From Thermoplasmatales archaeon (GTDB lineage: Archaea > Thermoplasmatota > Thermoplasmata > Thermoplasmatales > Thermoplasmataceae): DNA of 64,000 bases. A program made the translations under genes and the position numbers. The notes beneath the pieces are model-generated. The model saw only the letters and a list, made by a program, of their open reading frames with translations. It had not been told where the DNA came from and did no database searches. The stretch is from positions 62,001-126,000 of the forward strand of contig JACWAH010000026.1 in assembly GCA_014874365.1 (NCBI GenBank), written 5' to 3'. Numbering within the stretch: position 1 is the first letter of the stretch; the number at the start of each line of letters is the position of its first letter. Below are positions 1 through 64,000 of this stretch, one piece after another.

Positions 1-1
1 T

Positions 2-109
2 GAATCTAAGAAAGAGTTAAGTGAGATGCAAGGTAAATTATTGCAGCTCAATTATCGACAAAGAGTTGGAATAGTCAACAATTATCCTTTCAGAGACTTG
101 CACATATAG
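2..109 (+). CDS. possible 3' end of a gene entering from the left edge (partial)
   Basis: An open frame without start runs from the window edge to a TAG at 107-109 and encodes 35 residues, charged at first (ESKKELSEMQGK) and ending FRDLHI. It would overlap the convergent elp3 gene by 28 bases. The composition looks protein-like, but the stretch is too short to name a family. It could be a chance open frame; the sequence to the left of the window would decide. Confidence 0.35.
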   Translation, partial: ESKKELSEMQGKLLQLNYRQRVGIVNNYPFRDLHI

Positions 110-1716
110 GGCCCAAGCAACTCGTATTCCCTCTTCCGGAAATATGGTCTGACCCCAACTCCACTAATCACAAGCAACTTTGACAGCCCAAGCTCTTCCC
201 TGGAAATGCGCTCAGCTTCAGCCAGGAGTGCGTCACCGTAACCCTTGTGCTGCCAGTTCTTACTGGCATGAGTCCCCACAGAAACCGTTTCCCCAAAAAC
301 CTTGATCTCCCTGACGATGGTCGAATCAAATAATTCCTGCCTGTGTGCATTTTCCGACGGAACACGGAGCCGCAGGAATCCGACCAGTGTCTCTTCCTCG
401 TTTTCAAAACTAAGGTAAATTTCCCTTCCACCGCCTGCATCATAATCGAGTCTATTCAATGTGAAATTGGTGGATCCACTATCTGTGAACCCAATTTCCC
501 TGGATCTGATTTCATGTGTCTTGATCTGATTTTTTCTGCTCCTCTCCTCAGCCATGTTTCTTAGATCGCTCCTTTTTACACCGGCTTCTATAAATTTGAC
601 AGGTATGTCCCTCTGCATCCTCTGTATTCTGATCCATGGGGGAATTTCAGCAAGGTACGCGGAAATAAGTGAAGAAGCTGTCTCCGAATCCATTGGGACA
701 AACTCTCCTCTTTTCCAGATATGGTAAAGACCCGTTCCTTTTACTACAAGGGTCGGATAGATCTTAAGCATGTCCGGCTTGAACCTTGAATCGGAAATCA
801 TCGTTCTGAAGCTTCTTAAATCTTCCTCGGGAGAGGAGCCATACATTCCCGGCATCAGGTGGTATACGATTTTGAAACCGGCGTCTCGCGCAATTGCGGT
901 TGATCTGGTTATTTCATCAATTCCATGCCCGCGATTATTGAGCCTGAGTATCTCCTCGTTTAATACCTGCACGCCGAGCTCGACTTTGGTTGAACCGTAT
1001 GAAAGAGAGAGATCGACATCCTTTTCCATGAACCAGTCCGGTTTGGTTTCTACAGTCAGCCCAACACATCTTCTTTCCGCCTCTTCGTTGAGCATCATGC
1101 TTTCGGTCAGGGAACTGGAAATCTCTCTGTTCATCCCATCGTAACAGCCTTTGACAAATTCAATCTGATATTTTCTTGATCTTGCAGTAAAAGTACCGCC
1201 CATCACGATCGCATCGACCTTGGTGGTGTCATGTCCAATAGTTTCTAGCTGTTTCAACCTGCTGAACACCTCATTAAAAGGGTCGTAAGCATTGTTCCTG
1301 CCTCTTAGAGCAGCAGGTTCGTGACCAGTATACGACTGGGGCGAGTTGTTCTCTAATCCACCAGGACAGAAAATACATTTTCCATGCGGACAACGTTCTG
1401 GGGAAGTCATTAAGGCAACGACTGCGACGCCGGATGCAGATCTGGTTCTCTTTATCCTTAGCACTTCCCTTATCTCTTCACTAAAATCCCCATAGTTCAA
1501 TATTTCAACATCGCCGGGAATCGCATCCAGTTCATACAGTTTAGATAGCCTGACCTTTGCTCTCTGCAGTTCATCCTTATTCCTGATTGAACCAGACTCG
1601 AGTTCCTTTGAAAGCTCTTCAAAGAAAAGGCCGGGATTAGACATCGATTCGCAATTTATGCATGAATAATGTACTTTTCCAGTCTGCGAGATTGTTGAAA
1701 TTCGCAGGTCAACCAT
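82..1716 (-). CDS. elp3: tRNA uridine-34 carboxymethyl-forming enzyme Elp3 (radical SAM + acetyltransferase)
   Basis: Elp3 modifies the wobble uridine of tRNAs at position 5 using acetyl-CoA and radical SAM chemistry. The 544-residue protein has the Elp3-type CX4CX2C iron-sulfur site (C109, C114, C117 in CPHGKCIFCPGG), a radical SAM core through about residue 370, and a C-terminal GNAT domain containing SVGTHASKNWQHKGYGDALL and a terminal GPYMCK motif. Length matches archaeal stand-alone Elp3, which works without the other Elongator subunits. The N-terminus is uncertain: Met25 (ATG at 1644) would match family members equally well, because the first 24 residues look unconserved. It is convergent with the partial frame at the left edge and divergent from tRNA-Arg. 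The family assignment is secure. Confidence 0.95.
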   Translation of the reverse strand: MVDLRISTISQTGKVHYSCINCESMSNPGLFFEELSKELESGSIRNKDELQRAKVRLSKLYELDAIPGDVEILNYGDFSEEIREVLRIKRTRSASGVAVVALMTSPERCPHGKCIFCPGGLENNSPQSYTGHEPAALRGRNNAYDPFNEVFSRLKQLETIGHDTTKVDAIVMGGTFTARSRKYQIEFVKGCYDGMNREISSSLTESMMLNEEAERRCVGLTVETKPDWFMEKDVDLSLSYGSTKVELGVQVLNEEILRLNNRGHGIDEITRSTAIARDAGFKIVYHLMPGMYGSSPEEDLRSFRTMISDSRFKPDMLKIYPTLVVKGTGLYHIWKRGEFVPMDSETASSLISAYLAEIPPWIRIQRMQRDIPVKFIEAGVKRSDLRNMAEERSRKNQIKTHEIRSREIGFTDSGSTNFTLNRLDYDAGGGREIYLSFENEEETLVGFLRLRVPSENAHRQELFDSTIVREIKVFGETVSVGTHASKNWQHKGYGDALLAEAERISREELGLSKLLVISGVGVRPYFRKREYELLGPYMCKSLKG

Positions 1717-1816
1717 CGAATAAAAGCTGGCAGGGCCTGGCTAGAACCTGATACTGAACTCCTGGTTAGTCTTCGATGGCGTACATACAAATCTATCATC
1801 GTATTAACGTTGAATG

Positions 1817-1888
1817 GGACCCGTAGTGTAATGGATATCACCCAGGCCTCCGGAGCCTGAGATTCGGGTTCGAATCCCGGCGGGTCCG
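1817..1888 (+). tRNA. tRNA-Arg (anticodon CCG)
   Basis: The full cloverleaf can be drawn by eye: acceptor stem GGACCCG/CGGGTCC, a D arm containing GTGTAATGGATATCAC, anticodon stem CAGGC/GCCTG with loop CTCCGGA and so anticodon CCG (reads CGG), and a T arm with loop TTCGAAT. The discriminator base is G1888. There is no intron and CCA is not encoded. A T-rich run follows shortly downstream. Confidence 0.93.
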
Positions 1889-1921
1889 TTCCGTTAATGG
1901 TAACTAAAACGTATTCACAAA

Positions 1922-1932
1922 GCCTTTTTTTC
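1922..1932 (+). terminator. oligo-T terminator after tRNA-Arg
   Basis: GCC followed by seven T residues and a further pyrimidine run lies about 35 bases after the tRNA. Archaeal RNA polymerase terminates on oligo-T stretches, so this is the likely end of the tRNA transcript. Confidence 0.45.
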
Positions 1933-2218
1933 TCTCCTTATTTATATACTCAGGTTATAACTTACCTAAAAATTTGTGGTGTAAAAAATGAAAAACTGTA
2001 TGGAAGTTTAAAATGTTCTGAACATAGCCAGTAACATAACCAAAGGCATTTCAGAAGTGTATATCATATGCCATTGCCACGTCTCGCCGGTTGAAAGAAA
2101 ATTCACTCATAGGAGGATTGCCTTAGAGGATCAAAAAGTACCTTAAATCAAATCATAAGAGGTCTGAATAAAAGTAGATATTCAAAGACGGATAGTTTAT
2201 TACCGATTTCCTGTTGTG
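1933..2218. other. intergenic stretch, no gene recognised
   Basis: This A+T-rich stretch lies between the tRNA terminator and the ArsR pseudogene. A short open frame around 2055-2144 encodes ICHCHVSPVERKFTHRR and similar residues, but it has no start or family likeness and is probably noise or a gene remnant. No convincing promoter, RNA or repeat was seen. Confidence 0.3.
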
Positions 2219-2521
2219 ATGCATCCACAGTTTCACCCTGATCTGTTAAAGATGGCCGATATCTTCAAGGTTCTCGGTGATCCCAACAGGCTGCGTATCC
2301 TTTCCCTTGTAAGTCATCAGGAACTCTGTGTCTGTGAAATAACCTCAATACTGGATATATCGCAGTCCAACGCTTCCTAGCACCTTGCAAGGCTGAGATC
2401 CGTTGATCTTGTAAGGGGGAGAAGAAGTGCCCAGTGAATCAATCATTCTTTGAACCCGGATACATTTCCTTTGATTAACACGTATGTGGGCGCTGCAAGT
2501 ATAACCGAACCTATTGGTTGA
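2219..2521 (+). pseudogene. ArsR-family metal-sensing repressor, broken by two stop codons
   Basis: Reading from ATG 2219, the frame encodes a classic ArsR/SmtB winged helix: MADIFKVLGDPNRLRILSLV, then the metal-binding helix ELCVCEI (two cysteines in CxC) and ILDISQSNAS. A TAG at 2378-2380 sits where the recognition helix should continue with a residue before HLARLR. The frame goes on with HLARLRSVDLVRGRRSAQ, then TGA at 2435-2437 where homologues usually have Trp, then INHSLNPDTFPLINTYVG to a TGA at 2519. No frameshift is needed, only two point nonsense changes. It is therefore a recent pseudogene, unless stop readthrough or sequencing error is invoked. The intact family represses metal or metalloid resistance genes. 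No pump gene is adjacent, so the regulon seems to have been lost too. Confidence 0.8.
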
Positions 2522-2703
2522 AAAAAGGAGCCTGTTTAATGTTCCACGAGCAGAAAGAATGTAACAACAGAACCAATGAAAATTTAGGAAATAACTGACA
2601 CAGCAGGAAGTTACGCGTCTTAATGTGCTGATTCCCCTGTATAAGGCCAAACTTCAGGAATACAATAAGCCACAGCTATGGCGAAAGGGAGCGCCAGCGC
2701 AAC
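2522..2703. other. degenerate stretch downstream of the ArsR pseudogene
   Basis: Fragments of open frame such as LTQQEVTRLNVLIPLYKAK (about 2596-2652, plus strand) have coding-like composition but no start and no shared frame with the ArsR remnant. I read the stretch as the decayed 3' part or neighbour of the lost metal-response locus. Nothing functional is recognised. Confidence 0.3.
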
Positions 2704-2976
2704 TCATTCTCCCACACTGATCCTGTTATACTGGACAAGCTGAGGAATCAGTAAAATTGCGAGATAAACGAGCATAAATGAAGCAAAAGATACAAGAAGT
2801 CGTTTTGTGGTACTCCTCATGTTATAATATATTTGACCAGCATATATATAGGAAAATCGATGTTCTTTCGGAATCCTTAACTGAATCATTGCCTTTATCT
2901 TAGGCGGAATTGTCTGATTTCCTTTACGAAGCGGAACAGTGGCAAACCAGATAATGTCCGGGGCAAGCAAGAGCAC
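2704..2976 (-). CDS. small possible membrane protein or remnant, unknown
   Basis: The 90-residue frame has one clear hydrophobic segment near its C-terminus (LLVSFASFMLVYLAILLIPQ), preceded by Arg/Lys residues. An internal ATG (MRSTTKRLL) would give a 38-residue single-span protein. It lies in a decayed region next to the ArsR pseudogene, so it may be the tail of a lost membrane protein rather than a living gene. No family is recognised. Confidence 0.25.
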   Translation of the reverse strand: MLLLAPDIIWFATVPLRKGNQTIPPKIKAMIQLRIPKEHRFSYIYAGQIYYNMRSTTKRLLVSFASFMLVYLAILLIPQLVQYNRISVGE

Positions 2977-2987
2977 AAATTTATATC
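2976..2987 (+). promoter_or_regulatory. TATA-box promoter for the YcaQ/AlkZ-like gene
   Basis: AAATTTATATCA is a good archaeal TATA element. Transcription would start near 3010, giving a leader of roughly 50-85 bases depending on the start codon used. Confidence 0.45.
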
Positions 2988-3094
2988 AACAAATTTTTAA
3001 CATCTATGACTCGATAACATTCTAAGCTCGGTGTTGTGAATGCACACAAAAAATTCATTTGAACGAAAATCAATTTTCGATTCGGTGGTTTGAG

Positions 3095-4345
3095 ATGGAA
3101 ATAGAGACGATAACAACAACCATGGATACGGTAAAGAAACTGTTCATATCAAAGCAGTATCTTGCCGGAAACAGTCCAAGTGGAAACTTTAACGAAAAAC
3201 TAACTTCAATAATAAGGGACATAGGCTACATTCAATGGGATCCTGTAACCGTCGTCGCTCCCTCACATCTAATTTCCATTTGGAGCAGGATTGGCAAGTT
3301 CAAGCGGACTGACCTTGACAAAATGATGTGGGAGGATAAGGAAGCAATTTTCCAATGGGTACCTACTGCCTGGATAGTGCTTACTGAAGACTATCCCATT
3401 TTCTATTCGCTGATGAAGAGGTTTCCCGAATCACTGCAAAGAGGATGGGCGTCCTATGAAGAAATGGCCAGGAATTTCCTGGATTCGCATCAGGAACTAA
3501 GAAGTAAAGTGTTAGAAAAACTTAAACAGGGGTCAACACAGACGGCACAATTAACTGAATTTGGAAAAAAAAGTAAGAGCTCTGATGGATGGGGTTATAA
3601 CAACGAAGTTACCCAGCTTTTATTCTTCCTCCAAATGTCTGGCGAAGTCATGGTCTCGGGTCATTCTGGAAATCAGAACATCTGGTCACTAACAGAAAAT
3701 TATCTTCCAGAATGGGCCGAAAAAACCGTGCTATCTGTCGAAGAACTTGAAAGAAAGGCCGCAATGAAGGCATTGCGTGCCCTGGGAGTGGCATCAGAAG
3801 GCGATATTTATAGATACTTTGTAAGGGGCAGATATACAAATTTGAAGCCTGTTCTAAAAGACCTGCTGAATGAGGGGAAGTTAGTAAAGGTAGAAATAAA
3901 AGGGCAGGCGAAAGGAAAAACTCATTATATGTTGTCTGAAGATAAAGCAGCACTTGAATCGCTGATAAATGGTATTTGGGAACCGAACCTGAATTTAGTG
4001 TCACCATTCGATAATATGATCACCCTGAGAGATAGAATGAAGAGAATGTTCAATTTTGATTACATCCTAGAACAATTCGTACCCAGGGAGAAGCGCAAGT
4101 ATGGAACCTATGTTCTGCCAGTACTATGGGATCATGACCTTGTGGGCAGGATGGATGTAAAGCTGGACAAGGGCAGTAGGACCCTCAACATCAACGCAAT
4201 TTATGCTGAACCTGGTTTTGAAGAGAACTTAGAAATTGGACCTAAACTTGGAGAAAAGATCGCAGATTTTGGGGAATTTCTGGAGGCAGAAAAGATAGTA
4301 ATTGGAACCAAAAGGCTGGAACTTTGGTCTAGGTACTTTGAATGA
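3095..4345 (+). CDS. YcaQ/AlkZ-family winged-helix protein, probable DNA interstrand-crosslink glycosylase
   Basis: The family (HTH_42, AlkZ/YcaQ) consists of DNA glycosylases that unhook bulky or crosslinked purine adducts. Early in the protein comes YIQWDPVTVVAPSHLISIWSR, where Q-W-D fits the QxD catalytic motif of YcaQ-type members. Middle and C-terminal parts hold the expected winged helices (LRALGVASEGDIYRYF) and the closing beta domain (VSPFDNMITLRDRM; YVLPVLWDHDLVGRMDVKLD). The open frame begins at a TTG at 3059, but ATG 3095 is preceded by GGTGG and is preferred. Length (about 416 aa) is normal. It is monocistronic, flanked by gene-poor DNA. The family is clear; the substrate is inferred. 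Confidence 0.85.
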   Translation: MEIETITTTMDTVKKLFISKQYLAGNSPSGNFNEKLTSIIRDIGYIQWDPVTVVAPSHLISIWSRIGKFKRTDLDKMMWEDKEAIFQWVPTAWIVLTEDYPIFYSLMKRFPESLQRGWASYEEMARNFLDSHQELRSKVLEKLKQGSTQTAQLTEFGKKSKSSDGWGYNNEVTQLLFFLQMSGEVMVSGHSGNQNIWSLTENYLPEWAEKTVLSVEELERKAAMKALRALGVASEGDIYRYFVRGRYTNLKPVLKDLLNEGKLVKVEIKGQAKGKTHYMLSEDKAALESLINGIWEPNLNLVSPFDNMITLRDRMKRMFNFDYILEQFVPREKRKYGTYVLPVLWDHDLVGRMDVKLDKGSRTLNINAIYAEPGFEENLEIGPKLGEKIADFGEFLEAEKIVIGTKRLELWSRYFE

Positions 4346-5114
4346 CAAGAAGGGCAAGCCCAACATTTATGAAAAATTGCTCTGCAAATAGCGCTGCACT
4401 AAAAAGGCTAAGAACCACATAAATTTGATTCCTCGCTCCAGTCTGATTAGTCTATAATTAACCATTTCTTTCAGCAAAATACAAACAATAGTTTAGATAA
4501 AACTAGTGGCAACAATTTCTAAAGCATAATATTTCGCTTTATTATTCAACTATACATCAGGAAATCACCCTGTGAGCCTCATAAATCACTCAATTTTTGA
4601 GTTTGAACTTGCAACTCTGGGCATGGACGTAGAGAAATTTCATTCATAAACCTTAATCCACTAAAACTCCTTCCTCATATCGACATCCTTTTGTTTTAGC
4701 ATTTTATGTTTGACTGTGCTTCCTGGAAACACGACGTGGAATACCATCTCCCATCGATGAACTTAGGGCAATATCCTATCCACTACCCATTATCCTGAAT
4801 ACAATAGGGAGGAACACGATTCGAAAATTATTTCCAAGACTGGGTGTCAAGTAATTGCTTTTTATCGCAATAACTTTCGAGGTCTCAGGTTTTTAATGAG
4901 TTTTTTGAATACCCAACTCCTCCCTCCAATTCACAAACTATTTTTCAATTGGAGTCATAGTTGCAAAGTTCCTTCCATTAGCTTTGAGATAGAGGATAGC
5001 AGTAACATAGCTTAGTCATACTGTTAGGAATGATAAACAAACAATAAAGTTGAACATCAGTTAAGTGATTCAGCCACAGAGCAAGCAATGTCAAAGCTTT
5101 GACCGGGTATTAGA
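4346..5114. other. 769-base gene-poor stretch
   Basis: No intact gene was found. On the minus strand around 4650-4800, interrupted frames read like old coding sequence (for example RWEMVFHVVFPGSTVKHKML and DNG.WIGYCPKFIDGRWYS in another frame), broken by several stops. This suggests a fossil gene. No inverted terminal repeats or target duplications were found that would mark it as an insertion sequence. No clear promoter for hemY was recognised. Confidence 0.35.
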
Positions 5115-6569
5115 ATGAGGATTCCAGAAGTTGTTGTAATCGGGGGGGGTATCTCAGGCTTATCAACGTGCTATTATCTCTCTAAAATGTTTCCTGAAGG
5201 AAACGATGGCATCCACCTGACACTTCTGGAATCGGGAAACAGGCTTGGCGGAAAGGTCCTGACAGTCAGAGATAATGACTGCATAATAGAAGGTGGTCCT
5301 GATTCGTTCTTCACCCAAAAACCATGGGCACTTAACTTGTGCAATGAGCTGGAACTTTCCTCTGACCTGATGGAAGCTAATCCAGAAACAAAGGGCACAT
5401 ATATTCTCAATAAAGGTAAACTATCAAGACTTCCGGAAGGGACTGAAGTCGGATTACCTACTAAATTGAGGCCTTTCGTCTCCACTGATATCATAACTCC
5501 AGCAGGAAAATTAAGAGCGTTATTGGATCTCATAATTCCAGGGCGGAAAACCCTGGAAGATGAATCCATCGGAGATTTTATGGGCAGAAGATTTGGAAAG
5601 CAGTTCGTTGAGAAAATTGTTGAGCCATTATACGCAGGCATTTATGCGGGTGACGTTTATCATTTAAGCGCAAACGCCACCCTTCCAAGCCTTAAGAAAA
5701 TTGAAATTGAAAACGGCAGCTTAATCCATGGAATGAGGTCGCTGGGGAAGCGCCACAGGCAGACAAACAGCAGTAAGGCCCCCAGGTCTAACTCTGCAAC
5801 TTTTGTAACTTTAAGGAGAGGAATGTTAGAACTGATCGAAGAGCTAGAAAAAAGAATGCCAAAAGTTTCTGTAAATCTTGACTGTGAAGTGAAAGGCATA
5901 AAGGTTACCAGCGATGGCAAAGACCAAAAGTATAGAATAGACACCAATACTGGAAATACTTTCATTGCTGACGCTGTTATAATTTCGTTGCCTGCATATT
6001 CTGCCTCGCGACTCATAACAGATTTAAATGAAAGAGTTTCAAAAATTCTTAAGACTATCCCGTACGTGTCGACTGCAACTGTTTCTTTAGCCTTTCCAAA
6101 GCCTGAAACCACTGGGAATGTTACTGGGCATGGTTTTCTGGTCCCAAGAACCGAAAACGAGTTAGTAACCGGTTGCACATGGGAATCTGCCAAGTGGACC
6201 GACCACGCTCCCGATGGTATTTTCATTGCAAGGTGCTATCTTGGAAAATTTGGGAATGAAAAATTTATGAAATTAAACGATGAAGAGATGGTTCAAACTG
6301 CCTTAGATTTTCTGAAAAGGACTGCAGGGATTTATGCAAAACCTATTTTCACCAGGATATTCAGATGGAATATGGGTCTTCCCCAATACACAGTCGGGCA
6401 CCTGGAGCGTATCAGGGAAATGGAAACTGAACTCGGAAAAACTCCCGGCCTCTTCATGACTGGTGCTGCGTATAGAGGAGTTGGGCTACCTGACTGCATA
6501 CACAATGCAGAGTTGACCGCATATTCAGTTTCTGATTATGTCAAAGGCAAAATGCCCGAAAATTCCTGA
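5115..6569 (+). CDS. hemY: protoporphyrinogen / coproporphyrinogen oxidase (FAD flavoprotein)
   Basis: The protein belongs to the oxygen-dependent PPOX/HemY family, which oxidises porphyrinogen to porphyrin in heme synthesis. The FAD dinucleotide fold is at the N-terminus (VVVIGGGISGLS, residues 7-18), followed by the family signature GNRLGGKVLT and EGGPDSFF. VEPLYAGIYAGD lies in the centre, and the C-terminal FAD site is GLFMTGAAYRGVGLPDCI. The 484-residue length is normal. The gene stands alone: no other heme gene is in the window, so the rest of the pathway must lie elsewhere. Whether it acts on coproporphyrinogen (siroheme-independent bacterial route) or protoporphyrinogen cannot be read from the sequence. 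Confidence 0.9.
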   Translation: MRIPEVVVIGGGISGLSTCYYLSKMFPEGNDGIHLTLLESGNRLGGKVLTVRDNDCIIEGGPDSFFTQKPWALNLCNELELSSDLMEANPETKGTYILNKGKLSRLPEGTEVGLPTKLRPFVSTDIITPAGKLRALLDLIIPGRKTLEDESIGDFMGRRFGKQFVEKIVEPLYAGIYAGDVYHLSANATLPSLKKIEIENGSLIHGMRSLGKRHRQTNSSKAPRSNSATFVTLRRGMLELIEELEKRMPKVSVNLDCEVKGIKVTSDGKDQKYRIDTNTGNTFIADAVIISLPAYSASRLITDLNERVSKILKTIPYVSTATVSLAFPKPETTGNVTGHGFLVPRTENELVTGCTWESAKWTDHAPDGIFIARCYLGKFGNEKFMKLNDEEMVQTALDFLKRTAGIYAKPIFTRIFRWNMGLPQYTVGHLERIREMETELGKTPGLFMTGAAYRGVGLPDCIHNAELTAYSVSDYVKGKMPENS

Positions 6570-6658
6570 AAACGGTTTATTGCCAGGTGTTGATGCAAAA
6601 TTTGGTTCCAATGAGGGTCTTCACTAAACTTTACCTTACCTATAAGTGAAGTTACTTA

Positions 6659-6674
6659 ATTAGGTCTACCTAAT
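6659..6674. promoter_or_regulatory. perfect inverted repeat resembling a DtxR/IdeR-type metal operator
   Basis: ATTAGGTCTACCTAAT consists of perfect 7-base arms ATTAGGT/ACCTAAT around a 2-base centre. Its TTAGGT...ACCTAA half-sites match the well-known IdeR/DtxR operator form. It lies 117 bases upstream of the NRAMP metal transporter, upstream of that gene's TATA box. Metal control of the transporter is inferred. The distance suggests upstream activation or an additional start site rather than simple occlusion. Confidence 0.5.
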
Positions 6675-6762
6675 ATCAAACCCATGTCATGCTGTAATTT
6701 TCTATATTCTGGCGTTAATTCAAAGACAGAACCAAACTATGGCTCTGGTCGTTGCAAGGCTT

Positions 6763-6772
6763 ACATAAATAT
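6763..6772 (+). promoter_or_regulatory. TATA box of the NRAMP gene (leaderless)
   Basis: ACATAAATAT is centred about 24 bases before ATG 6791, the spacing expected when transcription begins at or near the start codon. No ribosome binding site precedes the ATG, in agreement with a leaderless mRNA. Confidence 0.5.
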
Positions 6773-6790
6773 GATCATGGCTAAAGAATT

Positions 6791-7984
6791 ATGTCACTGA
6801 AAAGATACCTGAAATTCTTCGGTCCTGCATGGCTTGTCATGATTGCAGATTTGGATGCAAGCAGCGTGCTTGGAGCAGCAGAGACCGGGGCGATTTACCG
6901 CTATGGATTGATCTGGTTTGTTCTTCTGCTGACTGTACCTCTCTTTTTCATTCAGGAAACCGCAGGCAGGATCGGTGCTGCCACCGAGAAAGGCCTGGGC
7001 GAACTCATTAGAGACAATTATTCCAGGGGGGTGGCAAAACTAATGACATTCCCAATGGTGATCACTGACGTTATTACCTACGCAGTGGAGTATATCGGGA
7101 TAGCAATTGGTATGGAACTACTTGGCTTGCCAATTATTCTCTCGCTACCTGTATTTTTCATGCTCCATATCATTGTAGTTACGAGAAAAAAACTTGGCGT
7201 TATGGAAGCGGTGCTGATCGCAGTTTCTTTACTTCTTATTATTGCTTTCATTGGCAGCCTCGTGCTTCGAGGAGTGTACCAGTATAATCCGGTATTCATT
7301 TCCCTTGATCCTAATTATTTTTTCATGCTTGCAGTAAATGCAGGTGCCGTCGTAATGCCCTTCATGCTTTTTTACCAATCATCAGCAACCGCAGAAAAGG
7401 TTTCACGCGTTAAGGAATCACTTCATCTGGAGGAGGGAGAACTCAGGAAAACAGCAGTGAAGTCAATGAGGGTCGAAACGATGGTCGGCGCACTGGTGAG
7501 TGAACTGCTGATGGTAATCATAATCATGACTTTCACAGGAGTTGATCCCACCCTGAGGTTTGCTTCCGCATCGCAGCTGGCCACGGCCTTAACGTCATTT
7601 GCAGGACCATTGGCTCCTTATCTCTTTGGAATCGGGCTAATTGGTGCTGCGTTTCTCGCCCTTGTGGTAATATCCCTGGGAAGCGCCTGGGGGTTTGTTG
7701 AAGCAATTGGAAGAAAGAGAGATAAGGCTCTCCCCATTTACGTAGTTGAAAGTTTTCCAGCACTTATCATCGCCCTGATAGCACCAGCCGGAATGCTTGT
7801 CAATATAGTTCTCTATCTTCTGGTGGTATTCGTTTTCGTATTAATAGGGCCGGCCCTCATTATGGGAATAATCGCCCGAAACAGAGGAATTATGGGTAAT
7901 TTTGCATCTTCAAAAAGGAGTCAACTGATATACTGGGTGAATGTTTTGTGTGTTTTCGCATTCGGGATAATTGCACTTGCATAA
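6791..7984 (+). CDS. atypical NRAMP-family divalent metal transporter
   Basis: NRAMP proteins carry Mn2+, Fe2+ and related ions with protons across the membrane. The 397-residue protein has about eleven hydrophobic spans and the family opening GPAWLVMIADLDASSVLGAAETGA. The TM1 metal motif, DPGN in classic NRAMPs, is DLDA here (residues 20-23). The TM6 MPH motif is MPFMLFYQSS (189-198), without the histidine. Such substitutions occur in divergent archaeal and actinobacterial branches and in Nramp-related magnesium transporters, so the ion cannot be assigned. The promoter lies directly before ATG, and a DtxR-like palindrome lies farther upstream. It is convergent with the MFS gene, with only 17 bases between them. 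Confidence 0.85.
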   Translation: MSLKRYLKFFGPAWLVMIADLDASSVLGAAETGAIYRYGLIWFVLLLTVPLFFIQETAGRIGAATEKGLGELIRDNYSRGVAKLMTFPMVITDVITYAVEYIGIAIGMELLGLPIILSLPVFFMLHIIVVTRKKLGVMEAVLIAVSLLLIIAFIGSLVLRGVYQYNPVFISLDPNYFFMLAVNAGAVVMPFMLFYQSSATAEKVSRVKESLHLEEGELRKTAVKSMRVETMVGALVSELLMVIIIMTFTGVDPTLRFASASQLATALTSFAGPLAPYLFGIGLIGAAFLALVVISLGSAWGFVEAIGRKRDKALPIYVVESFPALIIALIAPAGMLVNIVLYLLVVFVFVLIGPALIMGIIARNRGIMGNFASSKRSQLIYWVNVLCVFAFGIIALA

Positions 7985-8001
7985 GCCAGGAGAATGAATC
8001 T

Positions 8002-9249
8002 CTAGCTCTGCTTTATGTCCGCTCTTGCATCACTGGCTATTCGGGAAAATCTCCTACGGTATGATGGATTCATGGCAAAGTATACCAGTGCGACTGCGAC
8101 AGTGGCGATTGCAACTATAGACCAGAACTGTGAAGGAACACCATAAAGATAGGAAAGCAACCCAAGCCCAATAATTGAACCGCCGAATGTACCGCTGCTT
8201 GTGTAAAGGCCATATACCCCGATATATGATCCACGATACTCCTTAGGCGCGATGGTTGTAACTATGCTCTGTGTTGTCGGAGCCATAAAGTCTTCTCCAA
8301 TAGTGGAGACAAACATGAAAATCAGGAGTATTGCAAGGGAAGTGGAATGAAGCAATAAAACAAAACTGACCCCGCCAAATGCAACTCCAACGGATCTCCA
8401 AATCATCGGATTCATGTATTTTGACATCAGGCGAAGGAATGGTACCTGTAGCAGGACCACTTCCAGCCCGTTGAGCGCCCAAATGTATCCAATATAGATT
8501 ATTGGTTGATTCTGTAACACAACCGTATAGATGGTTAAGGCACTCGATCTCTGCACTGATAGAATTGAATAGAGGATCCCTGCAATGATGAAGGAGACAA
8601 ACAGTGTATCCCTTCTATAAGACAGATTGATGGCCTTCCTGGAAATAACATTCACTCCGGGAAAGTGACTTTCCCTCATAAATCTGTAAAGCAGCAGGAC
8701 TTCAACGATATTGGTCATTGACGCAAGCAGGAAAATGTATTGAAACCCAAATCCAGCAAGAAAAGCACCAGTCAGTGGTCCAACTGCAAATCCAAGGTTC
8801 GCCATCAGCCTTATTGCAGTGAATCCTGCAAGCCTGTTTTCGACCCTGGTTACATCTGCAACGGTTGCCTGGACTGCGGGAAATTGAAGCGCGTTGAATA
8901 TCACTACACCAAACCACGCTGAAATCAGGATTAATAAGAAAGCATGGACTGAAATAAAGTAAAATATCAAAAGATAGAGCAATATATTAGGAATCTGGGT
9001 GAAGACCAGTATTTTCCTTCGTCCTATCCTGTCTGTCCAGATTCCGGCGTAGTATTGAACTATAGCCATTAATAGCGTTCCGCTTCCAATGATAAGCCCG
9101 GTGGAGAGTAGCGATTGCCCGTAATCAAGTGTGAGAACCAGGGGAAGCAAGATAAAAGTCGATCCTCTTCCAAACGATCGAATAAACCTCGTTATTCCCA
9201 GTAACCAGACTCTTCTGTCCAAACCGCTGAGTCTGTAAGAATTCTCCAT
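8002..9249 (-). CDS. MFS transporter (12 membrane spans), substrate unknown
   Basis: The 415-residue integral membrane protein has the major facilitator pattern. Its loop 2-3 motif A is GIWTDRIGRRK (residues 69-79), and twelve hydrophobic segments are spread over the length. The C-terminal half contains IAPKEYRGSYIGVYGLYTSSG, which resembles drug/metabolite exporters of the DHA1 type. It sits between the NRAMP importer and the divergent decarboxylase/DUF364 group, so export of a small molecule made nearby is conceivable, though unproven. It is preceded on its strand by TTAAGTATTTT about 30 bases upstream. Confidence 0.85.
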   Translation of the reverse strand: MENSYRLSGLDRRVWLLGITRFIRSFGRGSTFILLPLVLTLDYGQSLLSTGLIIGSGTLLMAIVQYYAGIWTDRIGRRKILVFTQIPNILLYLLIFYFISVHAFLLILISAWFGVVIFNALQFPAVQATVADVTRVENRLAGFTAIRLMANLGFAVGPLTGAFLAGFGFQYIFLLASMTNIVEVLLLYRFMRESHFPGVNVISRKAINLSYRRDTLFVSFIIAGILYSILSVQRSSALTIYTVVLQNQPIIYIGYIWALNGLEVVLLQVPFLRLMSKYMNPMIWRSVGVAFGGVSFVLLLHSTSLAILLIFMFVSTIGEDFMAPTTQSIVTTIAPKEYRGSYIGVYGLYTSSGTFGGSIIGLGLLSYLYGVPSQFWSIVAIATVAVALVYFAMNPSYRRRFSRIASDARADIKQS

Positions 9250-9726
9250 CTGTCAACTCTTCGATGTGCATATGCCGAAAATACTTAACTATTAACCGGA
9301 GCGATAAGGTATTTAGAGTTGCATAAATTGAAAGAAATAGCTGTTAAAGGCAAGTAGTTCGTGACGGACTGGCTTATTCGCTTTACCCGTATACTTTCAT
9401 AAAACTGATCTAAAATTTTCGAACGTTTCCTTTGTCTTCGCATTTACTCCAATGTCTGTCAGCCAGGTGATAAGTTCCTATCTCAATCAGGAGCAGATAA
9501 TCAGGGATACAGGACTGCAGTCAGATGCGACCTGCTGAATGCCTGGAATTATACCGCCCATAGCTATTTTCGCGAATATTTAAAACGGGCTGTGCTTCCT
9601 ACCTACCTTTTTTTGGGTCTTACTGGTATTGAAGGAAATGACCCTGTTTCAGCTTTCCAGCAAGAGGTTAGGCACAAACGAAATGGTATCTTTTAATCCA
9701 TAAGGCAGACCAGAACCTTATTAGCA
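9250..9726. other. 477-base gene-free stretch with an orphan promoter-like site
   Basis: No protein gene of normal length is present. CGAATATTTAAAAC (about 9577-9590) is a strong TATA-like element reading rightward with no annotated gene behind it. A 21-codon ORF (ATG at 9641, MTLFQLSSKRLGTNEMVSFNP) follows GAAGGA. This could be a small RNA, a microprotein or chance. Confidence 0.3.
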
Positions 9727-10983
9727 TCAGTAGATGGAGTTAAAGAGCTCTTCGCTACTCACGTCTTTTCTCGTGATTTCTTTCACTGTACCATCGCGAA
9801 TTGCGTATTCGGATGGAAAATTGTGCAGCAGGAAGAATACCGGGCTCAAGGTAAGGCCATATGCACCAGCCTTGAATATGCCAATTATATCGCCCGAAGC
9901 TGTGTCCTCGGGTAAGTCTATGTCGATGCCGAAGCAGTCAAGCGGTGTGCATAGCGGGCCTGACACTATTCCCTTGACATTGCGGGAAGCTGATCTATCC
10001 GGAAATACGTGCTCGATTGGGTGATGTTCCTTCATAAAAGCGATTCTCATGAAATTGTTCATTCCACCATCGGTGACGATTACTCTCTTCCCCATAGAAC
10101 CTTTAACGTCCATGACCCTTGTCAGGAAAATACCGGCTTCAGCCGCAATATACCTGCCACTCTCAAAATACAGGTTCTTCCTGGAAAGTGAAAATTCATC
10201 CATTAAAGACCTCAATCCAGCAGAAAATTTATCAAGATCGAGTTCACTCTGATTATCTGTATAGGGGATTGCAAAACCTCCTCCAACGTCAATGTGTCCA
10301 AACTGATCGGAAAACCTGGAAACAGATGAAAGCAACCGTCTGTGGAATTCAAGCATTACAGTATAGTCGGAGAGCTGGCTTCCCATATAGTAATGTATGC
10401 CTTTCAATTCCGCATCCAGTCCCTCTATTTTCCTAAACGCTACTGGAAGTTCTGAAATGTCTATACCAAACTTGGATTCACTGCCTACCATGCTTTCAGT
10501 AACCCCGGGTACGGTGTTTTCTATGTTGACCCTTATGAAAATAACTGTTACTCCATTATGATGGGCAGCCAGGAAGTCCAGTTCTCTCTGGGACTCAGCT
10601 ACGATGCCAAAGACCCTGGAATTCAGTGCAAATTCCATCGTTTCGTTATCCTTGCCGGGCCCAAGCAACAGAATCCGATCAGCGGCCTGCCCCATCTTAA
10701 GTGCGTGTTTCAACTCCCCTTCAGACGATACCTCAGTCCTGTATCCAGCTTCTATTGTCCATTTCATCATGGTGCGTGAAGGATTTGCTTTTGTAGAGTA
10801 GAAGATTGAGGCTCCTGGCGATACTTTGGTCAAGGCGTTGCGGAGCAAATCTGATCTTCGTTTAAAATTCGCATAACTGTAAATGTAGGCTGGTGTCCTC
10901 AATTCAGATAATTGCTGAATAAGGTTGTTATCTTCATCCAGCCACTTTGAAATACTTCGCCTTATGGGAACCGTTTTATTCAT
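9727..10983 (-). CDS. PLP-dependent decarboxylase, LysA/ornithine-decarboxylase-like (fold type III)
   Basis: These enzymes decarboxylate amino acids using PLP on an alanine-racemase-type barrel. The PLP lysine is K65 (FYSTKAN). Phosphate- and cofactor-binding parts are HYYMGS (197-202), VGGGFAIPY (233-241) and ESGRYI (274-279). The active-site Cys and Tyr are in GPLCTPLD (C345) and GAYG (Y375). The 418-residue length fits. The order of motifs is that of diaminopimelate decarboxylase, but the GPLCTPLDCFG and SPVFFLLHN forms are closer to branches acting on other or carrier-linked amino acids. With no lysine genes nearby and a DUF364-like gene divergent to it, a secondary-metabolite role is as likely as LysA. 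The family is certain, the substrate is not. Confidence 0.82.
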   Translation of the reverse strand: MNKTVPIRRSISKWLDEDNNLIQQLSELRTPAYIYSYANFKRRSDLLRNALTKVSPGASIFYSTKANPSRTMMKWTIEAGYRTEVSSEGELKHALKMGQAADRILLLGPGKDNETMEFALNSRVFGIVAESQRELDFLAAHHNGVTVIFIRVNIENTVPGVTESMVGSESKFGIDISELPVAFRKIEGLDAELKGIHYYMGSQLSDYTVMLEFHRRLLSSVSRFSDQFGHIDVGGGFAIPYTDNQSELDLDKFSAGLRSLMDEFSLSRKNLYFESGRYIAAEAGIFLTRVMDVKGSMGKRVIVTDGGMNNFMRIAFMKEHHPIEHVFPDRSASRNVKGIVSGPLCTPLDCFGIDIDLPEDTASGDIIGIFKAGAYGLTLSPVFFLLHNFPSEYAIRDGTVKEITRKDVSSEELFNSIY

Positions 10984-11039
10984 GTAAGGATAATACTTTC
11001 ATGCATTTTGTTTTGAGCTTTACTGCGCTTCAGCTATGC

Positions 11040-11047
11040 TTTAAATT
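11040..11047 (+). promoter_or_regulatory. TATA box for the DUF364-like/kinase operon (leaderless)
   Basis: TTTAAATT is centred 25-26 bases before ATG 11069, the expected TATA-to-start distance for a leaderless mRNA. The divergent decarboxylase start is 86 bases to the left, so both transcripts could be controlled from this short region. Confidence 0.5.
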
Positions 11048-11068
11048 TCAGTGAGTGATTGAACGCAC

Positions 11069-11935
11069 ATGCCGCAGGAAACTAACCATTCTCATGGAGA
11101 GCCGGTTTATGACAAACTAGTAGACAAATTAGAGGATCTGGAAGGTTACGCAAATGCCAGAATTAACGGATTGTGGAACATTAGACTGAAATACCAGCCT
11201 GCACCGGGTGAGCGACTCTTTGAGTATGAAGTGATTATTTGCCAGACAAATATTGGCCAGGGAGCATCCTACGCTTTCGAGCCAGTAGATAATGCCCGGA
11301 TGTCGTCCCTGATAGGCAAGCTGGTATCGGAGATTGATTTTCACGATTATGATCAGTTCTCGCTTAAAGTCGCGATTCTTGATTCAATGTTCGCAAATAA
11401 TTTTCCTAAGGAGCCAAGCCTTGAACTCATTGTTTCTGGAAGGTCTTCAGATAAGGCATCCACCCGTGCTGAGATTGTAGCTGGAGAAGCCCTGCGAATC
11501 ATCAACAGGAAGCAGCAAAATGGAAAGATTAAAGGGAAGAAACCCTTAGTTCTAAACATAGGTTACGTAAGCAGGTTTAAGTCCGTACTTAACAGGGCGC
11601 TCGATTTACAGTTTTGTGCGACCGATCTTCATCCTGATCTGGTAGGCAGGATGGTGGATGGAATTATTATCGAAGATGGCTTCGATCACAATGATGATTA
11701 CCTTGAAAAAGCGGATGTTGCCATTATCACTGGTATGACCATCACTACTCAAACGCTATCAAAACTCATTGGAATTGCCAAAAAGTATGATACCGAAATA
11801 GTAATTTTCGCAGAAACAGGATATAACATATCTGCACATTACGTCGACTTTGGAGTCACTTCAGTAATTAGCGAGGAATTTCCTTACTATATATTTGATG
11901 GCAGCTCTATTATTCGTGTTTTCAGGAAAGAATGA
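11069..11935 (+). CDS. Rossmann-like protein, probable DUF364 (putative heavy-metal chelation) family
   Basis: The C-terminal half (about residues 158-286) looks like PF04016/DUF364: LVLNIGYVSRFK, then YLEKADVAIITGMTITTQTL (211-230), then IVIFAETGYNISAHYVDFGVTSVISEEF. This is the typical adV-iTG-t--n-TL followed by a glycine-rich strand. The N-terminal half is unassigned and may be the companion DUF4213-type domain. DUF364 proteins have been linked to metal chelation, but their reaction is unknown. The next gene overlaps it by 4 bases (ATGA), so they are translationally coupled. The PLP decarboxylase is divergent. The call rests on pattern memory, so moderate confidence. Confidence 0.6.
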   Translation: MPQETNHSHGEPVYDKLVDKLEDLEGYANARINGLWNIRLKYQPAPGERLFEYEVIICQTNIGQGASYAFEPVDNARMSSLIGKLVSEIDFHDYDQFSLKVAILDSMFANNFPKEPSLELIVSGRSSDKASTRAEIVAGEALRIINRKQQNGKIKGKKPLVLNIGYVSRFKSVLNRALDLQFCATDLHPDLVGRMVDGIIIEDGFDHNDDYLEKADVAIITGMTITTQTLSKLIGIAKKYDTEIVIFAETGYNISAHYVDFGVTSVISEEFPYYIFDGSSIIRVFRKE

Positions 11936-12909
11936 ATAAGCCGGATTTGGGGTTCAAATGGCCAAACCTTGATGCTTCAATAGCAAGATCATTGTTAATT
12001 GAACCGGACAACTTTCATTCAAAGTCATTAAATGATTTCATGGACGCGATAGCGAAACGGATTATGGCCATTTTCCCTGAAGCTAACCTGGAAAAGCCAC
12101 AATTAATCGATACCGGCTGGGATAACCTGGTCATTGCATTTGACAGAAAATACGTTTTCAAGATACCCAGGTCTAAAAGAAATGTTACTCATCTCATGCG
12201 GGAAATCAATCTCCTTGAAAAGATAGAGATGGGCAGATGGAATGTTCCACGCTATATTTTCCTTCACCGTAATGGGGGACTTGTGGTAGCTGGTTACGAA
12301 TATATTGAAGGTATTCCAATATCTGGATTTTCAACTCTTTCCAGTGGCCTTAAGTCGGAACTGAGACGGGCTCTGGATCATATACATTCTGTCCCCATTG
12401 AATCATTAATAGGAGTGAAAGGGCGGGGTCTAAACTCAATTTCATGGCTATCGCTTTATGGGAAATTCTTCAAGAGTCTTGCAAGAAAGCACGCGTCAAC
12501 TCTAGGGACTGAATTATATGATAAGCTAATATCGCATTACTCGATTCTAAAGACTAAATTCCCAGATCGGTTTAAACCTGTCCTGATACATGGTGATTTC
12601 TACAGAAACAATATTTTAGTAGATCCTCAAGGAGCTGAAATTAATGGCATTCTTGACTGGGGAGATGCCATTATCGGCGGTGATCCTGCACTCGATATGG
12701 CAGCGATTTGCATGGATTATGGAGACGCCACATTTTCATTTTTTACTGAACCATATCTAGAGGAGGACCCCTATTTTGCAGATAGGACTAAATTCTACAT
12801 GAATGTTGAACCTCTCATCGTTCTGGATCACGCACGTTCACTGAATGACAGAGACAGAACTGAAAAATATCTTGCAATTCTAGAAAACAACCTAACCCAG
12901 TCACTCTGA
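11932..12909 (+). CDS. aminoglycoside-phosphotransferase-fold small-molecule kinase
   Basis: APH/choline-kinase-like proteins phosphorylate hydroxyl or amino groups of small molecules. The catalytic loop is HGDFYRNNIL (220-229, with D222 and N227), and the metal-binding DWGD follows at 242-245. The ATP lysine is probably K77 in KYVFKIPR, with E91 as partner. The 325-residue length is usual. It is coupled to the DUF364-like gene through a 4-base overlap, so the two presumably act on the same metabolite; antibiotic resistance is not implied. No transporter or ligase is in the operon. Confidence 0.85.
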   Translation: MNKPDLGFKWPNLDASIARSLLIEPDNFHSKSLNDFMDAIAKRIMAIFPEANLEKPQLIDTGWDNLVIAFDRKYVFKIPRSKRNVTHLMREINLLEKIEMGRWNVPRYIFLHRNGGLVVAGYEYIEGIPISGFSTLSSGLKSELRRALDHIHSVPIESLIGVKGRGLNSISWLSLYGKFFKSLARKHASTLGTELYDKLISHYSILKTKFPDRFKPVLIHGDFYRNNILVDPQGAEINGILDWGDAIIGGDPALDMAAICMDYGDATFSFFTEPYLEEDPYFADRTKFYMNVEPLIVLDHARSLNDRDRTEKYLAILENNLTQSL

Positions 12910-13051
12910 AATACTCTTCCCGGCTGGAGCATAGGAGGTTCTGATGTCCTCGCCGTCCATGAAGTTGCTGCTTTAGGGATATCAGCCCACCATTCGCAAC
13001 CAGCCTGTTCCCAAAATGCGTAGATTTCTTGCCCAAACTATTGTAATTTAA

Positions 13052-14503
13052 CTAGAATTCATTTCTGATCCGGTTATCCCCGGATATTTCATCCAGTTCG
13101 AGTCCCTTGGGTTCTGGTAGCAAAAAGAAGGTAAATGCAAAACCTATAACAGCCATAACAGCAAGGAGTAAAAAGAGTTCAGATTGGCCAATTGCCGCGA
13201 CCAGGAAAAGATTCATGAAAGTCCCGATGAAAGCTCCAGTCTTGCCGCCGGCTGCAGATGCGCCTGTGCCAAGGCCTCGAATGGAAGTTGGAAAGACTTC
13301 TGGTGGATAAATAAAAGTGGTAACGTTTGGACCGAACTCAATGAAGAAATAGCTCAATCCATAAATTATGAGGAATTCCCCCACAAACGCCGATGTTTCA
13401 AGGTAAGGAAAGATGCCCAAAATCGCATAAGTAATTGCCATGAATAAAAATCCAGTCATTTGGATTGGTTTCCTTCCTATTCTGTCTACGGTATAAATAG
13501 CAATCCAGTAACCAGGAAAAGCGGCGAAAACGAAAATTAATAGTGAATAGAAAGTGGAAGCCTCAAGCTTTGTTAATCCAGCGTAAGAAGAGGGCACAAT
13601 AAGACCGGTGATATTATTTGACATTATTGTGTTCCCATAAAGAGCCCAATCCATCAAAAACCATGTCCCGGCAGTTCCGATCAATGTGAGGAGAAAAACG
13701 CGATCAGTGAACAACCGTGTCCACTTAACTTTGGAGGTCTTTATCTGGACATTCTGCTCAACCTTCAGTCCGGTGTATTTCTCCCAGGCTTTAGCAGCTT
13801 CCTCAGTCTTCCCCCTTACATTAATGGTATATCTGGGAGGCTCCGGCATGTTCCGTCTTCCATAAATGACCAGTAGTGCAGGTATTGCTCCGAAAGCCAG
13901 CAGCAGTTGCCAGATTAGGGTCAAAGAAAATCCGGAATATTTCAGCATAAGCAGGGCTATCCCGGGACCAGCGATGAGACCCAGCGACTGCATTGAGAAA
14001 ACCATTCCGATCAGCTTTCCTCTATTTTTAGTATTGGAAAACTCTGCCATAATAGTGGAACTTGTTGAATAATCGCCCCCGATTCCAATTCCAAGAACAA
14101 ACCTCCAGAATATCAGAACATAAGGGCTGTTTGTTGGGGTTAAGAACGCACTTCCAAGTGCGCCTGCAATCAATAAAATCAAATTGAGCCCGTAGATCGA
14201 TTTTCTTCCGAGTTTATCAAGCAATCTGCCAAATAAAATAGCCCCGATTATTGCTGAGAGCAGGGATGTAGAGGAAATCAGTGAAATGTAGTAGGTTTTA
14301 GTACTGCCACCGTCCAGCAAAGTCCAGCCTGTTCCCGGAAGGGCCATAATCGATACGACCGCCCCTATAATAAACAAGTCATAAGCATCTGTAAAGAAAC
14401 CCATGCCTGCAAGCCACCAGGTTTTGTAATGAAATCTGCTGACCGCAGTGTTATCCATGGATTCGATTAATCCTGAATGGTTGCCCTCTTGCTTGGCGGT
14501 CAC
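13052..14503 (-). CDS. MFS symporter of the sugar/phosphate/organic-acid type
   Basis: The 483-residue, 12-span transporter contains MGFFTDAYDLFIIG (34-47), typical of phosphate:H+ and metabolite:H+ symporters (PHS/MHS types). Motif A is GRLLDKLGRK (92-101), a second copy is DRIGRKPI, and FIYPPEVFPTSIRGLGTG matches the sugar-porter PETxPTxxRG block. The start codon is a GTG; the ATG 15 codons inside is an alternative. A TATA element (CTATTTATAG) lies about 35 bases upstream on its strand. Likely substrates are phosphate or a carboxylate, by inference only. Confidence 0.82.
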   Translation of the reverse strand: MTAKQEGNHSGLIESMDNTAVSRFHYKTWWLAGMGFFTDAYDLFIIGAVVSIMALPGTGWTLLDGGSTKTYYISLISSTSLLSAIIGAILFGRLLDKLGRKSIYGLNLILLIAGALGSAFLTPTNSPYVLIFWRFVLGIGIGGDYSTSSTIMAEFSNTKNRGKLIGMVFSMQSLGLIAGPGIALLMLKYSGFSLTLIWQLLLAFGAIPALLVIYGRRNMPEPPRYTINVRGKTEEAAKAWEKYTGLKVEQNVQIKTSKVKWTRLFTDRVFLLTLIGTAGTWFLMDWALYGNTIMSNNITGLIVPSSYAGLTKLEASTFYSLLIFVFAAFPGYWIAIYTVDRIGRKPIQMTGFLFMAITYAILGIFPYLETSAFVGEFLIIYGLSYFFIEFGPNVTTFIYPPEVFPTSIRGLGTGASAAGGKTGAFIGTFMNLFLVAAIGQSELFLLLAVMAVIGFAFTFFLLPEPKGLELDEISGDNRIRNEF

Positions 14504-14789
14504 TTTACCGAGAACCTTTTGAGACCCTTAATAGTTCTATAAATAGTGTAAATAGGAGTATATATCTATATATGTAAGATAAGTAACCAGCAAAACCCTT
14601 ACAGACTTCTAAATCATTCGCCCTGGGAATTTATCGAATTGTATGCGACTCATATCTCTACAGTTCCTAAATCCACTGAAGCAGCTAATCGCCTTTTAAT
14701 CTTAATATACAATCCAGGAGATTATAATTGACACATTGGGCCACTGAAGTTCTGGTAATTTATAGACTTATAACTTGCCAGGAAAAATA

Positions 14790-15104
14790 CTAAAGGTACT
14801 TTCGCAATCTGAGCAGCTTGAATTCCATGTTGCCCATAATTCCCCTGACTCCTTTGCCCATCTTGAGAATGCTACCACGATTGTCGTTAACTTCAAGCGT
14901 GAGTCCTTGAGAAATCAGAAACTTCGAGACCCTGTGCGCATTAGAAAGTTTCTTATCCTTTCTTGGAACCATGGAAAATAACTTCTTCGCAAAGCCCTGA
15001 TCCTCGATGGTTACAGAAACCTTTTCGTTTTCAAATGTGGTACTGGCGACTTCTGTACCATTCACTGAAACTTTAAGGTTACCTGTTAGAGCTGGAATTT
15101 GCAT
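14790..15104 (-). CDS. unknown 104-residue protein
   Basis: No family is recognised. The first 60 residues alternate hydrophobic and polar residues as in beta sandwiches (LKVSVNGTEVASTTFENEKVSV), and the C-terminal part is strongly basic (KMGKGVRGIMGNMEFKLLRLRKYL). There is no membrane span. GGCAGG directly precedes ATG 15104. The 58-residue gene ends 19 bases upstream on the same strand, so the two are probably cotranscribed and may be partners. Confidence 0.6.
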   Translation of the reverse strand: MQIPALTGNLKVSVNGTEVASTTFENEKVSVTIEDQGFAKKLFSMVPRKDKKLSNAHRVSKFLISQGLTLEVNDNRGSILKMGKGVRGIMGNMEFKLLRLRKYL

Positions 15105-15123
15105 CCTGCCATCTTTTAAAAGA

Positions 15124-15300
15124 TCAAACCTTCTGCCTTTCGTGTATCGGCCTAATGGTGCAGCTAATCTTTCCGCTCACCACGAAACCTGTCTTCAAGC
15201 CGGGCAATCTGAGCATGACATCGTCGAACTGCACTTCAGCACTGCTCTTGGTCCCTTCAACTGCTCTTATGAAATTTTCAAACACAGTTTCTTCGTCCAT
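15124..15300 (-). CDS. unknown 58-residue protein
   Basis: The frame runs from ATG at 15300 to TGA at 15124. The product begins MDEETVFENFIRAVEGTKSS, continues with VQFDDVMLRLPGLKTGFVVSG and ends IRPIHERQKV. A TATA element (TTGTTAAATA on the minus strand) lies 25 bases before the ATG, matching the leaderless arrangement of other genes here. This strongly supports a real gene despite the size. The sequence looks like a small helix-plus-beta domain. The 104-residue gene follows 19 bases downstream. No family is recognised. Confidence 0.6.
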   Translation of the reverse strand: MDEETVFENFIRAVEGTKSSAEVQFDDVMLRLPGLKTGFVVSGKISCTIRPIHERQKV

Positions 15301-15320
15301 ATCGAATGAATGCTAGACTG

Positions 15321-15330
15321 TATTTAACAA
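15321..15330 (-). promoter_or_regulatory. TATA box of the 58-aa/104-aa gene pair
   Basis: TTGTTAAATA on the minus strand is centred 25 bases before ATG 15300, the position expected for leaderless transcription of the pair. Confidence 0.5.
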
Positions 15331-15529
15331 TAACGTTTTCCAAGTTTTCAGGCGGCTTAAAACGCAGTCCGTCCATGGGAATTCTGGAAAAAGAGCCCTG
15401 ACCCATTTCAATACCATTTCGGTCAAAACATAGCAAAATATCTGTTGAATTCGCCGATTATACTGCGGCGTGCCATTTCAGAATCGGACTGATAGAAGTT
15501 TATTATCTTTGATCATTATGCACCAGTCG

Positions 15530-16450
15530 ATGAGCACAAAACGAGAAGGAATAGCCGTAACTGGTGGATTGGGATTCATTGGATCCAACCTGCTGCGCGC
15601 ACTCCCTTCTGATGCAGTTATTGACGTTGTAGATAACCTAGACACTGGAAGCAGAACGAATTTTTCTGGACTTGAGGGAAAGTCAAATTTTAGGGTGTTT
15701 GAAGAAGATTCTAAGAGCCTGCAAAATCATTCTGATATCAAATACCATACAATTTACCATCTAGGCTTTTATTCAGCCTCACCGATGTATAGAAAGAATC
15801 CACATCATGTTGCAGATGTTATCGACGGGATGATCTCAGTTCTTGAAACTGCGAGACGGGATGATTCAGTAGTTGTATTTTCATCCACTTCATCCATGTA
15901 CAGCGGAATCAAACCCCCGCATAGTGAATCTTCCGTGCCGCTTGTAACAGATTACTACACAGAGGCGAGGATTGCTTGCGAAAGGCTTGGAAAACTCTAC
16001 AATGACCTTTATGGGATTACCGTTTGTGCGATGAGGTTTTTCTCGGTCTACGGCAAACATGAAGCTGCCAAAAACGGATATGCAAATCTTGCCACTCAAT
16101 TTCTGTGGGCGATGAAAAAGAAGGAAGCACCGGTAATATATGGGGATGGAACACAACGCAGGGATTTCGTATACGCTGAAGACGTAGTTGATGCTCTGCT
16201 TAAGGCTTCTAAATTCAAGGGGTTCGACACTTTTAATGTTGGCACCGGCAAGAACTACAGCCTGAATGAACTTGTGGAAATGCTCAATTCACTTTTGGGA
16301 ACCAAAATAAAGCCAAAGTACGTCGAAATGCCTGTAAAAAACTACGTCCATGAGACCCTTGCAGATACTTCAAAAGCAAAAAACAAAATCGGGTTTGAAG
16401 CAAGGGTAAAGTTCCAGGAAGGGCTCAAAATAATCAATGACTATTATTGA
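15530..16450 (+). CDS. NAD-dependent nucleotide-sugar epimerase/dehydratase (extended SDR, GalE-like)
   Basis: This extended short-chain dehydrogenase acts on nucleotide sugars. The NAD site is VTGGLGFIGSN near the N-terminus, followed by VVFSSTSSMYSG. The catalytic YxxxK position reads YYTEAR, so lysine is replaced by arginine, which is unusual. The C-terminal sugar-binding block RRDFVYAEDVVDALL and NVGTGKNYSLNELV is typical. The frame is open from a GTG at 15470, but TATA (TTTATTAT, 15499-15506) lies about 27 bases before ATG 15530, so that start is chosen. ATG 15518 is possible. The downstream heptose kinase overlaps the 3' end by 14 bases, so both probably serve one sugar pathway. Confidence 0.85.
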   Translation: MSTKREGIAVTGGLGFIGSNLLRALPSDAVIDVVDNLDTGSRTNFSGLEGKSNFRVFEEDSKSLQNHSDIKYHTIYHLGFYSASPMYRKNPHHVADVIDGMISVLETARRDDSVVVFSSTSSMYSGIKPPHSESSVPLVTDYYTEARIACERLGKLYNDLYGITVCAMRFFSVYGKHEAAKNGYANLATQFLWAMKKKEAPVIYGDGTQRRDFVYAEDVVDALLKASKFKGFDTFNVGTGKNYSLNELVEMLNSLLGTKIKPKYVEMPVKNYVHETLADTSKAKNKIGFEARVKFQEGLKIINDYY

Positions 16451-17450
16451 TAAAATGACCAACTCAGAAAGAATGATAATGTCCAGAACACCACTTCGGA
16501 TTTCATTTGCAGGAGGTGGAACAGATATCGGGGAGTATTATTCCAATTATGGAACCGGTGCGGTTGTTTCGGCTGCGATTAACAAGTATATCCATATTGT
16601 AGTCAATAAAAAGTTTGACAATAAGATAAGGGTCAGTTATGCTGTCACTGAAATTGTTGATAAGCCCGGAGAATTGAAACATCCTTCAGTTAGAGAAGCC
16701 CTTGAGTTGATGGGAATTACAGGAGGGATCGAGATAATCAGTATATCGGACATTCCCTCAAGCGGAACAGGATTAGGCAGTAGTAGCACCTTCCTCGTCG
16801 GTCTGCTTAATGCATTGCATGCTTATCTGGGAGAATACGCGTCTCCAAAAACTCTATCTGAAGAGGCAGTGAAAATAGAGAGAGAAATCCTGAAAGAAAA
16901 CGGAGGAAAGCAGGATCAATATATTGCTGCCTATGGTGGAATCCAGCTAATGGAGTTTTACAAAAATGAGAGAGTGGACGTCACGCCAATAATTATGGAC
17001 GAAGAATTTAGGAAGAAAGTGAACGCGAATCTATTGCTATTATACACGGGAAAGCAACGCTCGTCGAGCAATATACACGCTGAACAGAAAAATAATGTAA
17101 CTAAGAAAATCGACCTCTACAGGAAAATGGCTGAGCTGGCCAGGCAGATCCAGTCCATTTGCTCATCGAGGGATGCAGATGAGCTGGGTGTGATTTTGCA
17201 CAAAAACTGGCTGATGAAAAAGGAGTTATCGGGCGGCATTAGTGATTCTACTATTGACCGATGGTATGAAATTGCTTTGAAAAACGGTGCGATCGGCGGT
17301 AAGATAATAGGAGCCGGCGGCGGTGGATTCATGCTTTTCTATGTTCCCGAGAAAGACCGCGAGAAGGTAATAAAGGCCTTGCCTGAGCTTTCCGTAACTG
17401 ATTTCCAGTTTGATTATCGTGGAAGCAGGATTGTTATGGTTGGAGATTAA
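16437..17450 (+). CDS. hddA: GHMP kinase, D-glycero-D-manno-heptose 7-phosphate kinase-like (HddA)
   Basis: The enzyme phosphorylates a sugar 7-phosphate at C1 before nucleotide activation. The N-terminal RTPLRISFAGGGTDIGEYY is diagnostic of the HddA/fucose-kinase branch. The GHMP ATP loop is PSSGTGLGSSS (107-117), and the third motif is KIIGAGGGGFMLFY. The GGKQDQYIAAYGG block is conserved in this branch. The length of 337 residues is right. The start overlaps the epimerase by 14 bases; ATG 16455, just after the epimerase stop, is an alternative. GmhA, the enzyme of the preceding step, is encoded at 30.3-30.9 kb in the same glycosylation island. Confidence 0.83.
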   Translation: MTIIDKMTNSERMIMSRTPLRISFAGGGTDIGEYYSNYGTGAVVSAAINKYIHIVVNKKFDNKIRVSYAVTEIVDKPGELKHPSVREALELMGITGGIEIISISDIPSSGTGLGSSSTFLVGLLNALHAYLGEYASPKTLSEEAVKIEREILKENGGKQDQYIAAYGGIQLMEFYKNERVDVTPIIMDEEFRKKVNANLLLLYTGKQRSSSNIHAEQKNNVTKKIDLYRKMAELARQIQSICSSRDADELGVILHKNWLMKKELSGGISDSTIDRWYEIALKNGAIGGKIIGAGGGGFMLFYVPEKDREKVIKALPELSVTDFQFDYRGSRIVMVGD

Positions 17451-17451
17451 C

Positions 17452-18339
17452 TTACTTAATTTCTCCCTTTGAGGTCATTTTAATTCCCTCCTTCAAACCA
17501 ATCCTTGGCTTCCAGCCAGTGTCGCGAACAATCTTGGAAATGTCTGCAAGAGTAAAATACTGATAATTCTTTAAAGGGTTCTCAACATGGACTATCTTTG
17601 AGTTAGTTCGTAATGTCTCTTTAACCATTGCAGCTATGCTGTTAAAATCCGTAGTTATGCCAGTGCCAACATTATAACACTCCCCATTCTTTCCCTTCTC
17701 GAATGCTGTAACTGTAGCATCCGCTATATCTGATACGTATACAAAATCCCTTGATTGCTTGCCATCACCAAATACAACCAGGTCTTCCCCACCGAGAGAT
17801 GCTTTGACAAACTTCCAAATAACGCTGGAATACATGCTTTTGGTATTCTCCCCTGGACCATAGGCGTTAAAATACCTTAATGATACAAATTCAGTTTCTC
17901 CACGAATGGAGAAGAAATTACCCAGCATTTCTCCAACTACTTTTGTGATAGGGTAGAGATTGTCGTGCAGGTTAAGCTGCATATTCTCGGAAGCTTTGTT
18001 CGTAGTTTTGCCATAAGTTGCAGAAGATGACGCGAATACCACTCTCTTAACCTTCTCCCGTGCTGCGGCTAGCAATACATTCATTGTACCGCTGACATTG
18101 TTCTGGAAACCTGCGTTCAGGTCTGACTCGAATTGGGGTGGTGAAGTCGTTGCTGCAAGATGTATTACACCATGAGCCCCTTCGAATGCTTTTCTCACTT
18201 TTTCAGGATCAAGTACCGAAATGTGGTAGTCTGGATTTCCGTTTATATCGAGCGAGAATGTATCGTGCCCAAGTTCTTTCAGTTTACGAACGACATTTCT
18301 CCCGATGAATCCCTCTCCACCAGTCACAACTAATTTCAT
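17452..18339 (-). CDS. NAD-dependent epimerase/dehydratase (GalE-like)
   Basis: This second extended SDR has NAD motif VVTGGEGFIGRNV (4-16), the canonical catalytic YPITK, VVFASSSATYG, and the sugar-side blocks SLRYFNAYGPGEN and SRDFVYVSDIADATV. The 295-residue length fits UDP-hexose 4-epimerases and related dehydratases. It ends one base beyond the convergent heptose kinase stop. Unlike the epimerase at 15.5 kb it retains the YxxxK lysine. Its natural nucleotide sugar cannot be told from the sequence. Confidence 0.87.
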   Translation of the reverse strand: MKLVVTGGEGFIGRNVVRKLKELGHDTFSLDINGNPDYHISVLDPEKVRKAFEGAHGVIHLAATTSPPQFESDLNAGFQNNVSGTMNVLLAAAREKVKRVVFASSSATYGKTTNKASENMQLNLHDNLYPITKVVGEMLGNFFSIRGETEFVSLRYFNAYGPGENTKSMYSSVIWKFVKASLGGEDLVVFGDGKQSRDFVYVSDIADATVTAFEKGKNGECYNVGTGITTDFNSIAAMVKETLRTNSKIVHVENPLKNYQYFTLADISKIVRDTGWKPRIGLKEGIKMTSKGEIK

Positions 18340-18469
18340 AGATTGGATTCAGGAAAGACTGTGCAAATTTAAAATATCGTATTCAGGAAAAATAACTGTA
18401 GTCCAATAAACAAATCTCCTGAATTGAAAATAGAAAGATTATTAAGGAGTTTTTAGTAAAGTTTAGAGT

Positions 18470-19588
18470 ATGGGAAAATCTCCTGTTAAAATTGCTGTCT
18501 CTACGACCAAGGGTGCATATTTGCTAAGTTCCGATGAGAACAGGAAAGATTGGAACAGTGTGGGACCGTTCCTGGCTGAGGAGAGTGTTAATAACGTTAC
18601 TTCCGACCGGAGCGGTAAACTTTTTGCTTCCACCCTGACCGAGGGGGTTTTCTCTTCAAGTGACTCGGGAAAAACATGGGTGCCTTCAAGCCGGGGATTA
18701 CTGGTAAAGAAAGTATGGACAGTTGAGGCGGATAAGCACGAAGATGGTGTTTTGTACGCAGGTACGCACTATGGACATCTATTCAGATCGCTGGATTCTG
18801 GCAGGACATGGAGTGAGGTTGCCGGTCTCCACAATGCTCCACTAAGGGATACATGGGGAGTTGACTGGGCAATGGGTACAATCGGACTGGCGTTGCATAC
18901 AGTCAAGTCCGATCCAGCGAAGAAAGGGAGATTGTTCGTGGTTAGTTCTGGCGGTGGCCCTTATAGAAGCGACGATTCTGGGGAAACATGGAAGCTCCTG
19001 AAAGACGGAGTTGCTGAGTCCTGTCCTGTAGGCGCCAAGGATTTTTACGGGGTAAATGCTGAAAAATCTGACAGTGAGAGGTTAAAAGAGCATCTTGATA
19101 GTGTCCATAAGTGCACGCACAAATTGGCAATTTCAACTGCAAATCCTGGATTGGTATATCAGCAAAATCACTGTGGCGTCTTTTCTTCAACTGACTCAGG
19201 AGACAGCTGGAAGGACATCAGCCCCAGTCCTGATGTGCGACATGGATTCCCGATAGCGCTTACTGAGAAAGGAGGAAGTTCTCTCTTTGTCGTACCTGCC
19301 TACCAGGGCAAATGCAAGGAGCACAATTCGTGCATTCAGGGTCAACTTGAAGTTAACAGGACTGGGGATGGCGGTAAAACATGGACAAGGTTGAGCAATG
19401 GGCTGCCAAACGGTGTTCATACTGTCGCTCTCAGAGACTCGATGGCGACTGATGATCTGGACAACCCTGGTGTATATTTCGGAACTACAACCGGCGAAGT
19501 TTACTGCTCCACAGATAATGGTGATAACTGGAGAAGAGTAACCGGCAACCTGGGAAGAGTTCAGGGAGTTTCGGTTCTGGCGTCTTAG
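18470..19588 (+). CDS. BNR/Asp-box repeat beta-propeller protein (sialidase/sortilin-like fold), cytoplasmic
   Basis: At least six Asp-box (SxDxGxTW) repeats are visible: SSSDSGKTW (62-70), SLDSGRTW (107-114), RSDDSGETW, SSTDSGDSW, RTGDGGKTW and CSTDNGDNW. They are spaced as in six- or seven-bladed propellers of the exo-alpha-sialidase-like/VPS10 type. There is no signal peptide or membrane span, so the protein should be cytoplasmic. Several His and Cys residues in the middle (HLDSVHKCTHK; CKEHNSC) might bind metal. No catalytic assignment is possible; most such proteins of this size are uncharacterised. A run of T residues follows the stop. Confidence 0.72.
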   Translation: MGKSPVKIAVSTTKGAYLLSSDENRKDWNSVGPFLAEESVNNVTSDRSGKLFASTLTEGVFSSSDSGKTWVPSSRGLLVKKVWTVEADKHEDGVLYAGTHYGHLFRSLDSGRTWSEVAGLHNAPLRDTWGVDWAMGTIGLALHTVKSDPAKKGRLFVVSSGGGPYRSDDSGETWKLLKDGVAESCPVGAKDFYGVNAEKSDSERLKEHLDSVHKCTHKLAISTANPGLVYQQNHCGVFSSTDSGDSWKDISPSPDVRHGFPIALTEKGGSSLFVVPAYQGKCKEHNSCIQGQLEVNRTGDGGKTWTRLSNGLPNGVHTVALRDSMATDDLDNPGVYFGTTTGEVYCSTDNGDNWRRVTGNLGRVQGVSVLAS

Positions 19589-19606
19589 TTTTTTATTGTT
19601 TTCATG
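19588..19606 (+). terminator. T-rich terminator after the Asp-box protein
   Basis: GTTTTTTATTGTTTT follows the TAG stop directly, as expected for archaeal oligo-T termination. Confidence 0.4.
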
Positions 19607-19692
19607 AAAATTTTGACAAGAATGGCTGAACCAGATTTACGAAGGCTTGCCCGGAATTAACTTCTTCAGGATGAACTTTAATTAAACCAATA

Positions 19693-20619
19693 ATGCATGC
19701 ACCAAACATGAAAGGGTTCGAGGAACTTGATTCCATGTGGTACCCGTCAAGATTTGGAAAGGACGATTTTCTCGGGGCCCTCAATTATATCCGCCCCTCC
19801 AAAGTGCTGGCCTCGCTGTCCAGGCCAAAGAAAGGAAAGGCATACCGTCTTTCTCACGTTTTAAGCGAAGACCTGGCCTTTAGACCAACGCATGGGGCAT
19901 TCTTTTACACCACTTCGCTGAGATCCACTGATTACCACGCCCCATTCAGACCCGTTTCAAATAATGGCCTTGGGGCAAACATCGGAAGAATGGAATTATC
20001 AGACCATACAGGTACTCACATTGATGCGCTTAATCATATTTCAATAAACGGGAAACTCTACAATGGCCTGGATGCCTCTGGAATTATCGGGCCAAGAGGG
20101 TCATCATCGCTTGGGATTGAAACGACACCCCCAGTGATCACTCGCGGATTAATCGTGGATATGCCTTCGATAAGAGGCGTGGACCTGGTGGAAGAAGGCC
20201 CTCCTAGCCAAAAGGAAATTGATAAGTTCTTCAGCGAAAATCAAATTATTCCTGAAGAAGGGGATGCTGTATTCTTCTATACCGGGGCAAGCAAACTGTG
20301 GCCTGATCATGACCGTTACGCCAGGTTGTACGAGAAGTCTTCTGGAATAGGCATGGAAGCTGCCCGCTGGATGGTCCATAATAGAATATCGATTTCAGGA
20401 TCAGATTCCCCTTCAAGTGAAATAACGCCGCCAGAAGTCGATGAGGCCATGCTTCCAGTACATCAATTCCTGATCACTATGAACGGCATCAGACTCATAG
20501 ACAACATGAAGTTGGACGAAATTGCAATGGATAAGGTGTATTCATTTCTGGTAATTTGTGCGCCCCTTCCCATTCGAGGAGGCACCGGGTCTCCTGTTTC
20601 ACCGATCGCGGTGGTTTGA
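19693..20619 (+). CDS. cyclase-family metal hydrolase (kynurenine formamidase/isatin hydrolase-like)
   Basis: Members of PF04199 are Mn/Zn-dependent hydrolases of amides or lactams. The hallmark HTGTHIDALNH lies at 105-115, and the later conserved GDAVFFYTGASKLWPDHDRY and SGSDSPSSE parts are also present. The 308-residue length is slightly above the classical formamidases and matches the larger isatin-hydrolase-like branch. Two starts are possible: ATG 19693 or ATG 19708, the latter about 27 bases after TATA-like TTTAATTA. No tryptophan catabolism genes are close, so the substrate is open. Confidence 0.82.
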   Translation: MHAPNMKGFEELDSMWYPSRFGKDDFLGALNYIRPSKVLASLSRPKKGKAYRLSHVLSEDLAFRPTHGAFFYTTSLRSTDYHAPFRPVSNNGLGANIGRMELSDHTGTHIDALNHISINGKLYNGLDASGIIGPRGSSSLGIETTPPVITRGLIVDMPSIRGVDLVEEGPPSQKEIDKFFSENQIIPEEGDAVFFYTGASKLWPDHDRYARLYEKSSGIGMEAARWMVHNRISISGSDSPSSEITPPEVDEAMLPVHQFLITMNGIRLIDNMKLDEIAMDKVYSFLVICAPLPIRGGTGSPVSPIAVV

Positions 20620-20630
20620 GCTTTTTTGGC

Positions 20631-21101
20631 CTAATTAGCCGGATCTAGAATGTTTATTCTCCAGACAAGTTTCATGCTTATCAGGTAGTTTAAAGGAAAA
20701 GCAACTAAAGTACCTATGAAACTTCCGAGGTATGGTATAACTCCCAGGTAATAGTACAGCGAAAGCTGGATTGCTATGGAAACTAAATTTCCGAATGCGT
20801 ATACGCCTTCAAACAGGAATAGCCTCACAGTCCATCGGGAGATTCCTTTGGCATGCTGTCCAGCTCCTTTTGTAGACCAGTGCTCATTTAGAGTAAAACC
20901 GAACATAACGCTCAGAAATGCCGATGCAATGTCTATCGAAAGAATGTATTTCGTCGTAAATAACTCAATTCCAGTATAAAGCACAACCAGGAAGAAAAGA
21001 AAGCCTCCCACACCTGCGATTAGGAATTTAATTCCCCGCTTCGCATTGCTCCTCACCATCAGGCGCAGGGAACGAAGACTCAATCTCTTTTCGTTTTCCA
21101 T
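20631..21101 (-). CDS. GtrA-like four-span membrane protein
   Basis: GtrA-family proteins (PF04138) are small polytopic proteins thought to flip lipid-linked sugars. The 156 residues have a basic N-terminal tail, then four hydrophobic spans. The conserved FLIAGVGGFLFFLVVLY opening, FTLNEHWSTK after span 2, and the C-terminal FPLNYLISMKLVWRI are characteristic. It overlaps the 3' end of the GT2-GtrA fusion gene by 22 bases, so the two are cotranscribed. Two GtrA domains in tandem genes may form a heteromeric flippase. Confidence 0.85.
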   Translation of the reverse strand: MENEKRLSLRSLRLMVRSNAKRGIKFLIAGVGGFLFFLVVLYTGIELFTTKYILSIDIASAFLSVMFGFTLNEHWSTKGAGQHAKGISRWTVRLFLFEGVYAFGNLVSIAIQLSLYYYLGVIPYLGSFIGTLVAFPLNYLISMKLVWRINILDPAN

Positions 21102-22069
21102 ACCAGGTAGTCACTGCCGAGATAGTTAATGGCAAATCCTGCTAGAATTCCAATCAAATTTGCATAGAGGAAGTAAATAAACGGAGAAAGCACATTTCCA
21201 AATACATAGTTAACAACAGCTCCAAGAGCAGTTACAGAGTTGAATTTTAAAAACCTAATCGCAACCGGTTCAAATTTCCTGTCAGAGAAAGTCCAGGCAT
21301 TGTTGAATGTAAAATTCCATATGATGGACAACTCGATGGAAATCAGCAGGGCAAAAGGAATTATCAAGCCGAATGGGGCATGAAAGATATATTCCGCCCC
21401 TTCATTAATACCAATTCCGGACAATCCCACAAGCCCGAATTTTATGGCCCTGTACTTTGACAGCCTGAGTAGACTGTATGTGTAAGAAATGAAACTGCCG
21501 GAGTATATCTTTCCTTTGGTGCCGGATTCCTGGTATATCTCTGAAATTTTAATGGTCCTGTTCTTGATTATAAGTTCAGGAAGAAGAGTTTCTGGCGATG
21601 TGCTCAGGTTTATCCCGGCAAGCAGGCTCTTTTTTGCGATAAAGAAGAGAGAAAGCGGATCTGAAATCCCATTCATTTCCCGTACGAGCAATTTGATAAC
21701 TGTCGTCTTAAGATCAAATTTTCTCTTCTTCCCAGAAAATCGCGATGCGACTACAACATCAAAGCCTTTCTCTGCCTCTTTAAGCATCCTGGTAATCGTA
21801 TCCATGGAGCACATTCTGCTTGACCTGACAATTGCAAAATAGTCACCCCTGGCGGCGGACAATGCGCTTTGTATGTCTTCAATAAAACTTCCAGAACTAT
21901 GCCCGGAGATCCAGGGGCCTTCATTACTTTGGAATCCTTCTATGGTTTTCTCCTTTGGGTTGATTATAAAGAGGTCCAGGTCGAGGTTTTCTTCTTTCGC
22001 CAGCTCCACGATCGACTCTGGTTTAAAGTCATCGGTTTCTACAATGATTTGGAGTGATAAGCTAGGCAT
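21080..22069 (-). CDS. degenerate GT2-like domain fused to a GtrA membrane domain
   Basis: Residues 1-200 resemble a dolichol-phosphate mannosyltransferase (SALSAARGDYFAIVRSSRM, VVVASRFSGKKRKFD, NGISDPLSLFFIAKKSLL). They lack the usual VDDGS and DSD nucleotide-sugar motifs, so the transferase domain is probably inactive or binds a different donor. Residues about 205-329 form four spans of GtrA type (KFGLVGLSGIGINEGAEYIF; NFTFNNAWTFSDRK; YLGSDYLVWK). A TATA-like run is not obvious upstream. It is followed by the stand-alone GtrA gene. Function in transferring or flipping a polyprenyl-linked sugar is inferred. Confidence 0.78.
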   Translation of the reverse strand: MPSLSLQIIVETDDFKPESIVELAKEENLDLDLFIINPKEKTIEGFQSNEGPWISGHSSGSFIEDIQSALSAARGDYFAIVRSSRMCSMDTITRMLKEAEKGFDVVVASRFSGKKRKFDLKTTVIKLLVREMNGISDPLSLFFIAKKSLLAGINLSTSPETLLPELIIKNRTIKISEIYQESGTKGKIYSGSFISYTYSLLRLSKYRAIKFGLVGLSGIGINEGAEYIFHAPFGLIIPFALLISIELSIIWNFTFNNAWTFSDRKFEPVAIRFLKFNSVTALGAVVNYVFGNVLSPFIYFLYANLIGILAGFAINYLGSDYLVWKTKRD

Positions 22070-22205
22070 TATGTGTTCCTTTTACTCTGAGAGCAGGCTA
22101 GTTATCCAGTTGTATCAGATAAATATTACTTCATACATTTTGCATTTGCTATACCGTAGATGCCACAATTGCTGGCCATGATATATGAAAACTGAATACC
22201 TTCTG

Positions 22206-23120
22206 TCAGGCAGAATTCCTTTCAATTTCATTCACCCGGGCTGAAGTCCACTCAATCAAATCAACCAGGTTTCTGACGGATCTTGCGCTCAGGTTATCGC
22301 CTTGTTTCCTGACATAGCTTGTTTTTATGACGCCATAGTGCTTCAGAATTTCCTTTTTTACCGCAATTGTACGATCTGGAAGGTAATAGGACAATGGCAA
22401 TGTCGCAAAGTATAATTCTCTGGCCAGAAGCTTATTTCCACGTTGAAAATTGTTCCAGATATCTATAAGGTAGGAAGGAACTGGGGCAGAAGTTAAAATC
22501 CCTTCGATTCCCAACTCCATTTCCCATAGGATATTCCTGCCATGACTGGCTCCAAATATTCCCAGTTCCTGCCCAAATTCTTTCCTCAACAACTCTATCT
22601 TCTCTGTGGAAGGTTGGTCTTCAACTTTTATGTATCTTATGTTTTCGCACCTTCCAGTGATCCTTCTTATTGTGTCTAAACCGATTATCGGATAACCAAG
22701 GGAGGGGTTGTCAAGTATTATTATTGGGACGGTTGAGACTCCTGATACTTTTTCAAAATATCCAGCTATGGCTTCCCTGCCTATTTGAGGATCATGTGGA
22801 GGTGATACAAGAATTGCACCCAGATCATGATCTGAAGCTCTCTCCGCAGCTTCAAGGCTCAGTGTTTCTGAATCTCTGCCAATTCCAGCGATTACAGGGA
22901 CTTTACCTCTTACCTCCCTGACCACTGTGGTTAATATTTCCCTTCTTTCATCTTCTTCGAGTAGCCTAGTTTCAGATACCTCCCCCAGGCAAGCAAGACC
23001 GTCGACTCCACTATCAAGGTAAAATTTAATCATTTTGCGCAAATCTTCATAATCAACATGCCCGGCATCATCGAATGGTGTAAGGAGTATGGGTATTACC
23101 CCCTTCAAGGAAAGTTCCAT
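22206..23120 (-). CDS. DapA-superfamily aldolase/dehydratase with altered active site
   Basis: This TIM-barrel Schiff-base enzyme is of the DHDPS/N-acetylneuraminate lyase superfamily. The lysine is in IRYIKVED. The GTTGE motif of true DapA is LGEVSE, and the catalytic tyrosine motif YNVP is LDNP. These changes put it in the branch with LGxxGE and QDYP-type motifs rather than with lysine synthesis. Substrate is therefore probably a different keto acid. The open frame extends to 23231, but the extra 37 residues are unlike the family and MELSLKGVIPILLTPF is the usual beginning, so ATG 23120 is chosen. It may make or degrade a keto-sugar in the surrounding sugar island. Confidence 0.8.
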   Translation of the reverse strand: MELSLKGVIPILLTPFDDAGHVDYEDLRKMIKFYLDSGVDGLACLGEVSETRLLEEDERREILTTVVREVRGKVPVIAGIGRDSETLSLEAAERASDHDLGAILVSPPHDPQIGREAIAGYFEKVSGVSTVPIIILDNPSLGYPIIGLDTIRRITGRCENIRYIKVEDQPSTEKIELLRKEFGQELGIFGASHGRNILWEMELGIEGILTSAPVPSYLIDIWNNFQRGNKLLARELYFATLPLSYYLPDRTIAVKKEILKHYGVIKTSYVRKQGDNLSARSVRNLVDLIEWTSARVNEIERNSA

Positions 23121-23459
23121 GATGGAAATATTGGCGGGGTGATTAATTCTTTTCCGATAAACCGACAGGGAAGTTGACAGCCTTACTGGATCCTCATTAA
23201 TGGCAACTGAATTCAGGGCTTTTACATCCATCAGTGCAGGCAGCTTTCAGGGTACCTGAACTATATTGACTGAACCACTTCTCGCGCAGACCAAGAACAA
23301 TCTACTTATTGCCTTTGAATATCCCCATTAATCCCTTCAAAGAGACTTGCTCCACATCACATTTGGCGCAAAGTAGTGCTTTGAACTGGGTCTAAAAAAG
23401 CGATGTAAAAAGGATGGCAGGATGATATTGGGAAAAGTAGAAAAGGAAGTGGACGAAAG

Positions 23460-24299
23460 ATGACCCAACTACCAGAAGCCGGGGAACCAAAACTTCACCA
23501 GAGAGTCAATAATGGCGAATTTAATGCCGATAATGATAATCCTCCAATCTTCTCAATTGTGATTCCGGTCCTGAATGAAATTGCCAATTTACCGTTGTTT
23601 ATTGAAGAACTGAATAAGCTTCTGTCAGAGGCACATATAACAGCTATAAGAGAACTCGTTTTTGTTGACGATGGTAGTGTTGATGGAACGCTCGAATTTA
23701 TTCATGACCTGTCCAGGGAACAAAAAAGCACTTATGCCGTGAAAATCATCGAAAGGAGACAAAAACTTGGATCTGCCAATGCGGAGCTTGTTGGGTGTAA
23801 AGCTGCTTCAAATGAATCCATAATCAAAATGGACTCAGATTTGCAGCATCCGGTTTCCTATATAGGGGATTTTATTAAAAACTGGAATCCTGCACTTGAT
23901 CTTCTGGTTGCCTCCCGCTATTTGGCGGGAGGAGGAAATGACTGGTCTCCGCTGAGAGGAATAATCAGCAGATTTGCACAGGCGATCGCAAGATTATTCA
24001 TACGAGACTCAAGCGAACTGACCGACCCGCTATCTGGATTCTTCGCTATCAGAAAGTCCGTAGTTGTTCAATTGCAACCAATTCCCAATACAAGGAAATT
24101 ATTGCTCTACGTACTTGCTTCCAAGAAACATCTTAGAATCAAAGAAATTCCGTACGTTATGAAGGATAGATTTGGAGGAGAATCCAAAATTGTTGACAGC
24201 AGCTTTAGTTTCATCCAGCAATATCTTATCGAAGTACTTGCGTACTGGAAAATTTCCATGAATCAAAAGAAAAATCGGGTTCCGGAGAAAGTCCATTAA
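23460..24299 (+). CDS. GT2 glycosyltransferase, dolichol-phosphate mannose/glucose synthase type
   Basis: The protein transfers a sugar from a nucleotide donor to a polyprenyl phosphate. Motifs are intact: FSIVIPVLNE (31-40), FVDDGSVDGT (68-77) and the metal-binding MDSDLQHP (124-131), then DPLSGFFAIRKS. The first 28 residues are a polar extension. There is no membrane domain at the C-terminus, so it is a soluble or peripheral DPM1-like enzyme of 279 residues. GGAAGTGGACG lies close before the ATG. It probably supplies lipid-linked sugar to the GT-C membrane proteins encoded downstream on the other strand. Confidence 0.88.
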   Translation: MTQLPEAGEPKLHQRVNNGEFNADNDNPPIFSIVIPVLNEIANLPLFIEELNKLLSEAHITAIRELVFVDDGSVDGTLEFIHDLSREQKSTYAVKIIERRQKLGSANAELVGCKAASNESIIKMDSDLQHPVSYIGDFIKNWNPALDLLVASRYLAGGGNDWSPLRGIISRFAQAIARLFIRDSSELTDPLSGFFAIRKSVVVQLQPIPNTRKLLLYVLASKKHLRIKEIPYVMKDRFGGESKIVDSSFSFIQQYLIEVLAYWKISMNQKKNRVPEKVH

Positions 24300-24334
24300 A
24301 AGCTGGTATCTTGAATATGCTGTTCAATCAAACT

Positions 24335-26695
24335 TCATTCTACCCTGGCCAAACTGCTAGCCGAGTTGCCAGATGGGTCAACCAGGTGAAAGCCGTAGAA
24401 AGTGGCAGAAAACTGTCCTATTAATCCATAGGTCATCAAGACGTAGGAAAAGACAGCTTGATTTGTTGGAAAGCTGGACATGTTAAGCATCGCAGACAGG
24501 TTAGAGAAAGATATTACAGTGCTATTACTGATGATAACAAGCGAACTGCTATTGACCTGGTAATAATGATCTTGAGTCAGAGAAGGGTCATAGCCAATTA
24601 TAATGCTGTCTGCGCCTCCATAATAAGTTATCATTACCCCTGCAATCAACGAGGAATTGCTGGAGTAATATGAATAATATGCCGGGCCGCTCCGTATGTC
24701 AGTTATGCCATACTCCAGGCTATATCTGCCTGCAGCAAGTTCAGAGACATTAATCGTGGATGATACTGATGAGATACTCCATGTTTTTCCCTGCCGCTTT
24801 TCGTCAAGCGAGAGATTAAAGCCAACTGGCTGAAAAGTGTACCCGAACGATCCATTTCCAGTCGTTGAAGTTGTAGAGTAATTCCATCCTGGAAACACAG
24901 GATTTTTAGTTGAAGATGTACCGTTGGAAAGGTAAGATGGCATAGACATGTTAGGATTACTGATTGGGAAGCTAGAGGATACCTGTAGTTTTCCGGAGGC
25001 AAAGGCAGAAGCTATGTTCCCATAATAAGCTTCTACGCTGAAGCTGACATTATTGCGCAGTAAATCCGCGTAAGTATTGGGAAATATTTCGACGGAATTG
25101 TTCCCAGGAAACACCGGAGAGTTCGCATGCCACAATAAACCGTTTGGATCATTAGTCAATTGCATGGCTAGCCCTAATATCCTAAAGTTAAGATCGACAA
25201 CGGACGGATCACCGTATAAGGGACTGTACGTGAGGTTCAATTTCATTTCAGAAATATAACCTGGAGCCCAAATTGGATCCTGTGCACTCCAAACGCTGTT
25301 GATTTGAATGGGTGAATGGGTGGTGGAGACATCGTAAACAACAAGCCCACCTGCCCCTATGATTAGTGCGATGAATAAAGCAGCGACCCTTTTTTGGCTC
25401 CCCACGCTTAACCGTATTGAGGAAAGTATGTGATGGCCGGGATGGAATCCTTCAATCTTTCTGCTCTTGAATTCCTTCAGGAAATCGGGAACAACCAGCA
25501 GAATCAAATAAGGCCAGTAAGCTATGTAATTCTCGAGAACCCTGAAGTTAAAAATGAATATAAACATTGGAAAAGCGAAGAACGTATACTTAAGTTGATC
25601 ATAATACGTTAAATAAAGCACAAAGAATATCAGTAGTACCATCACAAGTATTGCCAGGAACACCGTAGATGAAATATTTACGTAACCTGCAAATGATAAA
25701 ACTGACGGCCCCAGCCCGATACCGAGGATTGGCTGCGTCTCAACGGAGAGAACGTGCCTGAGCCACTGCGTGGGCTGCATCCAAATAAAAGGAGCATTTG
25801 TGATAAGAAAACTGGCCGCGCCACCTATTATAAATTCAATTTCCGATCTGGGCTTCCTTCCCGTCTCTCTGTAAAGGAAATACATGAAGAATGGCAATAT
25901 TATCGCAGAAATTTGTTTAAGTGACAGCGATAGCCCAAAGAATATACCAGACCAAAGAGGTTTCTTCCTTGTGAGATATGCGAGCGCCAGGAAGAAAACC
26001 CAGATGATGTCGTCGTCTCCAGTCAGAGAGTAATACAAGTATTGACCTGTAAGAACCATTGCCAAAATCAAAAATGGGAGGGCGTCTTCCAGCCCTTTCT
26101 TCTTAAAATTGTAAATAAGCAAAAATAGAGAGGCGATTGCAAAGAAAACTATAACCTCGTAAGACCTTAAATTAAGCAGTACAGCAGGGATAAACATTAA
26201 AACGGAGAGACCTGGGTAGACAAAAAAATCGACTGGACCTCCTGTTGTCAGGGGCGTAATCGAATAAGGGGACATGTGGGAATACGCAAAAACTCCCGCC
26301 ATATTGCTGTCGATGTAAGGATCCAGCCCATGAATGAACTGGTATGCCGCAAATGTATTACTTGCAAGTTCGTCGGTTGCATATACGGGAAGCAGGTTTG
26401 TAAGCAGCTCCCCAAATATTAGGACGGAAATTGCGAATCCCAAATACGGAAGGTAGCGCACAAATCCAGGTTCCTCGTCTAGAAAGACTGAGAAAATCAC
26501 CAGCACTGAGCCTATTGCAAGCAGGAACCAGTCCATGACCAATACAGGCAAGACTAGATATCCAATGGCATACCACGCTAGAAATGCATAACTAACGAAA
26601 ATTGATCCATATAGGATATAGAGTGCCCGCCTGATTTCAAGTTTGCGAAGAAATTCGCGAAATGCGTTTGGAGTGTGTTCGCCCAAATCGTCCAA
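24335..26695 (-). CDS. large GT-C-like polytopic membrane protein with C-terminal extracellular domain
   Basis: The first 450 residues contain about a dozen hydrophobic spans, with an acidic loop NLLPVYATDELASNTFAAYQFIHGLDPYIDSN after an early span. This layout resembles GT-C glycosyltransferases that use lipid-linked sugars. Residues about 460-786 are an Asn/Ser/Thr-rich, beta-type domain with many N-glycosylation sequons (NSSSL, NGTSS, NYSTT), which would lie outside the cell. The TTG start is the best available. Length is 786 residues. No exact family is recognised. It sits in a run of three similar proteins, next to GT2 and GmhA genes, so a role in surface glycan assembly is inferred. Confidence 0.7.
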   Translation of the reverse strand: MDDLGEHTPNAFREFLRKLEIRRALYILYGSIFVSYAFLAWYAIGYLVLPVLVMDWFLLAIGSVLVIFSVFLDEEPGFVRYLPYLGFAISVLIFGELLTNLLPVYATDELASNTFAAYQFIHGLDPYIDSNMAGVFAYSHMSPYSITPLTTGGPVDFFVYPGLSVLMFIPAVLLNLRSYEVIVFFAIASLFLLIYNFKKKGLEDALPFLILAMVLTGQYLYYSLTGDDDIIWVFFLALAYLTRKKPLWSGIFFGLSLSLKQISAIILPFFMYFLYRETGRKPRSEIEFIIGGAASFLITNAPFIWMQPTQWLRHVLSVETQPILGIGLGPSVLSFAGYVNISSTVFLAILVMVLLIFFVLYLTYYDQLKYTFFAFPMFIFIFNFRVLENYIAYWPYLILLVVPDFLKEFKSRKIEGFHPGHHILSSIRLSVGSQKRVAALFIALIIGAGGLVVYDVSTTHSPIQINSVWSAQDPIWAPGYISEMKLNLTYSPLYGDPSVVDLNFRILGLAMQLTNDPNGLLWHANSPVFPGNNSVEIFPNTYADLLRNNVSFSVEAYYGNIASAFASGKLQVSSSFPISNPNMSMPSYLSNGTSSTKNPVFPGWNYSTTSTTGNGSFGYTFQPVGFNLSLDEKRQGKTWSISSVSSTINVSELAAGRYSLEYGITDIRSGPAYYSYYSSNSSLIAGVMITYYGGADSIIIGYDPSLTQDHYYQVNSSSLVIISNSTVISFSNLSAMLNMSSFPTNQAVFSYVLMTYGLIGQFSATFYGFHLVDPSGNSASSLARVE

Positions 26696-26839
26696 AAGGC
26701 TAAACGCAATAAGTTATACTAATTTTTTCTAAGCTGTCCGGAGAGATATCAAATTTTATCCTCAATCGAGTTAGTTCGAATGAATGTACTTCTCCTGACA
26801 ACCAATTCAGATAAACAACATTGTAACCAGTGTGAAAAA

Positions 26840-28438
26840 TCACGTCCCAAAAACTGTGTAGAAATCGTTTTCGTAAATCAGGTGATAGAACGGTGGAACC
26901 GGAGTACCCACCATCGTATCCATTACAACATAAGTAACATTAAACTGACCTATTAGGTTAAGGGTGTTGGACGTGTTTAAATCCGGGGTAAATATCAACA
27001 CGTATGCAGCTGCACTCTCCTTCCATTCTACTGGCTGCGTCAAATAGGCAAGAGGTTGGTATTCTGCAACTGGTATCCCGAATTCCCCCATAAGAACAAA
27101 TCCAATTTGACCGGATGCGGCAACTACACCAGAAGAATAGGCAGAAGCGAGTGCCTGTGCAGCTATTAACCCGTATGAATTATTTTCAGCATTACTTCCG
27201 ATCAGTCCAAAATAAGTGTGGGAAGTTCTTTCATAAGCGATGCCCCCCACAGAAGACAGTATGACTATTACTGCAAGAATCAATGGAGGGGCCACACTTC
27301 TTTTCCCATGAGGCACGAATAATATTTTCAACATTTTCTTACTGATTTTGAGAAAGAAAGGTGAAAGAAGGATGAACGAGTAAAGGTAGACAAAATAGGA
27401 TAGCCTGACCAGTAAAACCGGGTTGAATATGTTATAAATCATAAGAAAAACTGGAACTAGAAGCAAAGGCAACATGATCAGTATATCTCTCCTGGCGAGG
27501 TAATAGAAAGCACAAGCGACTGAGACAATAAAGAGTATTATGATTAGGGCCCATCCAAGAGGAACTATTGCAAGGATAGCCGAAGGTTGTCGCAAACTCT
27601 GGATGGAGGAAAGCACCGAATGTGAAGACGTGTAAATTGGCAGCATAGAAACCAATGCGCTATAAACTGAATTCTTTGATGGGAAAACTGAATCTATTAC
27701 CCACCATAGCCTCGGCAAATACCAAATGGCTACTCCGACAGCCATTGCGATCACTGAAATGACAGTTCTTAACAATACTCTCCTGTCCTTTAAGCCTGAA
27801 ACCAGAGTGCCAGCTACAACTACAACCAGCGAGGCCAACAAAATTATAGAACTGAGATCGTGTATAAATGGAACAACGAAGCTAATGGAAGCAATCAGGG
27901 CTATTCTTCTTCTACCAAGCACAATGCTATCATGAGAAGTAATGAGGGACAATAAAACCAGAATCAGAAGCAAAGCGACGAGTTGAGGGAGCCCTCCCCA
28001 GGTTTCCTCATATATTGAAGGGAAGTAAAGTGAATAGGCCAACCCAGCCAACGCTCCTGACTCCTTTCCAAATAGGTTTCTTGTAAGGTAAAATATTGGG
28101 ATGGAAGTCGCTGCAACTATAAAAATTGAAAATCCGGAAAGAATATAGATAGCATAGGCTGGTGATATGAGATAAAAAATTGCCGTGATTTCTGGCACCA
28201 CCGGCGGATATACCCATGCACTTCCAGGGTAGTGTATTGAATTGGCTGAAGGGACAAGCATTCCATTTGCTGCTATTTCTCTTCCTAATGAAAGATAAGT
28301 CTGCAAATCACCCGAGAAGTAACCGAATGGCGAACTTGAAATTACTACAATAGAGGTAAAAACGCTAAGAGCGAACAGCAGTAGCAAAAACCCTTTCGTT
28401 CCTATGAAATCAGCAAAAAAATTCCGGAAATTAATCAT
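26840..28438 (-). CDS. polytopic membrane protein, GT-C glycosyltransferase-like
   Basis: The 532-residue protein has twelve or so spans. Its first extracellular loop carries FGYFSGDLQTYLSLGREIAANG, with an acidic residue at the position GT-C enzymes use for the sugar donor, followed by HYPGSAWVYPPVVPEI. The C-terminal 110 residues form a non-membrane domain (YVVMDTMVGTPVPPFYHLIYENDFYTVF) like the soluble tail of PMT/STT3-type proteins. The start codon overlaps the stop of the DUF2079 gene (ATGA), so it is translated from the same operon. Substrate unknown. Confidence 0.7.
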   Translation of the reverse strand: MINFRNFFADFIGTKGFLLLLFALSVFTSIVVISSSPFGYFSGDLQTYLSLGREIAANGMLVPSANSIHYPGSAWVYPPVVPEITAIFYLISPAYAIYILSGFSIFIVAATSIPIFYLTRNLFGKESGALAGLAYSLYFPSIYEETWGGLPQLVALLLILVLLSLITSHDSIVLGRRRIALIASISFVVPFIHDLSSIILLASLVVVVAGTLVSGLKDRRVLLRTVISVIAMAVGVAIWYLPRLWWVIDSVFPSKNSVYSALVSMLPIYTSSHSVLSSIQSLRQPSAILAIVPLGWALIIILFIVSVACAFYYLARRDILIMLPLLLVPVFLMIYNIFNPVLLVRLSYFVYLYSFILLSPFFLKISKKMLKILFVPHGKRSVAPPLILAVIVILSSVGGIAYERTSHTYFGLIGSNAENNSYGLIAAQALASAYSSGVVAASGQIGFVLMGEFGIPVAEYQPLAYLTQPVEWKESAAAYVLIFTPDLNTSNTLNLIGQFNVTYVVMDTMVGTPVPPFYHLIYENDFYTVFGT

Positions 28439-30297
28439 CCGCTCAACTCAGTGACCTGAACTCCCGTGAATATCAGCGGCATTACCATGTGTAAATAGAA
28501 TGCCCTGAACTCCACCAATGAGAGAAAATCACTGGTGGAAAATACAAAATGAGCACTCTGTGAACCGCTTCCAAAATACGTCGAGTTTAATATAAGTTGA
28601 TAATCGATCGTAAGCCCGTCATATGAGGTGTTTGTCAATTGCAACCTGAGAGACTGATTTCCAGAATATTGAGGAGAATAGATTTCGAATGTTATATTGT
28701 AAGTGCCTGGGGACAAAAAAGTATATGGTCCGTAAAATCCAGCCCCTCCATCGTTTATTGGCGGGATATATTCCGATTGGGGCAACGAAAAGGAACCGGG
28801 TGCCAGGTCAAAACTACTCGGATTAAAAAATTCGTTCATTCCGACATAAGAAAATGTACCTGTGTAATTCCTTTCAAGGATAACTATTCCATCAAGTTCT
28901 GCAAAGATGCCGTATCCATAGTCATTGATTAGCCTGTTAGCCTGCCCGTATGCAGAATCTGAAAGATTGGACCCGAAGAATGACCCTCCGATGAAATTTT
29001 CGGCATATGGATCCAGGAGTGCGTAAGTCGGAAGATAACTGTAATTGATATTTTCTGGCAAGGTCCAGTTGTACAGGTAACTTAATTGAGGCATGTTGTC
29101 TTGAATCATTACTGAGCTACCCCTCGGAATCATTGATATTGCCTGTCTCAAGTACGAATCGTATTGTTGTGGTGTTATCTGATTACCTGTATCGTATGAA
29201 TATGGTAAACCCGTAAACTCCTGCCCAATTTGTTGATCGTACTGCGCAGTGAAAAGATTTCCGATGGGAGTGAGGAACGAAAATAGAATTACATTGAAGA
29301 CAAGCATGAATGTTGCAAGACTCTTGATAACTTTTCTGTTCCTTATTGCCTTTCCGAATCTTACAAGCCCTTTTGAAGCTGAAATAAACAGGACTGGAGC
29401 TATCAGGGCTGGATATTGGTAAAACATCAGGCTGAAATATGGTTCGTAATTGTTTGAATAAATGAAGAAGAAGAAAGGGAGGGACAGAATCATGTATTCA
29501 GGTGCCAGCAGTGCCAGGAACAGCACAGGGATCAGCAGATACAAAGGGTAGAAATAAAATAGCCCGGAAAAATTGACTGAGAAAATGACCCTGTTATTCG
29601 TATACTGGGAAACTTCTCCAAAACTGTACAAATAGATTACTGCGATATAAATAGCAATGGAAATAACAATTATCCCCATTGCAAATGAATTTTTCCAGCC
29701 TTTCTCCTTCCTTTCTGCAATAAGTATTATGATTGCTCCGAGGCCGATTATTGCCGGGACCAGAAAATCTGTGGCCATCGCCAGAATGGCAAATGCAAAT
29801 GATGCTCTTTTGTGCCCATACAGATAGAAACAGTAGAAGAGGAAAAAGAAAGTTGGGAAAATTGCCATAAAATGGAAATCAAACCAGGCAACCCCTCCAA
29901 GCGGATAATAAAAAAGGAAGGAAAGCGACAGTGCGGTGGAAATCCAGGGGCCGTGTCCAAACTTCCTGGATATAAAATATAATGGAATTGATCCGAAAAA
30001 TATCCACAGGCTCTGGAATACCAATAGAAAAGGTATTTCTCCGGTTAGCCCGAAAAAAGGAGCTAAAACCAGGTAAATTGGTTTTTGTATCTGGTAATCT
30101 CCCAAAGTGCCATGTCCAATAAGCCCGTGAAAGACAGAATAAATCAATTCATAAGAAACGCCGAGATCATATACACCGGCATGAAAGGTAAAAAATCTAT
30201 AGAGAGAAAGAGCAGAATAGGTTCCCCCGATAACAAGCCATGCGGCTATGACTATGAATATCTCGGGCTCTTCTTTCAATTTCGCCAATATTGTCAT
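28435..30297 (-). CDS. DUF2079-family large membrane protein
   Basis: DUF2079 proteins are polytopic membrane proteins of unknown function with a GT-C-like fold. The family signature is clear: FHAGVYDLGVSYELIYSVFHG, then LAPFFGLTGEIPFLLVFQS, and later GGVAWFDFHFMAIFPTFFF. About eleven spans occupy residues 15-360, followed by a 260-residue extracytoplasmic part (PRGSSVMIQDNMPQLSYLYN is a conserved element there). It overlaps the GmhA stop by 4 bases and the next GT-C gene by 4 bases, forming gmhA-DUF2079-GT-C. A role in adding heptose or another sugar at the surface is inferred from this order. Confidence 0.85.
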   Translation of the reverse strand: MTILAKLKEEPEIFIVIAAWLVIGGTYSALSLYRFFTFHAGVYDLGVSYELIYSVFHGLIGHGTLGDYQIQKPIYLVLAPFFGLTGEIPFLLVFQSLWIFFGSIPLYFISRKFGHGPWISTALSLSFLFYYPLGGVAWFDFHFMAIFPTFFFLFYCFYLYGHKRASFAFAILAMATDFLVPAIIGLGAIIILIAERKEKGWKNSFAMGIIVISIAIYIAVIYLYSFGEVSQYTNNRVIFSVNFSGLFYFYPLYLLIPVLFLALLAPEYMILSLPFFFFIYSNNYEPYFSLMFYQYPALIAPVLFISASKGLVRFGKAIRNRKVIKSLATFMLVFNVILFSFLTPIGNLFTAQYDQQIGQEFTGLPYSYDTGNQITPQQYDSYLRQAISMIPRGSSVMIQDNMPQLSYLYNWTLPENINYSYLPTYALLDPYAENFIGGSFFGSNLSDSAYGQANRLINDYGYGIFAELDGIVILERNYTGTFSYVGMNEFFNPSSFDLAPGSFSLPQSEYIPPINDGGAGFYGPYTFLSPGTYNITFEIYSPQYSGNQSLRLQLTNTSYDGLTIDYQLILNSTYFGSGSQSAHFVFSTSDFLSLVEFRAFYLHMVMPLIFTGVQVTELSG

Positions 30298-30851
30298 TCT
30301 TTGTTTAGTATTTGATCGAGCCTCATGCAGATCATGTGTATTGCTGCAATATGGATCTCCTGGATTATTGGGGTCATGTCACTTTCAACTCTGAGCGTCC
30401 TGTCTGCGATTCCCAGCAATTTTCCACCCTTAGACCCGGTCATTGCGAGCGTGAAAGCACCTTTCGCCTTTGCAGCTTCAATGCCCTTAATCACATTGGC
30501 AGAGTTTCCAGAAGTGCTTATTCCCGTAACAAAGTCATTCTTTCCAACCAGAGAGCGAACCTGCCGGGAAAACACTTCATCATATGCATAATCATTTCCT
30601 ATGGCGGTGAGAGCAGACGTGTTAGTCGTAAGAGCAATGGCTGGAAGCGGCTCTCTCTCTTGCAGAAATCTGCCCGTCAATTCTGCAACAAAATGCTGCG
30701 AATCTGCCGCGGAACCGCCATTTCCAAAAGCGACCAGTTTGCCTCCAGCTGAGATGGAGTCTGCCAGTTTCTGTGCCAAAAAGTCAATCTCCGCAGGAAC
30801 GACTTTTAGCCTTGCTTCTGAACCCACTCTAAGGTATTCGTTAAGATTCAA
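30294..30851 (-). CDS. gmhA: D-sedoheptulose 7-phosphate isomerase (phosphoheptose isomerase)
   Basis: GmhA converts sedoheptulose 7-phosphate to D-glycero-D-manno-heptose 7-phosphate, the first step toward activated heptose. The SIS-domain signature FGNGGSAADSQHFVAEL contains the zinc histidine, followed by GISTSGNSANV for phosphate binding and QEIHIAAIHMIC with the second zinc histidine. The 185-residue length is normal. The start is a TTG after GGGGGT. It leads an operon with the DUF2079 and GT-C membrane proteins. The kinase for the next step is probably HddA at 16.4 kb; the phosphatase GmhB and nucleotidyltransferase HddC are not in this window. Confidence 0.92.
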   Translation of the reverse strand: MNLNEYLRVGSEARLKVVPAEIDFLAQKLADSISAGGKLVAFGNGGSAADSQHFVAELTGRFLQEREPLPAIALTTNTSALTAIGNDYAYDEVFSRQVRSLVGKNDFVTGISTSGNSANVIKGIEAAKAKGAFTLAMTGSKGGKLLGIADRTLRVESDMTPIIQEIHIAAIHMICMRLDQILNKE

Positions 30852-30900
30852 TAAAACCCCCGATGAGGATAATGAATTAGTCTATTGAACTTTATTTATT

Positions 30901-31587
30901 TCAATCCGACAGTCCCAGCCAGAATTTTTCCTCAAGGTCAAGGATGCCTTTCGCACCGGTCTGGAAACTGCTTCTGGCAACTGGATCGTTTTCGTGCTCT
31001 CCAAGAACGTCTGCCATTGCCTCTTCGTGGTGAATTTCCAATTCCCTGTGGAAAGTGAAGTATTCTATATCCATGTTCCTGTATTTCATGTTTTTCTTCT
31101 TATAACTCTCAAGCCCCGGAATAATCTTGTCCCACATCGGAATCGCCATGTTTTCCAGTCCGAATTCAGCCCCAAGTGCTTCAAAATAGTTTCCTTCAAA
31201 ATAAGTCCGCATTCCATTCAGCCAGGCCTTTGTAGTTGGTAATTGCTTTCGTTTGACCATATCTGCGGGCTCTATTCCAATGCTCCTCAGATACTTCCTG
31301 TAGAGAAGTTCATGCCTTTTCTTAGGGTCCATGTCACCCAGCTCGGAAACCAGTATTGTCGTCAGGTTTTCCGCGTCATTTTCATCTGGTGTGTTAACCA
31401 GAAGCGTGGAAAGGATAGAGGGCCATTCTCTCGTAAAATGAAAGAATTCTACAGAGAATCTGGTAAACTCACTCTCGGATATATCGCCTTTAGCAAACCT
31501 ATCTATGAAAGCGTTCTTTGTTGCCGGATGCGCTTTTACCGAATTGTATACCTTGGCATAGAAATTCTCAGGTTCCTGACTCTGCAT
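30901..31587 (-). CDS. heme-oxygenase-like diiron oxidase (PqqC/TenA/CADD fold)
   Basis: The all-helical protein of 228 residues resembles PqqC and the iron-containing redox enzymes. A complete set of putative diiron ligands is visible: E82 (SELGD), H92 (KRHELLYRKYL), E141 (GAEFGLE), and H180, E184, H187 in FHRELEIHHEEA. The H-x3-E-x2-H spacing equals that of CADD-like oxygenases. TenA thiaminases lack this set. Substrate is unknown: CADD makes p-aminobenzoate from its own tyrosine, others cut fatty acids or amino acids. GGTGATC precedes the ATG as a strong ribosome site. It stands alone between gmhA and the HerA-like gene. Confidence 0.78.
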   Translation of the reverse strand: MQSQEPENFYAKVYNSVKAHPATKNAFIDRFAKGDISESEFTRFSVEFFHFTREWPSILSTLLVNTPDENDAENLTTILVSELGDMDPKKRHELLYRKYLRSIGIEPADMVKRKQLPTTKAWLNGMRTYFEGNYFEALGAEFGLENMAIPMWDKIIPGLESYKKKNMKYRNMDIEYFTFHRELEIHHEEAMADVLGEHENDPVARSSFQTGAKGILDLEEKFWLGLSD

Positions 31588-31661
31588 TTAGATCACCTTT
31601 GCATGCCAATACGTATATTAAGTTTTACTGGTTATTATAATGAATTAATTACTACCTGAAA

Positions 31662-33548
31662 CTATTTTCCTGAGACAACTGTATTCATATCTATCATAGA
31701 TCCAAATTCTTTACTGATGTAGTCATTAAAAAGTTCCCTGTTGAAATGTTCCGGGCATTTGATGTGACTCTTATCAACCTTAAAGAAGTTGTGATCTCTG
31801 AGATAGGACAGGACATAGGAAGCAAACTGCCTGTTTGGTTTGGCAACGGCTGAGAGAAAACTCCCAACATAAAAATCGCCAACTTTGGGCAACTTGAGCA
31901 ATTCCCCGCTTAGCATGTAAAAACGCGTGTTTCTTCTCTCCAGAATTGAGATGTTTTCCAGATCTGGCAGGAAGATCTCCCGACTGGCAAAATCAAGGAT
32001 TTTTGCTTTCAATTCTGACCCTTCTCCATTTTGTGTTATGAAGATCTTTCTTTTTCCCTTGTACGCCTGTAATTTCTTCAGTATTCTCTCTTTACCGTGC
32101 AGGTCGCTTATTTCAATTTCGCAAACAAATACCTGGGAATTGTCAGAAACAATCTGGTCCGGTTTGCTTCCGTTTATAACTGCTATCGGTAATGATTTGA
32201 GGCCAAGGTTTTGGGAAAAAATGATGAATCTTTCAAGCAGCACTGAATGAGTATCAATCCCTTTTGTTACAAAAATTGAAGGCTGACTTTCCTCCTTTCC
32301 GTGTCTTTTCACTGATTCGGCTATTCTCTGGGAAGCTACCTGCTGGTTTCCGGGATCCATTTTCATCGTTTTAAACGACTGAGGTTTTACAATAACTGAA
32401 TTTCGGTCTATCATTACAAACGAATAATATTGCTGGGAAAGTAATGTGCTGGACACAATTGGACGCAACTTAACTGTAAACATTTCACTGAAATAGTTGA
32501 GGCTTTTAAGCGACTGCTGGAAACAGAAAAAGTTGTTCACGTTGGAAAGAATCGCAGGCTTGAGTTTTTCATCCAGCGACGTAAATTCCTGAGTGGCCAA
32601 AATAAGGCTCACGCCGAATTTTCTTCCCTCGTTTAGCAGTGTGTATAAAAGGTTGTATGAAAGCTCCTGTGCTTCATCAATTATCACATATAATCGCTCG
32701 GTTGGTTTCTGCAAAAGAGAAGCCCAAATTTTACCAAGCAGTAGGGAACTTCCAATTTTTAAACTTGAGCGTGAGATTTTACCCTTTGAAAATTCTCCGG
32801 TCATTAACCCGCCTTTGCCACCCAAAAAGTCAGAAATTCTAAACGTATCATCATCGGATACGTAACCGGAGATTGTTTTGTCAGATAGTAAGCCAACTAA
32901 CTTATTCAACGCACTGGATGTGTACTCAAGCCAGTCCCGTTGATTGCTGGAGATTTTTTCTATGAAAGTTCCCAGCGTTCGGTTGGAAAGCATTTCCATT
33001 GTTTCAAGTAACCTCTTTCGATCCATTAATAAATTAGTGAATTCAGATAAATTTTGAACTTTCCCTTCCTCTGCCAAACCTGTCAACAGGTTGCCGATGA
33101 GAATCTCAAGCCTCGGTCCCCAGGTACCATGAGAAAAATCCTCATTCAACGCGAATAAATCCCTTAAGATTCCTGTTATCACGGGAACTGCTCCACCTTC
33201 CGTTGAGGATAAAGGATTCATCCTGATTGAGCGTTTGGAACCGTCTATAACAACCGGGCTGGATGAGAAATAATACAAATCATCAGGAGCCAGATTCGGG
33301 AGAACACTACCAGTCAGCGATCCATGAGGGTCAATAAGTAAGATGTTTGATTTGGTTTCGATTAAACCCCTTACTATGGAGTAAAGTAGACTGGTCTTTC
33401 CAGACCCTGATTTTCCGGTTATAAGAGAGTGCGAGCTAAAAGTAGATTCGGGGACTTTAATAAAAGTATCATCTAAAGCTGTCCCCAATACGATTCCGCT
33501 TACGTTATTATGGCGTCTTCTGTGTAAAGACGGTTCGTACTTATACAA
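31662..33548 (-). CDS. HerA/VirD4-like P-loop ATPase with a novel C-terminal extension
   Basis: Residues 1-400 form a FtsK/HerA superfamily motor: Walker A ITGKSGSGKTS (43-53), the NILLIDPHGSL block (68-78) seen in conjugative and DUF87 ATPases, Walker B LYVIIDEAQE (286-295) and the sensor SLILATQE (314-321). The remaining 230 residues, with SQVFVCEIEISDLHGKERIL and a later winged-helix-like HNFFKVDKSHIKC end, are not recognised. No membrane span is present. No NurA nuclease, relaxase or integrase is nearby. It starts (TTG) nine bases after the citrate synthase stop, so it may be cotranscribed with a housekeeping gene. DNA or protein translocation is inferred from the fold only. Confidence 0.75.
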   Translation of the reverse strand: MYKYEPSLHRRRHNNVSGIVLGTALDDTFIKVPESTFSSHSLITGKSGSGKTSLLYSIVRGLIETKSNILLIDPHGSLTGSVLPNLAPDDLYYFSSSPVVIDGSKRSIRMNPLSSTEGGAVPVITGILRDLFALNEDFSHGTWGPRLEILIGNLLTGLAEEGKVQNLSEFTNLLMDRKRLLETMEMLSNRTLGTFIEKISSNQRDWLEYTSSALNKLVGLLSDKTISGYVSDDDTFRISDFLGGKGGLMTGEFSKGKISRSSLKIGSSLLLGKIWASLLQKPTERLYVIIDEAQELSYNLLYTLLNEGRKFGVSLILATQEFTSLDEKLKPAILSNVNNFFCFQQSLKSLNYFSEMFTVKLRPIVSSTLLSQQYYSFVMIDRNSVIVKPQSFKTMKMDPGNQQVASQRIAESVKRHGKEESQPSIFVTKGIDTHSVLLERFIIFSQNLGLKSLPIAVINGSKPDQIVSDNSQVFVCEIEISDLHGKERILKKLQAYKGKRKIFITQNGEGSELKAKILDFASREIFLPDLENISILERRNTRFYMLSGELLKLPKVGDFYVGSFLSAVAKPNRQFASYVLSYLRDHNFFKVDKSHIKCPEHFNRELFNDYISKEFGSMIDMNTVVSGK

Positions 33549-33557
33549 GCGGTTCGA

Positions 33558-34697
33558 CTAATTCCTTTTACCTATCGGTATGTATTCCTTGGGGCCCCTT
33601 TCACCGATGTAGGAACTTCTTGGCCTGAAGAGTTTATTGTCTGAAACATATTCGAGGCTCCTTGCTACCCATCCTGAAGCCCTTGAGGCAGCGAATATAG
33701 CAGTGAAAATATCGGGGTGGAATCCAAGTGAATCATACACCATACCCGAATAGAAATCAACGTTTGGGAAGATACCTTTAGATCCGAGCTTCATGATCAT
33801 TGTGTCTTCAACCTTTTGAGCAGTCTGAAACAGAAGTTCCTTTCCATTCTTCTGGGTAACTTCTCTTGCAAATCCCTTCAATATTTTTGCCCGAGGATCG
33901 TAGACTTTGTATACTCTATGCCCAAAACCCATTATTTTTTCCTTCTTCTGCAACATATCTCCTATTACCTTTTCCACGTTTTCCGGTTTTCCTATTTTCA
34001 TAATCAACTTGAGTGCCATTTCATTGGCACCTCCGTGGAGGGGGCCCTTAAGGGTACCAATTGCTGAAGTTAGTGCAGAGTAAATATCTGACAGGGTGGA
34101 AATAGTAACCAATGACGAGAATGTAGAGGCATTGCTACCATGGTCAGCATGAAGCATCAGGCACACATCCATTATTCTTTCTGAAGTTTTGTCTGGTTTC
34201 TTTCCAGTGGACTGATAGAGCATGTTTCCCGCCATGGAGAGTTCCGGAGAAGGACTAACGTACTTGCCACCATCTTTTGCCCTGCGTATCGAAGAAACAA
34301 TTGCAGGTATCTTGCCTACGAGTTCCATACCCATGTCCTTCTGATCCTTGTCCAAAGCATGGTCTGCTCTCCTGTCGTTGGCTCCCAGAAGTGAAACAGC
34401 GGTTCTGAGCAAAGAGGTGGGATGACTCTCCGAGTGTGTCCATATAAGATCTACTACTTCTTTGGAAAGTTCAGATGACTTCCTGAGAACCTGAGTAAAG
34501 TCCTGGTATTCCTTGGCATTGGGAAGATGCCCATTAATCAAGAGGTAAGCGACTTCCTCGTACGAAGAGTGCTCAGTGAGGTCCTCAATATTGTAGCCCC
34601 TATAAACGAGCCTCCCTGCCTCGCCGTCAACGAACCCTACTTTGGTTTCAGATACCGTCACGCCTTCAAGACCCTTATAAATAGTATTGGCTTCCAT
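33558..34697 (-). CDS. gltA: citrate synthase
   Basis: The enzyme condenses acetyl-CoA with oxaloacetate. Catalytic and binding blocks are all present: MLHADHGSNASTF, LKGPLHGGANEMALK, MGFGHRVYKVYDPRA, DFYSGMVYDSLG and the terminal RPRSSYIGERGPKEYIPI. Length of about 380 residues is that of thermophilic archaeal citrate synthases. The open frame begins at ATG 34727, but the Thermoplasma-type beginning (MEANTIYKGLEGV) fits ATG 34697, with a TATA-like GTATTAAATG about 35 bases before it. It is followed at nine bases by the HerA-like gene. Confidence 0.93.
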   Translation of the reverse strand: MEANTIYKGLEGVTVSETKVGFVDGEAGRLVYRGYNIEDLTEHSSYEEVAYLLINGHLPNAKEYQDFTQVLRKSSELSKEVVDLIWTHSESHPTSLLRTAVSLLGANDRRADHALDKDQKDMGMELVGKIPAIVSSIRRAKDGGKYVSPSPELSMAGNMLYQSTGKKPDKTSERIMDVCLMLHADHGSNASTFSSLVTISTLSDIYSALTSAIGTLKGPLHGGANEMALKLIMKIGKPENVEKVIGDMLQKKEKIMGFGHRVYKVYDPRAKILKGFAREVTQKNGKELLFQTAQKVEDTMIMKLGSKGIFPNVDFYSGMVYDSLGFHPDIFTAIFAASRASGWVARSLEYVSDNKLFRPRSSYIGERGPKEYIPIGKRN

Positions 34698-34803
34698 AAT
34701 ATTGATCCTTTTGGGATTTTCATGCATTTAATACGCTTTTCCATTAACATGTAAGCTACAAAGATAATCCCAAGTACTAAGTTACATTAGGAACATTGTT
34801 TCT

Positions 34804-35520
34804 ATGGTTCAATCTTTGTCAGGGAAAAAATTTGTAATTGCTGGTTACGGAGAGCCACTGGGAGAAGCACTCGCGAGAATTCTGGTTACAGAAGGGGGGA
34901 TTCCCATCCTTGTTGCAAGGAGCTCGGACAGACTGAAGAAAGCAGTGGAGAAAATTAAGGGAAGTATATACTTTGTGTGCGACTTGTCGACTGATAATGG
35001 TCGCCTTTCATTGAAGGAACACATCAAGGACTCAATCGGAAAGGTTGATGGACTGGTCATCACCCTAGGAGGATTCTTCATCGACAGGTATGATGACCTT
35101 GGCAATACTTTATCACTTATGGACACAAACATGCTTTTGCCACTCAGTATTATAAACGCGCTACACGCAGTAATTAACGAGTTTGGTTCCATTGTATTCA
35201 CCACAAGTACCCAGACCCTTGTATTCACGGATAAAACACCCCTATCATACGCTGCTTCTAAATATGCATTGAACGGATTGACATCAATTCTTGCAGCGCA
35301 ACTTGTAAGCCAGAATATAAGAGTCAATGGAGTAGCAATCTCCTCAATCTCCGAAAAATATGAACCAGGAAGGGATTGGAAAAAACTGAGAAAAATGGGG
35401 CAGGATGAGACACCGCCAGAAGATATTGCAAACGTTATCTACTTTCTTCTGTCAGATTTATCAGAGATGGTTGACGGAATTATTATCCCTGCAGACGGCG
35501 GGCATCGTTTCAGGTCATGA
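34804..35520 (+). CDS. short-chain dehydrogenase/reductase
   Basis: The classical SDR of 238 residues has cofactor loop VIAGYGEPLGEALARI near the N-terminus (in place of TGxxxGxG), the LVITLGG strand (usually NNAG), a serine-containing strand VFTTSTQTLV, and the catalytic YAASK. The altered glycine loop (GYGEPLG) is uncommon but occurs in divergent SDRs. C-terminal ADGGHRF matches the family. The stop codon overlaps the end of the convergent esterase-like gene by six bases. Substrate is unknown. Confidence 0.82.
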   Translation: MVQSLSGKKFVIAGYGEPLGEALARILVTEGGIPILVARSSDRLKKAVEKIKGSIYFVCDLSTDNGRLSLKEHIKDSIGKVDGLVITLGGFFIDRYDDLGNTLSLMDTNMLLPLSIINALHAVINEFGSIVFTTSTQTLVFTDKTPLSYAASKYALNGLTSILAAQLVSQNIRVNGVAISSISEKYEPGRDWKKLRKMGQDETPPEDIANVIYFLLSDLSEMVDGIIIPADGGHRFRS

Positions 35521-36492
35521 TCCGAATGCATTTACCATTGCAGGTAGAGACCTTTCCAGCCGGTAGTTTAAGCCAAAGTGGCCGTCTTCATATTCCTCAT
35601 ATGTAAATTTTATTCCAGCCTCTTTCAGTTTCTTCTCAATGGTTCTGTGACCCCATACCAGTTGAAATTCGTCCATTATCCCTACGTCAAAATACGAGAA
35701 ATGCAAAGATTCCAGTTGTCTTGCATATTCCAGGCAGTTTCTGGCCGGGTCCTTCTCTTCCCATAGTTTCCACACCTGACTCTTGAATTCTCCTGACTCC
35801 CAGTCAAAAGGAAGGTCGGAACCAGCCTCGGTCGATGAGGGATTGGGACTGAAGAACGCTGCAGATTCTATTGTTCTGAGCACTTTTAACCTGGACGAGG
35901 ATAGCCTGTTCTTCGAAGCCCAGAATTTTGCTAACCACTTTTCAACTCCATTCATTTGCCTGAGTGAAGCCATCACTTCGGGGAAATCTGGGACAAAGAA
36001 GTACTCGAATCCCATGTCTGCGGAGTGACTTGCAAATCCATTGATAGTACCTGCATTCCTCGCTGCCAGCATATATGCTCCAAATGCTCCTTCATCCTTG
36101 CCAAAGAGTCCAACCAATCCTGTATCGTAATCACCTTTTAGCTTCGGGATCAGTTCTTCTATGAGGAAAGTCTCATACATTCCCACTGATTCGCTGTTGA
36201 GAAAATGGTTTCCCCCAAGTTTGGTGATCGTATCAGGGATTGCCACCACTGAATCTTTCAGCTTGCCATTCTGTGCCATTTCAGTCAGTACAGATACCAT
36301 GCTGGAGGAAAAAGGACCTTCATTACGAAGCGACGCCAGAGAATTTCCGAATCCGGGAAGTCCTATGAGCAAAGGCGAGTTGGGTTTTAGTGTATCCGGG
36401 GTTATTACCAGGACCTCACGATCGTATGGATCCTGGAGCGGGTTACCCTGAAGTATCTGACTGTGAAATCTAACTGTCGAAACCTTAACCAT
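35515..36492 (-). CDS. esterase-D-like alpha/beta hydrolase lacking the nucleophilic serine
   Basis: The fold is that of the Fes/EstD esterase family: LLIGLPGFGNSL, GGNHFLNSESVGMYETFLIEELIP (93-116) and a C-terminal YEDGHFGLNYR with the catalytic histidine. The nucleophile elbow, normally GxSxG, is GKDEG (131-135), so aspartate replaces serine. Either the enzyme uses an Asp nucleophile, as dehalogenases and epoxide hydrolases do, or it has lost catalysis. A TATA-like ATATATTTTTAC lies just upstream of the ATG on its strand. Length is 325 residues. It is cytoplasmic, without a signal peptide. Confidence 0.78.
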   Translation of the reverse strand: MVKVSTVRFHSQILQGNPLQDPYDREVLVITPDTLKPNSPLLIGLPGFGNSLASLRNEGPFSSSMVSVLTEMAQNGKLKDSVVAIPDTITKLGGNHFLNSESVGMYETFLIEELIPKLKGDYDTGLVGLFGKDEGAFGAYMLAARNAGTINGFASHSADMGFEYFFVPDFPEVMASLRQMNGVEKWLAKFWASKNRLSSSRLKVLRTIESAAFFSPNPSSTEAGSDLPFDWESGEFKSQVWKLWEEKDPARNCLEYARQLESLHFSYFDVGIMDEFQLVWGHRTIEKKLKEAGIKFTYEEYEDGHFGLNYRLERSLPAMVNAFGS

Positions 36493-36538
36493 GAAACTAA
36501 ATAGCTCATATAAGTAAAAATATATTGTATACCAATTG

Positions 36539-36934
36539 TCATTGGAAGCTTTCCGGCTCGATCATACTTTGTATTTTCACTGAGTCCCTGATCTTTATCC
36601 AGGCAACAAGCAGCACTATTCCCGAAATGATCCCTCCAAACAATAGCTGAAAGACTCCCACGATGAGACAAACCACCTCTGACTCCCGGATTTTCCCTGA
36701 TTGAAGCCTCTTGTAAATAAATCTGTATACTACTAAGAGCCAAAACAGCTCAACCGCTGCAAGAAAAACAACATAGCTGCCAGTGAGTGTTGTGTTAAAA
36801 GGCGCCGCCGACGAAATAACGGTGCTGGTTGCCAGGAGGTAAACGGCCGTTAAAAGGAAAACTGTGAACAGGAAAGCGATGATTATCATAGCAACCTTCA
36901 CGTAGGAAATTGCTTTTCTAGCATCATCATCCAT
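36539..36934 (-). CDS. small membrane protein, unknown
   Basis: The 131-residue protein has three or four hydrophobic segments (VAMIIIAFLFTVFLLTAVYL; GSYVVFLAAVELFWLLVVY; VVCLIVGVFQLLFGGIISG with the adjoining IVLLVAW). A basic YKRLQSGK loop separates segments 2 and 3, and the C-terminus is a charged tail. The pattern resembles DUF4064/DUF2070-like small membrane proteins but no family can be named. It is divergent from the 113-residue gene, with 52 bases between them. Confidence 0.6.
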   Translation of the reverse strand: MDDDARKAISYVKVAMIIIAFLFTVFLLTAVYLLATSTVISSAAPFNTTLTGSYVVFLAAVELFWLLVVYRFIYKRLQSGKIRESEVVCLIVGVFQLLFGGIISGIVLLVAWIKIRDSVKIQSMIEPESFQ

Positions 36935-36986
36935 AATTTACCTGTAACATAAGTCATATTATTAATATTGAACTTCTTGTCCTTCA

Positions 36987-37328
36987 ATGGGTGAGATTTC
37001 AGACGACTTCTCTGACGCCGTAACCTACTTGAGCAAACTGTTCGCACTGAAGAAACTTACTTATTATGATTTCAACGGTTACCCAATGTGGTATCTCGGA
37101 AAAAAGTCATTCGCTAATGGAGTGGAAACGACTTCAGATCAACTTCCCGAGGAATCTGAAATAGATACTATTTCAGCCATTATGATATCAGTGAAATTTG
37201 GGAAAAATGAAGAAACTGTAAACTTGGAGTTCAGGGGAGACAGAATCCTTTATTCAGATAATTCGACGGAACAAAAGGTCAAGGACTTCGTCTTTGTCCT
37301 GGATCGCTCAATGTTTCGCTATTTTTAA
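36987..37328 (+). CDS. unknown 113-residue cytoplasmic protein
   Basis: The product begins MGEISDDFSDAVTYLSKLFA and appears to be a small alpha-beta protein with strands DTISAIMISVKFG and ETVNLEFRGDRILYS. There is no signal or membrane segment. A TATA element (TATTATTAATATT, centred about 26 bases before ATG) supports leaderless expression and a real gene. No family was recognised. Confidence 0.6.
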   Translation: MGEISDDFSDAVTYLSKLFALKKLTYYDFNGYPMWYLGKKSFANGVETTSDQLPEESEIDTISAIMISVKFGKNEETVNLEFRGDRILYSDNSTEQKVKDFVFVLDRSMFRYF

Positions 37329-37525
37329 TTGCGTGAACATTGGAACTAATTCCCCCTGAATTCATCACATTATAGGGAAATTACCCTTTTTTCCAGGTTC
37401 CGCGGACAAATTATTCAGGAGTTTTCATTGGGGTGTTCAAAAAGCAGCTTTTAATTTTCCTGAAAAAATAAACAAAATATTTCTTTAGTGCAACTATATG
37501 TGTGAAAGCTAAGCGATTGGTATAG

Positions 37526-38104
37526 ATGTTGAAATTATATGCGTCGGCTAACCTGCCGACTAGATTCGGTACTTTTAAGATTTTCACCTTCACAGATGGT
37601 AACGAGAACGAAAACGCTGTTCTCGTTAAGGGTAACGTGGAAGGTCAATCCGCCGTACCCGTCCGGATACACTCCGAATGTCTTACTGGAGATGCATTCG
37701 GTTCAAAGCGATGCGATTGCCGTGAACAGCTTGAGAAATCCCTCGAATACATTGCCAAGCAGGAATTTGGCATGCTGATATACCTGAGACAGGAAGGCAG
37801 AGGAATTGGACTGCTGAAGAAGATAAGGGCTTATAGCCTTCAGGACCAGGGGTATGATACTGTTGATGCCAATCTGCTCCAGGGCCTTCCCATAGATCAA
37901 AGAGATTACAGTTTTGCTAAACAAGTCCTGGATTACTTCAAGATCAAATCCGTGATTCTAATGTCTAACAATCCCACAAAATTTGAATTCCTTGAAAAGA
38001 GCGGGATAGAGATTGTGGGAAGATTTCCTGTGCTGGCTGAGCCGAATAAATATGACAAATTTTATCTGGAAACCAAGAAAGAAAAACTGGGGCATCAACT
38101 TTGA
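37526..38104 (+). CDS. ribA: GTP cyclohydrolase II (riboflavin biosynthesis)
   Basis: RibA opens the GTP imidazole ring to begin riboflavin synthesis. The zinc ligands are C52, C63 and C65 ([20 protein letters not shown]). The GTP-binding RQEGRGIGL is at 88-96, with the later [19 protein letters not shown] and [16 protein letters not shown] blocks. The 192 residues correspond to stand-alone cyclohydrolase II. This is a bacterial-type enzyme: most archaea use GTP cyclohydrolase III (ArfA), so its presence suggests old lateral transfer, as in other Thermoplasmata. It is convergent with the ABC exporter. Confidence 0.93.
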
Positions 38105-38884
38105 TTACTGAATGCCCGTTTTGATATTCCCATACAACCAGACTGAGAACGAAAGAACAATTGTCATGAGCAGAGCGATTAATCCAAGCTCTTCCAGTGT
38201 GTAATAGGTAATCCCGTATACCATGGCATCTCTGACAATGTTGACAATATAACTCAGTGGATTCCCTGCAGATATTATCCTCAGGGCAAGTGGCGTGGAA
38301 GATGTTATCGGGTAAAATGCAGTACTTGCGAAATCAAGAAGGAAGAACAACAGAAACGTGATAGTGCTGTATGCGTTCATGGACCTGGCTTTTATAGACA
38401 ATATCAGGAAAAGGGAGGTAAAGAATATTGTGCCCAGAATCAAAGCGCCCACTAAATAAACATATGAAAGAATTGACAGATTGAATGTGGCACTCTTGAT
38501 AACGCTGGCCAGAATTATCATGATGAAACTCCCGCCGATTGCAAAGATCACGCTGAGAAAAATTATTCCAAATAGATATTCTGTTCTTCTAAATGGCCCG
38601 ACAAGCAATTGCTCAAACATCCCCCATCGTCTATCTGCCCAAAGCATTCCTCCGCCAATGTTTCCTGCAGTGAATGCCTGCATTCCAACTATGCCTGGAG
38701 CCAGGAAAGCCGTGTAGGAAACGGAATAGGAACCTTGGGAGACTGTAGATATCAGTCCCTGATACATTATCCCAACAATAAACAGGTAAAACACAGGAAT
38801 CCCAAACATAAAGAACAGAGTCCCTGGATCTGTATTCACATGCACATTTCTTATAGTCAGGCGAACGAAGGCTGGAAGCTTCAT
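38105..38884 (-). CDS. ABC-2 type transporter permease
   Basis: Six hydrophobic spans over 259 residues, with the ABC-2 features DPGTLFFMFGIPVFYLFIVG near the N-terminus, the interfacial helix WADRRWGMFEQLLVGPFRRTEYLFG, and the C-terminal ITSSTPLALRIISAGNPLSYIVNIVRD. It pairs with the ATPase whose stop overlaps its ATG (ATGA). Daunorubicin/DrrB-type exporters of lipids, polysaccharide or drugs have this form. Substrate unknown. Confidence 0.88.
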   Translation of the reverse strand: MKLPAFVRLTIRNVHVNTDPGTLFFMFGIPVFYLFIVGIMYQGLISTVSQGSYSVSYTAFLAPGIVGMQAFTAGNIGGGMLWADRRWGMFEQLLVGPFRRTEYLFGIIFLSVIFAIGGSFIMIILASVIKSATFNLSILSYVYLVGALILGTIFFTSLFLILSIKARSMNAYSTITFLLFFLLDFASTAFYPITSSTPLALRIISAGNPLSYIVNIVRDAMVYGITYYTLEELGLIALLMTIVLSFSVWLYGNIKTGIQ

Positions 38885-39834
38885 TTGTTAACAACCTCCA
38901 GAAAAACGTCATCCAGACTTGGAACGTCTAAACTAATATGATCAATAGCCAGGTTCATTGAACTTATGATTTCGATTATGGATTTCACATTCCTTCCTAG
39001 ATTTGAGCCAAGTATGCTTATTTCTCTTCCGGTGACAGTTACGTGAGAAATCCCGGCAATTTCCCTCACAGAATTGAATACGGATTCTGAAAGTTTATCA
39101 TTTGGCGGGTCGATAATTCCTATGACGAGCTTTCTCATTGTACCAAATTTCTCTTTTAATTCCCTGGAAGTACCTTCCGCGACCATCTTCCCTTTATCCA
39201 TGATTCCGATTCTATCGCAGACAAAATCAGCTTCTTCCAGGATTTGAGTGGTGAATATTATGCTCAGCCCATCCTTCAATTTCTCCCTTATAAAATTCAG
39301 CACATCCCTTCTCATAACCGGATCCATTCCAACTGTCGGCTCGTCAAGGAAAAGAATATCGGTATCATGAATGAATTCCCTTGCGACCTGAAGGCGTTTT
39401 TTCTGCCCACCCGATAGTTCGAAAGCCCGTTTCTTCCGAGCTTCCCCCAGATTAAAGAATTCTATCAGCTCTTCCTTTCTCTTCTCAATGAGGTGTTTTG
39501 GTACCTCCCACAACATCCCGTAAATGTCAAAGTTCTTTTCAACGGAAGCATAGTCAAACGACTCTTCCTGTTGAACCACGCCAATCCTCTTACGGATCCG
39601 GATTGCGTCTTTCTTGATATCCAGATCCTTTATTCTCGCGGAGCCGGAAGTTGCAGGAATCAGGGTCGTAAGGACTTTAATAAGGGTGCTCTTACCCGCA
39701 CCATTCTTGCCCAGGAGTCCATAAATTTCACCTTCCTTCACATGGAACGAAACGCCATCTACTGCGTTTTTAACGCCATCATAACTCTTTACAAGATCGG
39801 TTACCTCGATGGCATAACCTTTATCATCTAACAC
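38881..39834 (-). CDS. ABC transporter ATP-binding protein (DrrA/CcmA type)
   Basis: The nucleotide-binding subunit has Walker A GLLGKNGAGKSTL, a Q-loop VVQQEESFDY, signature ELSGGQKKRL, Walker B DILFLDEPTVGMDP and a C-terminal accessory domain of about 90 residues as in DrrA. The start is GTG. It is coupled to the permease by a 4-base overlap. ATP hydrolysis here drives an ABC-2 exporter. Confidence 0.92.
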   Translation of the reverse strand: MLDDKGYAIEVTDLVKSYDGVKNAVDGVSFHVKEGEIYGLLGKNGAGKSTLIKVLTTLIPATSGSARIKDLDIKKDAIRIRKRIGVVQQEESFDYASVEKNFDIYGMLWEVPKHLIEKRKEELIEFFNLGEARKKRAFELSGGQKKRLQVAREFIHDTDILFLDEPTVGMDPVMRRDVLNFIREKLKDGLSIIFTTQILEEADFVCDRIGIMDKGKMVAEGTSRELKEKFGTMRKLVIGIIDPPNDKLSESVFNSVREIAGISHVTVTGREISILGSNLGRNVKSIIEIISSMNLAIDHISLDVPSLDDVFLEVVNK

Positions 39835-39889
39835 CCGGCCTCATAATATATTGAAATATAACGGTATTGTGGAAGTCGGGAATACGAAA

Positions 39890-41167
39890 CTACTCAAAAT
39901 TTTCTACGGGCATTTCAATCTCCGTTGTTAGCATATTATCGCGTTTCAGGAATTTACCATCAACAATGACAAAACCCACATTATTTGGGTTGGCTGAGAA
40001 AACAATGTTGTTGACGGCATTATCGGGAGTTGTAGGATACATGTTAGGTGACCTGGTGTCGATCAAAATTATGTCCGCAAGCTTACCTTTTTCAATGGAG
40101 CCAATTCCTTCATTGCCTATTGCCAGGGCACCGTTGATAGTAGCCATATCGAGTATAGTTTGTGCAGGCAACACTGTCGCATCCCATCTTGAATTCTTCA
40201 TTGAAATTGACGAAAACTTCATCAATTGGAACAAATCCAGCGAATTGTTAGTGGCAGAACTATCAGTCCCCATTGAGATAGATACTCCGTTTGAGATCAT
40301 CTCAGGTATTGGTGGCAGGCCACCGGTGGCAAGCTTTGCATTGCTTATTGAGTTCCATGAAACGTTCACCCCGGCCTTCCCAAGCAACCTGATTTCTCTC
40401 AGGGTCAGCCATACTCCATGAGCCGCAAGGAGGTTGTTCCTCAAAAATCCTTTTTCAGCCAAATATTCCACTGGCCTCTTATTATTCTTCTTTACAAAAT
40501 CATAAACTTCCTTCCTTGTTTCGGAAAGGTGCATATGAGTTATTGTCTTCAAGGAATCAGCAATTTTCAATGCACCTGATATAGTCTCCTCGGAAGCTGC
40601 ATAGACTCCCTGAATACCAATGGACGGCGTCACCAGCCTATCTTTCTTAAAATGACTGATAAAGTGTTCTGCGTTGGATAGGGGGTTGCCCTTCTGGGTA
40701 GTTATTTCCGGGTCAAGCGTATTCCAGGCCAGGTTCGCTCGTATCCCCATATCATTGCATGCTTTTGCCGTCAGATCCTCGGAATAAAATAGATCTGCAA
40801 AGCTTGTTATCCCTGAGTTAATCATCTCCATTATTCCGAGGACAGATGAGTTGTAAATACCATCAGGAGTTCTTAAAGAATCCAGTTTTCCAGTTTTCTC
40901 AAGTAATTCCATTAAGTCGATGTCATCCAATCTGCCTTTAAGGTGGGACATGGCTACGTGCGAATGCGTGTTGATTAAACCCGGCATTATCATGAACCGA
41001 TTAGCATCCATGGTCTCATCTCCCTCCTGTGGTTCCTTTCCCACATATTCGATTTTATTTCCTTCAATGAGGATGCTTCCCTTGAATACTTCCCTTTGAG
41101 CATTCTGCGAAACGATTAAGCCGTTGTTAAATGCAATGGAGGACACAGGTTCCAGAGACAAAGTCAC
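39890..41167 (-). CDS. mtaD: amidohydrolase, probable 5'-methylthioadenosine/S-adenosylhomocysteine deaminase
   Basis: The TRZ/ATZ-type amidohydrolase of 425 residues has metal site GLINTHSHVAMSH (63-75), a histidine in AAHGVWLT, the THMHLSETRKEV strand and the metal aspartate in SMGTDSSATNNSLDLF. These match MtaD/SahD deaminases that act on the adenine ring of methylthioadenosine or SAH. It is the last gene of the MoxR/DUF58 operon: its GTG overlaps the preceding stop by one base (TAGTG). That position is unexpected for a purine-salvage enzyme and may be fortuitous coupling or functional. Substrate among cytosine, guanine and adenosine derivatives is inferred. Confidence 0.85.
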   Translation of the reverse strand: MTLSLEPVSSIAFNNGLIVSQNAQREVFKGSILIEGNKIEYVGKEPQEGDETMDANRFMIMPGLINTHSHVAMSHLKGRLDDIDLMELLEKTGKLDSLRTPDGIYNSSVLGIMEMINSGITSFADLFYSEDLTAKACNDMGIRANLAWNTLDPEITTQKGNPLSNAEHFISHFKKDRLVTPSIGIQGVYAASEETISGALKIADSLKTITHMHLSETRKEVYDFVKKNNKRPVEYLAEKGFLRNNLLAAHGVWLTLREIRLLGKAGVNVSWNSISNAKLATGGLPPIPEMISNGVSISMGTDSSATNNSLDLFQLMKFSSISMKNSRWDATVLPAQTILDMATINGALAIGNEGIGSIEKGKLADIILIDTRSPNMYPTTPDNAVNNIVFSANPNNVGFVIVDGKFLKRDNMLTTEIEMPVENFE

Positions 41168-42069
41168 TATATATTGGTTATTTCATTCCTGGATGCTTTT
41201 TTCACTACACTGGCTGCAACAATCCAGAAACTGGCTATTATTAAAGATAACATGAAAAATTGATAATTACTGTATTGGAAAATTCTCATAACGATCATTG
41301 AGATAATAGCGATCAAAATCCCAAAAATTCCGGCAAATGCCGCTCCTGATAGTCTATATTTGATGATTTTTTCCCCATTGAAGGAGAAATGCATGTAAAT
41401 TGCGGTAAAGGATACCACCAGGCTGGCTAAAATAACATAGTCATATGGCATGAAAATTACCGAAAGAGGTAGCGGGATGCCCTCGGCACCCAGGAATAAC
41501 AGGGTGTAAATTGCATAATATTGCATCAGGAAATTTATTTCATATGCAAATTGAAAGCCGCTTGCTGGAACAACGGGAAGGCTGCTAAGGTAAGGCACTA
41601 AGGCTGAATAGTAAACTGGGAACATCGGGGACTGGTAAAGGTAGACTGCAGATAGTTGCTCTACCATCAGGAAGAATGAAGCGAGCATGTATGTGATGGC
41701 TTTTCCAGGCTTGTCAGTGAATGCCCCTTCCATCATTATTATGAAAGCCAGAGAAATTTCGATAGAAAGGATAAAGGTGAAAGTAATAAGATGTCCAAAT
41801 AGAGAAGGATCCGCGAAATTTCCCAACAGACCCGCGACTGACAATTCTGCATAAAGAAATATAAACAGGAAAAAACTGATTGCAGCTCTGTAAACGAATG
41901 GCTTGAACGCCTTGGGCAAAACTGCTTTTATGAAAGGAAGTGAAAAGAGTGGAATCCAAATTGCTGCATCCATATTCTGCAGCAGGAAAACGATTACATA
42001 TTCGAAGATCGCGAATGTAGGGACCATAATCAGGAAACTGGTGAACCTCGATCGAAATCTAATTTCCAC
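41167..42069 (-). CDS. eight-span membrane protein of the MoxR/DUF58 operon, unknown
   Basis: The 300-residue protein is almost entirely hydrophobic, with eight or nine spans, short loops and a basic first segment (MEIRFRSRFTS). There are no recognised catalytic motifs. A strong ribosome site GAGGTGA precedes the GTG start. It lies three bases after the DUF58 gene and one base before the amidohydrolase. It may be the membrane platform of the complex built by the operon's products. Confidence 0.7.
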   Translation of the reverse strand: MEIRFRSRFTSFLIMVPTFAIFEYVIVFLLQNMDAAIWIPLFSLPFIKAVLPKAFKPFVYRAAISFFLFIFLYAELSVAGLLGNFADPSLFGHLITFTFILSIEISLAFIIMMEGAFTDKPGKAITYMLASFFLMVEQLSAVYLYQSPMFPVYYSALVPYLSSLPVVPASGFQFAYEINFLMQYYAIYTLLFLGAEGIPLPLSVIFMPYDYVILASLVVSFTAIYMHFSFNGEKIIKYRLSGAAFAGIFGILIAIISMIVMRIFQYSNYQFFMLSLIIASFWIVAASVVKKASRNEITNI

Positions 42070-42072
42070 TTT

Positions 42073-43380
42073 TCACCTCACTATCCTGCCGTACCCATAC
42101 TCCAGCATCAATCTGGGAAAGAGATGTGATTCCTGAACTACATGGCATTGCACCCCAAGAACGCGTATCATGGCTGCCTGTGCCTTCAGTTCAGCCTCCC
42201 TTTGCACTAGCCCGGAAAAAAGGATTTTTCTATAAGACGGATCCAATCCATCGACATCCATAAACTCGGATGGGCTTACCAAGAAAATGGTGATCTGTTT
42301 CCCTTTCTGTATCAGTGAAACTTTAGGTAAGCTGAACTTCTTCTCTCCAGAAAGTGGCGTGATCAGGATGACAAGGGAACTCTTCTTAACCATGGTACGG
42401 ATAGTTTCGAGAGCCTTCGGCAAATCAAACTCGCCGGATGGCCTCAATTCTGAAACCTCCTTCTCCAGCATATTTATTGAGACTTGCGATCTTGTTGGTT
42501 TTATATTAACGTTGATGTCCGAAGATAGGAGGATGTATCCTACACCGTCATGATTCCTCAGTATTGAGTACCCCGCGTTTATTGAGTTTACTATAAACCT
42601 GTCATACATTCTTTTTGCGTTATGCCCAAAATTAGTCGAAAGGCTGTAATCAATCACGAAATAAACGTCAATCTGGCGCTCTTCTTCCATCTGTTTTATA
42701 TAAATATCTTCCCCGTTTACAAGGCCATATCTTGACCACGAAACATATCTCATGTCGTCCATGTCAGCATAAGGGCGGATTCCATAGAAATTGTAACCCT
42801 GTCCAACTGTCCTAGAGCGGTGAATACCTTCAGTGAACCTGATATTACTTAACCTGTCGGCCCTGGCCCCGTAGATTTCGCCAATAGAAGGAGAAACGTG
42901 CATTTCTGTTGCCCTTTCAGCAATGTAGTTAAGAACGCAGAGTCTGAACGGGTCTTCAGCATACATGTTTACCGGCCCGACGAAGTACTTTCCAACTGCC
43001 TGCGGGGAGATTTCGTAGCTGATTTTCCTAGTTTCTCCTGGCTTCAGGACTACATATCCCTTGAAACTTCCCCTGGCATTGAATACATCCGAAAGACTGT
43101 CGAAATAGTTGAATGCAACACTACTCCGGCCATTGTTAAGCATTGTTAGGTTGATTTCCACCCACTGGTTCTTTCTACAGTAGGCGTCTTTCATTGTTCT
43201 GGTAATTGTTACCGCTCGCATCTTCTTCCCCTGACCGGAATGGAAAGCAACAATGTCTGACCATAAAGTCATTAAAAGGGCAAGAGAAAAAATAATTAGA
43301 TAGGTAAATCCAACAAAAATTCCTTCGTAGACACCTGCTAAGAAAGCGGCTATTATGCCGTATGTAAATTTTTTTATCAT
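42073..43380 (-). CDS. DUF58 protein (vWA-like, MoxR partner)
   Basis: DUF58 proteins accompany MoxR ATPases and carry a von Willebrand A-like domain that recognises client proteins. Two N-terminal spans (residues 5-40) anchor it to the membrane. The signature GIRPYADMDDMRYVSWSRYG and the following EDIYIKQMEEERQIDVYFVIDYSLS (a MIDAS-like DxS) are clear. The C-terminal half is the vWA fold with LVILITPLSG. The 435-residue length is typical. It overlaps the MoxR gene by 4 bases (ATGA). It is inferred to recruit or release substrates of the ATPase at the membrane. Confidence 0.92.
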   Translation of the reverse strand: MIKKFTYGIIAAFLAGVYEGIFVGFTYLIIFSLALLMTLWSDIVAFHSGQGKKMRAVTITRTMKDAYCRKNQWVEINLTMLNNGRSSVAFNYFDSLSDVFNARGSFKGYVVLKPGETRKISYEISPQAVGKYFVGPVNMYAEDPFRLCVLNYIAERATEMHVSPSIGEIYGARADRLSNIRFTEGIHRSRTVGQGYNFYGIRPYADMDDMRYVSWSRYGLVNGEDIYIKQMEEERQIDVYFVIDYSLSTNFGHNAKRMYDRFIVNSINAGYSILRNHDGVGYILLSSDINVNIKPTRSQVSINMLEKEVSELRPSGEFDLPKALETIRTMVKKSSLVILITPLSGEKKFSLPKVSLIQKGKQITIFLVSPSEFMDVDGLDPSYRKILFSGLVQREAELKAQAAMIRVLGVQCHVVQESHLFPRLMLEYGYGRIVR

Positions 43381-44360
43381 TCAGGGACCTTAACGGATGC
43401 GACAAATCTGTCGATCAGTTTACCCACAAAGTTCTGCATATCGGAACCTGCCTCCATTACAGCCTCGGAGTTCAGTATAAGCCTGTGATTCAGGAGTTCG
43501 TGCGCAATTAATTTTATGTCTTCAGGAATTACATATCTCCTGCCATTAAGCAGCGCATTCGCCTTGGCAGCCCTCTGAAATTTTCCAGTCGTCCTTGGGC
43601 TGGCCCCGAGATAGATTTTTTCATTTTTTCTTGTAGCCCGGCAAATATCGACTATGTATTCTTTGATCTTGTCTGAAACGTAAATCTGGTCTCTTAGCGC
43701 GCGCAATCTCATAATTTGTTCTGCGTCCATTTTAAGGGTGCCTTTTAACTGGGAAAGCATTTTCTTCTCTTCGAGAATCATTAACTCATCATTCCTGTCC
43801 GGATAAGTCAGGAAATATCTGAAGAGAAACCTATCCATCAGGGCTTCTGCAAGTGGGAATGTTCCTTCCTGTTCTATCGGGTTTTGGGTTGCTATGACCA
43901 GGAATGGCTGTGGAAGTTTTTCTGTGATGCCTCCCTGAGATACCTGCTTTTCTTCCATACTTTCCAGCAAAGCGGATTGCACCTTTGGCGGTGTCCTGTT
44001 AAGTTCATCCGCCAGGACAATATTTGCAAATATTGGTCCCTTTCTAAATTCCATCTTGCGGGATTCAAGGTTAAAAGCCATGCTACCCGTTATGTCCGAC
44101 GGCAGCATATCCGGAGTGAACTGGATCCTCTTGAATGGGAGGTTCAGGAAAGATGCAAATTCGGAAGCCAGCATTGTCTTTGCGAGGCCTGGCACCCCTT
44201 CGAGCAGAATATGGTTTTCAGAAATAAGTGAGATCAGCATGAATCTTATAATGCGTTCAGACCCAATTACGCTGTTTCCAATGGCCTTTTCAATGGCAAC
44301 TATTGTATTCCTGATCTGGAGGAGATCCTCTTTTTCTATTTCCAGCGCTTCCTCACTCAT
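43377..44360 (-). CDS. MoxR-family AAA+ ATPase
   Basis: MoxR ATPases are chaperones that insert cofactors or assemble complexes. Walker A is LLEGVPGLAKTML, Walker B NIVLADELNRTPPKVQSALLE, and sensor 1 is LVIATQNPIEQEGTFPL, followed by the C-terminal lid with GASPRTTGKFQRAAKANALL. The frame is open to a TTG at 44372, but ATG 44360 (MSEEALEIEKED) gives the usual N-terminus and overlaps the previous gene by eight bases. It stands directly before its DUF58 partner. Confidence 0.95.
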   Translation of the reverse strand: MSEEALEIEKEDLLQIRNTIVAIEKAIGNSVIGSERIIRFMLISLISENHILLEGVPGLAKTMLASEFASFLNLPFKRIQFTPDMLPSDITGSMAFNLESRKMEFRKGPIFANIVLADELNRTPPKVQSALLESMEEKQVSQGGITEKLPQPFLVIATQNPIEQEGTFPLAEALMDRFLFRYFLTYPDRNDELMILEEKKMLSQLKGTLKMDAEQIMRLRALRDQIYVSDKIKEYIVDICRATRKNEKIYLGASPRTTGKFQRAAKANALLNGRRYVIPEDIKLIAHELLNHRLILNSEAVMEAGSDMQNFVGKLIDRFVASVKVPE

Positions 44361-44838
44361 TCCTGGTTTCAACCTCCACCACTCTCATCTTTGTCTTTCT
44401 GATTTCTTCATAGATCGCAAGTATTTCTGAAAATAATTTCTTCTTTTCGGTATCCCCCTTTCTTGTCCTATATCTCTGCGACCCTCTGATTTTCCTCAAT
44501 ACACTGAAATATTTTTTCTTGGTTACTTCATAAGCTCTTTGCAGATCTTTCAATTTTTGGATCTCCACATCTACTTCGTTCAAAAAATACTGATCATCCA
44601 TCGCGTTCACTCTCGATATATACATATTAAAACTGTTGACGGGAACAAGGAATTTTTCCCTTTTCTGCTCGAAACTCGGTGGTGAGGTAAGCGTTGATTT
44701 CTTCGAGTAATGTTTCATAGCCATTGAAATTATAACAAGTACGGCAACTGGAAACAGGAACTTTGCATCATTTAGCGGGTTATCCAGTACAACTGAAAAT
44801 AGCTGGTTGTACGTTGGTATTCCCGACTCCTGTATCAT
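44353..44838 (-). CDS. single-span protein of the MoxR operon, unknown
   Basis: The 161-residue protein has one membrane segment (about residues 22-42, NDAKFLFPVAVLVIISMAMK). Its C-terminal region is largely helical and highly charged (VDVEIQKLKDLQRAYEVTKKKYFSVLRKIRG), probably a cytoplasmic coiled coil. ATG overlaps the stop of the 169-residue gene (ATGA). No family is recognised. It may link the MoxR/DUF58 pair to the membrane, by position only. Confidence 0.68.
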   Translation of the reverse strand: MIQESGIPTYNQLFSVVLDNPLNDAKFLFPVAVLVIISMAMKHYSKKSTLTSPPSFEQKREKFLVPVNSFNMYISRVNAMDDQYFLNEVDVEIQKLKDLQRAYEVTKKKYFSVLRKIRGSQRYRTRKGDTEKKKLFSEILAIYEEIRKTKMRVVEVETRNE

Positions 44839-45344
44839 GCCTCTTCCTCAAAATATAACTTCACGATGTTCATAAAACTGTAGAATTCTGAGACTCTCTC
44901 CATAATTTTATCGGGATTCTCTATGGGAATTACTGAGAATGTAGAGGGTTCAAAATAATCCAGGTAAAAATAAGTCAGCTTTCTCAAAGCGTTATACTGA
45001 TTGATCTTTCCTTCATTGATCGGTGGGGGCGCAGCAACTGCATCCACCAGGTAATAATTGTCAGTATATGCAGATTCATCGAGAACAATTCCAAAATCTT
45101 TGTATCCTTCAATGATAAACTGCCTGTTCGTGACTCCAGCTGGTATTTTAGTCCTGAAAAACCTCGCGTAATCATTTCTCATTGCTTTAAACATTACTGT
45201 TATTGCCCGCCTGTAATTCTGAGTCAGAAGTATCCTGCTTGCCTCGATTATCGGCGGTATATCCTCAACTCTTTTCACCTCAACTACTGTATCAGTTCCT
45301 CGTTTAGTCCCCCCATAAAGCAGTTTGGAAAGAAAACCTGGCAT
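44835..45344 (-). CDS. soluble protein of the MoxR operon, DUF4129-like position, unknown
   Basis: The 169 residues lack a membrane span. The central part (EASRILLTQNYRRAITVMFKAMRNDYARFF) is helical and resembles the C-terminal DUF4129 helices that commonly accompany MoxR/DUF58 operons, although I cannot confirm homology. A very strong ribosome site GGTGGTGATC lies before the ATG and overlaps the end of the surface-protein gene. It is coupled to the next gene through ATGA. Confidence 0.65.
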   Translation of the reverse strand: MPGFLSKLLYGGTKRGTDTVVEVKRVEDIPPIIEASRILLTQNYRRAITVMFKAMRNDYARFFRTKIPAGVTNRQFIIEGYKDFGIVLDESAYTDNYYLVDAVAAPPPINEGKINQYNALRKLTYFYLDYFEPSTFSVIPIENPDKIMERVSEFYSFMNIVKLYFEEEA

Positions 45345-45345
45345 T

Positions 45346-48198
45346 TCAGATCACCACCTTAACGTTACTGACGACATAAAATGTAGTTATATTAAGCGCT
45401 TGCACATCTGATATTCCAAGACCGTTGCGGATGAGGAGCGACAACGATTCACTACTGGAAATCTGCATAGGTTTACTGAGATTGATTATTGTAGCCGAGT
45501 ATCCGTTTAAGGTTGTTGGACCAAAGGACCCAACTGCAATATGTATACCATTAATGTAGAGGTCAAAACTGGAGATATCAGCATTAAATATCAGGCTATA
45601 GAAAAATCCAGTTCCAAAATTGACTGTATAGGTTGCGTTTGCTGTCTTGTTGGTATTATCGAAAACTAGTGTTTTGAGTCCGAAGAGCAACGAGGAACTG
45701 GATATATTCAGGTAGACAGACCTATTCAAGGAGTTAGAGGAAAGAGAGAACGTGGTCGTGTTAACGACGACCTTTGAACCGTTATAGTAAATCCAGTCTG
45801 TTAATGTATAGGCGCCTGTGCTGCCATTTTCCGTCCAGTAATGAATTCCCGGCGAAACAAGATCACTTCCCTGCAACGATCCAGTGCTTGAAATATTGAA
45901 CCCCCATTCGAAGGTGGAATTGCCAAAAACCAGAATTTGTTTTGGTACAATAGCTACGTAAACCTGTTTCCCGTTTCCATTAATTGTGAAGGTGAAATTA
46001 CTCATTTCGTACCCTGGATTGGAATAGCTGAAATTATAGATGCCGTTTGGAAGGGAGTAGGAATAATTTGTCGAATTAGACATAAATGAAATGGTGAAGT
46101 TGATTGGAACTGCAGAATTAGTAAGATTAAGGGTCTGTACTGGAACAGGGGAATTTGACACGCTGTTTCTCAGGAACAAGCTTACGGAAAATACCTGTCT
46201 CTCAGCAAGGTTAATGGTCAGGGTGGAGTTTGAAGTAACGGACAGATTCCTGACTCCAACACCCTGATATCTCTGACTCTCCGCCAGGATGGAAAATTTG
46301 CCAGAGAACCCCAGGTGTAGATAATAAAGACCACTGGAATCTGTTTGAACTGCCTTGAAATAATACAGACCATCCGTCCCGATGTAGAGGCCAAACCATT
46401 GGCTGGCTAGCGATGCACTATTGTACTGGAACTGAATTGAAAGATTCAGAGTATCGTAATTATAAGTCATGGAATCAGAACTGATGTTCCCCGCAAGTTG
46501 AGCGGGGGTAAGCCCCTGAATGCCTTCTGTATTAGAACTACTTATCTTGGAAAACCCGGTAGATGGGATCAACACAGGTACGATGTGAAAAGTGATAAAG
46601 TTATTAAGTTTCAATTCCGAAGCGCTAATGTAAGTATAGTTGCGCTCATATCCTGGACCAGAAGCCACCAGGGTGTAATTCCCTATGATCAAATATAGTG
46701 AAATGGTACCATTAGATGAGTAATAAGTACCTGAAACAGTCTCAGTTCCGTTAGATGGACCCCTGAAGTCTATAGTTGAATTCTGTACATTCCTGTTCAG
46801 GAGTGAATTCTGAATGCTTCCATTCAACTGGATAATCGAACCGGATCGAGCGAATAGGTCCACGTTGTATACTGTTACTGGACTGTTTATGGTTATATTC
46901 GCTGTCTTCAGCGGATAAGTTAGATATGTGCTGATCAGGAATTTATACACTCCCTGGTACCCCAGTCCGAGGGCGTACCATCCGGTTGAATTTGTTTTAA
47001 CGGTTTTACCAAAGAACGAGCCGTTAACGGACAGGTAGAAGGATATGTTGACCTCGCTGAGGTATACAACCCTGTTACCAGTTGCAGTTGTACTGACCCT
47101 TCCTTCGAGCAAATAATTCCCACTCCTGGAATAATTGACAGTAGAAGAGTTGTTTCCCAGCCAGTTTTGCAAAGAAGTACCATTTACAGTATAGTTGGTT
47201 CCATTGAGGGAATTGTTGTTCCCGCCAAATGGATTTGCAATATGCAGGGTAACATTAAAGTTAGTAATGTTTCCGATTATATTTAGAAATGTGTAATTTG
47301 TTGCATAGCCGGGATGGTAAAAGGAGAGTACATTGACTCCTCGAGTCACGGTAATGTTGTAAGCACCGGTGTTCGTTGAATAGGTTGATTTGGTGTTTGC
47401 ACTGTCAAATACATGAGTGTTTGATATTGGCACCTTTGACGTATCAAATACATGACCGGAAACAGAGAAGTTGTTGACTAATGGTGATACTACAAACACC
47501 AGACCCGTTAGATCGTTCCCTTTGACAACCAAGAATCTTGGAGCCGGGGTCGGATTATATCCTGGGTAACCTATCGTTATGGCATAGGTATCATTGTACA
47601 TTATCAGTGAGAAGGCACCTCCCGTAGAAGTCACTGTTTCTGCATCGTAAAAGAAGCCAACTGCATGAAAAATGGCACCAGACAATGCTTGCCCACTGGA
47701 AGAATCAATAACTCCATGAACTTTGTAATTCGTAGCAACAGAGAAAGACAGGTTTGCCCAAACAACCAGTGGTGTCAGGGTAAGGGTCTTGTACACTGTC
47801 TTGTAATTGGGAATCTTGAAGGCGAAAGTTCCTGTTCCCGCGTAAAGGGCGTCAAACGCAAAAAACCCGGTTTTATTCGTGATCGTCTTGGCAGTTGCAG
47901 GGTATATTGTAATGGCAATCATCTGCCCTTCGATTAGATTCCCTGTGACAGAAGAGGACGCATATCCTTCAATTGTGACGTTTGCTTTTTCTGTGGGCGC
48001 AAAATTAGAAAGATTAGTGGTATTAGCCCCAAAATATCCAAGCGGAGGTATTTGGGGTGTAGTTCCTCCAAAGAAATCCTGATTAATTACCTGTACTGTA
48101 GCATTAGGGTCGTAAGGGTAGACTACGGGAAATTGGGTAAGCAGGATTACCAGTAAAACGATAGCTACAGCAATAGCCACGACGGGCTTTTTCTCCAT
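45346..48198 (-). CDS. giant carboxypeptidase-regulatory-domain surface protein
   Basis: The 950-residue protein begins with a basic-hydrophobic signal or anchor (VVAIAVAIVLLVILLTQFPVVY, 6-27). The rest is extracytoplasmic: tandem beta-sandwich repeats of CarboxypepD_reg type, visible as NVTIEGYASSSVTGNLIEGQ, YKVHGVIDSSSGQALSGAIF, FSVSGHVFDTSKVPISNTH, and YLLEGRVSTTATGNRVVYLS, each followed by TGxYxL-like strands. It is rich in Asn, Ser and Thr, with many glycosylation sequons. There is no C-terminal anchor. It heads the seven-gene operon, so it may be the client of the MoxR/DUF58 machinery, or the sensor of the outer surface. Confidence 0.8.
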   Translation of the reverse strand: MEKKPVVAIAVAIVLLVILLTQFPVVYPYDPNATVQVINQDFFGGTTPQIPPLGYFGANTTNLSNFAPTEKANVTIEGYASSSVTGNLIEGQMIAITIYPATAKTITNKTGFFAFDALYAGTGTFAFKIPNYKTVYKTLTLTPLVVWANLSFSVATNYKVHGVIDSSSGQALSGAIFHAVGFFYDAETVTSTGGAFSLIMYNDTYAITIGYPGYNPTPAPRFLVVKGNDLTGLVFVVSPLVNNFSVSGHVFDTSKVPISNTHVFDSANTKSTYSTNTGAYNITVTRGVNVLSFYHPGYATNYTFLNIIGNITNFNVTLHIANPFGGNNNSLNGTNYTVNGTSLQNWLGNNSSTVNYSRSGNYLLEGRVSTTATGNRVVYLSEVNISFYLSVNGSFFGKTVKTNSTGWYALGLGYQGVYKFLISTYLTYPLKTANITINSPVTVYNVDLFARSGSIIQLNGSIQNSLLNRNVQNSTIDFRGPSNGTETVSGTYYSSNGTISLYLIIGNYTLVASGPGYERNYTYISASELKLNNFITFHIVPVLIPSTGFSKISSSNTEGIQGLTPAQLAGNISSDSMTYNYDTLNLSIQFQYNSASLASQWFGLYIGTDGLYYFKAVQTDSSGLYYLHLGFSGKFSILAESQRYQGVGVRNLSVTSNSTLTINLAERQVFSVSLFLRNSVSNSPVPVQTLNLTNSAVPINFTISFMSNSTNYSYSLPNGIYNFSYSNPGYEMSNFTFTINGNGKQVYVAIVPKQILVFGNSTFEWGFNISSTGSLQGSDLVSPGIHYWTENGSTGAYTLTDWIYYNGSKVVVNTTTFSLSSNSLNRSVYLNISSSSLLFGLKTLVFDNTNKTANATYTVNFGTGFFYSLIFNADISSFDLYINGIHIAVGSFGPTTLNGYSATIINLSKPMQISSSESLSLLIRNGLGISDVQALNITTFYVVSNVKVVI

Positions 48199-48496
48199 TA
48201 GTTAAATAAGACTCAGCTTTATTTAACAGTTGTGAGATTATTTGCACAGTTGAATGAATATTAAAGCTGGACGCAAATCTTCTCTTTACCTCACTCCGGG
48301 ATGATATCCTGCATCATGTAGCTTCCCTTGTCTAATAACAGGATAAAAGTCATTCAACAAATTAGAAGTCATCTTCCCGTAACGTTGAATATTGTGCATG
48401 GTGAAAGCGAATAAATTCACTGCTGGTGGACGGGATTATTACTCATAGTAATACTGAAACACTTAATCTTTATCTGGAATAATAAATGAAGATTTA
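48199..48496. other. 298-base intergenic region between divergent genes
   Basis: This region must hold the promoters of the seven-gene minus-strand operon and of the MetE-like gene. T-rich TTAATCTTTATCTGG lies about 30 bases before ATG 48497. On the minus strand, TAAATAAAGCTGAG lies close to the surface-protein ATG. No palindrome or additional gene was recognised. Confidence 0.35.
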
Positions 48497-49654
48497 ATGT
48501 CAATTAAAACCACTATGACTGGCAGCTTCTTTAGAAGCGAGAAAATTTTGTCCTTGCTAAGAGATTCACCGACTGGCGAAATCGATTCTGAATTCCATGA
48601 AGACGTTTTAAAGGCTGAAAGAGAAGCTATCAGGGATCAGATGCACCCGATGGGTCAGAGCCCTGGACTGAATTGGGTAAGCAATGGTGAACAGAGAAAA
48701 AGCGGTTATACTACGTTTCTCCCCAATAGATTCACTGGTTTTTCTAAAACTGAAAGAGCTCTCCCTGAGCTGTCCGAAGAATTCTTCAGGGAACTCGCTG
48801 AGGCGAATCCAATTATAGTCGCTGCATTAAGGGAGAACTCACCACTGTCCTCTGCAAAGATAACGGACCGGCTCACGTATACTGGTTCCGAACTTGCAAA
48901 GAGCGAGGCGCTGGATGCAAGGGGCCTGGCAAAAAAAGAGGGAGCGGAGCGGATATTTGTGCCTTCACCTTCACCCGGAGTTATTACGATTTTTTATCCA
49001 AATCCCGGTATTTATAAAGATCACACAGATTTTCTATTTTCTCTCTCAAAAGAACTTAGGAAAGAATATACTTCAATACTTTCAGTTGATGGAGTGGACC
49101 TCCAGATTGACGCACCGGATCTTGCAATGTCCAAAAGCATAGGAGTAAAATGGGACAAAGATTTTTATGAAGCTGTTTCGGAACACGTGGATGCCATAAA
49201 CGAGGCAATTGCGGGTTTGCCTACAGAACGGATCAGGGTCCACTATTGTTACGGAAATTACTCTTCGTCTCACCTTTTGGATCCGCCATTTGAAAAGATT
49301 TTACCAGAATTGCTCAGGCTAAAGGTTGGAACCATCGTCGGCGAGTTTTCCAATGCCAGGCATGAAGGCGATTCTGTAATACTAAGAAGATATGTTAAAG
49401 AAAATGGTTGGCCTTCCCGTCTGAAATACGCTGCAGGAGTGATAGATGTCAAGAGTCCATTTGTTGAGACTCCTGAGACCGTTGCCGTAAGGCTGGAAAG
49501 GATTTCCGGGATAGATGATATTGGCCCAGGGCGAACCATTGGTGGGACGGATTGCGGTTTCGAAACCTTTGTCGGAATGGGAAATGTGCCAAAGAGCATT
49601 GGGCTAAACAAGTTGTCCTCGTTGGCGAAAGGGGCGAAACTTGTCGGTGAATAA
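48497..49654 (+). CDS. cobalamin-independent methionine synthase-like (MetE C-terminal type) methyltransferase
   Basis: The protein is a MetE-type TIM barrel with a complete zinc site: H249 and C251 in VHYCYGN, E283 in VGEFSN and C353 in GGTDCGFET. Only the catalytic half is present: 385 residues against about 750 in bacterial MetE, as in archaeal core MetE enzymes, which receive methyl groups from corrinoid proteins or other donors rather than from methyltetrahydropteroyl-glutamate. NGEQRKSGYTTFLPNRFTGF resembles the N-terminal substrate loop of that branch. No other methionine gene is adjacent. Confidence 0.82.
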   Translation: MSIKTTMTGSFFRSEKILSLLRDSPTGEIDSEFHEDVLKAEREAIRDQMHPMGQSPGLNWVSNGEQRKSGYTTFLPNRFTGFSKTERALPELSEEFFRELAEANPIIVAALRENSPLSSAKITDRLTYTGSELAKSEALDARGLAKKEGAERIFVPSPSPGVITIFYPNPGIYKDHTDFLFSLSKELRKEYTSILSVDGVDLQIDAPDLAMSKSIGVKWDKDFYEAVSEHVDAINEAIAGLPTERIRVHYCYGNYSSSHLLDPPFEKILPELLRLKVGTIVGEFSNARHEGDSVILRRYVKENGWPSRLKYAAGVIDVKSPFVETPETVAVRLERISGIDDIGPGRTIGGTDCGFETFVGMGNVPKSIGLNKLSSLAKGAKLVGE

Positions 49655-49656
49655 AT

Positions 49657-51222
49657 TCAATTTCTTACTTTGACTGCAACTCCCTTTGAAAGTGACAGCA
49701 TTGCGTCTCGGGGCATCTTTGCAACGCCAACCCCCCTCACTTCTCCAGAATGATGGATCACAACTTCGTCCTCCTGCCTTATTCCATCCGAGGTTCCTGT
49801 GATTCCCACTGCATAAATATTGGATGTGGGTTTAAAATCATCAATTTCAATGAGATTCTTTCCAGCTTCTGAAAAATAATGTGCTGCGTTCTTTGTTATT
49901 GTTAATTTTCCGCGATCAGGGACCACCACGAAATTGACTTTGTTATCTAGCAGTACTTGCTCCAGATTGTAACTCCTTATCACTTTTATGTCTTTAGAGA
50001 TATCAGGGAACCAGCTGCCAAATTGCAGCCTGAGTTTACTGACAATATTCCAGTGCGAAGACGGTACTGCTTTTTCCTTCAAATTACTGACTTCCATTCT
50101 CAACCTTTCCCTAAGAGTCGAAAGATCAGAATCATTACTGTGATTTCCCCAAATTATTTCGCTCTGTTCCAGCGTCTCAGAAATGAAATCATATTCTCTC
50201 GGAAGGAATGCTATGATACCGGAGTATTTTCCTTTCTTGATGTAAGAATCCAGCATGCTGTTGATCATTAGCTTCTCATCGGTGCTCCAGTCTCCGGTGA
50301 CTGGAACATCATAAAAAGAGGCGGGGTACATGTCTTCCAGTTCTCTTGGAACAATACCTAGAGGCGATGTAACAATAACTTCGTGTATATATTTCCTGAA
50401 TGGATAAATCGCCTCGATAATTCTCCTGTGTGATTTTGAGAAGGAGTATGGCTTTCTGGCAGAGCATGGGATCAGCAGCATCAGCTTATTGTTTTCTGGC
50501 TGTGAATACTCGCTTGATATGAAATTCCTGTATCTTACAATGTCCGGTCTGTTCAATGCCTGGCCATTATATGCGAAAATCTTGCCAGAGTAGGAAGGAT
50601 ACACGTCATTGCCCTGGGTATTCATTAATCGATCTGACATCCTCAGCAAAGCGATGGCTGTTGCAGAAAGCTGGCAGTTCTCTACAATGTTTCTTATCCC
50701 TAATGATTTTATGGATTCCCTCAGGACCCTTAAAGAGTTTTCAACAAAAACGCCGTTCTCCGTTTCCGTGTTTTCCTGCGACCTGGTAATTCCAAAAGGG
50801 CCGTAAACGATTCCATCTCTGGATTCCAGGCGAAGCTGGAAGTCGTCGAAAATAGATATTCCCAGATATACAAGTACAGGAATGAGGAACGGGTCGGATA
50901 TTCCAGGAAGATACAGGATTTTCCTATACTTATTAGAAGAATGAACTTTCATGAGGTAATTGAAGAATGCTCTTGGTCTCCTGATTAATTGAGTTCCGTC
51001 CGTCAATACTAAAATATTATCAGATTCCTCATATAGAGGCGTGGGGTTGTCTGCATGAAACTCTGTCCTTGGAAGTGTAGGGAATACTTCGCCAAGAATA
51101 TTGAGTTTACCAGACTCTTTTTTAATTTGCCCTTCCCTTGATCTCAACATGAGGGGATACTGATAACTGTCGTTGAGCGTTCCAGTTCTGGCCCAACCAA
51201 AGAAACCAATATCAAGTAACAC
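49657..51222 (-). CDS. arcS: archaeosine synthase (ArcS, TgtA2), preQ0-tRNA modifying enzyme
   Basis: ArcS converts preQ0 at position 15 of archaeal tRNA toward archaeosine. The family signature is LIPCSARKPYSFSKSHRR near residue 250, and a PUA RNA-binding domain occupies the C-terminus (HHSGEVRGVGVAKMPRDAMLSLSKGVAVKVR). The N-terminal 230 residues resemble a degenerate transglycosylase barrel, lacking the catalytic aspartates of TGT. The 521-residue length fits. The start is GTG. Whether it acts with a radical SAM partner or alone cannot be told here; no RaSEA or QueF-like gene is adjacent. Confidence 0.85.
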   Translation of the reverse strand: MLLDIGFFGWARTGTLNDSYQYPLMLRSREGQIKKESGKLNILGEVFPTLPRTEFHADNPTPLYEESDNILVLTDGTQLIRRPRAFFNYLMKVHSSNKYRKILYLPGISDPFLIPVLVYLGISIFDDFQLRLESRDGIVYGPFGITRSQENTETENGVFVENSLRVLRESIKSLGIRNIVENCQLSATAIALLRMSDRLMNTQGNDVYPSYSGKIFAYNGQALNRPDIVRYRNFISSEYSQPENNKLMLLIPCSARKPYSFSKSHRRIIEAIYPFRKYIHEVIVTSPLGIVPRELEDMYPASFYDVPVTGDWSTDEKLMINSMLDSYIKKGKYSGIIAFLPREYDFISETLEQSEIIWGNHSNDSDLSTLRERLRMEVSNLKEKAVPSSHWNIVSKLRLQFGSWFPDISKDIKVIRSYNLEQVLLDNKVNFVVVPDRGKLTITKNAAHYFSEAGKNLIEIDDFKPTSNIYAVGITGTSDGIRQEDEVVIHHSGEVRGVGVAKMPRDAMLSLSKGVAVKVRN

Positions 51223-51320
51223 GGATGGAAATTAGTGCCGGTTAAATAATGATACTGTCCTAGTAGATACTTAAGATTTAATACACGTTTATTCATCGTG
51301 ACAGGAATAACGGTGGTTCA

Positions 51321-51929
51321 TTGTTAAGCAAACAGCCTGGAAAGACACCAGACACATATGTTTTGCCCGGGGATGAAGTTGGGATATCTGAAGAATACGT
51401 ACCTGGTAGAAACGTGGCTGATGAGGAAGGAAAACTCTATTCACTTGCATTTGGAAGAATCCAGAAAGACGACAAGAGACTGATTCTCTCTGTCAAGACA
51501 GGAAAGGAGAAGCTCAGGCCAAGAACCGGAGATATTGTCTTTGGGCAGGTAATCCGGGATTCTAAAGGAGTACAGACAGTCAGGGTTGGAGGATATGCCG
51601 ATAAACAGGGAGACCTGCATGAGATTGATTTTACCGGCTTGATAAGAGAACCAAGAGGAAGAAGAGATGACAGGATTTTGCCAATTCTGGTGGGAGATTA
51701 CGTTCGGGCTAAGATTATAAGGGAGGGAGATGTCCCGGAACTTGGAATTTTATCTCCAAATCTTGGCGTGGTAATGGCACTCTGCTCCAACTGCAGGACT
51801 CCATTGATAAGGGACCCGCCAGGACTTAAGTGTCCTAATTGCGATTACAAGGAACAGAGAAAGATTGCAAGTGATTATGGTATCGTTTTATTGCCCCGCG
51901 AGGGAGGTGTAGAAGCTGGCAGCAGGTAG
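51321..51929 (+). CDS. csl4: exosome RNA-binding subunit Csl4
   Basis: Csl4 caps the archaeal RNA exosome. An N-terminal strand domain (YVLPGDEVGISEEYVPGRNV) is followed by an S1 domain (about 65-150) and the C-terminal zinc ribbon C155, C158, C171, C174. Length of 202 residues is usual. The initiation codon is TTG, set by GGTGG five bases upstream; no ATG fits. It begins a three-gene run with a coiled-coil microprotein and an Sm-like protein. Confidence 0.93.
   Translation: MLSKQPGKTPDTYVLPGDEVGISEEYVPGRNVADEEGKLYSLAFGRIQKDDKRLILSVKTGKEKLRPRTGDIVFGQVIRDSKGVQTVRVGGYADKQGDLHEIDFTGLIREPRGRRDDRILPILVGDYVRAKIIREGDVPELGILSPNLGVVMALCSNCRTPLIRDPPGLKCPNCDYKEQRKIASDYGIVLLPREGGVEAGSR
51903..51909 (+). 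promoter_or_regulatory. consensus Shine-Dalgarno site inside the 3' end of csl4
   Basis: GGAGGTG matches the anti-Shine-Dalgarno of archaeal 16S rRNA fully. It lies six bases before a CTG at 51916, in the frame of the small coiled-coil ORF. It is also coding sequence of csl4, so partly constrained by that. Confidence 0.45.
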
Positions 51930-52068
51930 GTTAAACGACTACGAAAAAATGAATACAGAATTAACCCACATGCGGAAAGAGATAGATGACATGAAGGAAG
52001 TCATCAAAGGGCTAATACGAATCATAATGAGCAGGGAAGGAGATACGGAAGAAGAAGATTACAACTGA
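51916..52068 (+). CDS. coiled-coil microprotein between csl4 and lsm (possible CTG start)
   Basis: The frame open between 51913 and the TGA at 52066-52068 encodes RLNDYEKMNTELTHMRKEID, then DMKEVIKGLIRIIMSREGD and an acidic tail. Heptad-like spacing of Leu/Met/Ile indicates a coiled coil. Starting at ATG 51949 gives 39 residues but there is no ribosome site close to it. Starting at CTG 51916, six bases after a perfect GGAGGTG, gives 50 residues and an overlap of 14 bases with csl4. The CTG start is an inference. The neighbours are RNA-processing proteins, so a role with exosome or LSm is possible. Confidence 0.55.
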   Translation: MAAGRLNDYEKMNTELTHMRKEIDDMKEVIKGLIRIIMSREGDTEEEDYN

Positions 52069-52077
52069 GGTTTAAAG

Positions 52078-52290
52078 ATGCTACCTAACAAGATGCTCGA
52101 AGAAAATCTAAACAAGAAAGTTTCAATACTGCTTAAGGACAATACACTGCTCGAAGGCACTCTCTCTGGGTTTGACGACTATATGAACATGGTTCTGGCC
52201 GATGTCGAGGAAAACGGCGAGAACACCACAAGAAAGGTGGGCACAATTGTGGTCCGCGGCAGCAATGTAGTACGGGTCGTCCAGAAATAA
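52078..52290 (+). CDS. Sm-like archaeal RNA-binding protein (LSm)
   Basis: The 70-residue protein is a full Sm fold: Sm1 with LNKKVSILLKDNTLLEGTLSGFDDYMNMVLADVEE and Sm2 with VGTIVVRGSNVVRVV. LSm rings bind U-rich RNA and tRNA fragments. GAGGT overlaps the TGA of the upstream microprotein, six bases before the ATG, so the genes are coupled. Csl4 in the same operon ties the gene to RNA metabolism. Confidence 0.95.
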   Translation: MLPNKMLEENLNKKVSILLKDNTLLEGTLSGFDDYMNMVLADVEENGENTTRKVGTIVVRGSNVVRVVQK

Positions 52291-52325
52291 AAACTCGAAA
52301 GATAACCAGGCTATTTGTGAAAGAA

Positions 52326-52336
52326 CTTTTTTAATA
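52326..52336 (+). terminator. oligo-T run after lsm
   Basis: ACTTTTTTAAT about 40 bases after the lsm stop is a plausible archaeal terminator for the csl4 operon. Confidence 0.35.
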
Positions 52337-52386
52337 CTTTCAGCTTAAGGCATTGCTAATGGGCTAGATTTATACCTTCTTTGAAT

Positions 52387-53442
52387 TTATTGCAGGAACC
52401 TTTTATCGATTTTTCCATATGATTCCAGAAGTTGCTTGACGGTGTTTTCAAGCGAATAATCTCCTGCAAATTTCACGAGGCTTTCGGGTGAATGCCTTAC
52501 CTTCATGGCCTTGTTCACCGCGTCGATCAAACTTTCCTCTTCGTTAAAATAAAAGGAATTATCCTTCAAAAACTCCCTGAATACGGGAATGTCGTTTACA
52601 AGTGTGTTGGTTCCACAGGCCATTGCTTCCACCGGAGGCATCCCTATACCTTCGTCAATAGAGTGAAAGATGAAAAGATCTGAAGCAGAAACATAATCTC
52701 TTAGTAGGTTAAATTCAAGGTACCCAAGAATATGTATATTTTTGTTATTTTTGGTAAATTGCTCAGCATAAGACACCTGTTTTGGCCAAATGTCTGTCCT
52801 CCCAATTATATAGAGATCCATTTCGCTTGAAGCTGCAAGTTCCGGCAGGATTTTGTTAAGCCTCTTCCTCGGATTGAAGTCTGTCAATAACACAAGGTGA
52901 ATCTTATCATCTGCAGGATACGGGTTGTTTTGTGAACGATAGTATAACCTGGAATCGATGTTGAAGTATACCACATCCACTCTTTCGGGATCGATGCCGA
53001 AGATATCAACAATATCAGATTTTACATGATTAGACACCGCAATGACTCTTTGCGTTTTAAGAGCCCTTCTTATGACCCTTTCTCCGTATAAACTATCAAA
53101 TGGCAGGGTAGGGTACAACCTGGGGAATTTATGCCTGATTAGATCGTGGATAGTCACAACGTTCGTCCTTCGGGCCATCACATGAGGTGAAGTAGCGTGA
53201 ACTATGCTGCCGATAACCTTTTTTCTGTAAGCTGAAAATTGCTGTGTTACCCATCCTCCTACCGGCTTTCCAAAGATTACTGGCTGGAAGAATTTTACTG
53301 GGAACTCGTGTACGGTTATCCCAACAGATTGAAGCCCATTGACAAGACTCCTGGAATACCTGTATACACCTGTCTTTTGAACAGGAGATTCGAAAACTAT
53401 TGATACTTCGGGCAAGTCTTTCAATTGCCCCTCATGTTTCAC
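52387..53442 (-). CDS. GT4-family glycosyltransferase
   Basis: The 351-residue GT-B enzyme transfers a sugar from a nucleotide donor. Residues 108-140 (RTNVVTIHDLIRHKFPRLYP) match the N-lobe of GT4. The donor-binding EX7E block is SIDEGIGMPPVEAMACG, preceded by ILGYLEFNLLRDYVSASDLF. The start is GTG. There is no membrane span. It stands alone, separated from the glycosylation island. The acceptor is unknown. Confidence 0.88.
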   Translation of the reverse strand: MKHEGQLKDLPEVSIVFESPVQKTGVYRYSRSLVNGLQSVGITVHEFPVKFFQPVIFGKPVGGWVTQQFSAYRKKVIGSIVHATSPHVMARRTNVVTIHDLIRHKFPRLYPTLPFDSLYGERVIRRALKTQRVIAVSNHVKSDIVDIFGIDPERVDVVYFNIDSRLYYRSQNNPYPADDKIHLVLLTDFNPRKRLNKILPELAASSEMDLYIIGRTDIWPKQVSYAEQFTKNNKNIHILGYLEFNLLRDYVSASDLFIFHSIDEGIGMPPVEAMACGTNTLVNDIPVFREFLKDNSFYFNEEESLIDAVNKAMKVRHSPESLVKFAGDYSLENTVKQLLESYGKIDKRFLQ

Positions 53443-53609
53443 TAGATATTTTTAATTTAGCGGTTGCCGAATCGTAAACACTCATCTTGATTTTAGGAAA
53501 TTCAGTTCAGGAAACCAGACTCAATGATTGTTTTATTAACAATATTCCAAGGTTATCCAGTTTATCCTATTAATCCGGAGGGCTAATTATATTAGCTTAA
53601 TGTGTTAAA

Positions 53610-53629
53610 TAGTGATCGACGATTCACTA
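53610..53629. promoter_or_regulatory. dyad operator in the gdhA promoter
   Basis: TAGTGA-TCGACGAT-TCACTA has six-base perfect arms, and the spacer itself contains ATCG-A-CGAT. It directly follows TATA-like GTTAAATA (53604-53611), ahead of the start codon at 53663, so a bound protein could block RNA polymerase recruitment. Lrp/AsnC-type regulation of glutamate dehydrogenase is known in archaea, and that is the likely regulator class by inference. Confidence 0.45.
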
Positions 53630-53662
53630 TAGACCCATTTCGGGTTATAATATGGTGGTAAA

Positions 53663-54925
53663 ATGCCAAACAACGTTATAGAAGATTTGGACCCTTTTGA
53701 TATAGCAGTAAAGCAACTTGAGAAAGCCGCAAAAGTGATTAATCTTGATAAGCAGGCACTGGAAATCCTGAGGGAACCTATGCAAATACTAACAGTTAGG
53801 CTTCCAATAAAGATGGATTCCGGGAAAACACAAGTTTTCACTGGCTTTAGAGTCCATTATAACAGTGCAAGGGGACCTGTTAAGGGAGGAATAAGATTTC
53901 ACCCGCAGGAGACAATCTCAACTGTGAAAGCTCTTGCAGCCTGGATGACGTGGAAAACTGCAATTGCGGATATCCCACTTGGCGGAGCGAAAGGCGGAAT
54001 TATTTGCGATCCAAAGAAATTGAGCGTTGGAGAATTGGAAAGACTCAGCAGAGGATATGTCAGATCCCTTGGCGAATATATAGGCCCGGAAGTGGACATA
54101 CCTGCACCTGACGTTTATACTACTCCCCAGATCATGGCCTGGATGATGGATGAATACGAGACAATAGTTAGAAGATCATCACCTGGAGTCATCACGGGTA
54201 AGCCTCTAGAAATTGGAGGTTCCCTCGGAAGAGGAGATGCAACAGCAAGAGGCGGAATGTTCGTTCTTAGGGAAGCAGCAAAGAGAAAGAATGTGGACCT
54301 TTCAAAGGCTCGCGTAGCCATTCAGGGATTCGGAAACGCTGGACAGTTCGCAATTAAACTGGTGAAGGAGTTATTCAATTCCAAGGTAGTAGCCATTTCC
54401 GACACAAAGGGTGGAATCTTTCTGGAAAGTGGAATCGATTATGAGAAACTCCTTGCACATAAGAAAAAGACAGGATCCGTCATAGGCTTCCCTGGTAGCA
54501 AACAGATAACAAACGAGGAGCTTCTCGAGTTGCCCGTAGATGTTCTTATCCCTGCAGCAATCGAAAACCAGCTCACGGAAAAGAATGCGAGCAAAATAAA
54601 AGCCAAGATAATCCTTGAACTTGCAAATGGACCGACTACCCCTGGAGCGGATGAGGTTTTCTACAAGAATGGAGTTGTACTTCTGCCAGACTTCCTTGCA
54701 AATTCCGGAGGAGTCATAGTTTCCTACTTCGAGTGGACTCAGAATGTTTCCGGATACTACTGGGACATTGACGAAGTTTACAGCAGGCTGGACAAGAAAT
54801 TGACTCTAGCTGCCAAGGAAGTCCTGGATGCATCGGAAAAGCTCAAAATAGACACTAGAACCGCAGCTTATACGATTTCTATAAAGAGAGTCGCTGACGC
54901 AATGAAGGCAAGGGGTTGGTATTAA
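53663..54925 (+). CDS. gdhA: NAD(P)-dependent glutamate dehydrogenase
   Basis: The enzyme interconverts glutamate and 2-oxoglutarate plus ammonia. The substrate site is in [26 protein letters not shown], the active-site lysine region is [13 protein letters not shown], and the nucleotide loop is [29 protein letters not shown] closes the core. The 420-residue length is typical of hexameric GDH. GGTGG precedes the ATG. An operator-like dyad lies at the promoter and a hairpin-T terminator overlaps the stop codon. Its sequence type is dehydrogenase of Glu rather than Leu/Phe/Val by overall likeness. Confidence 0.93.
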
Positions 54926-54937
54926 CCCCCTTTTTTT
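54912..54937 (+). terminator. hairpin plus oligo-T terminator at the gdhA stop
   Basis: GGGGTT-ggtatt-AACCCC forms a perfect six-base stem, followed by another C and seven T residues. The left arm includes the last gdhA codons and the loop ends in the TAA stop. This is unusual economy and resembles a bacterial intrinsic terminator; archaea terminate mainly on oligo-T, so the stem may assist or be fortuitous. Confidence 0.6.
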
Positions 54938-56426
54938 AATTTTTAAAATTTAACGGTATTTTATAAGTGGAAAGCCAGCCAAGATCGTTTCTATAAATTT
55001 CCCTAATGTCTTTTAAATTATAGTACAGCATCGCAAATCTCTCCAGACCCATCCCCCAGGCCATAACTCTATCATTAATGCCCAGGGGCAAGGTGACCTC
55101 TTGCCTGAAAATGCCACTGCCCCCCAGTTCAACTTCTCTTCCGTTGATTTCTGCCACTATGTCCATGCTTGGTTCAGTGTATGGATAATATGATGGAATA
55201 AACCGGATGTTCTTGAGCCCCAGTCTAGAATAGAATTCTTTGATAATCCACTTAAGTGAACCCAAGCTGACGTCTTTTGAGAGTACTGCTCCTTCAATCT
55301 GGTGGAGTTCAGCCAGATGTTTCCAATCCATACTTTCATGCCTGAAAGCCTTGTCCACGGAGAATATTGCCTGTGGCGAAGTCGGATGTTCTGCGAGGTA
55401 CTTGATTGTACTTGCCGTTGTGTGTGTCCTCAAAAGGGGCCTTTCGGACTCTTCCTTGCTCCATCTGCCCCCCCAGCCTGTGTAACCTTTGATACCTTTT
55501 TCGTGCACATTTGAAAACAGCTTTTGATATTTTTTGTCAACTTCTGTGAACTGTAGCGCTTGATCAGTCTTCACATAGAAAGTGTCCTGCATATCTCTGG
55601 CGGGATGATTCTGCGGAATGAATAGTGCATCCATGTTCCATAGTGCACTTTCCAGGTAAGTTCCACTCATTTCAGTGAATCCCATCTGAAGAAAAATTTT
55701 GCGAACTCGTTCAATCATAAATGACAGAGGGTGCAGATTGGGGAAAGCATATTCGAGCAATTTCGCTGGATTAAGGTCATACTCTCTGAAGCCTTTTGTT
55801 TTCCACTCTCCAGACAAAAGAATTTCAGAATTTAGGGTCTCTATCCTCTCTTCGGTTTTTGAAGAAGCATTAAGTCCTTCAGGTAAAATCCTGACCCGCC
55901 TGATCTTCCTGGTTTTCCTTATCAAAACATTCTTTCGCGCTAATAGCTGGTTAAGAACTTCACCTTCTTCTGGACTTTGCCCGGCTTTTACGGATTCGAG
56001 AACTTTTCTTCGTGCGTGAATTTCTTGCGCAATCTTTTCGAGGTTTGTGTTATGCACATTTACAAAACCTTTTTCAGGCTTGACGCCAAATTTTGCAAGT
56101 TGCGTTAATGCAACTCTCAATTCATTTTCTTTGAAGGATGAAGCGAATGAAGCCAGGCTGGCATTTCCTTTCTGTTTCAATATATTTAACGCAGCTTCCT
56201 CCGGCAACTGGCCATTTAGGTAGGCAGCACCTTCTTCTCCAAGGGAATACTCGTTCAGTTCAATCGTAACACTTTCTACCAATCCTTTTTTTACTAAATA
56301 TGAAATTGCACTGGAAACTGCCCTTTCATCCAGATTCTCGATTTCTACATCCGAATCTGCGATAAATTGATCTGATCTCCTGGAAAGATATTTCAGGACA
56401 AGAACCTCGTTTCTGCTAAGCTCCAT
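54936..56426 (-). CDS. pheS: phenylalanyl-tRNA synthetase alpha subunit
   Basis: PheS charges tRNA-Phe together with the beta subunit, which is not in this window. The first 170 residues hold archaeal/eukaryal winged-helix modules (LKYLSRRSDQFIADSDVEI; LNILKQKGNASLASFASSF). Class II motif 2 region is RPLLRTHTTASTIKYL followed by FSVDKAFRHESMDWKHLAELHQIEG, and motif 3 is VMAWGMGLERFAML. The 496-residue length fits archaeal PheS. It is convergent with gdhA and ends at the gdhA terminator. Confidence 0.95.
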   Translation of the reverse strand: MELSRNEVLVLKYLSRRSDQFIADSDVEIENLDERAVSSAISYLVKKGLVESVTIELNEYSLGEEGAAYLNGQLPEEAALNILKQKGNASLASFASSFKENELRVALTQLAKFGVKPEKGFVNVHNTNLEKIAQEIHARRKVLESVKAGQSPEEGEVLNQLLARKNVLIRKTRKIRRVRILPEGLNASSKTEERIETLNSEILLSGEWKTKGFREYDLNPAKLLEYAFPNLHPLSFMIERVRKIFLQMGFTEMSGTYLESALWNMDALFIPQNHPARDMQDTFYVKTDQALQFTEVDKKYQKLFSNVHEKGIKGYTGWGGRWSKEESERPLLRTHTTASTIKYLAEHPTSPQAIFSVDKAFRHESMDWKHLAELHQIEGAVLSKDVSLGSLKWIIKEFYSRLGLKNIRFIPSYYPYTEPSMDIVAEINGREVELGGSGIFRQEVTLPLGINDRVMAWGMGLERFAMLYYNLKDIREIYRNDLGWLSTYKIPLNFKN

Positions 56427-56587
56427 TGGTTTCTTAATAGCTAGCCATATAAAATCAATTCCGTAATGAATCAGGCCTTTGGTGATATTCTATATTCTAC
56501 AGGGCGAATGTGCTTTATGGCTCCGCGCGAACCTGCAACAAATTCTTAAATCATGCATTAGCTCTTATTCCAGACCCTAAAAAACTG

Positions 56588-56642
56588 GACAAATGGTAAA
56601 TTTGTCAGAGGAATAAATTGTTAATCTTTATATAATAACAAT
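56588..56642 (+). promoter_or_regulatory. dyad-rich promoter of the 201-residue gene
   Basis: Two inverted repeats occur: GACAAAT-GGTAA-ATTTGTC (56588-56606), and ATTGTTA-12 bases-TAACAAT (56617-56642), whose spacer contains the TATA box CTTTATATAA. A further AATCA-TT-TGATT follows at about 56640-56651. Such nested dyads suggest control by dimeric regulators binding upstream and across the TATA element. Confidence 0.45.
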
Positions 56643-56668
56643 CATTTGATTAACTAAGAGCGTACACA

Positions 56669-57274
56669 ATGTCCTCCGAAGCGTTCAATAAATATCTAAA
56701 AGTAATTCTGAATTCGTCAAGTGCCGAGTTCGGTGATCTTCTTAACCAGATTTTTAATGACAATTCTTTAAATTCTACGGAGCAGGAGGAACTTCAGAAC
56801 CTTATTAACAGGAATCTGGCATCTTATTACGCAAGCTTTTCTCCCAGGGTAGTAAACAAAAATACAGGTCTCGAAGAATATCCTCCTCAGACAGATGCAG
56901 ACGATTTTGGTGGTAGCTGCACTTTCACTGGCACGGAAATGCTATATGGAATCAAATGGAATGTGTATGAACCCAGCAAACAATATGTATCCCCTGTTCC
57001 AAGAAAATGGTATTATAACGTCCACATTGCAAACTTGCTTTCCGAATTATTCCTTGACGTTATCCCCGGCAGATTCCAGAATTACTTTCACGTACCACCA
57101 TGGGTGCTCGGCACTTTCCAGGCTCCAGGGACGAGATATATTTCGCTCACCGAAATAGTCAATACGGCCATTTTTGGAAGGGTCATTTCAGGATGGGAAT
57201 ACCTCGTCGAGAGAGGAATCCCGAAAGAATTTGTTAAAGCTCTCGAGGAAGCTAGCCCAGATTATCCGCAATAA
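56669..57274 (+). CDS. unknown 201-residue protein
   Basis: No family is recognised. The protein has an acidic helical N-terminus (LNSTEQEELQNLINRNLASYY), then an unusual aromatic-rich middle (YGIKWNVYEPSKQYVSPVPRKWYYNVHIANLL; NYFHVPPWVLGTF). There is no signal peptide and no clear membrane span. The 242 bases upstream contain a TATA box between inverted repeats, so expression is probably regulated. The next gene downstream is the L7Ae operon with its own TATA (CTATAAATAAG). Confidence 0.6.
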   Translation: MSSEAFNKYLKVILNSSSAEFGDLLNQIFNDNSLNSTEQEELQNLINRNLASYYASFSPRVVNKNTGLEEYPPQTDADDFGGSCTFTGTEMLYGIKWNVYEPSKQYVSPVPRKWYYNVHIANLLSELFLDVIPGRFQNYFHVPPWVLGTFQAPGTRYISLTEIVNTAIFGRVISGWEYLVERGIPKEFVKALEEASPDYPQ

Positions 57275-57339
57275 GCTCGCTGTGAAAACTATAAATAAGT
57301 TCTTTGCTTGACGGACTGCTCAAAAGTGAGGGAGCTAAC

Positions 57340-57708
57340 ATGGAAAATCAATCGTATGTAAAGTTTCAGACTCCTGATTCAATGGAGAAAGATGTGCTTG
57401 ATCTGGTGGAGAATTCTTTCAGAAATGGCAAGATTAAGAAAGGAACCAATGAAGTTATAAAGTCTATAGAGAGAGGGGAAAGCAAGATTGTAGTGATTTC
57501 TGAAGACGTTTCGCCGCCTGAAGTTGTTTTTTACCTGCCAACACTATGTGATGAGAGAAAGATTCCGTTCGTCTACGTGAAGAAGAAAGTGGACCTTGGA
57601 AGTAGGGTTGGAATTAGTTCTTCCGCCTCGATTTCAGTTATAGATTATGGAAAGAGTTCAGATCTATACAACAAGATCATAGCTGATCTTGCGAACATAA
57701 AGAAATAG
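57340..57708 (+). CDS. rpl7ae: ribosomal protein L7Ae
   Basis: L7Ae binds kink-turns in 23S rRNA, box C/D and H/ACA guide RNAs and RNase P. KKGTNEVIKSIERGESKIVVISEDVSPPEVV and IPFVYVKKKVDLGSRVG are the canonical RNA-binding blocks. The frame is open from 57304, but ATG 57340 with AGGGAG just before it is the standard start. TATA CTATAAATAA lies near 57286. It heads the L7Ae-S28e-L24e-Ndk-aIF5B operon. Confidence 0.96.
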   Translation: MENQSYVKFQTPDSMEKDVLDLVENSFRNGKIKKGTNEVIKSIERGESKIVVISEDVSPPEVVFYLPTLCDERKIPFVYVKKKVDLGSRVGISSSASISVIDYGKSSDLYNKIIADLANIKK

Positions 57709-57716
57709 GTGAATGA

Positions 57717-57926
57717 ATGGCAGATGAAGCAACTCCTGCTGAAGTTCTCGAGCTGATGGGAAGAACAGGTATGGCCGGCGAAGCCACTACTGTCAAGGTC
57801 CGGGTGCTCTCAGGAAGAGATCAGGGGAGGATCATTGCCAGAAATGTCATAGGACCTATTAGAGTCGGAGACATTCTCATGCTGAGAGAAACGGCAAGGG
57901 AAGCAAGAAGGCTCTCGATCAGGTGA
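57717..57926 (+). CDS. rps28e: ribosomal protein S28e
   Basis: The 69-residue protein matches S28e throughout: [21 protein letters not shown] and the C-terminal [13 protein letters not shown] form. AGGTGA precedes the ATG. It lies eight bases after L7Ae, in the conserved archaeal order. Confidence 0.97.
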
Positions 57927-57930
57927 GATA

Positions 57931-58140
57931 ATGGTAGTCAGAAACTGTACATTTTGCGGTTCTATCATAGAACCAGGGGCCGGCACCATTTACATAAAGA
58001 AAGATGGCACATCGTACAATTTCTGCAGCAGGAAGTGCAGGATTAACATGCTTGCACTGAAGAGAGTATCCAGAAGAGTAAGATGGACAGCCGAGTCTCA
58101 TAACATCAAAAGATCTCACAAGTCTACCAAATCTCAGTGA
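57931..58140 (+). CDS. rpl24e: ribosomal protein L24e
   Basis: The zinc ribbon is complete: C6, C9 (CTFCG), C32 and C36 (FCSRKC), followed by the basic LALKRVSRRVRWTA tail. The length of 69 residues is standard. GGTGA precedes the ATG and overlaps the S28e stop region. Confidence 0.97.
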   Translation: MVVRNCTFCGSIIEPGAGTIYIKKDGTSYNFCSRKCRINMLALKRVSRRVRWTAESHNIKRSHKSTKSQ

Positions 58141-58146
58141 AATTAT

Positions 58147-58596
58147 ATGGGAAATAACAGGACACTTGTACTTATAAAGCCAGATGCTTTAAAACGAAGG
58201 TTATCCGGCGAAATAATATCGAGATTTGAAAGAAAGGGATTAAAAGTAATTGGCCTGAAGATGCTTAAATTGACCAAGCCACAGGCAGAAAAACATTATT
58301 CCGTGCATAAAAGTAAACCCTTCTTCGGTGATCTTGTTTCCTACATTACGTCTTCTCCAATACTAGCAATGGTCCTTGAAGGCAGAGAGTGTATCCAGGT
58401 GGTCAGAAACCTGCTTGGCGCCACGGACGGTTCCAAAGCATCCCCAGGTACTATCCGTGGGGACTTTTCCAACAGTATCCAATATACCCTCGTTCATGCA
58501 TCCGATTCTGAGGAAAGTTATAAACACGAAGTGTCAATATATTTCAACAACGAAGAGATATTAGACTATCAGATTGAAGGCGAAAACCTAATCTGA
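58147..58596 (+). CDS. ndk: nucleoside diphosphate kinase
   Basis: Ndk transfers phosphate between nucleoside di- and triphosphates. TLVLIKPDALKRRLSGEII opens the protein and NSIQYTLVHASDSEESYKHE carries the catalytic histidine (in LVHASDS). LLGATDGSKASPGTIRGDF is the nucleotide site. 149 residues is normal. It lies between L24e and aIF5B, as in many euryarchaea. Confidence 0.96.
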   Translation: MGNNRTLVLIKPDALKRRLSGEIISRFERKGLKVIGLKMLKLTKPQAEKHYSVHKSKPFFGDLVSYITSSPILAMVLEGRECIQVVRNLLGATDGSKASPGTIRGDFSNSIQYTLVHASDSEESYKHEVSIYFNNEEILDYQIEGENLI

Positions 58597-58605
58597 TTGG
58601 TCATT

Positions 58606-60354
58606 ATGGAATCAAAAACGGTACGACAGCCCATCGTGTGTGTTCTTGGCCATGTTGATCACGGCAAAACAACCCTGCTTGATCAGATTAGAGGAACAAC
58701 TTTTGCAAAAAACGAAGCAGGTGGAATAACTCAGCGTATAGGTGCCACAGATATCGATGCCGCAAATATCGAAAAAATAGCAAAGGATATTCTCAAGGGG
58801 GGTAAGTTGAAGATCCCGGGACTTTTGTTTATAGACACTCCTGGGCATGTTGCATTTTCCAATATGAGATCAAGAGGAGGAGCGTTGGCGGATATTGCCG
58901 TCCTTGTCATTGACATCAACGATGGTCTGATGCCCCAGACTATTGAATCCATAAACATATTGAAGAAATTCAAGACTCCATTTATTGTCGCTGCAAACAA
59001 AATTGACTTGGTGGACTTTTTTATAGATAATAAGTGCAAAACCTTTGGAGAATTCATCAAAGGGCAGAGACAGGAATACATAGACGCCCTTGACAAGAAA
59101 ATGTACGACGTTGTGAACCAGCTTTTCCAGCAGGGATTTTCAGCCGATAAGTACGACAGGATAACCGATTTCACCAAGATCGTTTCTCTTGTTCCCATCA
59201 GCGCGAAGCATGGTATCGGGATCCCGGACCTTCTGATGGTCATTTCCGGATTGGCGCAGAGATATTTGGAGAGTAATATTTCTGTCAAATCCGATAATGG
59301 TCTTGGTACTGTCATCGAAGTTAAGAGGGAAACGTCAATAGGTACAGTGCTGGATACCATTTTGTATCAGGGTAAGTTGAAAGTTGGCGATGCAGTTGCC
59401 GTCAACACCGCTGATGGCCCTAGACTGACAAAGGTAAAATCAATGCATGTAAACAGGGGTAGGAAGGTCACATCCCTTGCTGAAAGAGAGAGAGTTTCGG
59501 CCGCTACTGGCGTGAGAGTGGTAATTTCGGATAGGATTGACGTAATCTCCGGCTCTCCATTAATCGTCGTGAAAAAGGATCCGAGACATGCATTCGGGGA
59601 AATACGAAAACAATCCACCGTTAACATTAACTTGAATGCCAATGGAGTACTGGTAAAAGCCGATGCTCTGGGTTCTCTTGAAGCGTTATGCTTCGAACTT
59701 AACCAAAATGGCATAAACGTGAGACAGGCGCTTATTGGAAGTATTTCAAAGAGGGATGTTCTGGACGTTTCCACGATTCCCAAGGGTGAAGACAGATTAA
59801 TTCTAGGATTTAATATTGATATCCTTCCAGATGCCAAGGAAGCGTCAATGACCGCAGATATTGGCATCGTTACAGGAAACATAATTTATTCGATTGTCAA
59901 GCAAACTCAAGACTGGATTAAGCAAAAGAAATACGAATATGAAGAGTTGAAGAAGTCATCCTATCCTATGCCCTGCAGGATAGTAATCATGGAAGACCAT
60001 ATATTCCGAACTACTAAACCAGTGATAGCTGGGGTAAAAGTCATGTCAGGAAGAATAAAAGTTGGAGATACCCTGATCAAGCCAGACGGAAGATATGGCG
60101 GCACGATCAAAAGCCTCAGAGATGAGGAATTAAGCAAGAAATACGCCGAAAGTGGATCAGAGGTTTCTGCAGCAATTGAGGGAGTTACAATTAACAGACA
60201 GATACATCCAGGGGAGACGCTTTATGTTGATATGAATGAAGAGGCGGTTAAGCAGATTAGAGATCTGGAACTCGATCAGGAATCCCTTAAAACCCTTGAA
60301 GAATTGATAAAAATAAAAAGAAAGGAAAATATGTTTTGGGGGACCAGGGCTTAG
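58606..60354 (+). CDS. infB: translation initiation factor aIF5B
   Basis: aIF5B is the GTPase that joins ribosomal subunits. G motifs are GHVDHGKTTL (G1), GGITQRIGAT (G2 region), DTPGH (G3) and ANKIDLVD (G4). Domains II-IV follow, with EVKRETSIGTVLDTILYQGKL and the C-terminal VTINRQIHPGETLYVDMNEE. The archaeal short form is 582 residues from ATG 58606; a TTG at 58597 would add three residues. It closes the ribosomal operon, overlapping speD by four bases tail to tail. Confidence 0.96.
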   Translation: MESKTVRQPIVCVLGHVDHGKTTLLDQIRGTTFAKNEAGGITQRIGATDIDAANIEKIAKDILKGGKLKIPGLLFIDTPGHVAFSNMRSRGGALADIAVLVIDINDGLMPQTIESINILKKFKTPFIVAANKIDLVDFFIDNKCKTFGEFIKGQRQEYIDALDKKMYDVVNQLFQQGFSADKYDRITDFTKIVSLVPISAKHGIGIPDLLMVISGLAQRYLESNISVKSDNGLGTVIEVKRETSIGTVLDTILYQGKLKVGDAVAVNTADGPRLTKVKSMHVNRGRKVTSLAERERVSAATGVRVVISDRIDVISGSPLIVVKKDPRHAFGEIRKQSTVNINLNANGVLVKADALGSLEALCFELNQNGINVRQALIGSISKRDVLDVSTIPKGEDRLILGFNIDILPDAKEASMTADIGIVTGNIIYSIVKQTQDWIKQKKYEYEELKKSSYPMPCRIVIMEDHIFRTTKPVIAGVKVMSGRIKVGDTLIKPDGRYGGTIKSLRDEELSKKYAESGSEVSAAIEGVTINRQIHPGETLYVDMNEEAVKQIRDLELDQESLKTLEELIKIKRKENMFWGTRA

Positions 60355-60752
60355 TGAAAAACTAGATGCTCGGGTCTCACAACCTTCACTTCTTCCGTTA
60401 TCAGGTTTCCCCTGCTTAATTTCTTGTACTCAACGGACTTTGGCGTAAGAACCGAAACGATGTAATTGAAAGCTGCATCGGCGTTTTCCGGGTCACCACA
60501 GGTATAGATGTCAAGGGTCATGAGTCCATGCTCAGGCCAAGTGTGAAATGACAAATGAGATTCCGCCAAAAGAACCACACCGCTAACTCCCCTAGGCTGG
60601 AATTGATAATAATCTGACGATATCTTGGTTAATTTACCTATTTTTACAGCCATCTCTATAATATCGTACAGTTTTCCAGACTCTGATATGAGTTCCTCAT
60701 CTATGCCGTAAAGATCCGCTATTATCTGGACCCCTACGGTCACTGTCTTCAT
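60351..60752 (-). CDS. speD: S-adenosylmethionine decarboxylase proenzyme (class 1b)
   Basis: SpeD supplies the aminopropyl donor for polyamines. The self-cleaving site E64-S65 is in LLAESHLSFHTWPE, giving the pyruvoyl group from S65, with S57, H70 and C85 in the positions known from Thermotoga SpeD. The 133-residue single-chain form is that of small bacterial/archaeal enzymes. The ribosome site GGAGG directly abuts ATG 60752, unusually close; a GTG three codons later would have nine-base spacing. TATA TATTTAAATA lies about 50 bases upstream on its strand. In some archaea this fold acts as arginine decarboxylase, so the substrate is likely but not certain. Confidence 0.9.
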   Translation of the reverse strand: MKTVTVGVQIIADLYGIDEELISESGKLYDIIEMAVKIGKLTKISSDYYQFQPRGVSGVVLLAESHLSFHTWPEHGLMTLDIYTCGDPENADAAFNYIVSVLTPKSVEYKKLSRGNLITEEVKVVRPEHLVFH

Positions 60753-60924
60753 CCTCCAATTTATTGTCCTCTGTAATTTACGCTAATAAATATCTTGTAT
60801 TTAAATATTTTACAGTAGGGGGGTATATGTACAATATCTATGTGCCACTATATAAGCGGGCTGGCTTAGGTCCTTCTTTCATTCCTATATGTATATATTT
60901 GTATATATATAGTTATAATACAAC
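60753..60924. promoter_or_regulatory. speD promoter region, A+T-rich
   Basis: On the minus strand, AATATTTAAATAC about 45 bases before speD is a strong TATA element. The rest contains alternating TATATA tracts (60890-60915) with no gene. No defined operator was seen. Confidence 0.5.
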
Positions 60925-61686
60925 TTATAATTCTTCAATGTTTATCTTGACCCCTGGATGCACTAAAATGAGGTTTTCCAGCCTCGCCGATTCATAAGTG
61001 AAACGTCTTCTCGAAACAATTATAGTGGAATTTACCCCTCTTTGAGCTGCATCAAATGCGCTTTCCATTGACCCAAATTCATTGATGCATTCCTTCTTGA
61101 TTTGAGCAATTACAAAGTGGGAGAGTTCTCCTATGGTGCAGGTATAAGCCTCGTTTCCCTCAATTCTCTTCCTTACTTCGAAAATCAATTCGTCCGTGTC
61201 GCTGGATTCGTCGATGTCAGCAATTACGATAATCTTGACTGAAGCTGGTTTAAGAGGGATTATTCCTTGAATTAGAGACACTCCAGTCACCCCTTTGTTT
61301 TTGGATTTGACTGTACAAACCGCAATAGAACCGGACCTTTCCGTTAATGAGGCATGAAGGAAACCATTCTTCATCTGAAGGAATACTTTGTCCCCTTTCT
61401 TCAAATCGGAATCGGCAAATGCTTCCCATATCTGGGTGTTGTCCAGAGCGGATAGTGTCTTTGATATCTGGTCCCTCATGGATTTTAACCCATTATAAAG
61501 GAATTCAACACCCGTTTGCGTAATCCTGTTTTCTTCGTTGACGTATCCTGATTTCCTTAAGTTTTTCAGGTGATAAGAAACTGCCTGCCGGGTTATTCCA
61601 ATATCTTTTGATATGTTTGAAGGCACAATCTGCCCTTCCAGCGATCTTGACAGGATTATCAATTGGGTAATTCCCGGTTCGTCCAC
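60925..61686 (-). CDS. winged-helix (MarR/ArsR-like) transcription regulator with C-terminal ligand-like domain
   Basis: The N-terminal 80 residues are a winged helix: ISKDIGITRQAVSYHLKNLRKSGYVNEENRITQTGVEFLY. The C-terminal 170 residues are an unassigned alpha-beta region (KVFLQMKNGFLHASLTERSGSIA; GIIPLKPASVKIIVIADID; IGELSHFVIAQIKKE), similar in layout to archaeal regulators with DUF7839-like effector domains; I cannot confirm this. Start is GTG, about 28 bases after an AT-rich TATA (ATTAAAAAGTTAATAG). It is divergent from lipB, so it may control lipB and itself. Confidence 0.75.
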   Translation of the reverse strand: MDEPGITQLIILSRSLEGQIVPSNISKDIGITRQAVSYHLKNLRKSGYVNEENRITQTGVEFLYNGLKSMRDQISKTLSALDNTQIWEAFADSDLKKGDKVFLQMKNGFLHASLTERSGSIAVCTVKSKNKGVTGVSLIQGIIPLKPASVKIIVIADIDESSDTDELIFEVRKRIEGNEAYTCTIGELSHFVIAQIKKECINEFGSMESAFDAAQRGVNSTIIVSRRRFTYESARLENLILVHPGVKINIEEL

Positions 61687-61739
61687 GGGTTGTTATTCCA
61701 ATGAAACCTATTAACTTTTTAATCGCCTATAATCAAACG

Positions 61740-61747
61740 ATTTATAG
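61740..61747 (+). promoter_or_regulatory. TATA box of lipB (leaderless)
   Basis: ATTTATAG centred about 24 bases before ATG 61767 fits leaderless expression. The 80-base intergenic region also holds the regulator's promoter. An imperfect repeat, ATCGCCTATAATC and CGATTTATAGCC, could be an operator. Confidence 0.45.
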
Positions 61748-61766
61748 CCTGATACAATTCGATTGA

Positions 61767-62441
61767 ATGCCTATTGGTAGTCTCGTGACAGATTACTTTT
61801 CTCTTGATTACAATCTTTTCCTGCGATTACAGGATCGGCTGATCCACATGAGGCAGGAGTCTGAAATTCATGATTCTGTGTTAGCCGTTTTTCATAATCA
61901 CGTTTTTACGGCCGGCATCAGGTTTAAAGAAACGGACATTGAAGATCGCCAGACCCAGATTGTGAGATTGGACAGGGGCGGCTCTGTAACCTACCATGGC
62001 CCGGGCCAGATCAATGTATACCCGATAGTCAACATAGAGGATAAGAGATTTACACTTAGATCTTACATGCTGTTGCTCCAGAATTCTGTTGAACTGACTT
62101 TGAGAAATTACGGTATTGAAGCTGAGAGTCAGATCGGCGATCATTTGGGGACCTGGGTCAACGACAAGAAGATTTGTTCTTACGGGGTTTCAGTACAGAA
62201 AGGGGTCACGGGCCATGGCCTTTCCCTGAATGTCAGGACTGACATGAACTATTTCGGAAAAATAAAACCATGCGGGTTCCCCTTTGGGATTATGTGCAAA
62301 ATGGAGGATTTCAATCATGATATCCCAAATAACCGTGAAATTGCACAAAATTTGATGGCAAACATAACGAAGAACCTAAATATTGAAAATTATAATATTA
62401 TAAAAAATGTGGACTCGTTGAAGTCCATACTTGATGTCTAA
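61767..62441 (+). CDS. lipB: lipoyl(octanoyl)transferase LipB
   Basis: LipB moves an octanoyl group from acyl carrier protein to lipoyl domains. All signature blocks occur: LDRGGSVTYHGPGQINVYP, GTWVNDKKICSYGVSVQKGVTGHGLSLNV with the catalytic lysine, and KPCGFPFG with the catalytic cysteine. Length of 224 residues is standard. It is preceded by a leaderless TATA. LipB is rare in archaea, which usually take up or salvage lipoate through LplA or use LipM, and they lack the fatty-acid carrier that donates the octanoyl group, so its donor is unclear. No LipA or 2-oxoacid dehydrogenase genes are in the window. Confidence 0.92.
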   Translation: MPIGSLVTDYFSLDYNLFLRLQDRLIHMRQESEIHDSVLAVFHNHVFTAGIRFKETDIEDRQTQIVRLDRGGSVTYHGPGQINVYPIVNIEDKRFTLRSYMLLLQNSVELTLRNYGIEAESQIGDHLGTWVNDKKICSYGVSVQKGVTGHGLSLNVRTDMNYFGKIKPCGFPFGIMCKMEDFNHDIPNNREIAQNLMANITKNLNIENYNIIKNVDSLKSILDV

Positions 62442-63988
62442 TGCACTATTGTCTGGGATTGCTCTCTCAGGAACTGCTGAAGATAGTAGAAAGATCCGGT
62501 TCCTTTGCCGGATACCCCGCTCATTTTCCATCCTACGAACGGTTGTGACCCCACCATTGCGCCCGTAGAGCCTCCGACTGACCGGTTGGCGTATATTACT
62601 CCTACATCCACATTCTTAAAGTAATAATCTATCTCCTCTTCGCTCTCCGAGAATATGCCGCCGGTCAGGCCGTAATCCGATCTGTTTATCTCCTCTATTG
62701 CGGCCTTTACGCTGTCAATCTTCTTCACTGCCAGTATTGGAAGGAAAAGCTCGTCCTTGATGACAAACGAATCATTCTTGAGATCAGATATTATGGTTGG
62801 GTAACAGTAGTATCCTTCTCCATCTTTCACTCTACCTCCTGCCTGAACCTTTCCTTCTGCCGGAAGTTTGCCCATTAATTCCTTAAATTTTGTAAAGGCT
62901 TCCTTATTGACCACTGGGGTTATAAATGCGGATCTTCCTCTTGGGTCCGAAGGTTCCTCACTCTTTGTACGCTTCAGGAGACCTTCCATAAATACATTAT
63001 ACACATCTTTGTGTACATAAGCGACTGAGCAGGCGCTGCATTTCTGCCCAGAGTAACCAAATGCGGATCTGAAAACTCCTTCAATTGCCTTAACAATATT
63101 CGCCTTGTCGGAAACGATAATCGCGTCCTTGCCGCCCATTTCAGTTATGACAACTTTTGGGGATTCCATGTTGGCTTTGTGGAATATCCTGAGACCTGTT
63201 TCCCTTGAACCCGTGAACAATATTCCACTTACTCTCTTATCGGTCACGAGGGGGTCTCCGATACTACTGCCGCTTCCGGAAAGAAAGGCAAGATTCTCTT
63301 TTGGAACACCGGCCTCATGCATGAGTCTTACAAACAGGTAAGAAGTGAGCGGGATATCGCTGGATGGTTTTAGGATTACAGAATTGCCGACTAATAAGGG
63401 GGCAGATGTCATTCCTACTGTAATTGAGAAGAAGTTAAACGGGGCAATTACCGCAAAAACACCATATGGTTTCATTATGCTGAGGCTCTCCTCGTTCTTG
63501 TATGCCTTTCCAATGAATTTCACAAAACCTTCATTTTCTAATAGATTAAGGGCATAATATCGCAGGAAATCTATCGCTTCGTCAACATCTCCCATGGCCT
63601 CGTATCTGTTCTTACCGTTTTCCCAGGCAAGCAACGCGGAAAACTCGTATTTCCTTTTTGAGAGTAACTCCGCTGCGTTAAGGAAAATCTGCGCTCTGGC
63701 CAGGTGCCCGAGTTCGAACCACTTTCTATATGACTTACTTAGAATTCCAAGCGCCTTGTCAAGTGTTTCCATGCTGGCATTTTGCATCTTTAGTATTTCT
63801 TTCCCGTTTATCGGTGAGGTATCAATAATTTTCCTTTCTTCAACAACATCGTCAACAACAATGTTAGGATATTCTTTTCCAAAGTATTTTTCGCACTCCT
63901 TCAGAGCTTTTTCGTACTTTGCGTGAAACTCTTCTTCTTTGCTGGATTCCCTGTACTTCAATACCGTGTTCTCATTTAGGAATGGCAT
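62438..63988 (-). CDS. pruA: delta-1-pyrroline-5-carboxylate dehydrogenase (aldehyde dehydrogenase)
   Basis: PruA oxidises glutamate gamma-semialdehyde to glutamate in proline catabolism. The catalytic cysteine lies in FGYSGQKCSACS (about C317) and the general-base glutamate in VVITEMGGKDAI. VIAPFNFFSITVGMTSAPLLVGN is the PruA-type NAD/substrate loop, and AWENGKNRYEA with DEAIDFLRYY is typical of P5CDH. The open frame reaches a TTG at 63994, but ATG 63988 gives the natural start. Together with gdhA this could feed proline to 2-oxoglutarate. Proline dehydrogenase is not visible in this window. Confidence 0.92.
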   Translation of the reverse strand: MPFLNENTVLKYRESSKEEEFHAKYEKALKECEKYFGKEYPNIVVDDVVEERKIIDTSPINGKEILKMQNASMETLDKALGILSKSYRKWFELGHLARAQIFLNAAELLSKRKYEFSALLAWENGKNRYEAMGDVDEAIDFLRYYALNLLENEGFVKFIGKAYKNEESLSIMKPYGVFAVIAPFNFFSITVGMTSAPLLVGNSVILKPSSDIPLTSYLFVRLMHEAGVPKENLAFLSGSGSSIGDPLVTDKRVSGILFTGSRETGLRIFHKANMESPKVVITEMGGKDAIIVSDKANIVKAIEGVFRSAFGYSGQKCSACSVAYVHKDVYNVFMEGLLKRTKSEEPSDPRGRSAFITPVVNKEAFTKFKELMGKLPAEGKVQAGGRVKDGEGYYCYPTIISDLKNDSFVIKDELFLPILAVKKIDSVKAAIEEINRSDYGLTGGIFSESEEEIDYYFKNVDVGVIYANRSVGGSTGAMVGSQPFVGWKMSGVSGKGTGSFYYLQQFLREQSQTIVH

Positions 63989-64000
63989 ATTCAAGTATCA

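What the first reader, a model, noticed from the sequence alone, without database searches (positions are those of the whole stretch)
15530..30851. Sugar-surface island with a split heptose pathway (HddA and GmhA 13 kb apart)
GmhA and the HddA-like kinase make heptose-1,7-bisphosphate in bacteria. Here they lie in one island with two epimerases, GT2, GtrA proteins and three GT-C-like membrane proteins, with gmhA coupled to DUF2079. Inference: the organism builds a heptose-containing lipid-linked glycan or glycoprotein. GmhB and HddC are missing from this window.
Basis: partly seen in the sequence, partly recalled or inferred. Interest (0 to 1): 0.6.

Follow-up and report, generated by a model that had tools for sequence, protein, structure and literature searches.

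The report
Heptose-sugar genes of an acid-loving archaeon
The window holds two steps of a pathway that makes a seven-carbon sugar; the missing steps have good candidates elsewhere in the same archaeal genome, and the pathway is common in this order, where that sugar type is already reported on surface proteins, so the finding is real but mostly ordinary.

Summary
In detail: an HddA-like kinase (16437-17450 +) and a GmhA isomerase (30294-30851 -) lie 12.8 kb apart in a Thermoplasmatales-type archaeon, among two SDR epimerases, GT2/GtrA proteins and large membrane proteins. No GmhB or nucleotidyltransferase hit falls in the window. Both have candidates elsewhere in this genome: a GmhB-type HAD phosphatase (contig C19) and a sugar-1-phosphate nucleotidyltransferase (C14). 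In relatives these orthologues sit beside HddA/GmhA, in one genome all four within 3 kb. Across 61 genomes of the order HddA, GmhA, GmhB and epimerase 1 come and go nearly together. So the pathway is probably complete and the 'split' is only gene order: 21 of 36 relatives keep HddA and GmhA within about 1.3 kb. A 2025 paper gives D-glycero-D-galacto-heptose as a component of the Thermoplasma acidophilum N-glycan, which suggests the end product; the pathway was noted in I-plasma in 2013. The freshest point is epimerase 1: beside HddA in most archaeal loci, with the catalytic YxxxK lysine replaced by arginine in all 41 loci read. It is the best candidate for making the galacto form. No activity or glycan is shown for this organism; the nucleotidyltransferase assignment is the weakest step.

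The parts
15530..16450 (+). epi1: SDR-family nucleotide-sugar epimerase with YTEAR in place of YxxxK; its last bases overlap the start of HddA
   Evidence: Pfam Epimerase 123 bits; best solved relatives 6dnt and 4zrm (UDP-glucose 4-epimerase), whose catalytic Lys aligns with this Arg; YTE[AG]R in all 41 loci read; overlap
16437..17450 (+). HddA-like GHMP kinase (heptose 7-phosphate kinase candidate)
   Evidence: GTGLGSSS, GGxQDQY and GAGGGGF conserved in 13 archaeal orthologues; tree
17452..18339 (-). epi2: SDR-family epimerase with ordinary YPITK motif; patchy in the order (19 of 61 genomes)
20631..21101 (-). GtrA/DPMS-type membrane protein
   Evidence: Pfam PF04138, 42.5 bits
21080..22069 (-). 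Degenerate GT2-like part plus GtrA domain; overlaps the GtrA gene
   Evidence: Pfam PF04138 at residues 210-324 only; conserved in order in the sister genome
23460..24299 (+). GT2 glycosyltransferase, weakly like polyprenyl-phosphate sugar transferases
   Evidence: PF00535 68.5 bits; PgfS and undecaprenyl-phosphate sugar transferase models among its sub-cutoff hits
24335..26695 (-). Large membrane protein; TDE in an early loop, D108 and E109 invariant in 4 sequences; GT-C class unproven
   Evidence: no Pfam match; alignment; model unusable, pLDDT 47
26840..28438 (-). Membrane protein; GD in the first loop, D44 invariant in 3 sequences; GT-C class unproven
   Evidence: no relevant match; alignment; model unusable, pLDDT 36
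28435..30297 (-). DUF2079 membrane protein, overlapping both neighbours
   Evidence: PF09852 79.5 bits vs cut-off 28.2; DUF2079 proteins also lie near GmhA in L064, L069, L102, L104
30294..30851 (-). GmhA, sedoheptulose 7-phosphate isomerase
   Evidence: TIGR00441 195 bits; PDB 5i01 and others; active-site residues invariant

Best explanation
These are parts of a nucleotide-heptose pathway serving surface glycosylation, probably N-glycosylation. Proposed route: sedoheptulose 7-phosphate (from transketolase) -> GmhA -> heptose 7-phosphate -> HddA-like kinase -> heptose 1,7-bisphosphate -> GmhB-type phosphatase (contig C19) -> heptose 1-phosphate -> nucleotidyltransferase (C14) -> NDP-heptose -> epi1, perhaps with epi2, which changes ring stereochemistry -> NDP-D-glycero-D-galacto-heptose, used by glycosyltransferases and finally by the AglB/STT3 transferase. 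Shown by sequence and comparison: the families, conserved active-site residues, clustering in relatives and co-occurrence. Inferred: every substrate, which nucleotide is used, the epimerase chemistry, and that the membrane proteins of this island use the sugar.
For: GmhB-type HAD G000:C19:189063-189575: 152 bits to the heptose-bisphosphatase model against 97 to HisB, best solved match E. coli GmhB. Nucleotidyltransferase G000:C14:12768-13691. Clusters in relatives: HddA-GmhA-GmhB-NTase within 3 kb in L070; epi2-HddA-GmhA-epi1-NTase in L072 (contig of the same length as the named I-plasma contig, L119); GmhB near GmhA/HddA in L077, L081, L121, L124, L128 and, by coordinates, G008, G019, G029, G032. 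Co-occurrence over 61 genomes, given as both / HddA only / partner only / neither: GmhA 36/1/2/22; GmhB 26/11/0/24; epi1 31/6/1/23. Transketolase N half in this genome; STT3/AglB. Many bacterial HddA loci also carry GmhA, GmhB or a nucleotidyltransferase within 5 kb. PMC12448462 gives D-glycero-D-galacto-heptose as a component of the T. acidophilum N-glycan and finds that glycan fits the density of Cuniculiplasma pili and the Oxyplasma archaellum. A genome of the length I recall for T. acidophilum (G028), grouping with named Thermoplasma records in the HddA tree, has HddA, GmhA, GmhB, the nucleotidyltransferase and epi1.
Against: No biochemistry or glycan data exist for this organism. All enzymes score under NCBI's equivalog cut-offs. 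The nucleotidyltransferase is also present in Aciduliprofundum-like genomes and in G006, which lack HddA, GmhB and epi1, so it has another role as well or instead; it is not orthologous to bacterial HddC. GmhB is absent from all 11 genomes of the I-plasma genus that were searched. GmhA and HddA make a D-manno sugar in bacteria, and D-galacto needs inversion at C2 and C4, but only epi1 is general and G028 (T. acidophilum) lacks epi2. The UDP-sulfoquinovose synthase family that accompanies these genes in most of the family was not found in this genome, so its glycan may differ. Fisher values ignore shared ancestry.
Confidence: 0.75

Rival explanations
1. The kinase and isomerase act on other sugar phosphates (fucose-, mannose- or gulose-type) and only resemble the heptose enzymes.
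For: GHMP and SIS families are broad; scores are under the curated cut-offs; G006 keeps a GmhA homologue without HddA or GmhB; Thermoplasma is known to make the rare sugar L-gulose (my knowledge).
Against: Best models and solved relatives are mostly heptose enzymes; HddA, GmhA and GmhB-type genes cluster and co-occur, and a GmhB-type phosphatase fits a 1,7-bisphosphate intermediate; a heptose is reported in the order's N-glycan.
Confidence: 0.12
2. The pathway makes ADP- or GDP-manno-heptose used unchanged, as in bacterial LPS or S-layers, and the two SDRs belong to other sugars.
For: The best NCBIfam model of both SDRs is ADP-heptose 6-epimerase, far below its cut-off; I-plasma genes were annotated this way (PMC3750248); epi2 is patchy.
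Against: epi1 tracks HddA and overlaps or adjoins it in most archaeal loci; the reported T. acidophilum heptose is D-glycero-D-galacto, not manno.
Confidence: 0.25
3. A decayed remnant: the pathway was split by rearrangement and is no longer used.
For: Genes scattered over three contigs, 13 kb split.
Against: All reading frames intact with conserved active sites; the same scatter is seen in complete genomes such as G025 and G028.
Confidence: 0.04

Closest known systems
GDP-D-glycero-alpha-D-manno-heptose pathway (GmhA-HddA-GmhB-HddC) of the Aneurinibacillus thermoaerophilus S-layer glycan
   Same: GmhA, HddA and GmhB-type enzymes in the same logical order, with a GHMP kinase rather than RfaE/HldE
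   Different: The nucleotidyltransferase is from an archaeal clade set far from bacterial HddC; an SDR with YxxxR is attached; likely end sugar is galacto-, not manno-heptose; genes scattered in this genome
Heptose gene cluster of I-plasma (Yelton et al. 2013, PMC3750248)
   Same: L072/L119: orthologues of epi1, epi2, HddA, GmhA and the nucleotidyltransferase side by side
   Different: There it is one cluster, without a GmhB of this genome's type; annotated as the ADP-L-glycero-D-manno-heptose pathway
Thermoplasma acidophilum N-glycan with D-glycero-D-galacto-heptose and 6-C-sulfofucose (Vinogradov et al. 2012, cited in PMC12448462)
   Same: Same order; G028 carries HddA, GmhA, GmhB, epi1, the nucleotidyltransferase and a sulfoquinovose-synthase homologue
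   Different: Glycan of the window's organism unknown; UDP-sulfoquinovose synthase not found in it
NDP-beta-D-manno-heptose synthesis across kingdoms (Tang et al. 2024, commentary PMC11461863)
   Same: Starts from sedoheptulose 7-phosphate with isomerase, kinase, phosphatase and nucleotidyltransferase; archaea included
   Different: Found through a different nucleotidyltransferase family; the kinase and nucleotidyltransferase here are of the HddA/HddC-like kind

Membership tests
GmhA (sedoheptulose 7-phosphate isomerase) | SIS family with His/Glu/Gln/His active-site and zinc residues at GmhA spacing | tested here: met
   H53, E57, Q164, H172 invariant in 15 orthologues; spacing of the E. coli residues is from memory
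GmhA (sedoheptulose 7-phosphate isomerase) | Score above NCBI equivalog cut-off | tested here: not met
   TIGR00441 195.2 vs 209.45 bits
HddA (D-glycero-D-manno-heptose 7-phosphate kinase) | Best match among GHMP kinases is HddA and GHMP motifs intact | tested here: met
   NF049969 191 bits vs 91 for fucokinase; motifs conserved
HddA (D-glycero-D-manno-heptose 7-phosphate kinase) | Score above NCBI equivalog cut-off | tested here: not met
   191 vs 600 bits
HddA (D-glycero-D-manno-heptose 7-phosphate kinase) | Phosphorylates heptose 7-phosphate at O1 | not testable with these tools
   needs an enzyme assay
GmhB (heptose 1,7-bisphosphate 7-phosphatase), gene on C19 | HAD DxDGT motif and Cys/His zinc loop, closer to GmhB than to HisB | tested here: met
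   DRDGT and CPH...CNC loop aligned to E. coli GmhB, 101 vs 83 bits for HisB; 152 vs 97 bits by model
GmhB (heptose 1,7-bisphosphate 7-phosphatase), gene on C19 | Score above NCBI cut-off for GmhB | tested here: not met
   NF006506 152 vs 178; TIGR00213 133.6 vs 149.6 bits
HddC (heptose 1-phosphate guanylyltransferase), gene on C14 | Orthology to bacterial HddC | tested here: not met
   best model is archaeal GlmU-type (100 bits), HddC only 78 vs cut-off 300; separate clade in the tree. It may still do the same job.
Extended SDR sugar epimerases (epi1) | Catalytic YxxxK | tested here: not met
   YxxxR in all 41 loci; Lys in the solved relatives
GT-C glycosyltransferases (24335-26695, 26840-28438) | GT-C fold | tested here: inconclusive
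   no family match; structure models at pLDDT 47 and 36

The most novel reading that the evidence does not exclude
epi1 is an archaeal SDR subfamily, defined by YTE[AG]R instead of YxxxK and tied to HddA, that converts an NDP-manno/gluco-heptose into NDP-D-glycero-D-galacto-heptose, giving Thermoplasmatales a dedicated route to a galacto-heptose for N-glycans.
Probability: 0.3. Interest if true: 0.55.

Novelty: new member of a known kind. Interest (0 to 1): 0.36.

Why it matters
It gives candidate genes for the heptose reported in Thermoplasma-type N-glycans and shows that most, though not all, of the order carries them, so the source of that sugar becomes directly testable. It also singles out a small SDR family with a changed catalytic motif as the likely specific step, and disagrees with a published remark that T. 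acidophilum lacks heptose genes (PMC5155288).

Tried and rejected
Horizontal or atypical 'island': composition is even and the block is conserved in order in the sister genome (L062). A functional meaning of the 13 kb split: rejected, since gene order varies from adjacent to hundreds of kb apart. HisB as identity of the phosphatase: GmhB scores higher and the gene clusters with GmhA/HddA in relatives. epi1 or epi2 as the sulfosugar synthase: a separate, full-length UDP-sulfoquinovose synthase exists in most of the family. GT-C assignment by structure: AlphaFold models from 3-4 sequences were too poor to search, so no fold search was run. Literature: no paper held joins archaea, HddA and GmhA, and none holds YXXXR together with short-chain dehydrogenase.

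Full report
What is there. The kinase at 16437-17450 and the isomerase at 30294-30851 are best matched by HddA and GmhA models and by solved relatives of those names, with active-site motifs conserved across orthologues. epi1 and the kinase overlap in the same direction, and gmhA overlaps DUF2079. The block from gmhA to epi1 is conserved in order in the sister genome L062 and partly in L063, so it is an older local arrangement, not a recent import; G+C is even.

The missing steps. Genome-wide family searches put the only strong GmhB-type phosphatase on contig C19 and the nucleotidyltransferases on C14 and C16, with a broken one on C15. The C19 protein has the DRDGT motif and the zinc loop and is nearer to GmhB than to HisB. 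Of the nucleotidyltransferases, one on C16 lies in a dTDP-rhamnose-like cluster; the C14 protein belongs to the same clade as those found beside HddA/GmhA in other families of the order.

Context in relatives. HddA and GmhA are within about 1.3 kb in 21 of the 36 genomes that have both (my count). L070 has HddA, GmhA, GmhB and the nucleotidyltransferase in 3 kb; L072 and L073 have both epimerases around HddA-GmhA; L077, L081, L121, L124 and L128 have GmhB near HddA/GmhA. Counts over 61 genomes show HddA, GmhA, GmhB and epi1 coming and going together, although the genomes are related and the p-values there overstate independence. Families f5 (G004 has the length I recall for Aciduliprofundum boonei) and the single genomes of f2 and f6 lack all four; G006 keeps GmhA and the nucleotidyltransferase only. 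The I-plasma genus lacks this GmhB, so another phosphatase must serve there if the pathway works. The HddA tree puts the Thermoplasmatota proteins, with some from records labelled Micrarchaeota and one labelled bacterium, in one well-supported part, apart from bacterial and other archaeal HddA.

What it makes. PMC12448462 states that the T. acidophilum N-glycan (Vinogradov 2012) contains D-glycero-D-galacto-heptose and 6-deoxy-6-C-sulfo-galactose and that this glycan fits cryo-EM density in Cuniculiplasma and Oxyplasma filaments; the authors modelled it because the C. divulgatum glycan is not known chemically. PMC3750248 noted a heptose cluster in I-plasma. PMC5155288 said T. acidophilum lacks capsular heptose genes; the genome I take for T. 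acidophilum from its length and its place among Thermoplasma records carries HddA, GmhA, GmhB and epi1. An STT3/AglB match is present in the window's genome, as is a transketolase N half. I therefore think the product is a heptose for N-glycans. The UDP-sulfoquinovose synthase that accompanies the pathway in nearly all of the family was not found in this genome (96% complete), while the sister species has it.

The epimerases. epi1 carries YTE[AG]R in all 41 loci in which it was read (some loci are the same genome fetched twice), with Arg aligned to the catalytic Lys of solved relatives. epi2 has the ordinary motif and is patchy. D-manno to D-galacto needs inversion at C2 and C4; two epimerases could supply that here, but relatives with epi1 alone, T. 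acidophilum included, would need another explanation, for instance a gluco-configured intermediate. This part is inference.

Verdict. A real, probably complete heptose pathway of known kind, spread over the genome, with one unusual epimerase. Interest is moderate.

Noticed in passing
L088:7064-11426 (G000:C19), also L070, L081, L115, L173: In this genome the GmhB-type gene is followed by CysD, CysN-like and sulfatase-family genes; CysD/PAPS-reductase-type and/or sulfatase genes also lie near HddA/GmhA in L070, L081, L115 (sulfatase only) and a locus labelled Deltaproteobacteria (L173), hinting at a sulfated heptose glycan. Not tested against chance.
   Followed up: partly
G000 (whole genome): No UDP-sulfoquinovose synthase match (E up to 1e-30), although the sister species and 18 of the other 19 genomes of the family have one.
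   Followed up: partly
G006: A family member, possibly Picrophilus, keeps a GmhA homologue and the nucleotidyltransferase but lacks HddA, GmhB and epi1; what its GmhA does is unclear.
   Followed up: no
L091:5202-8684 (G000:C16): A dTDP-rhamnose type cluster (RmlA-, D-, B-, C-like) lies elsewhere in the genome.
   Followed up: no
G000:C15:6795-7247 (L090): A broken sugar nucleotidyltransferase (three stops) beside transposase-like fragments, a glycosyltransferase and a GDP-mannose 4,6-dehydratase-like gene.
   Followed up: no
G012 (L070), G008 (L197), L128: Two HddA copies flank the GmhA-GmhB-nucleotidyltransferase genes in some genomes of family f4.
   Followed up: no
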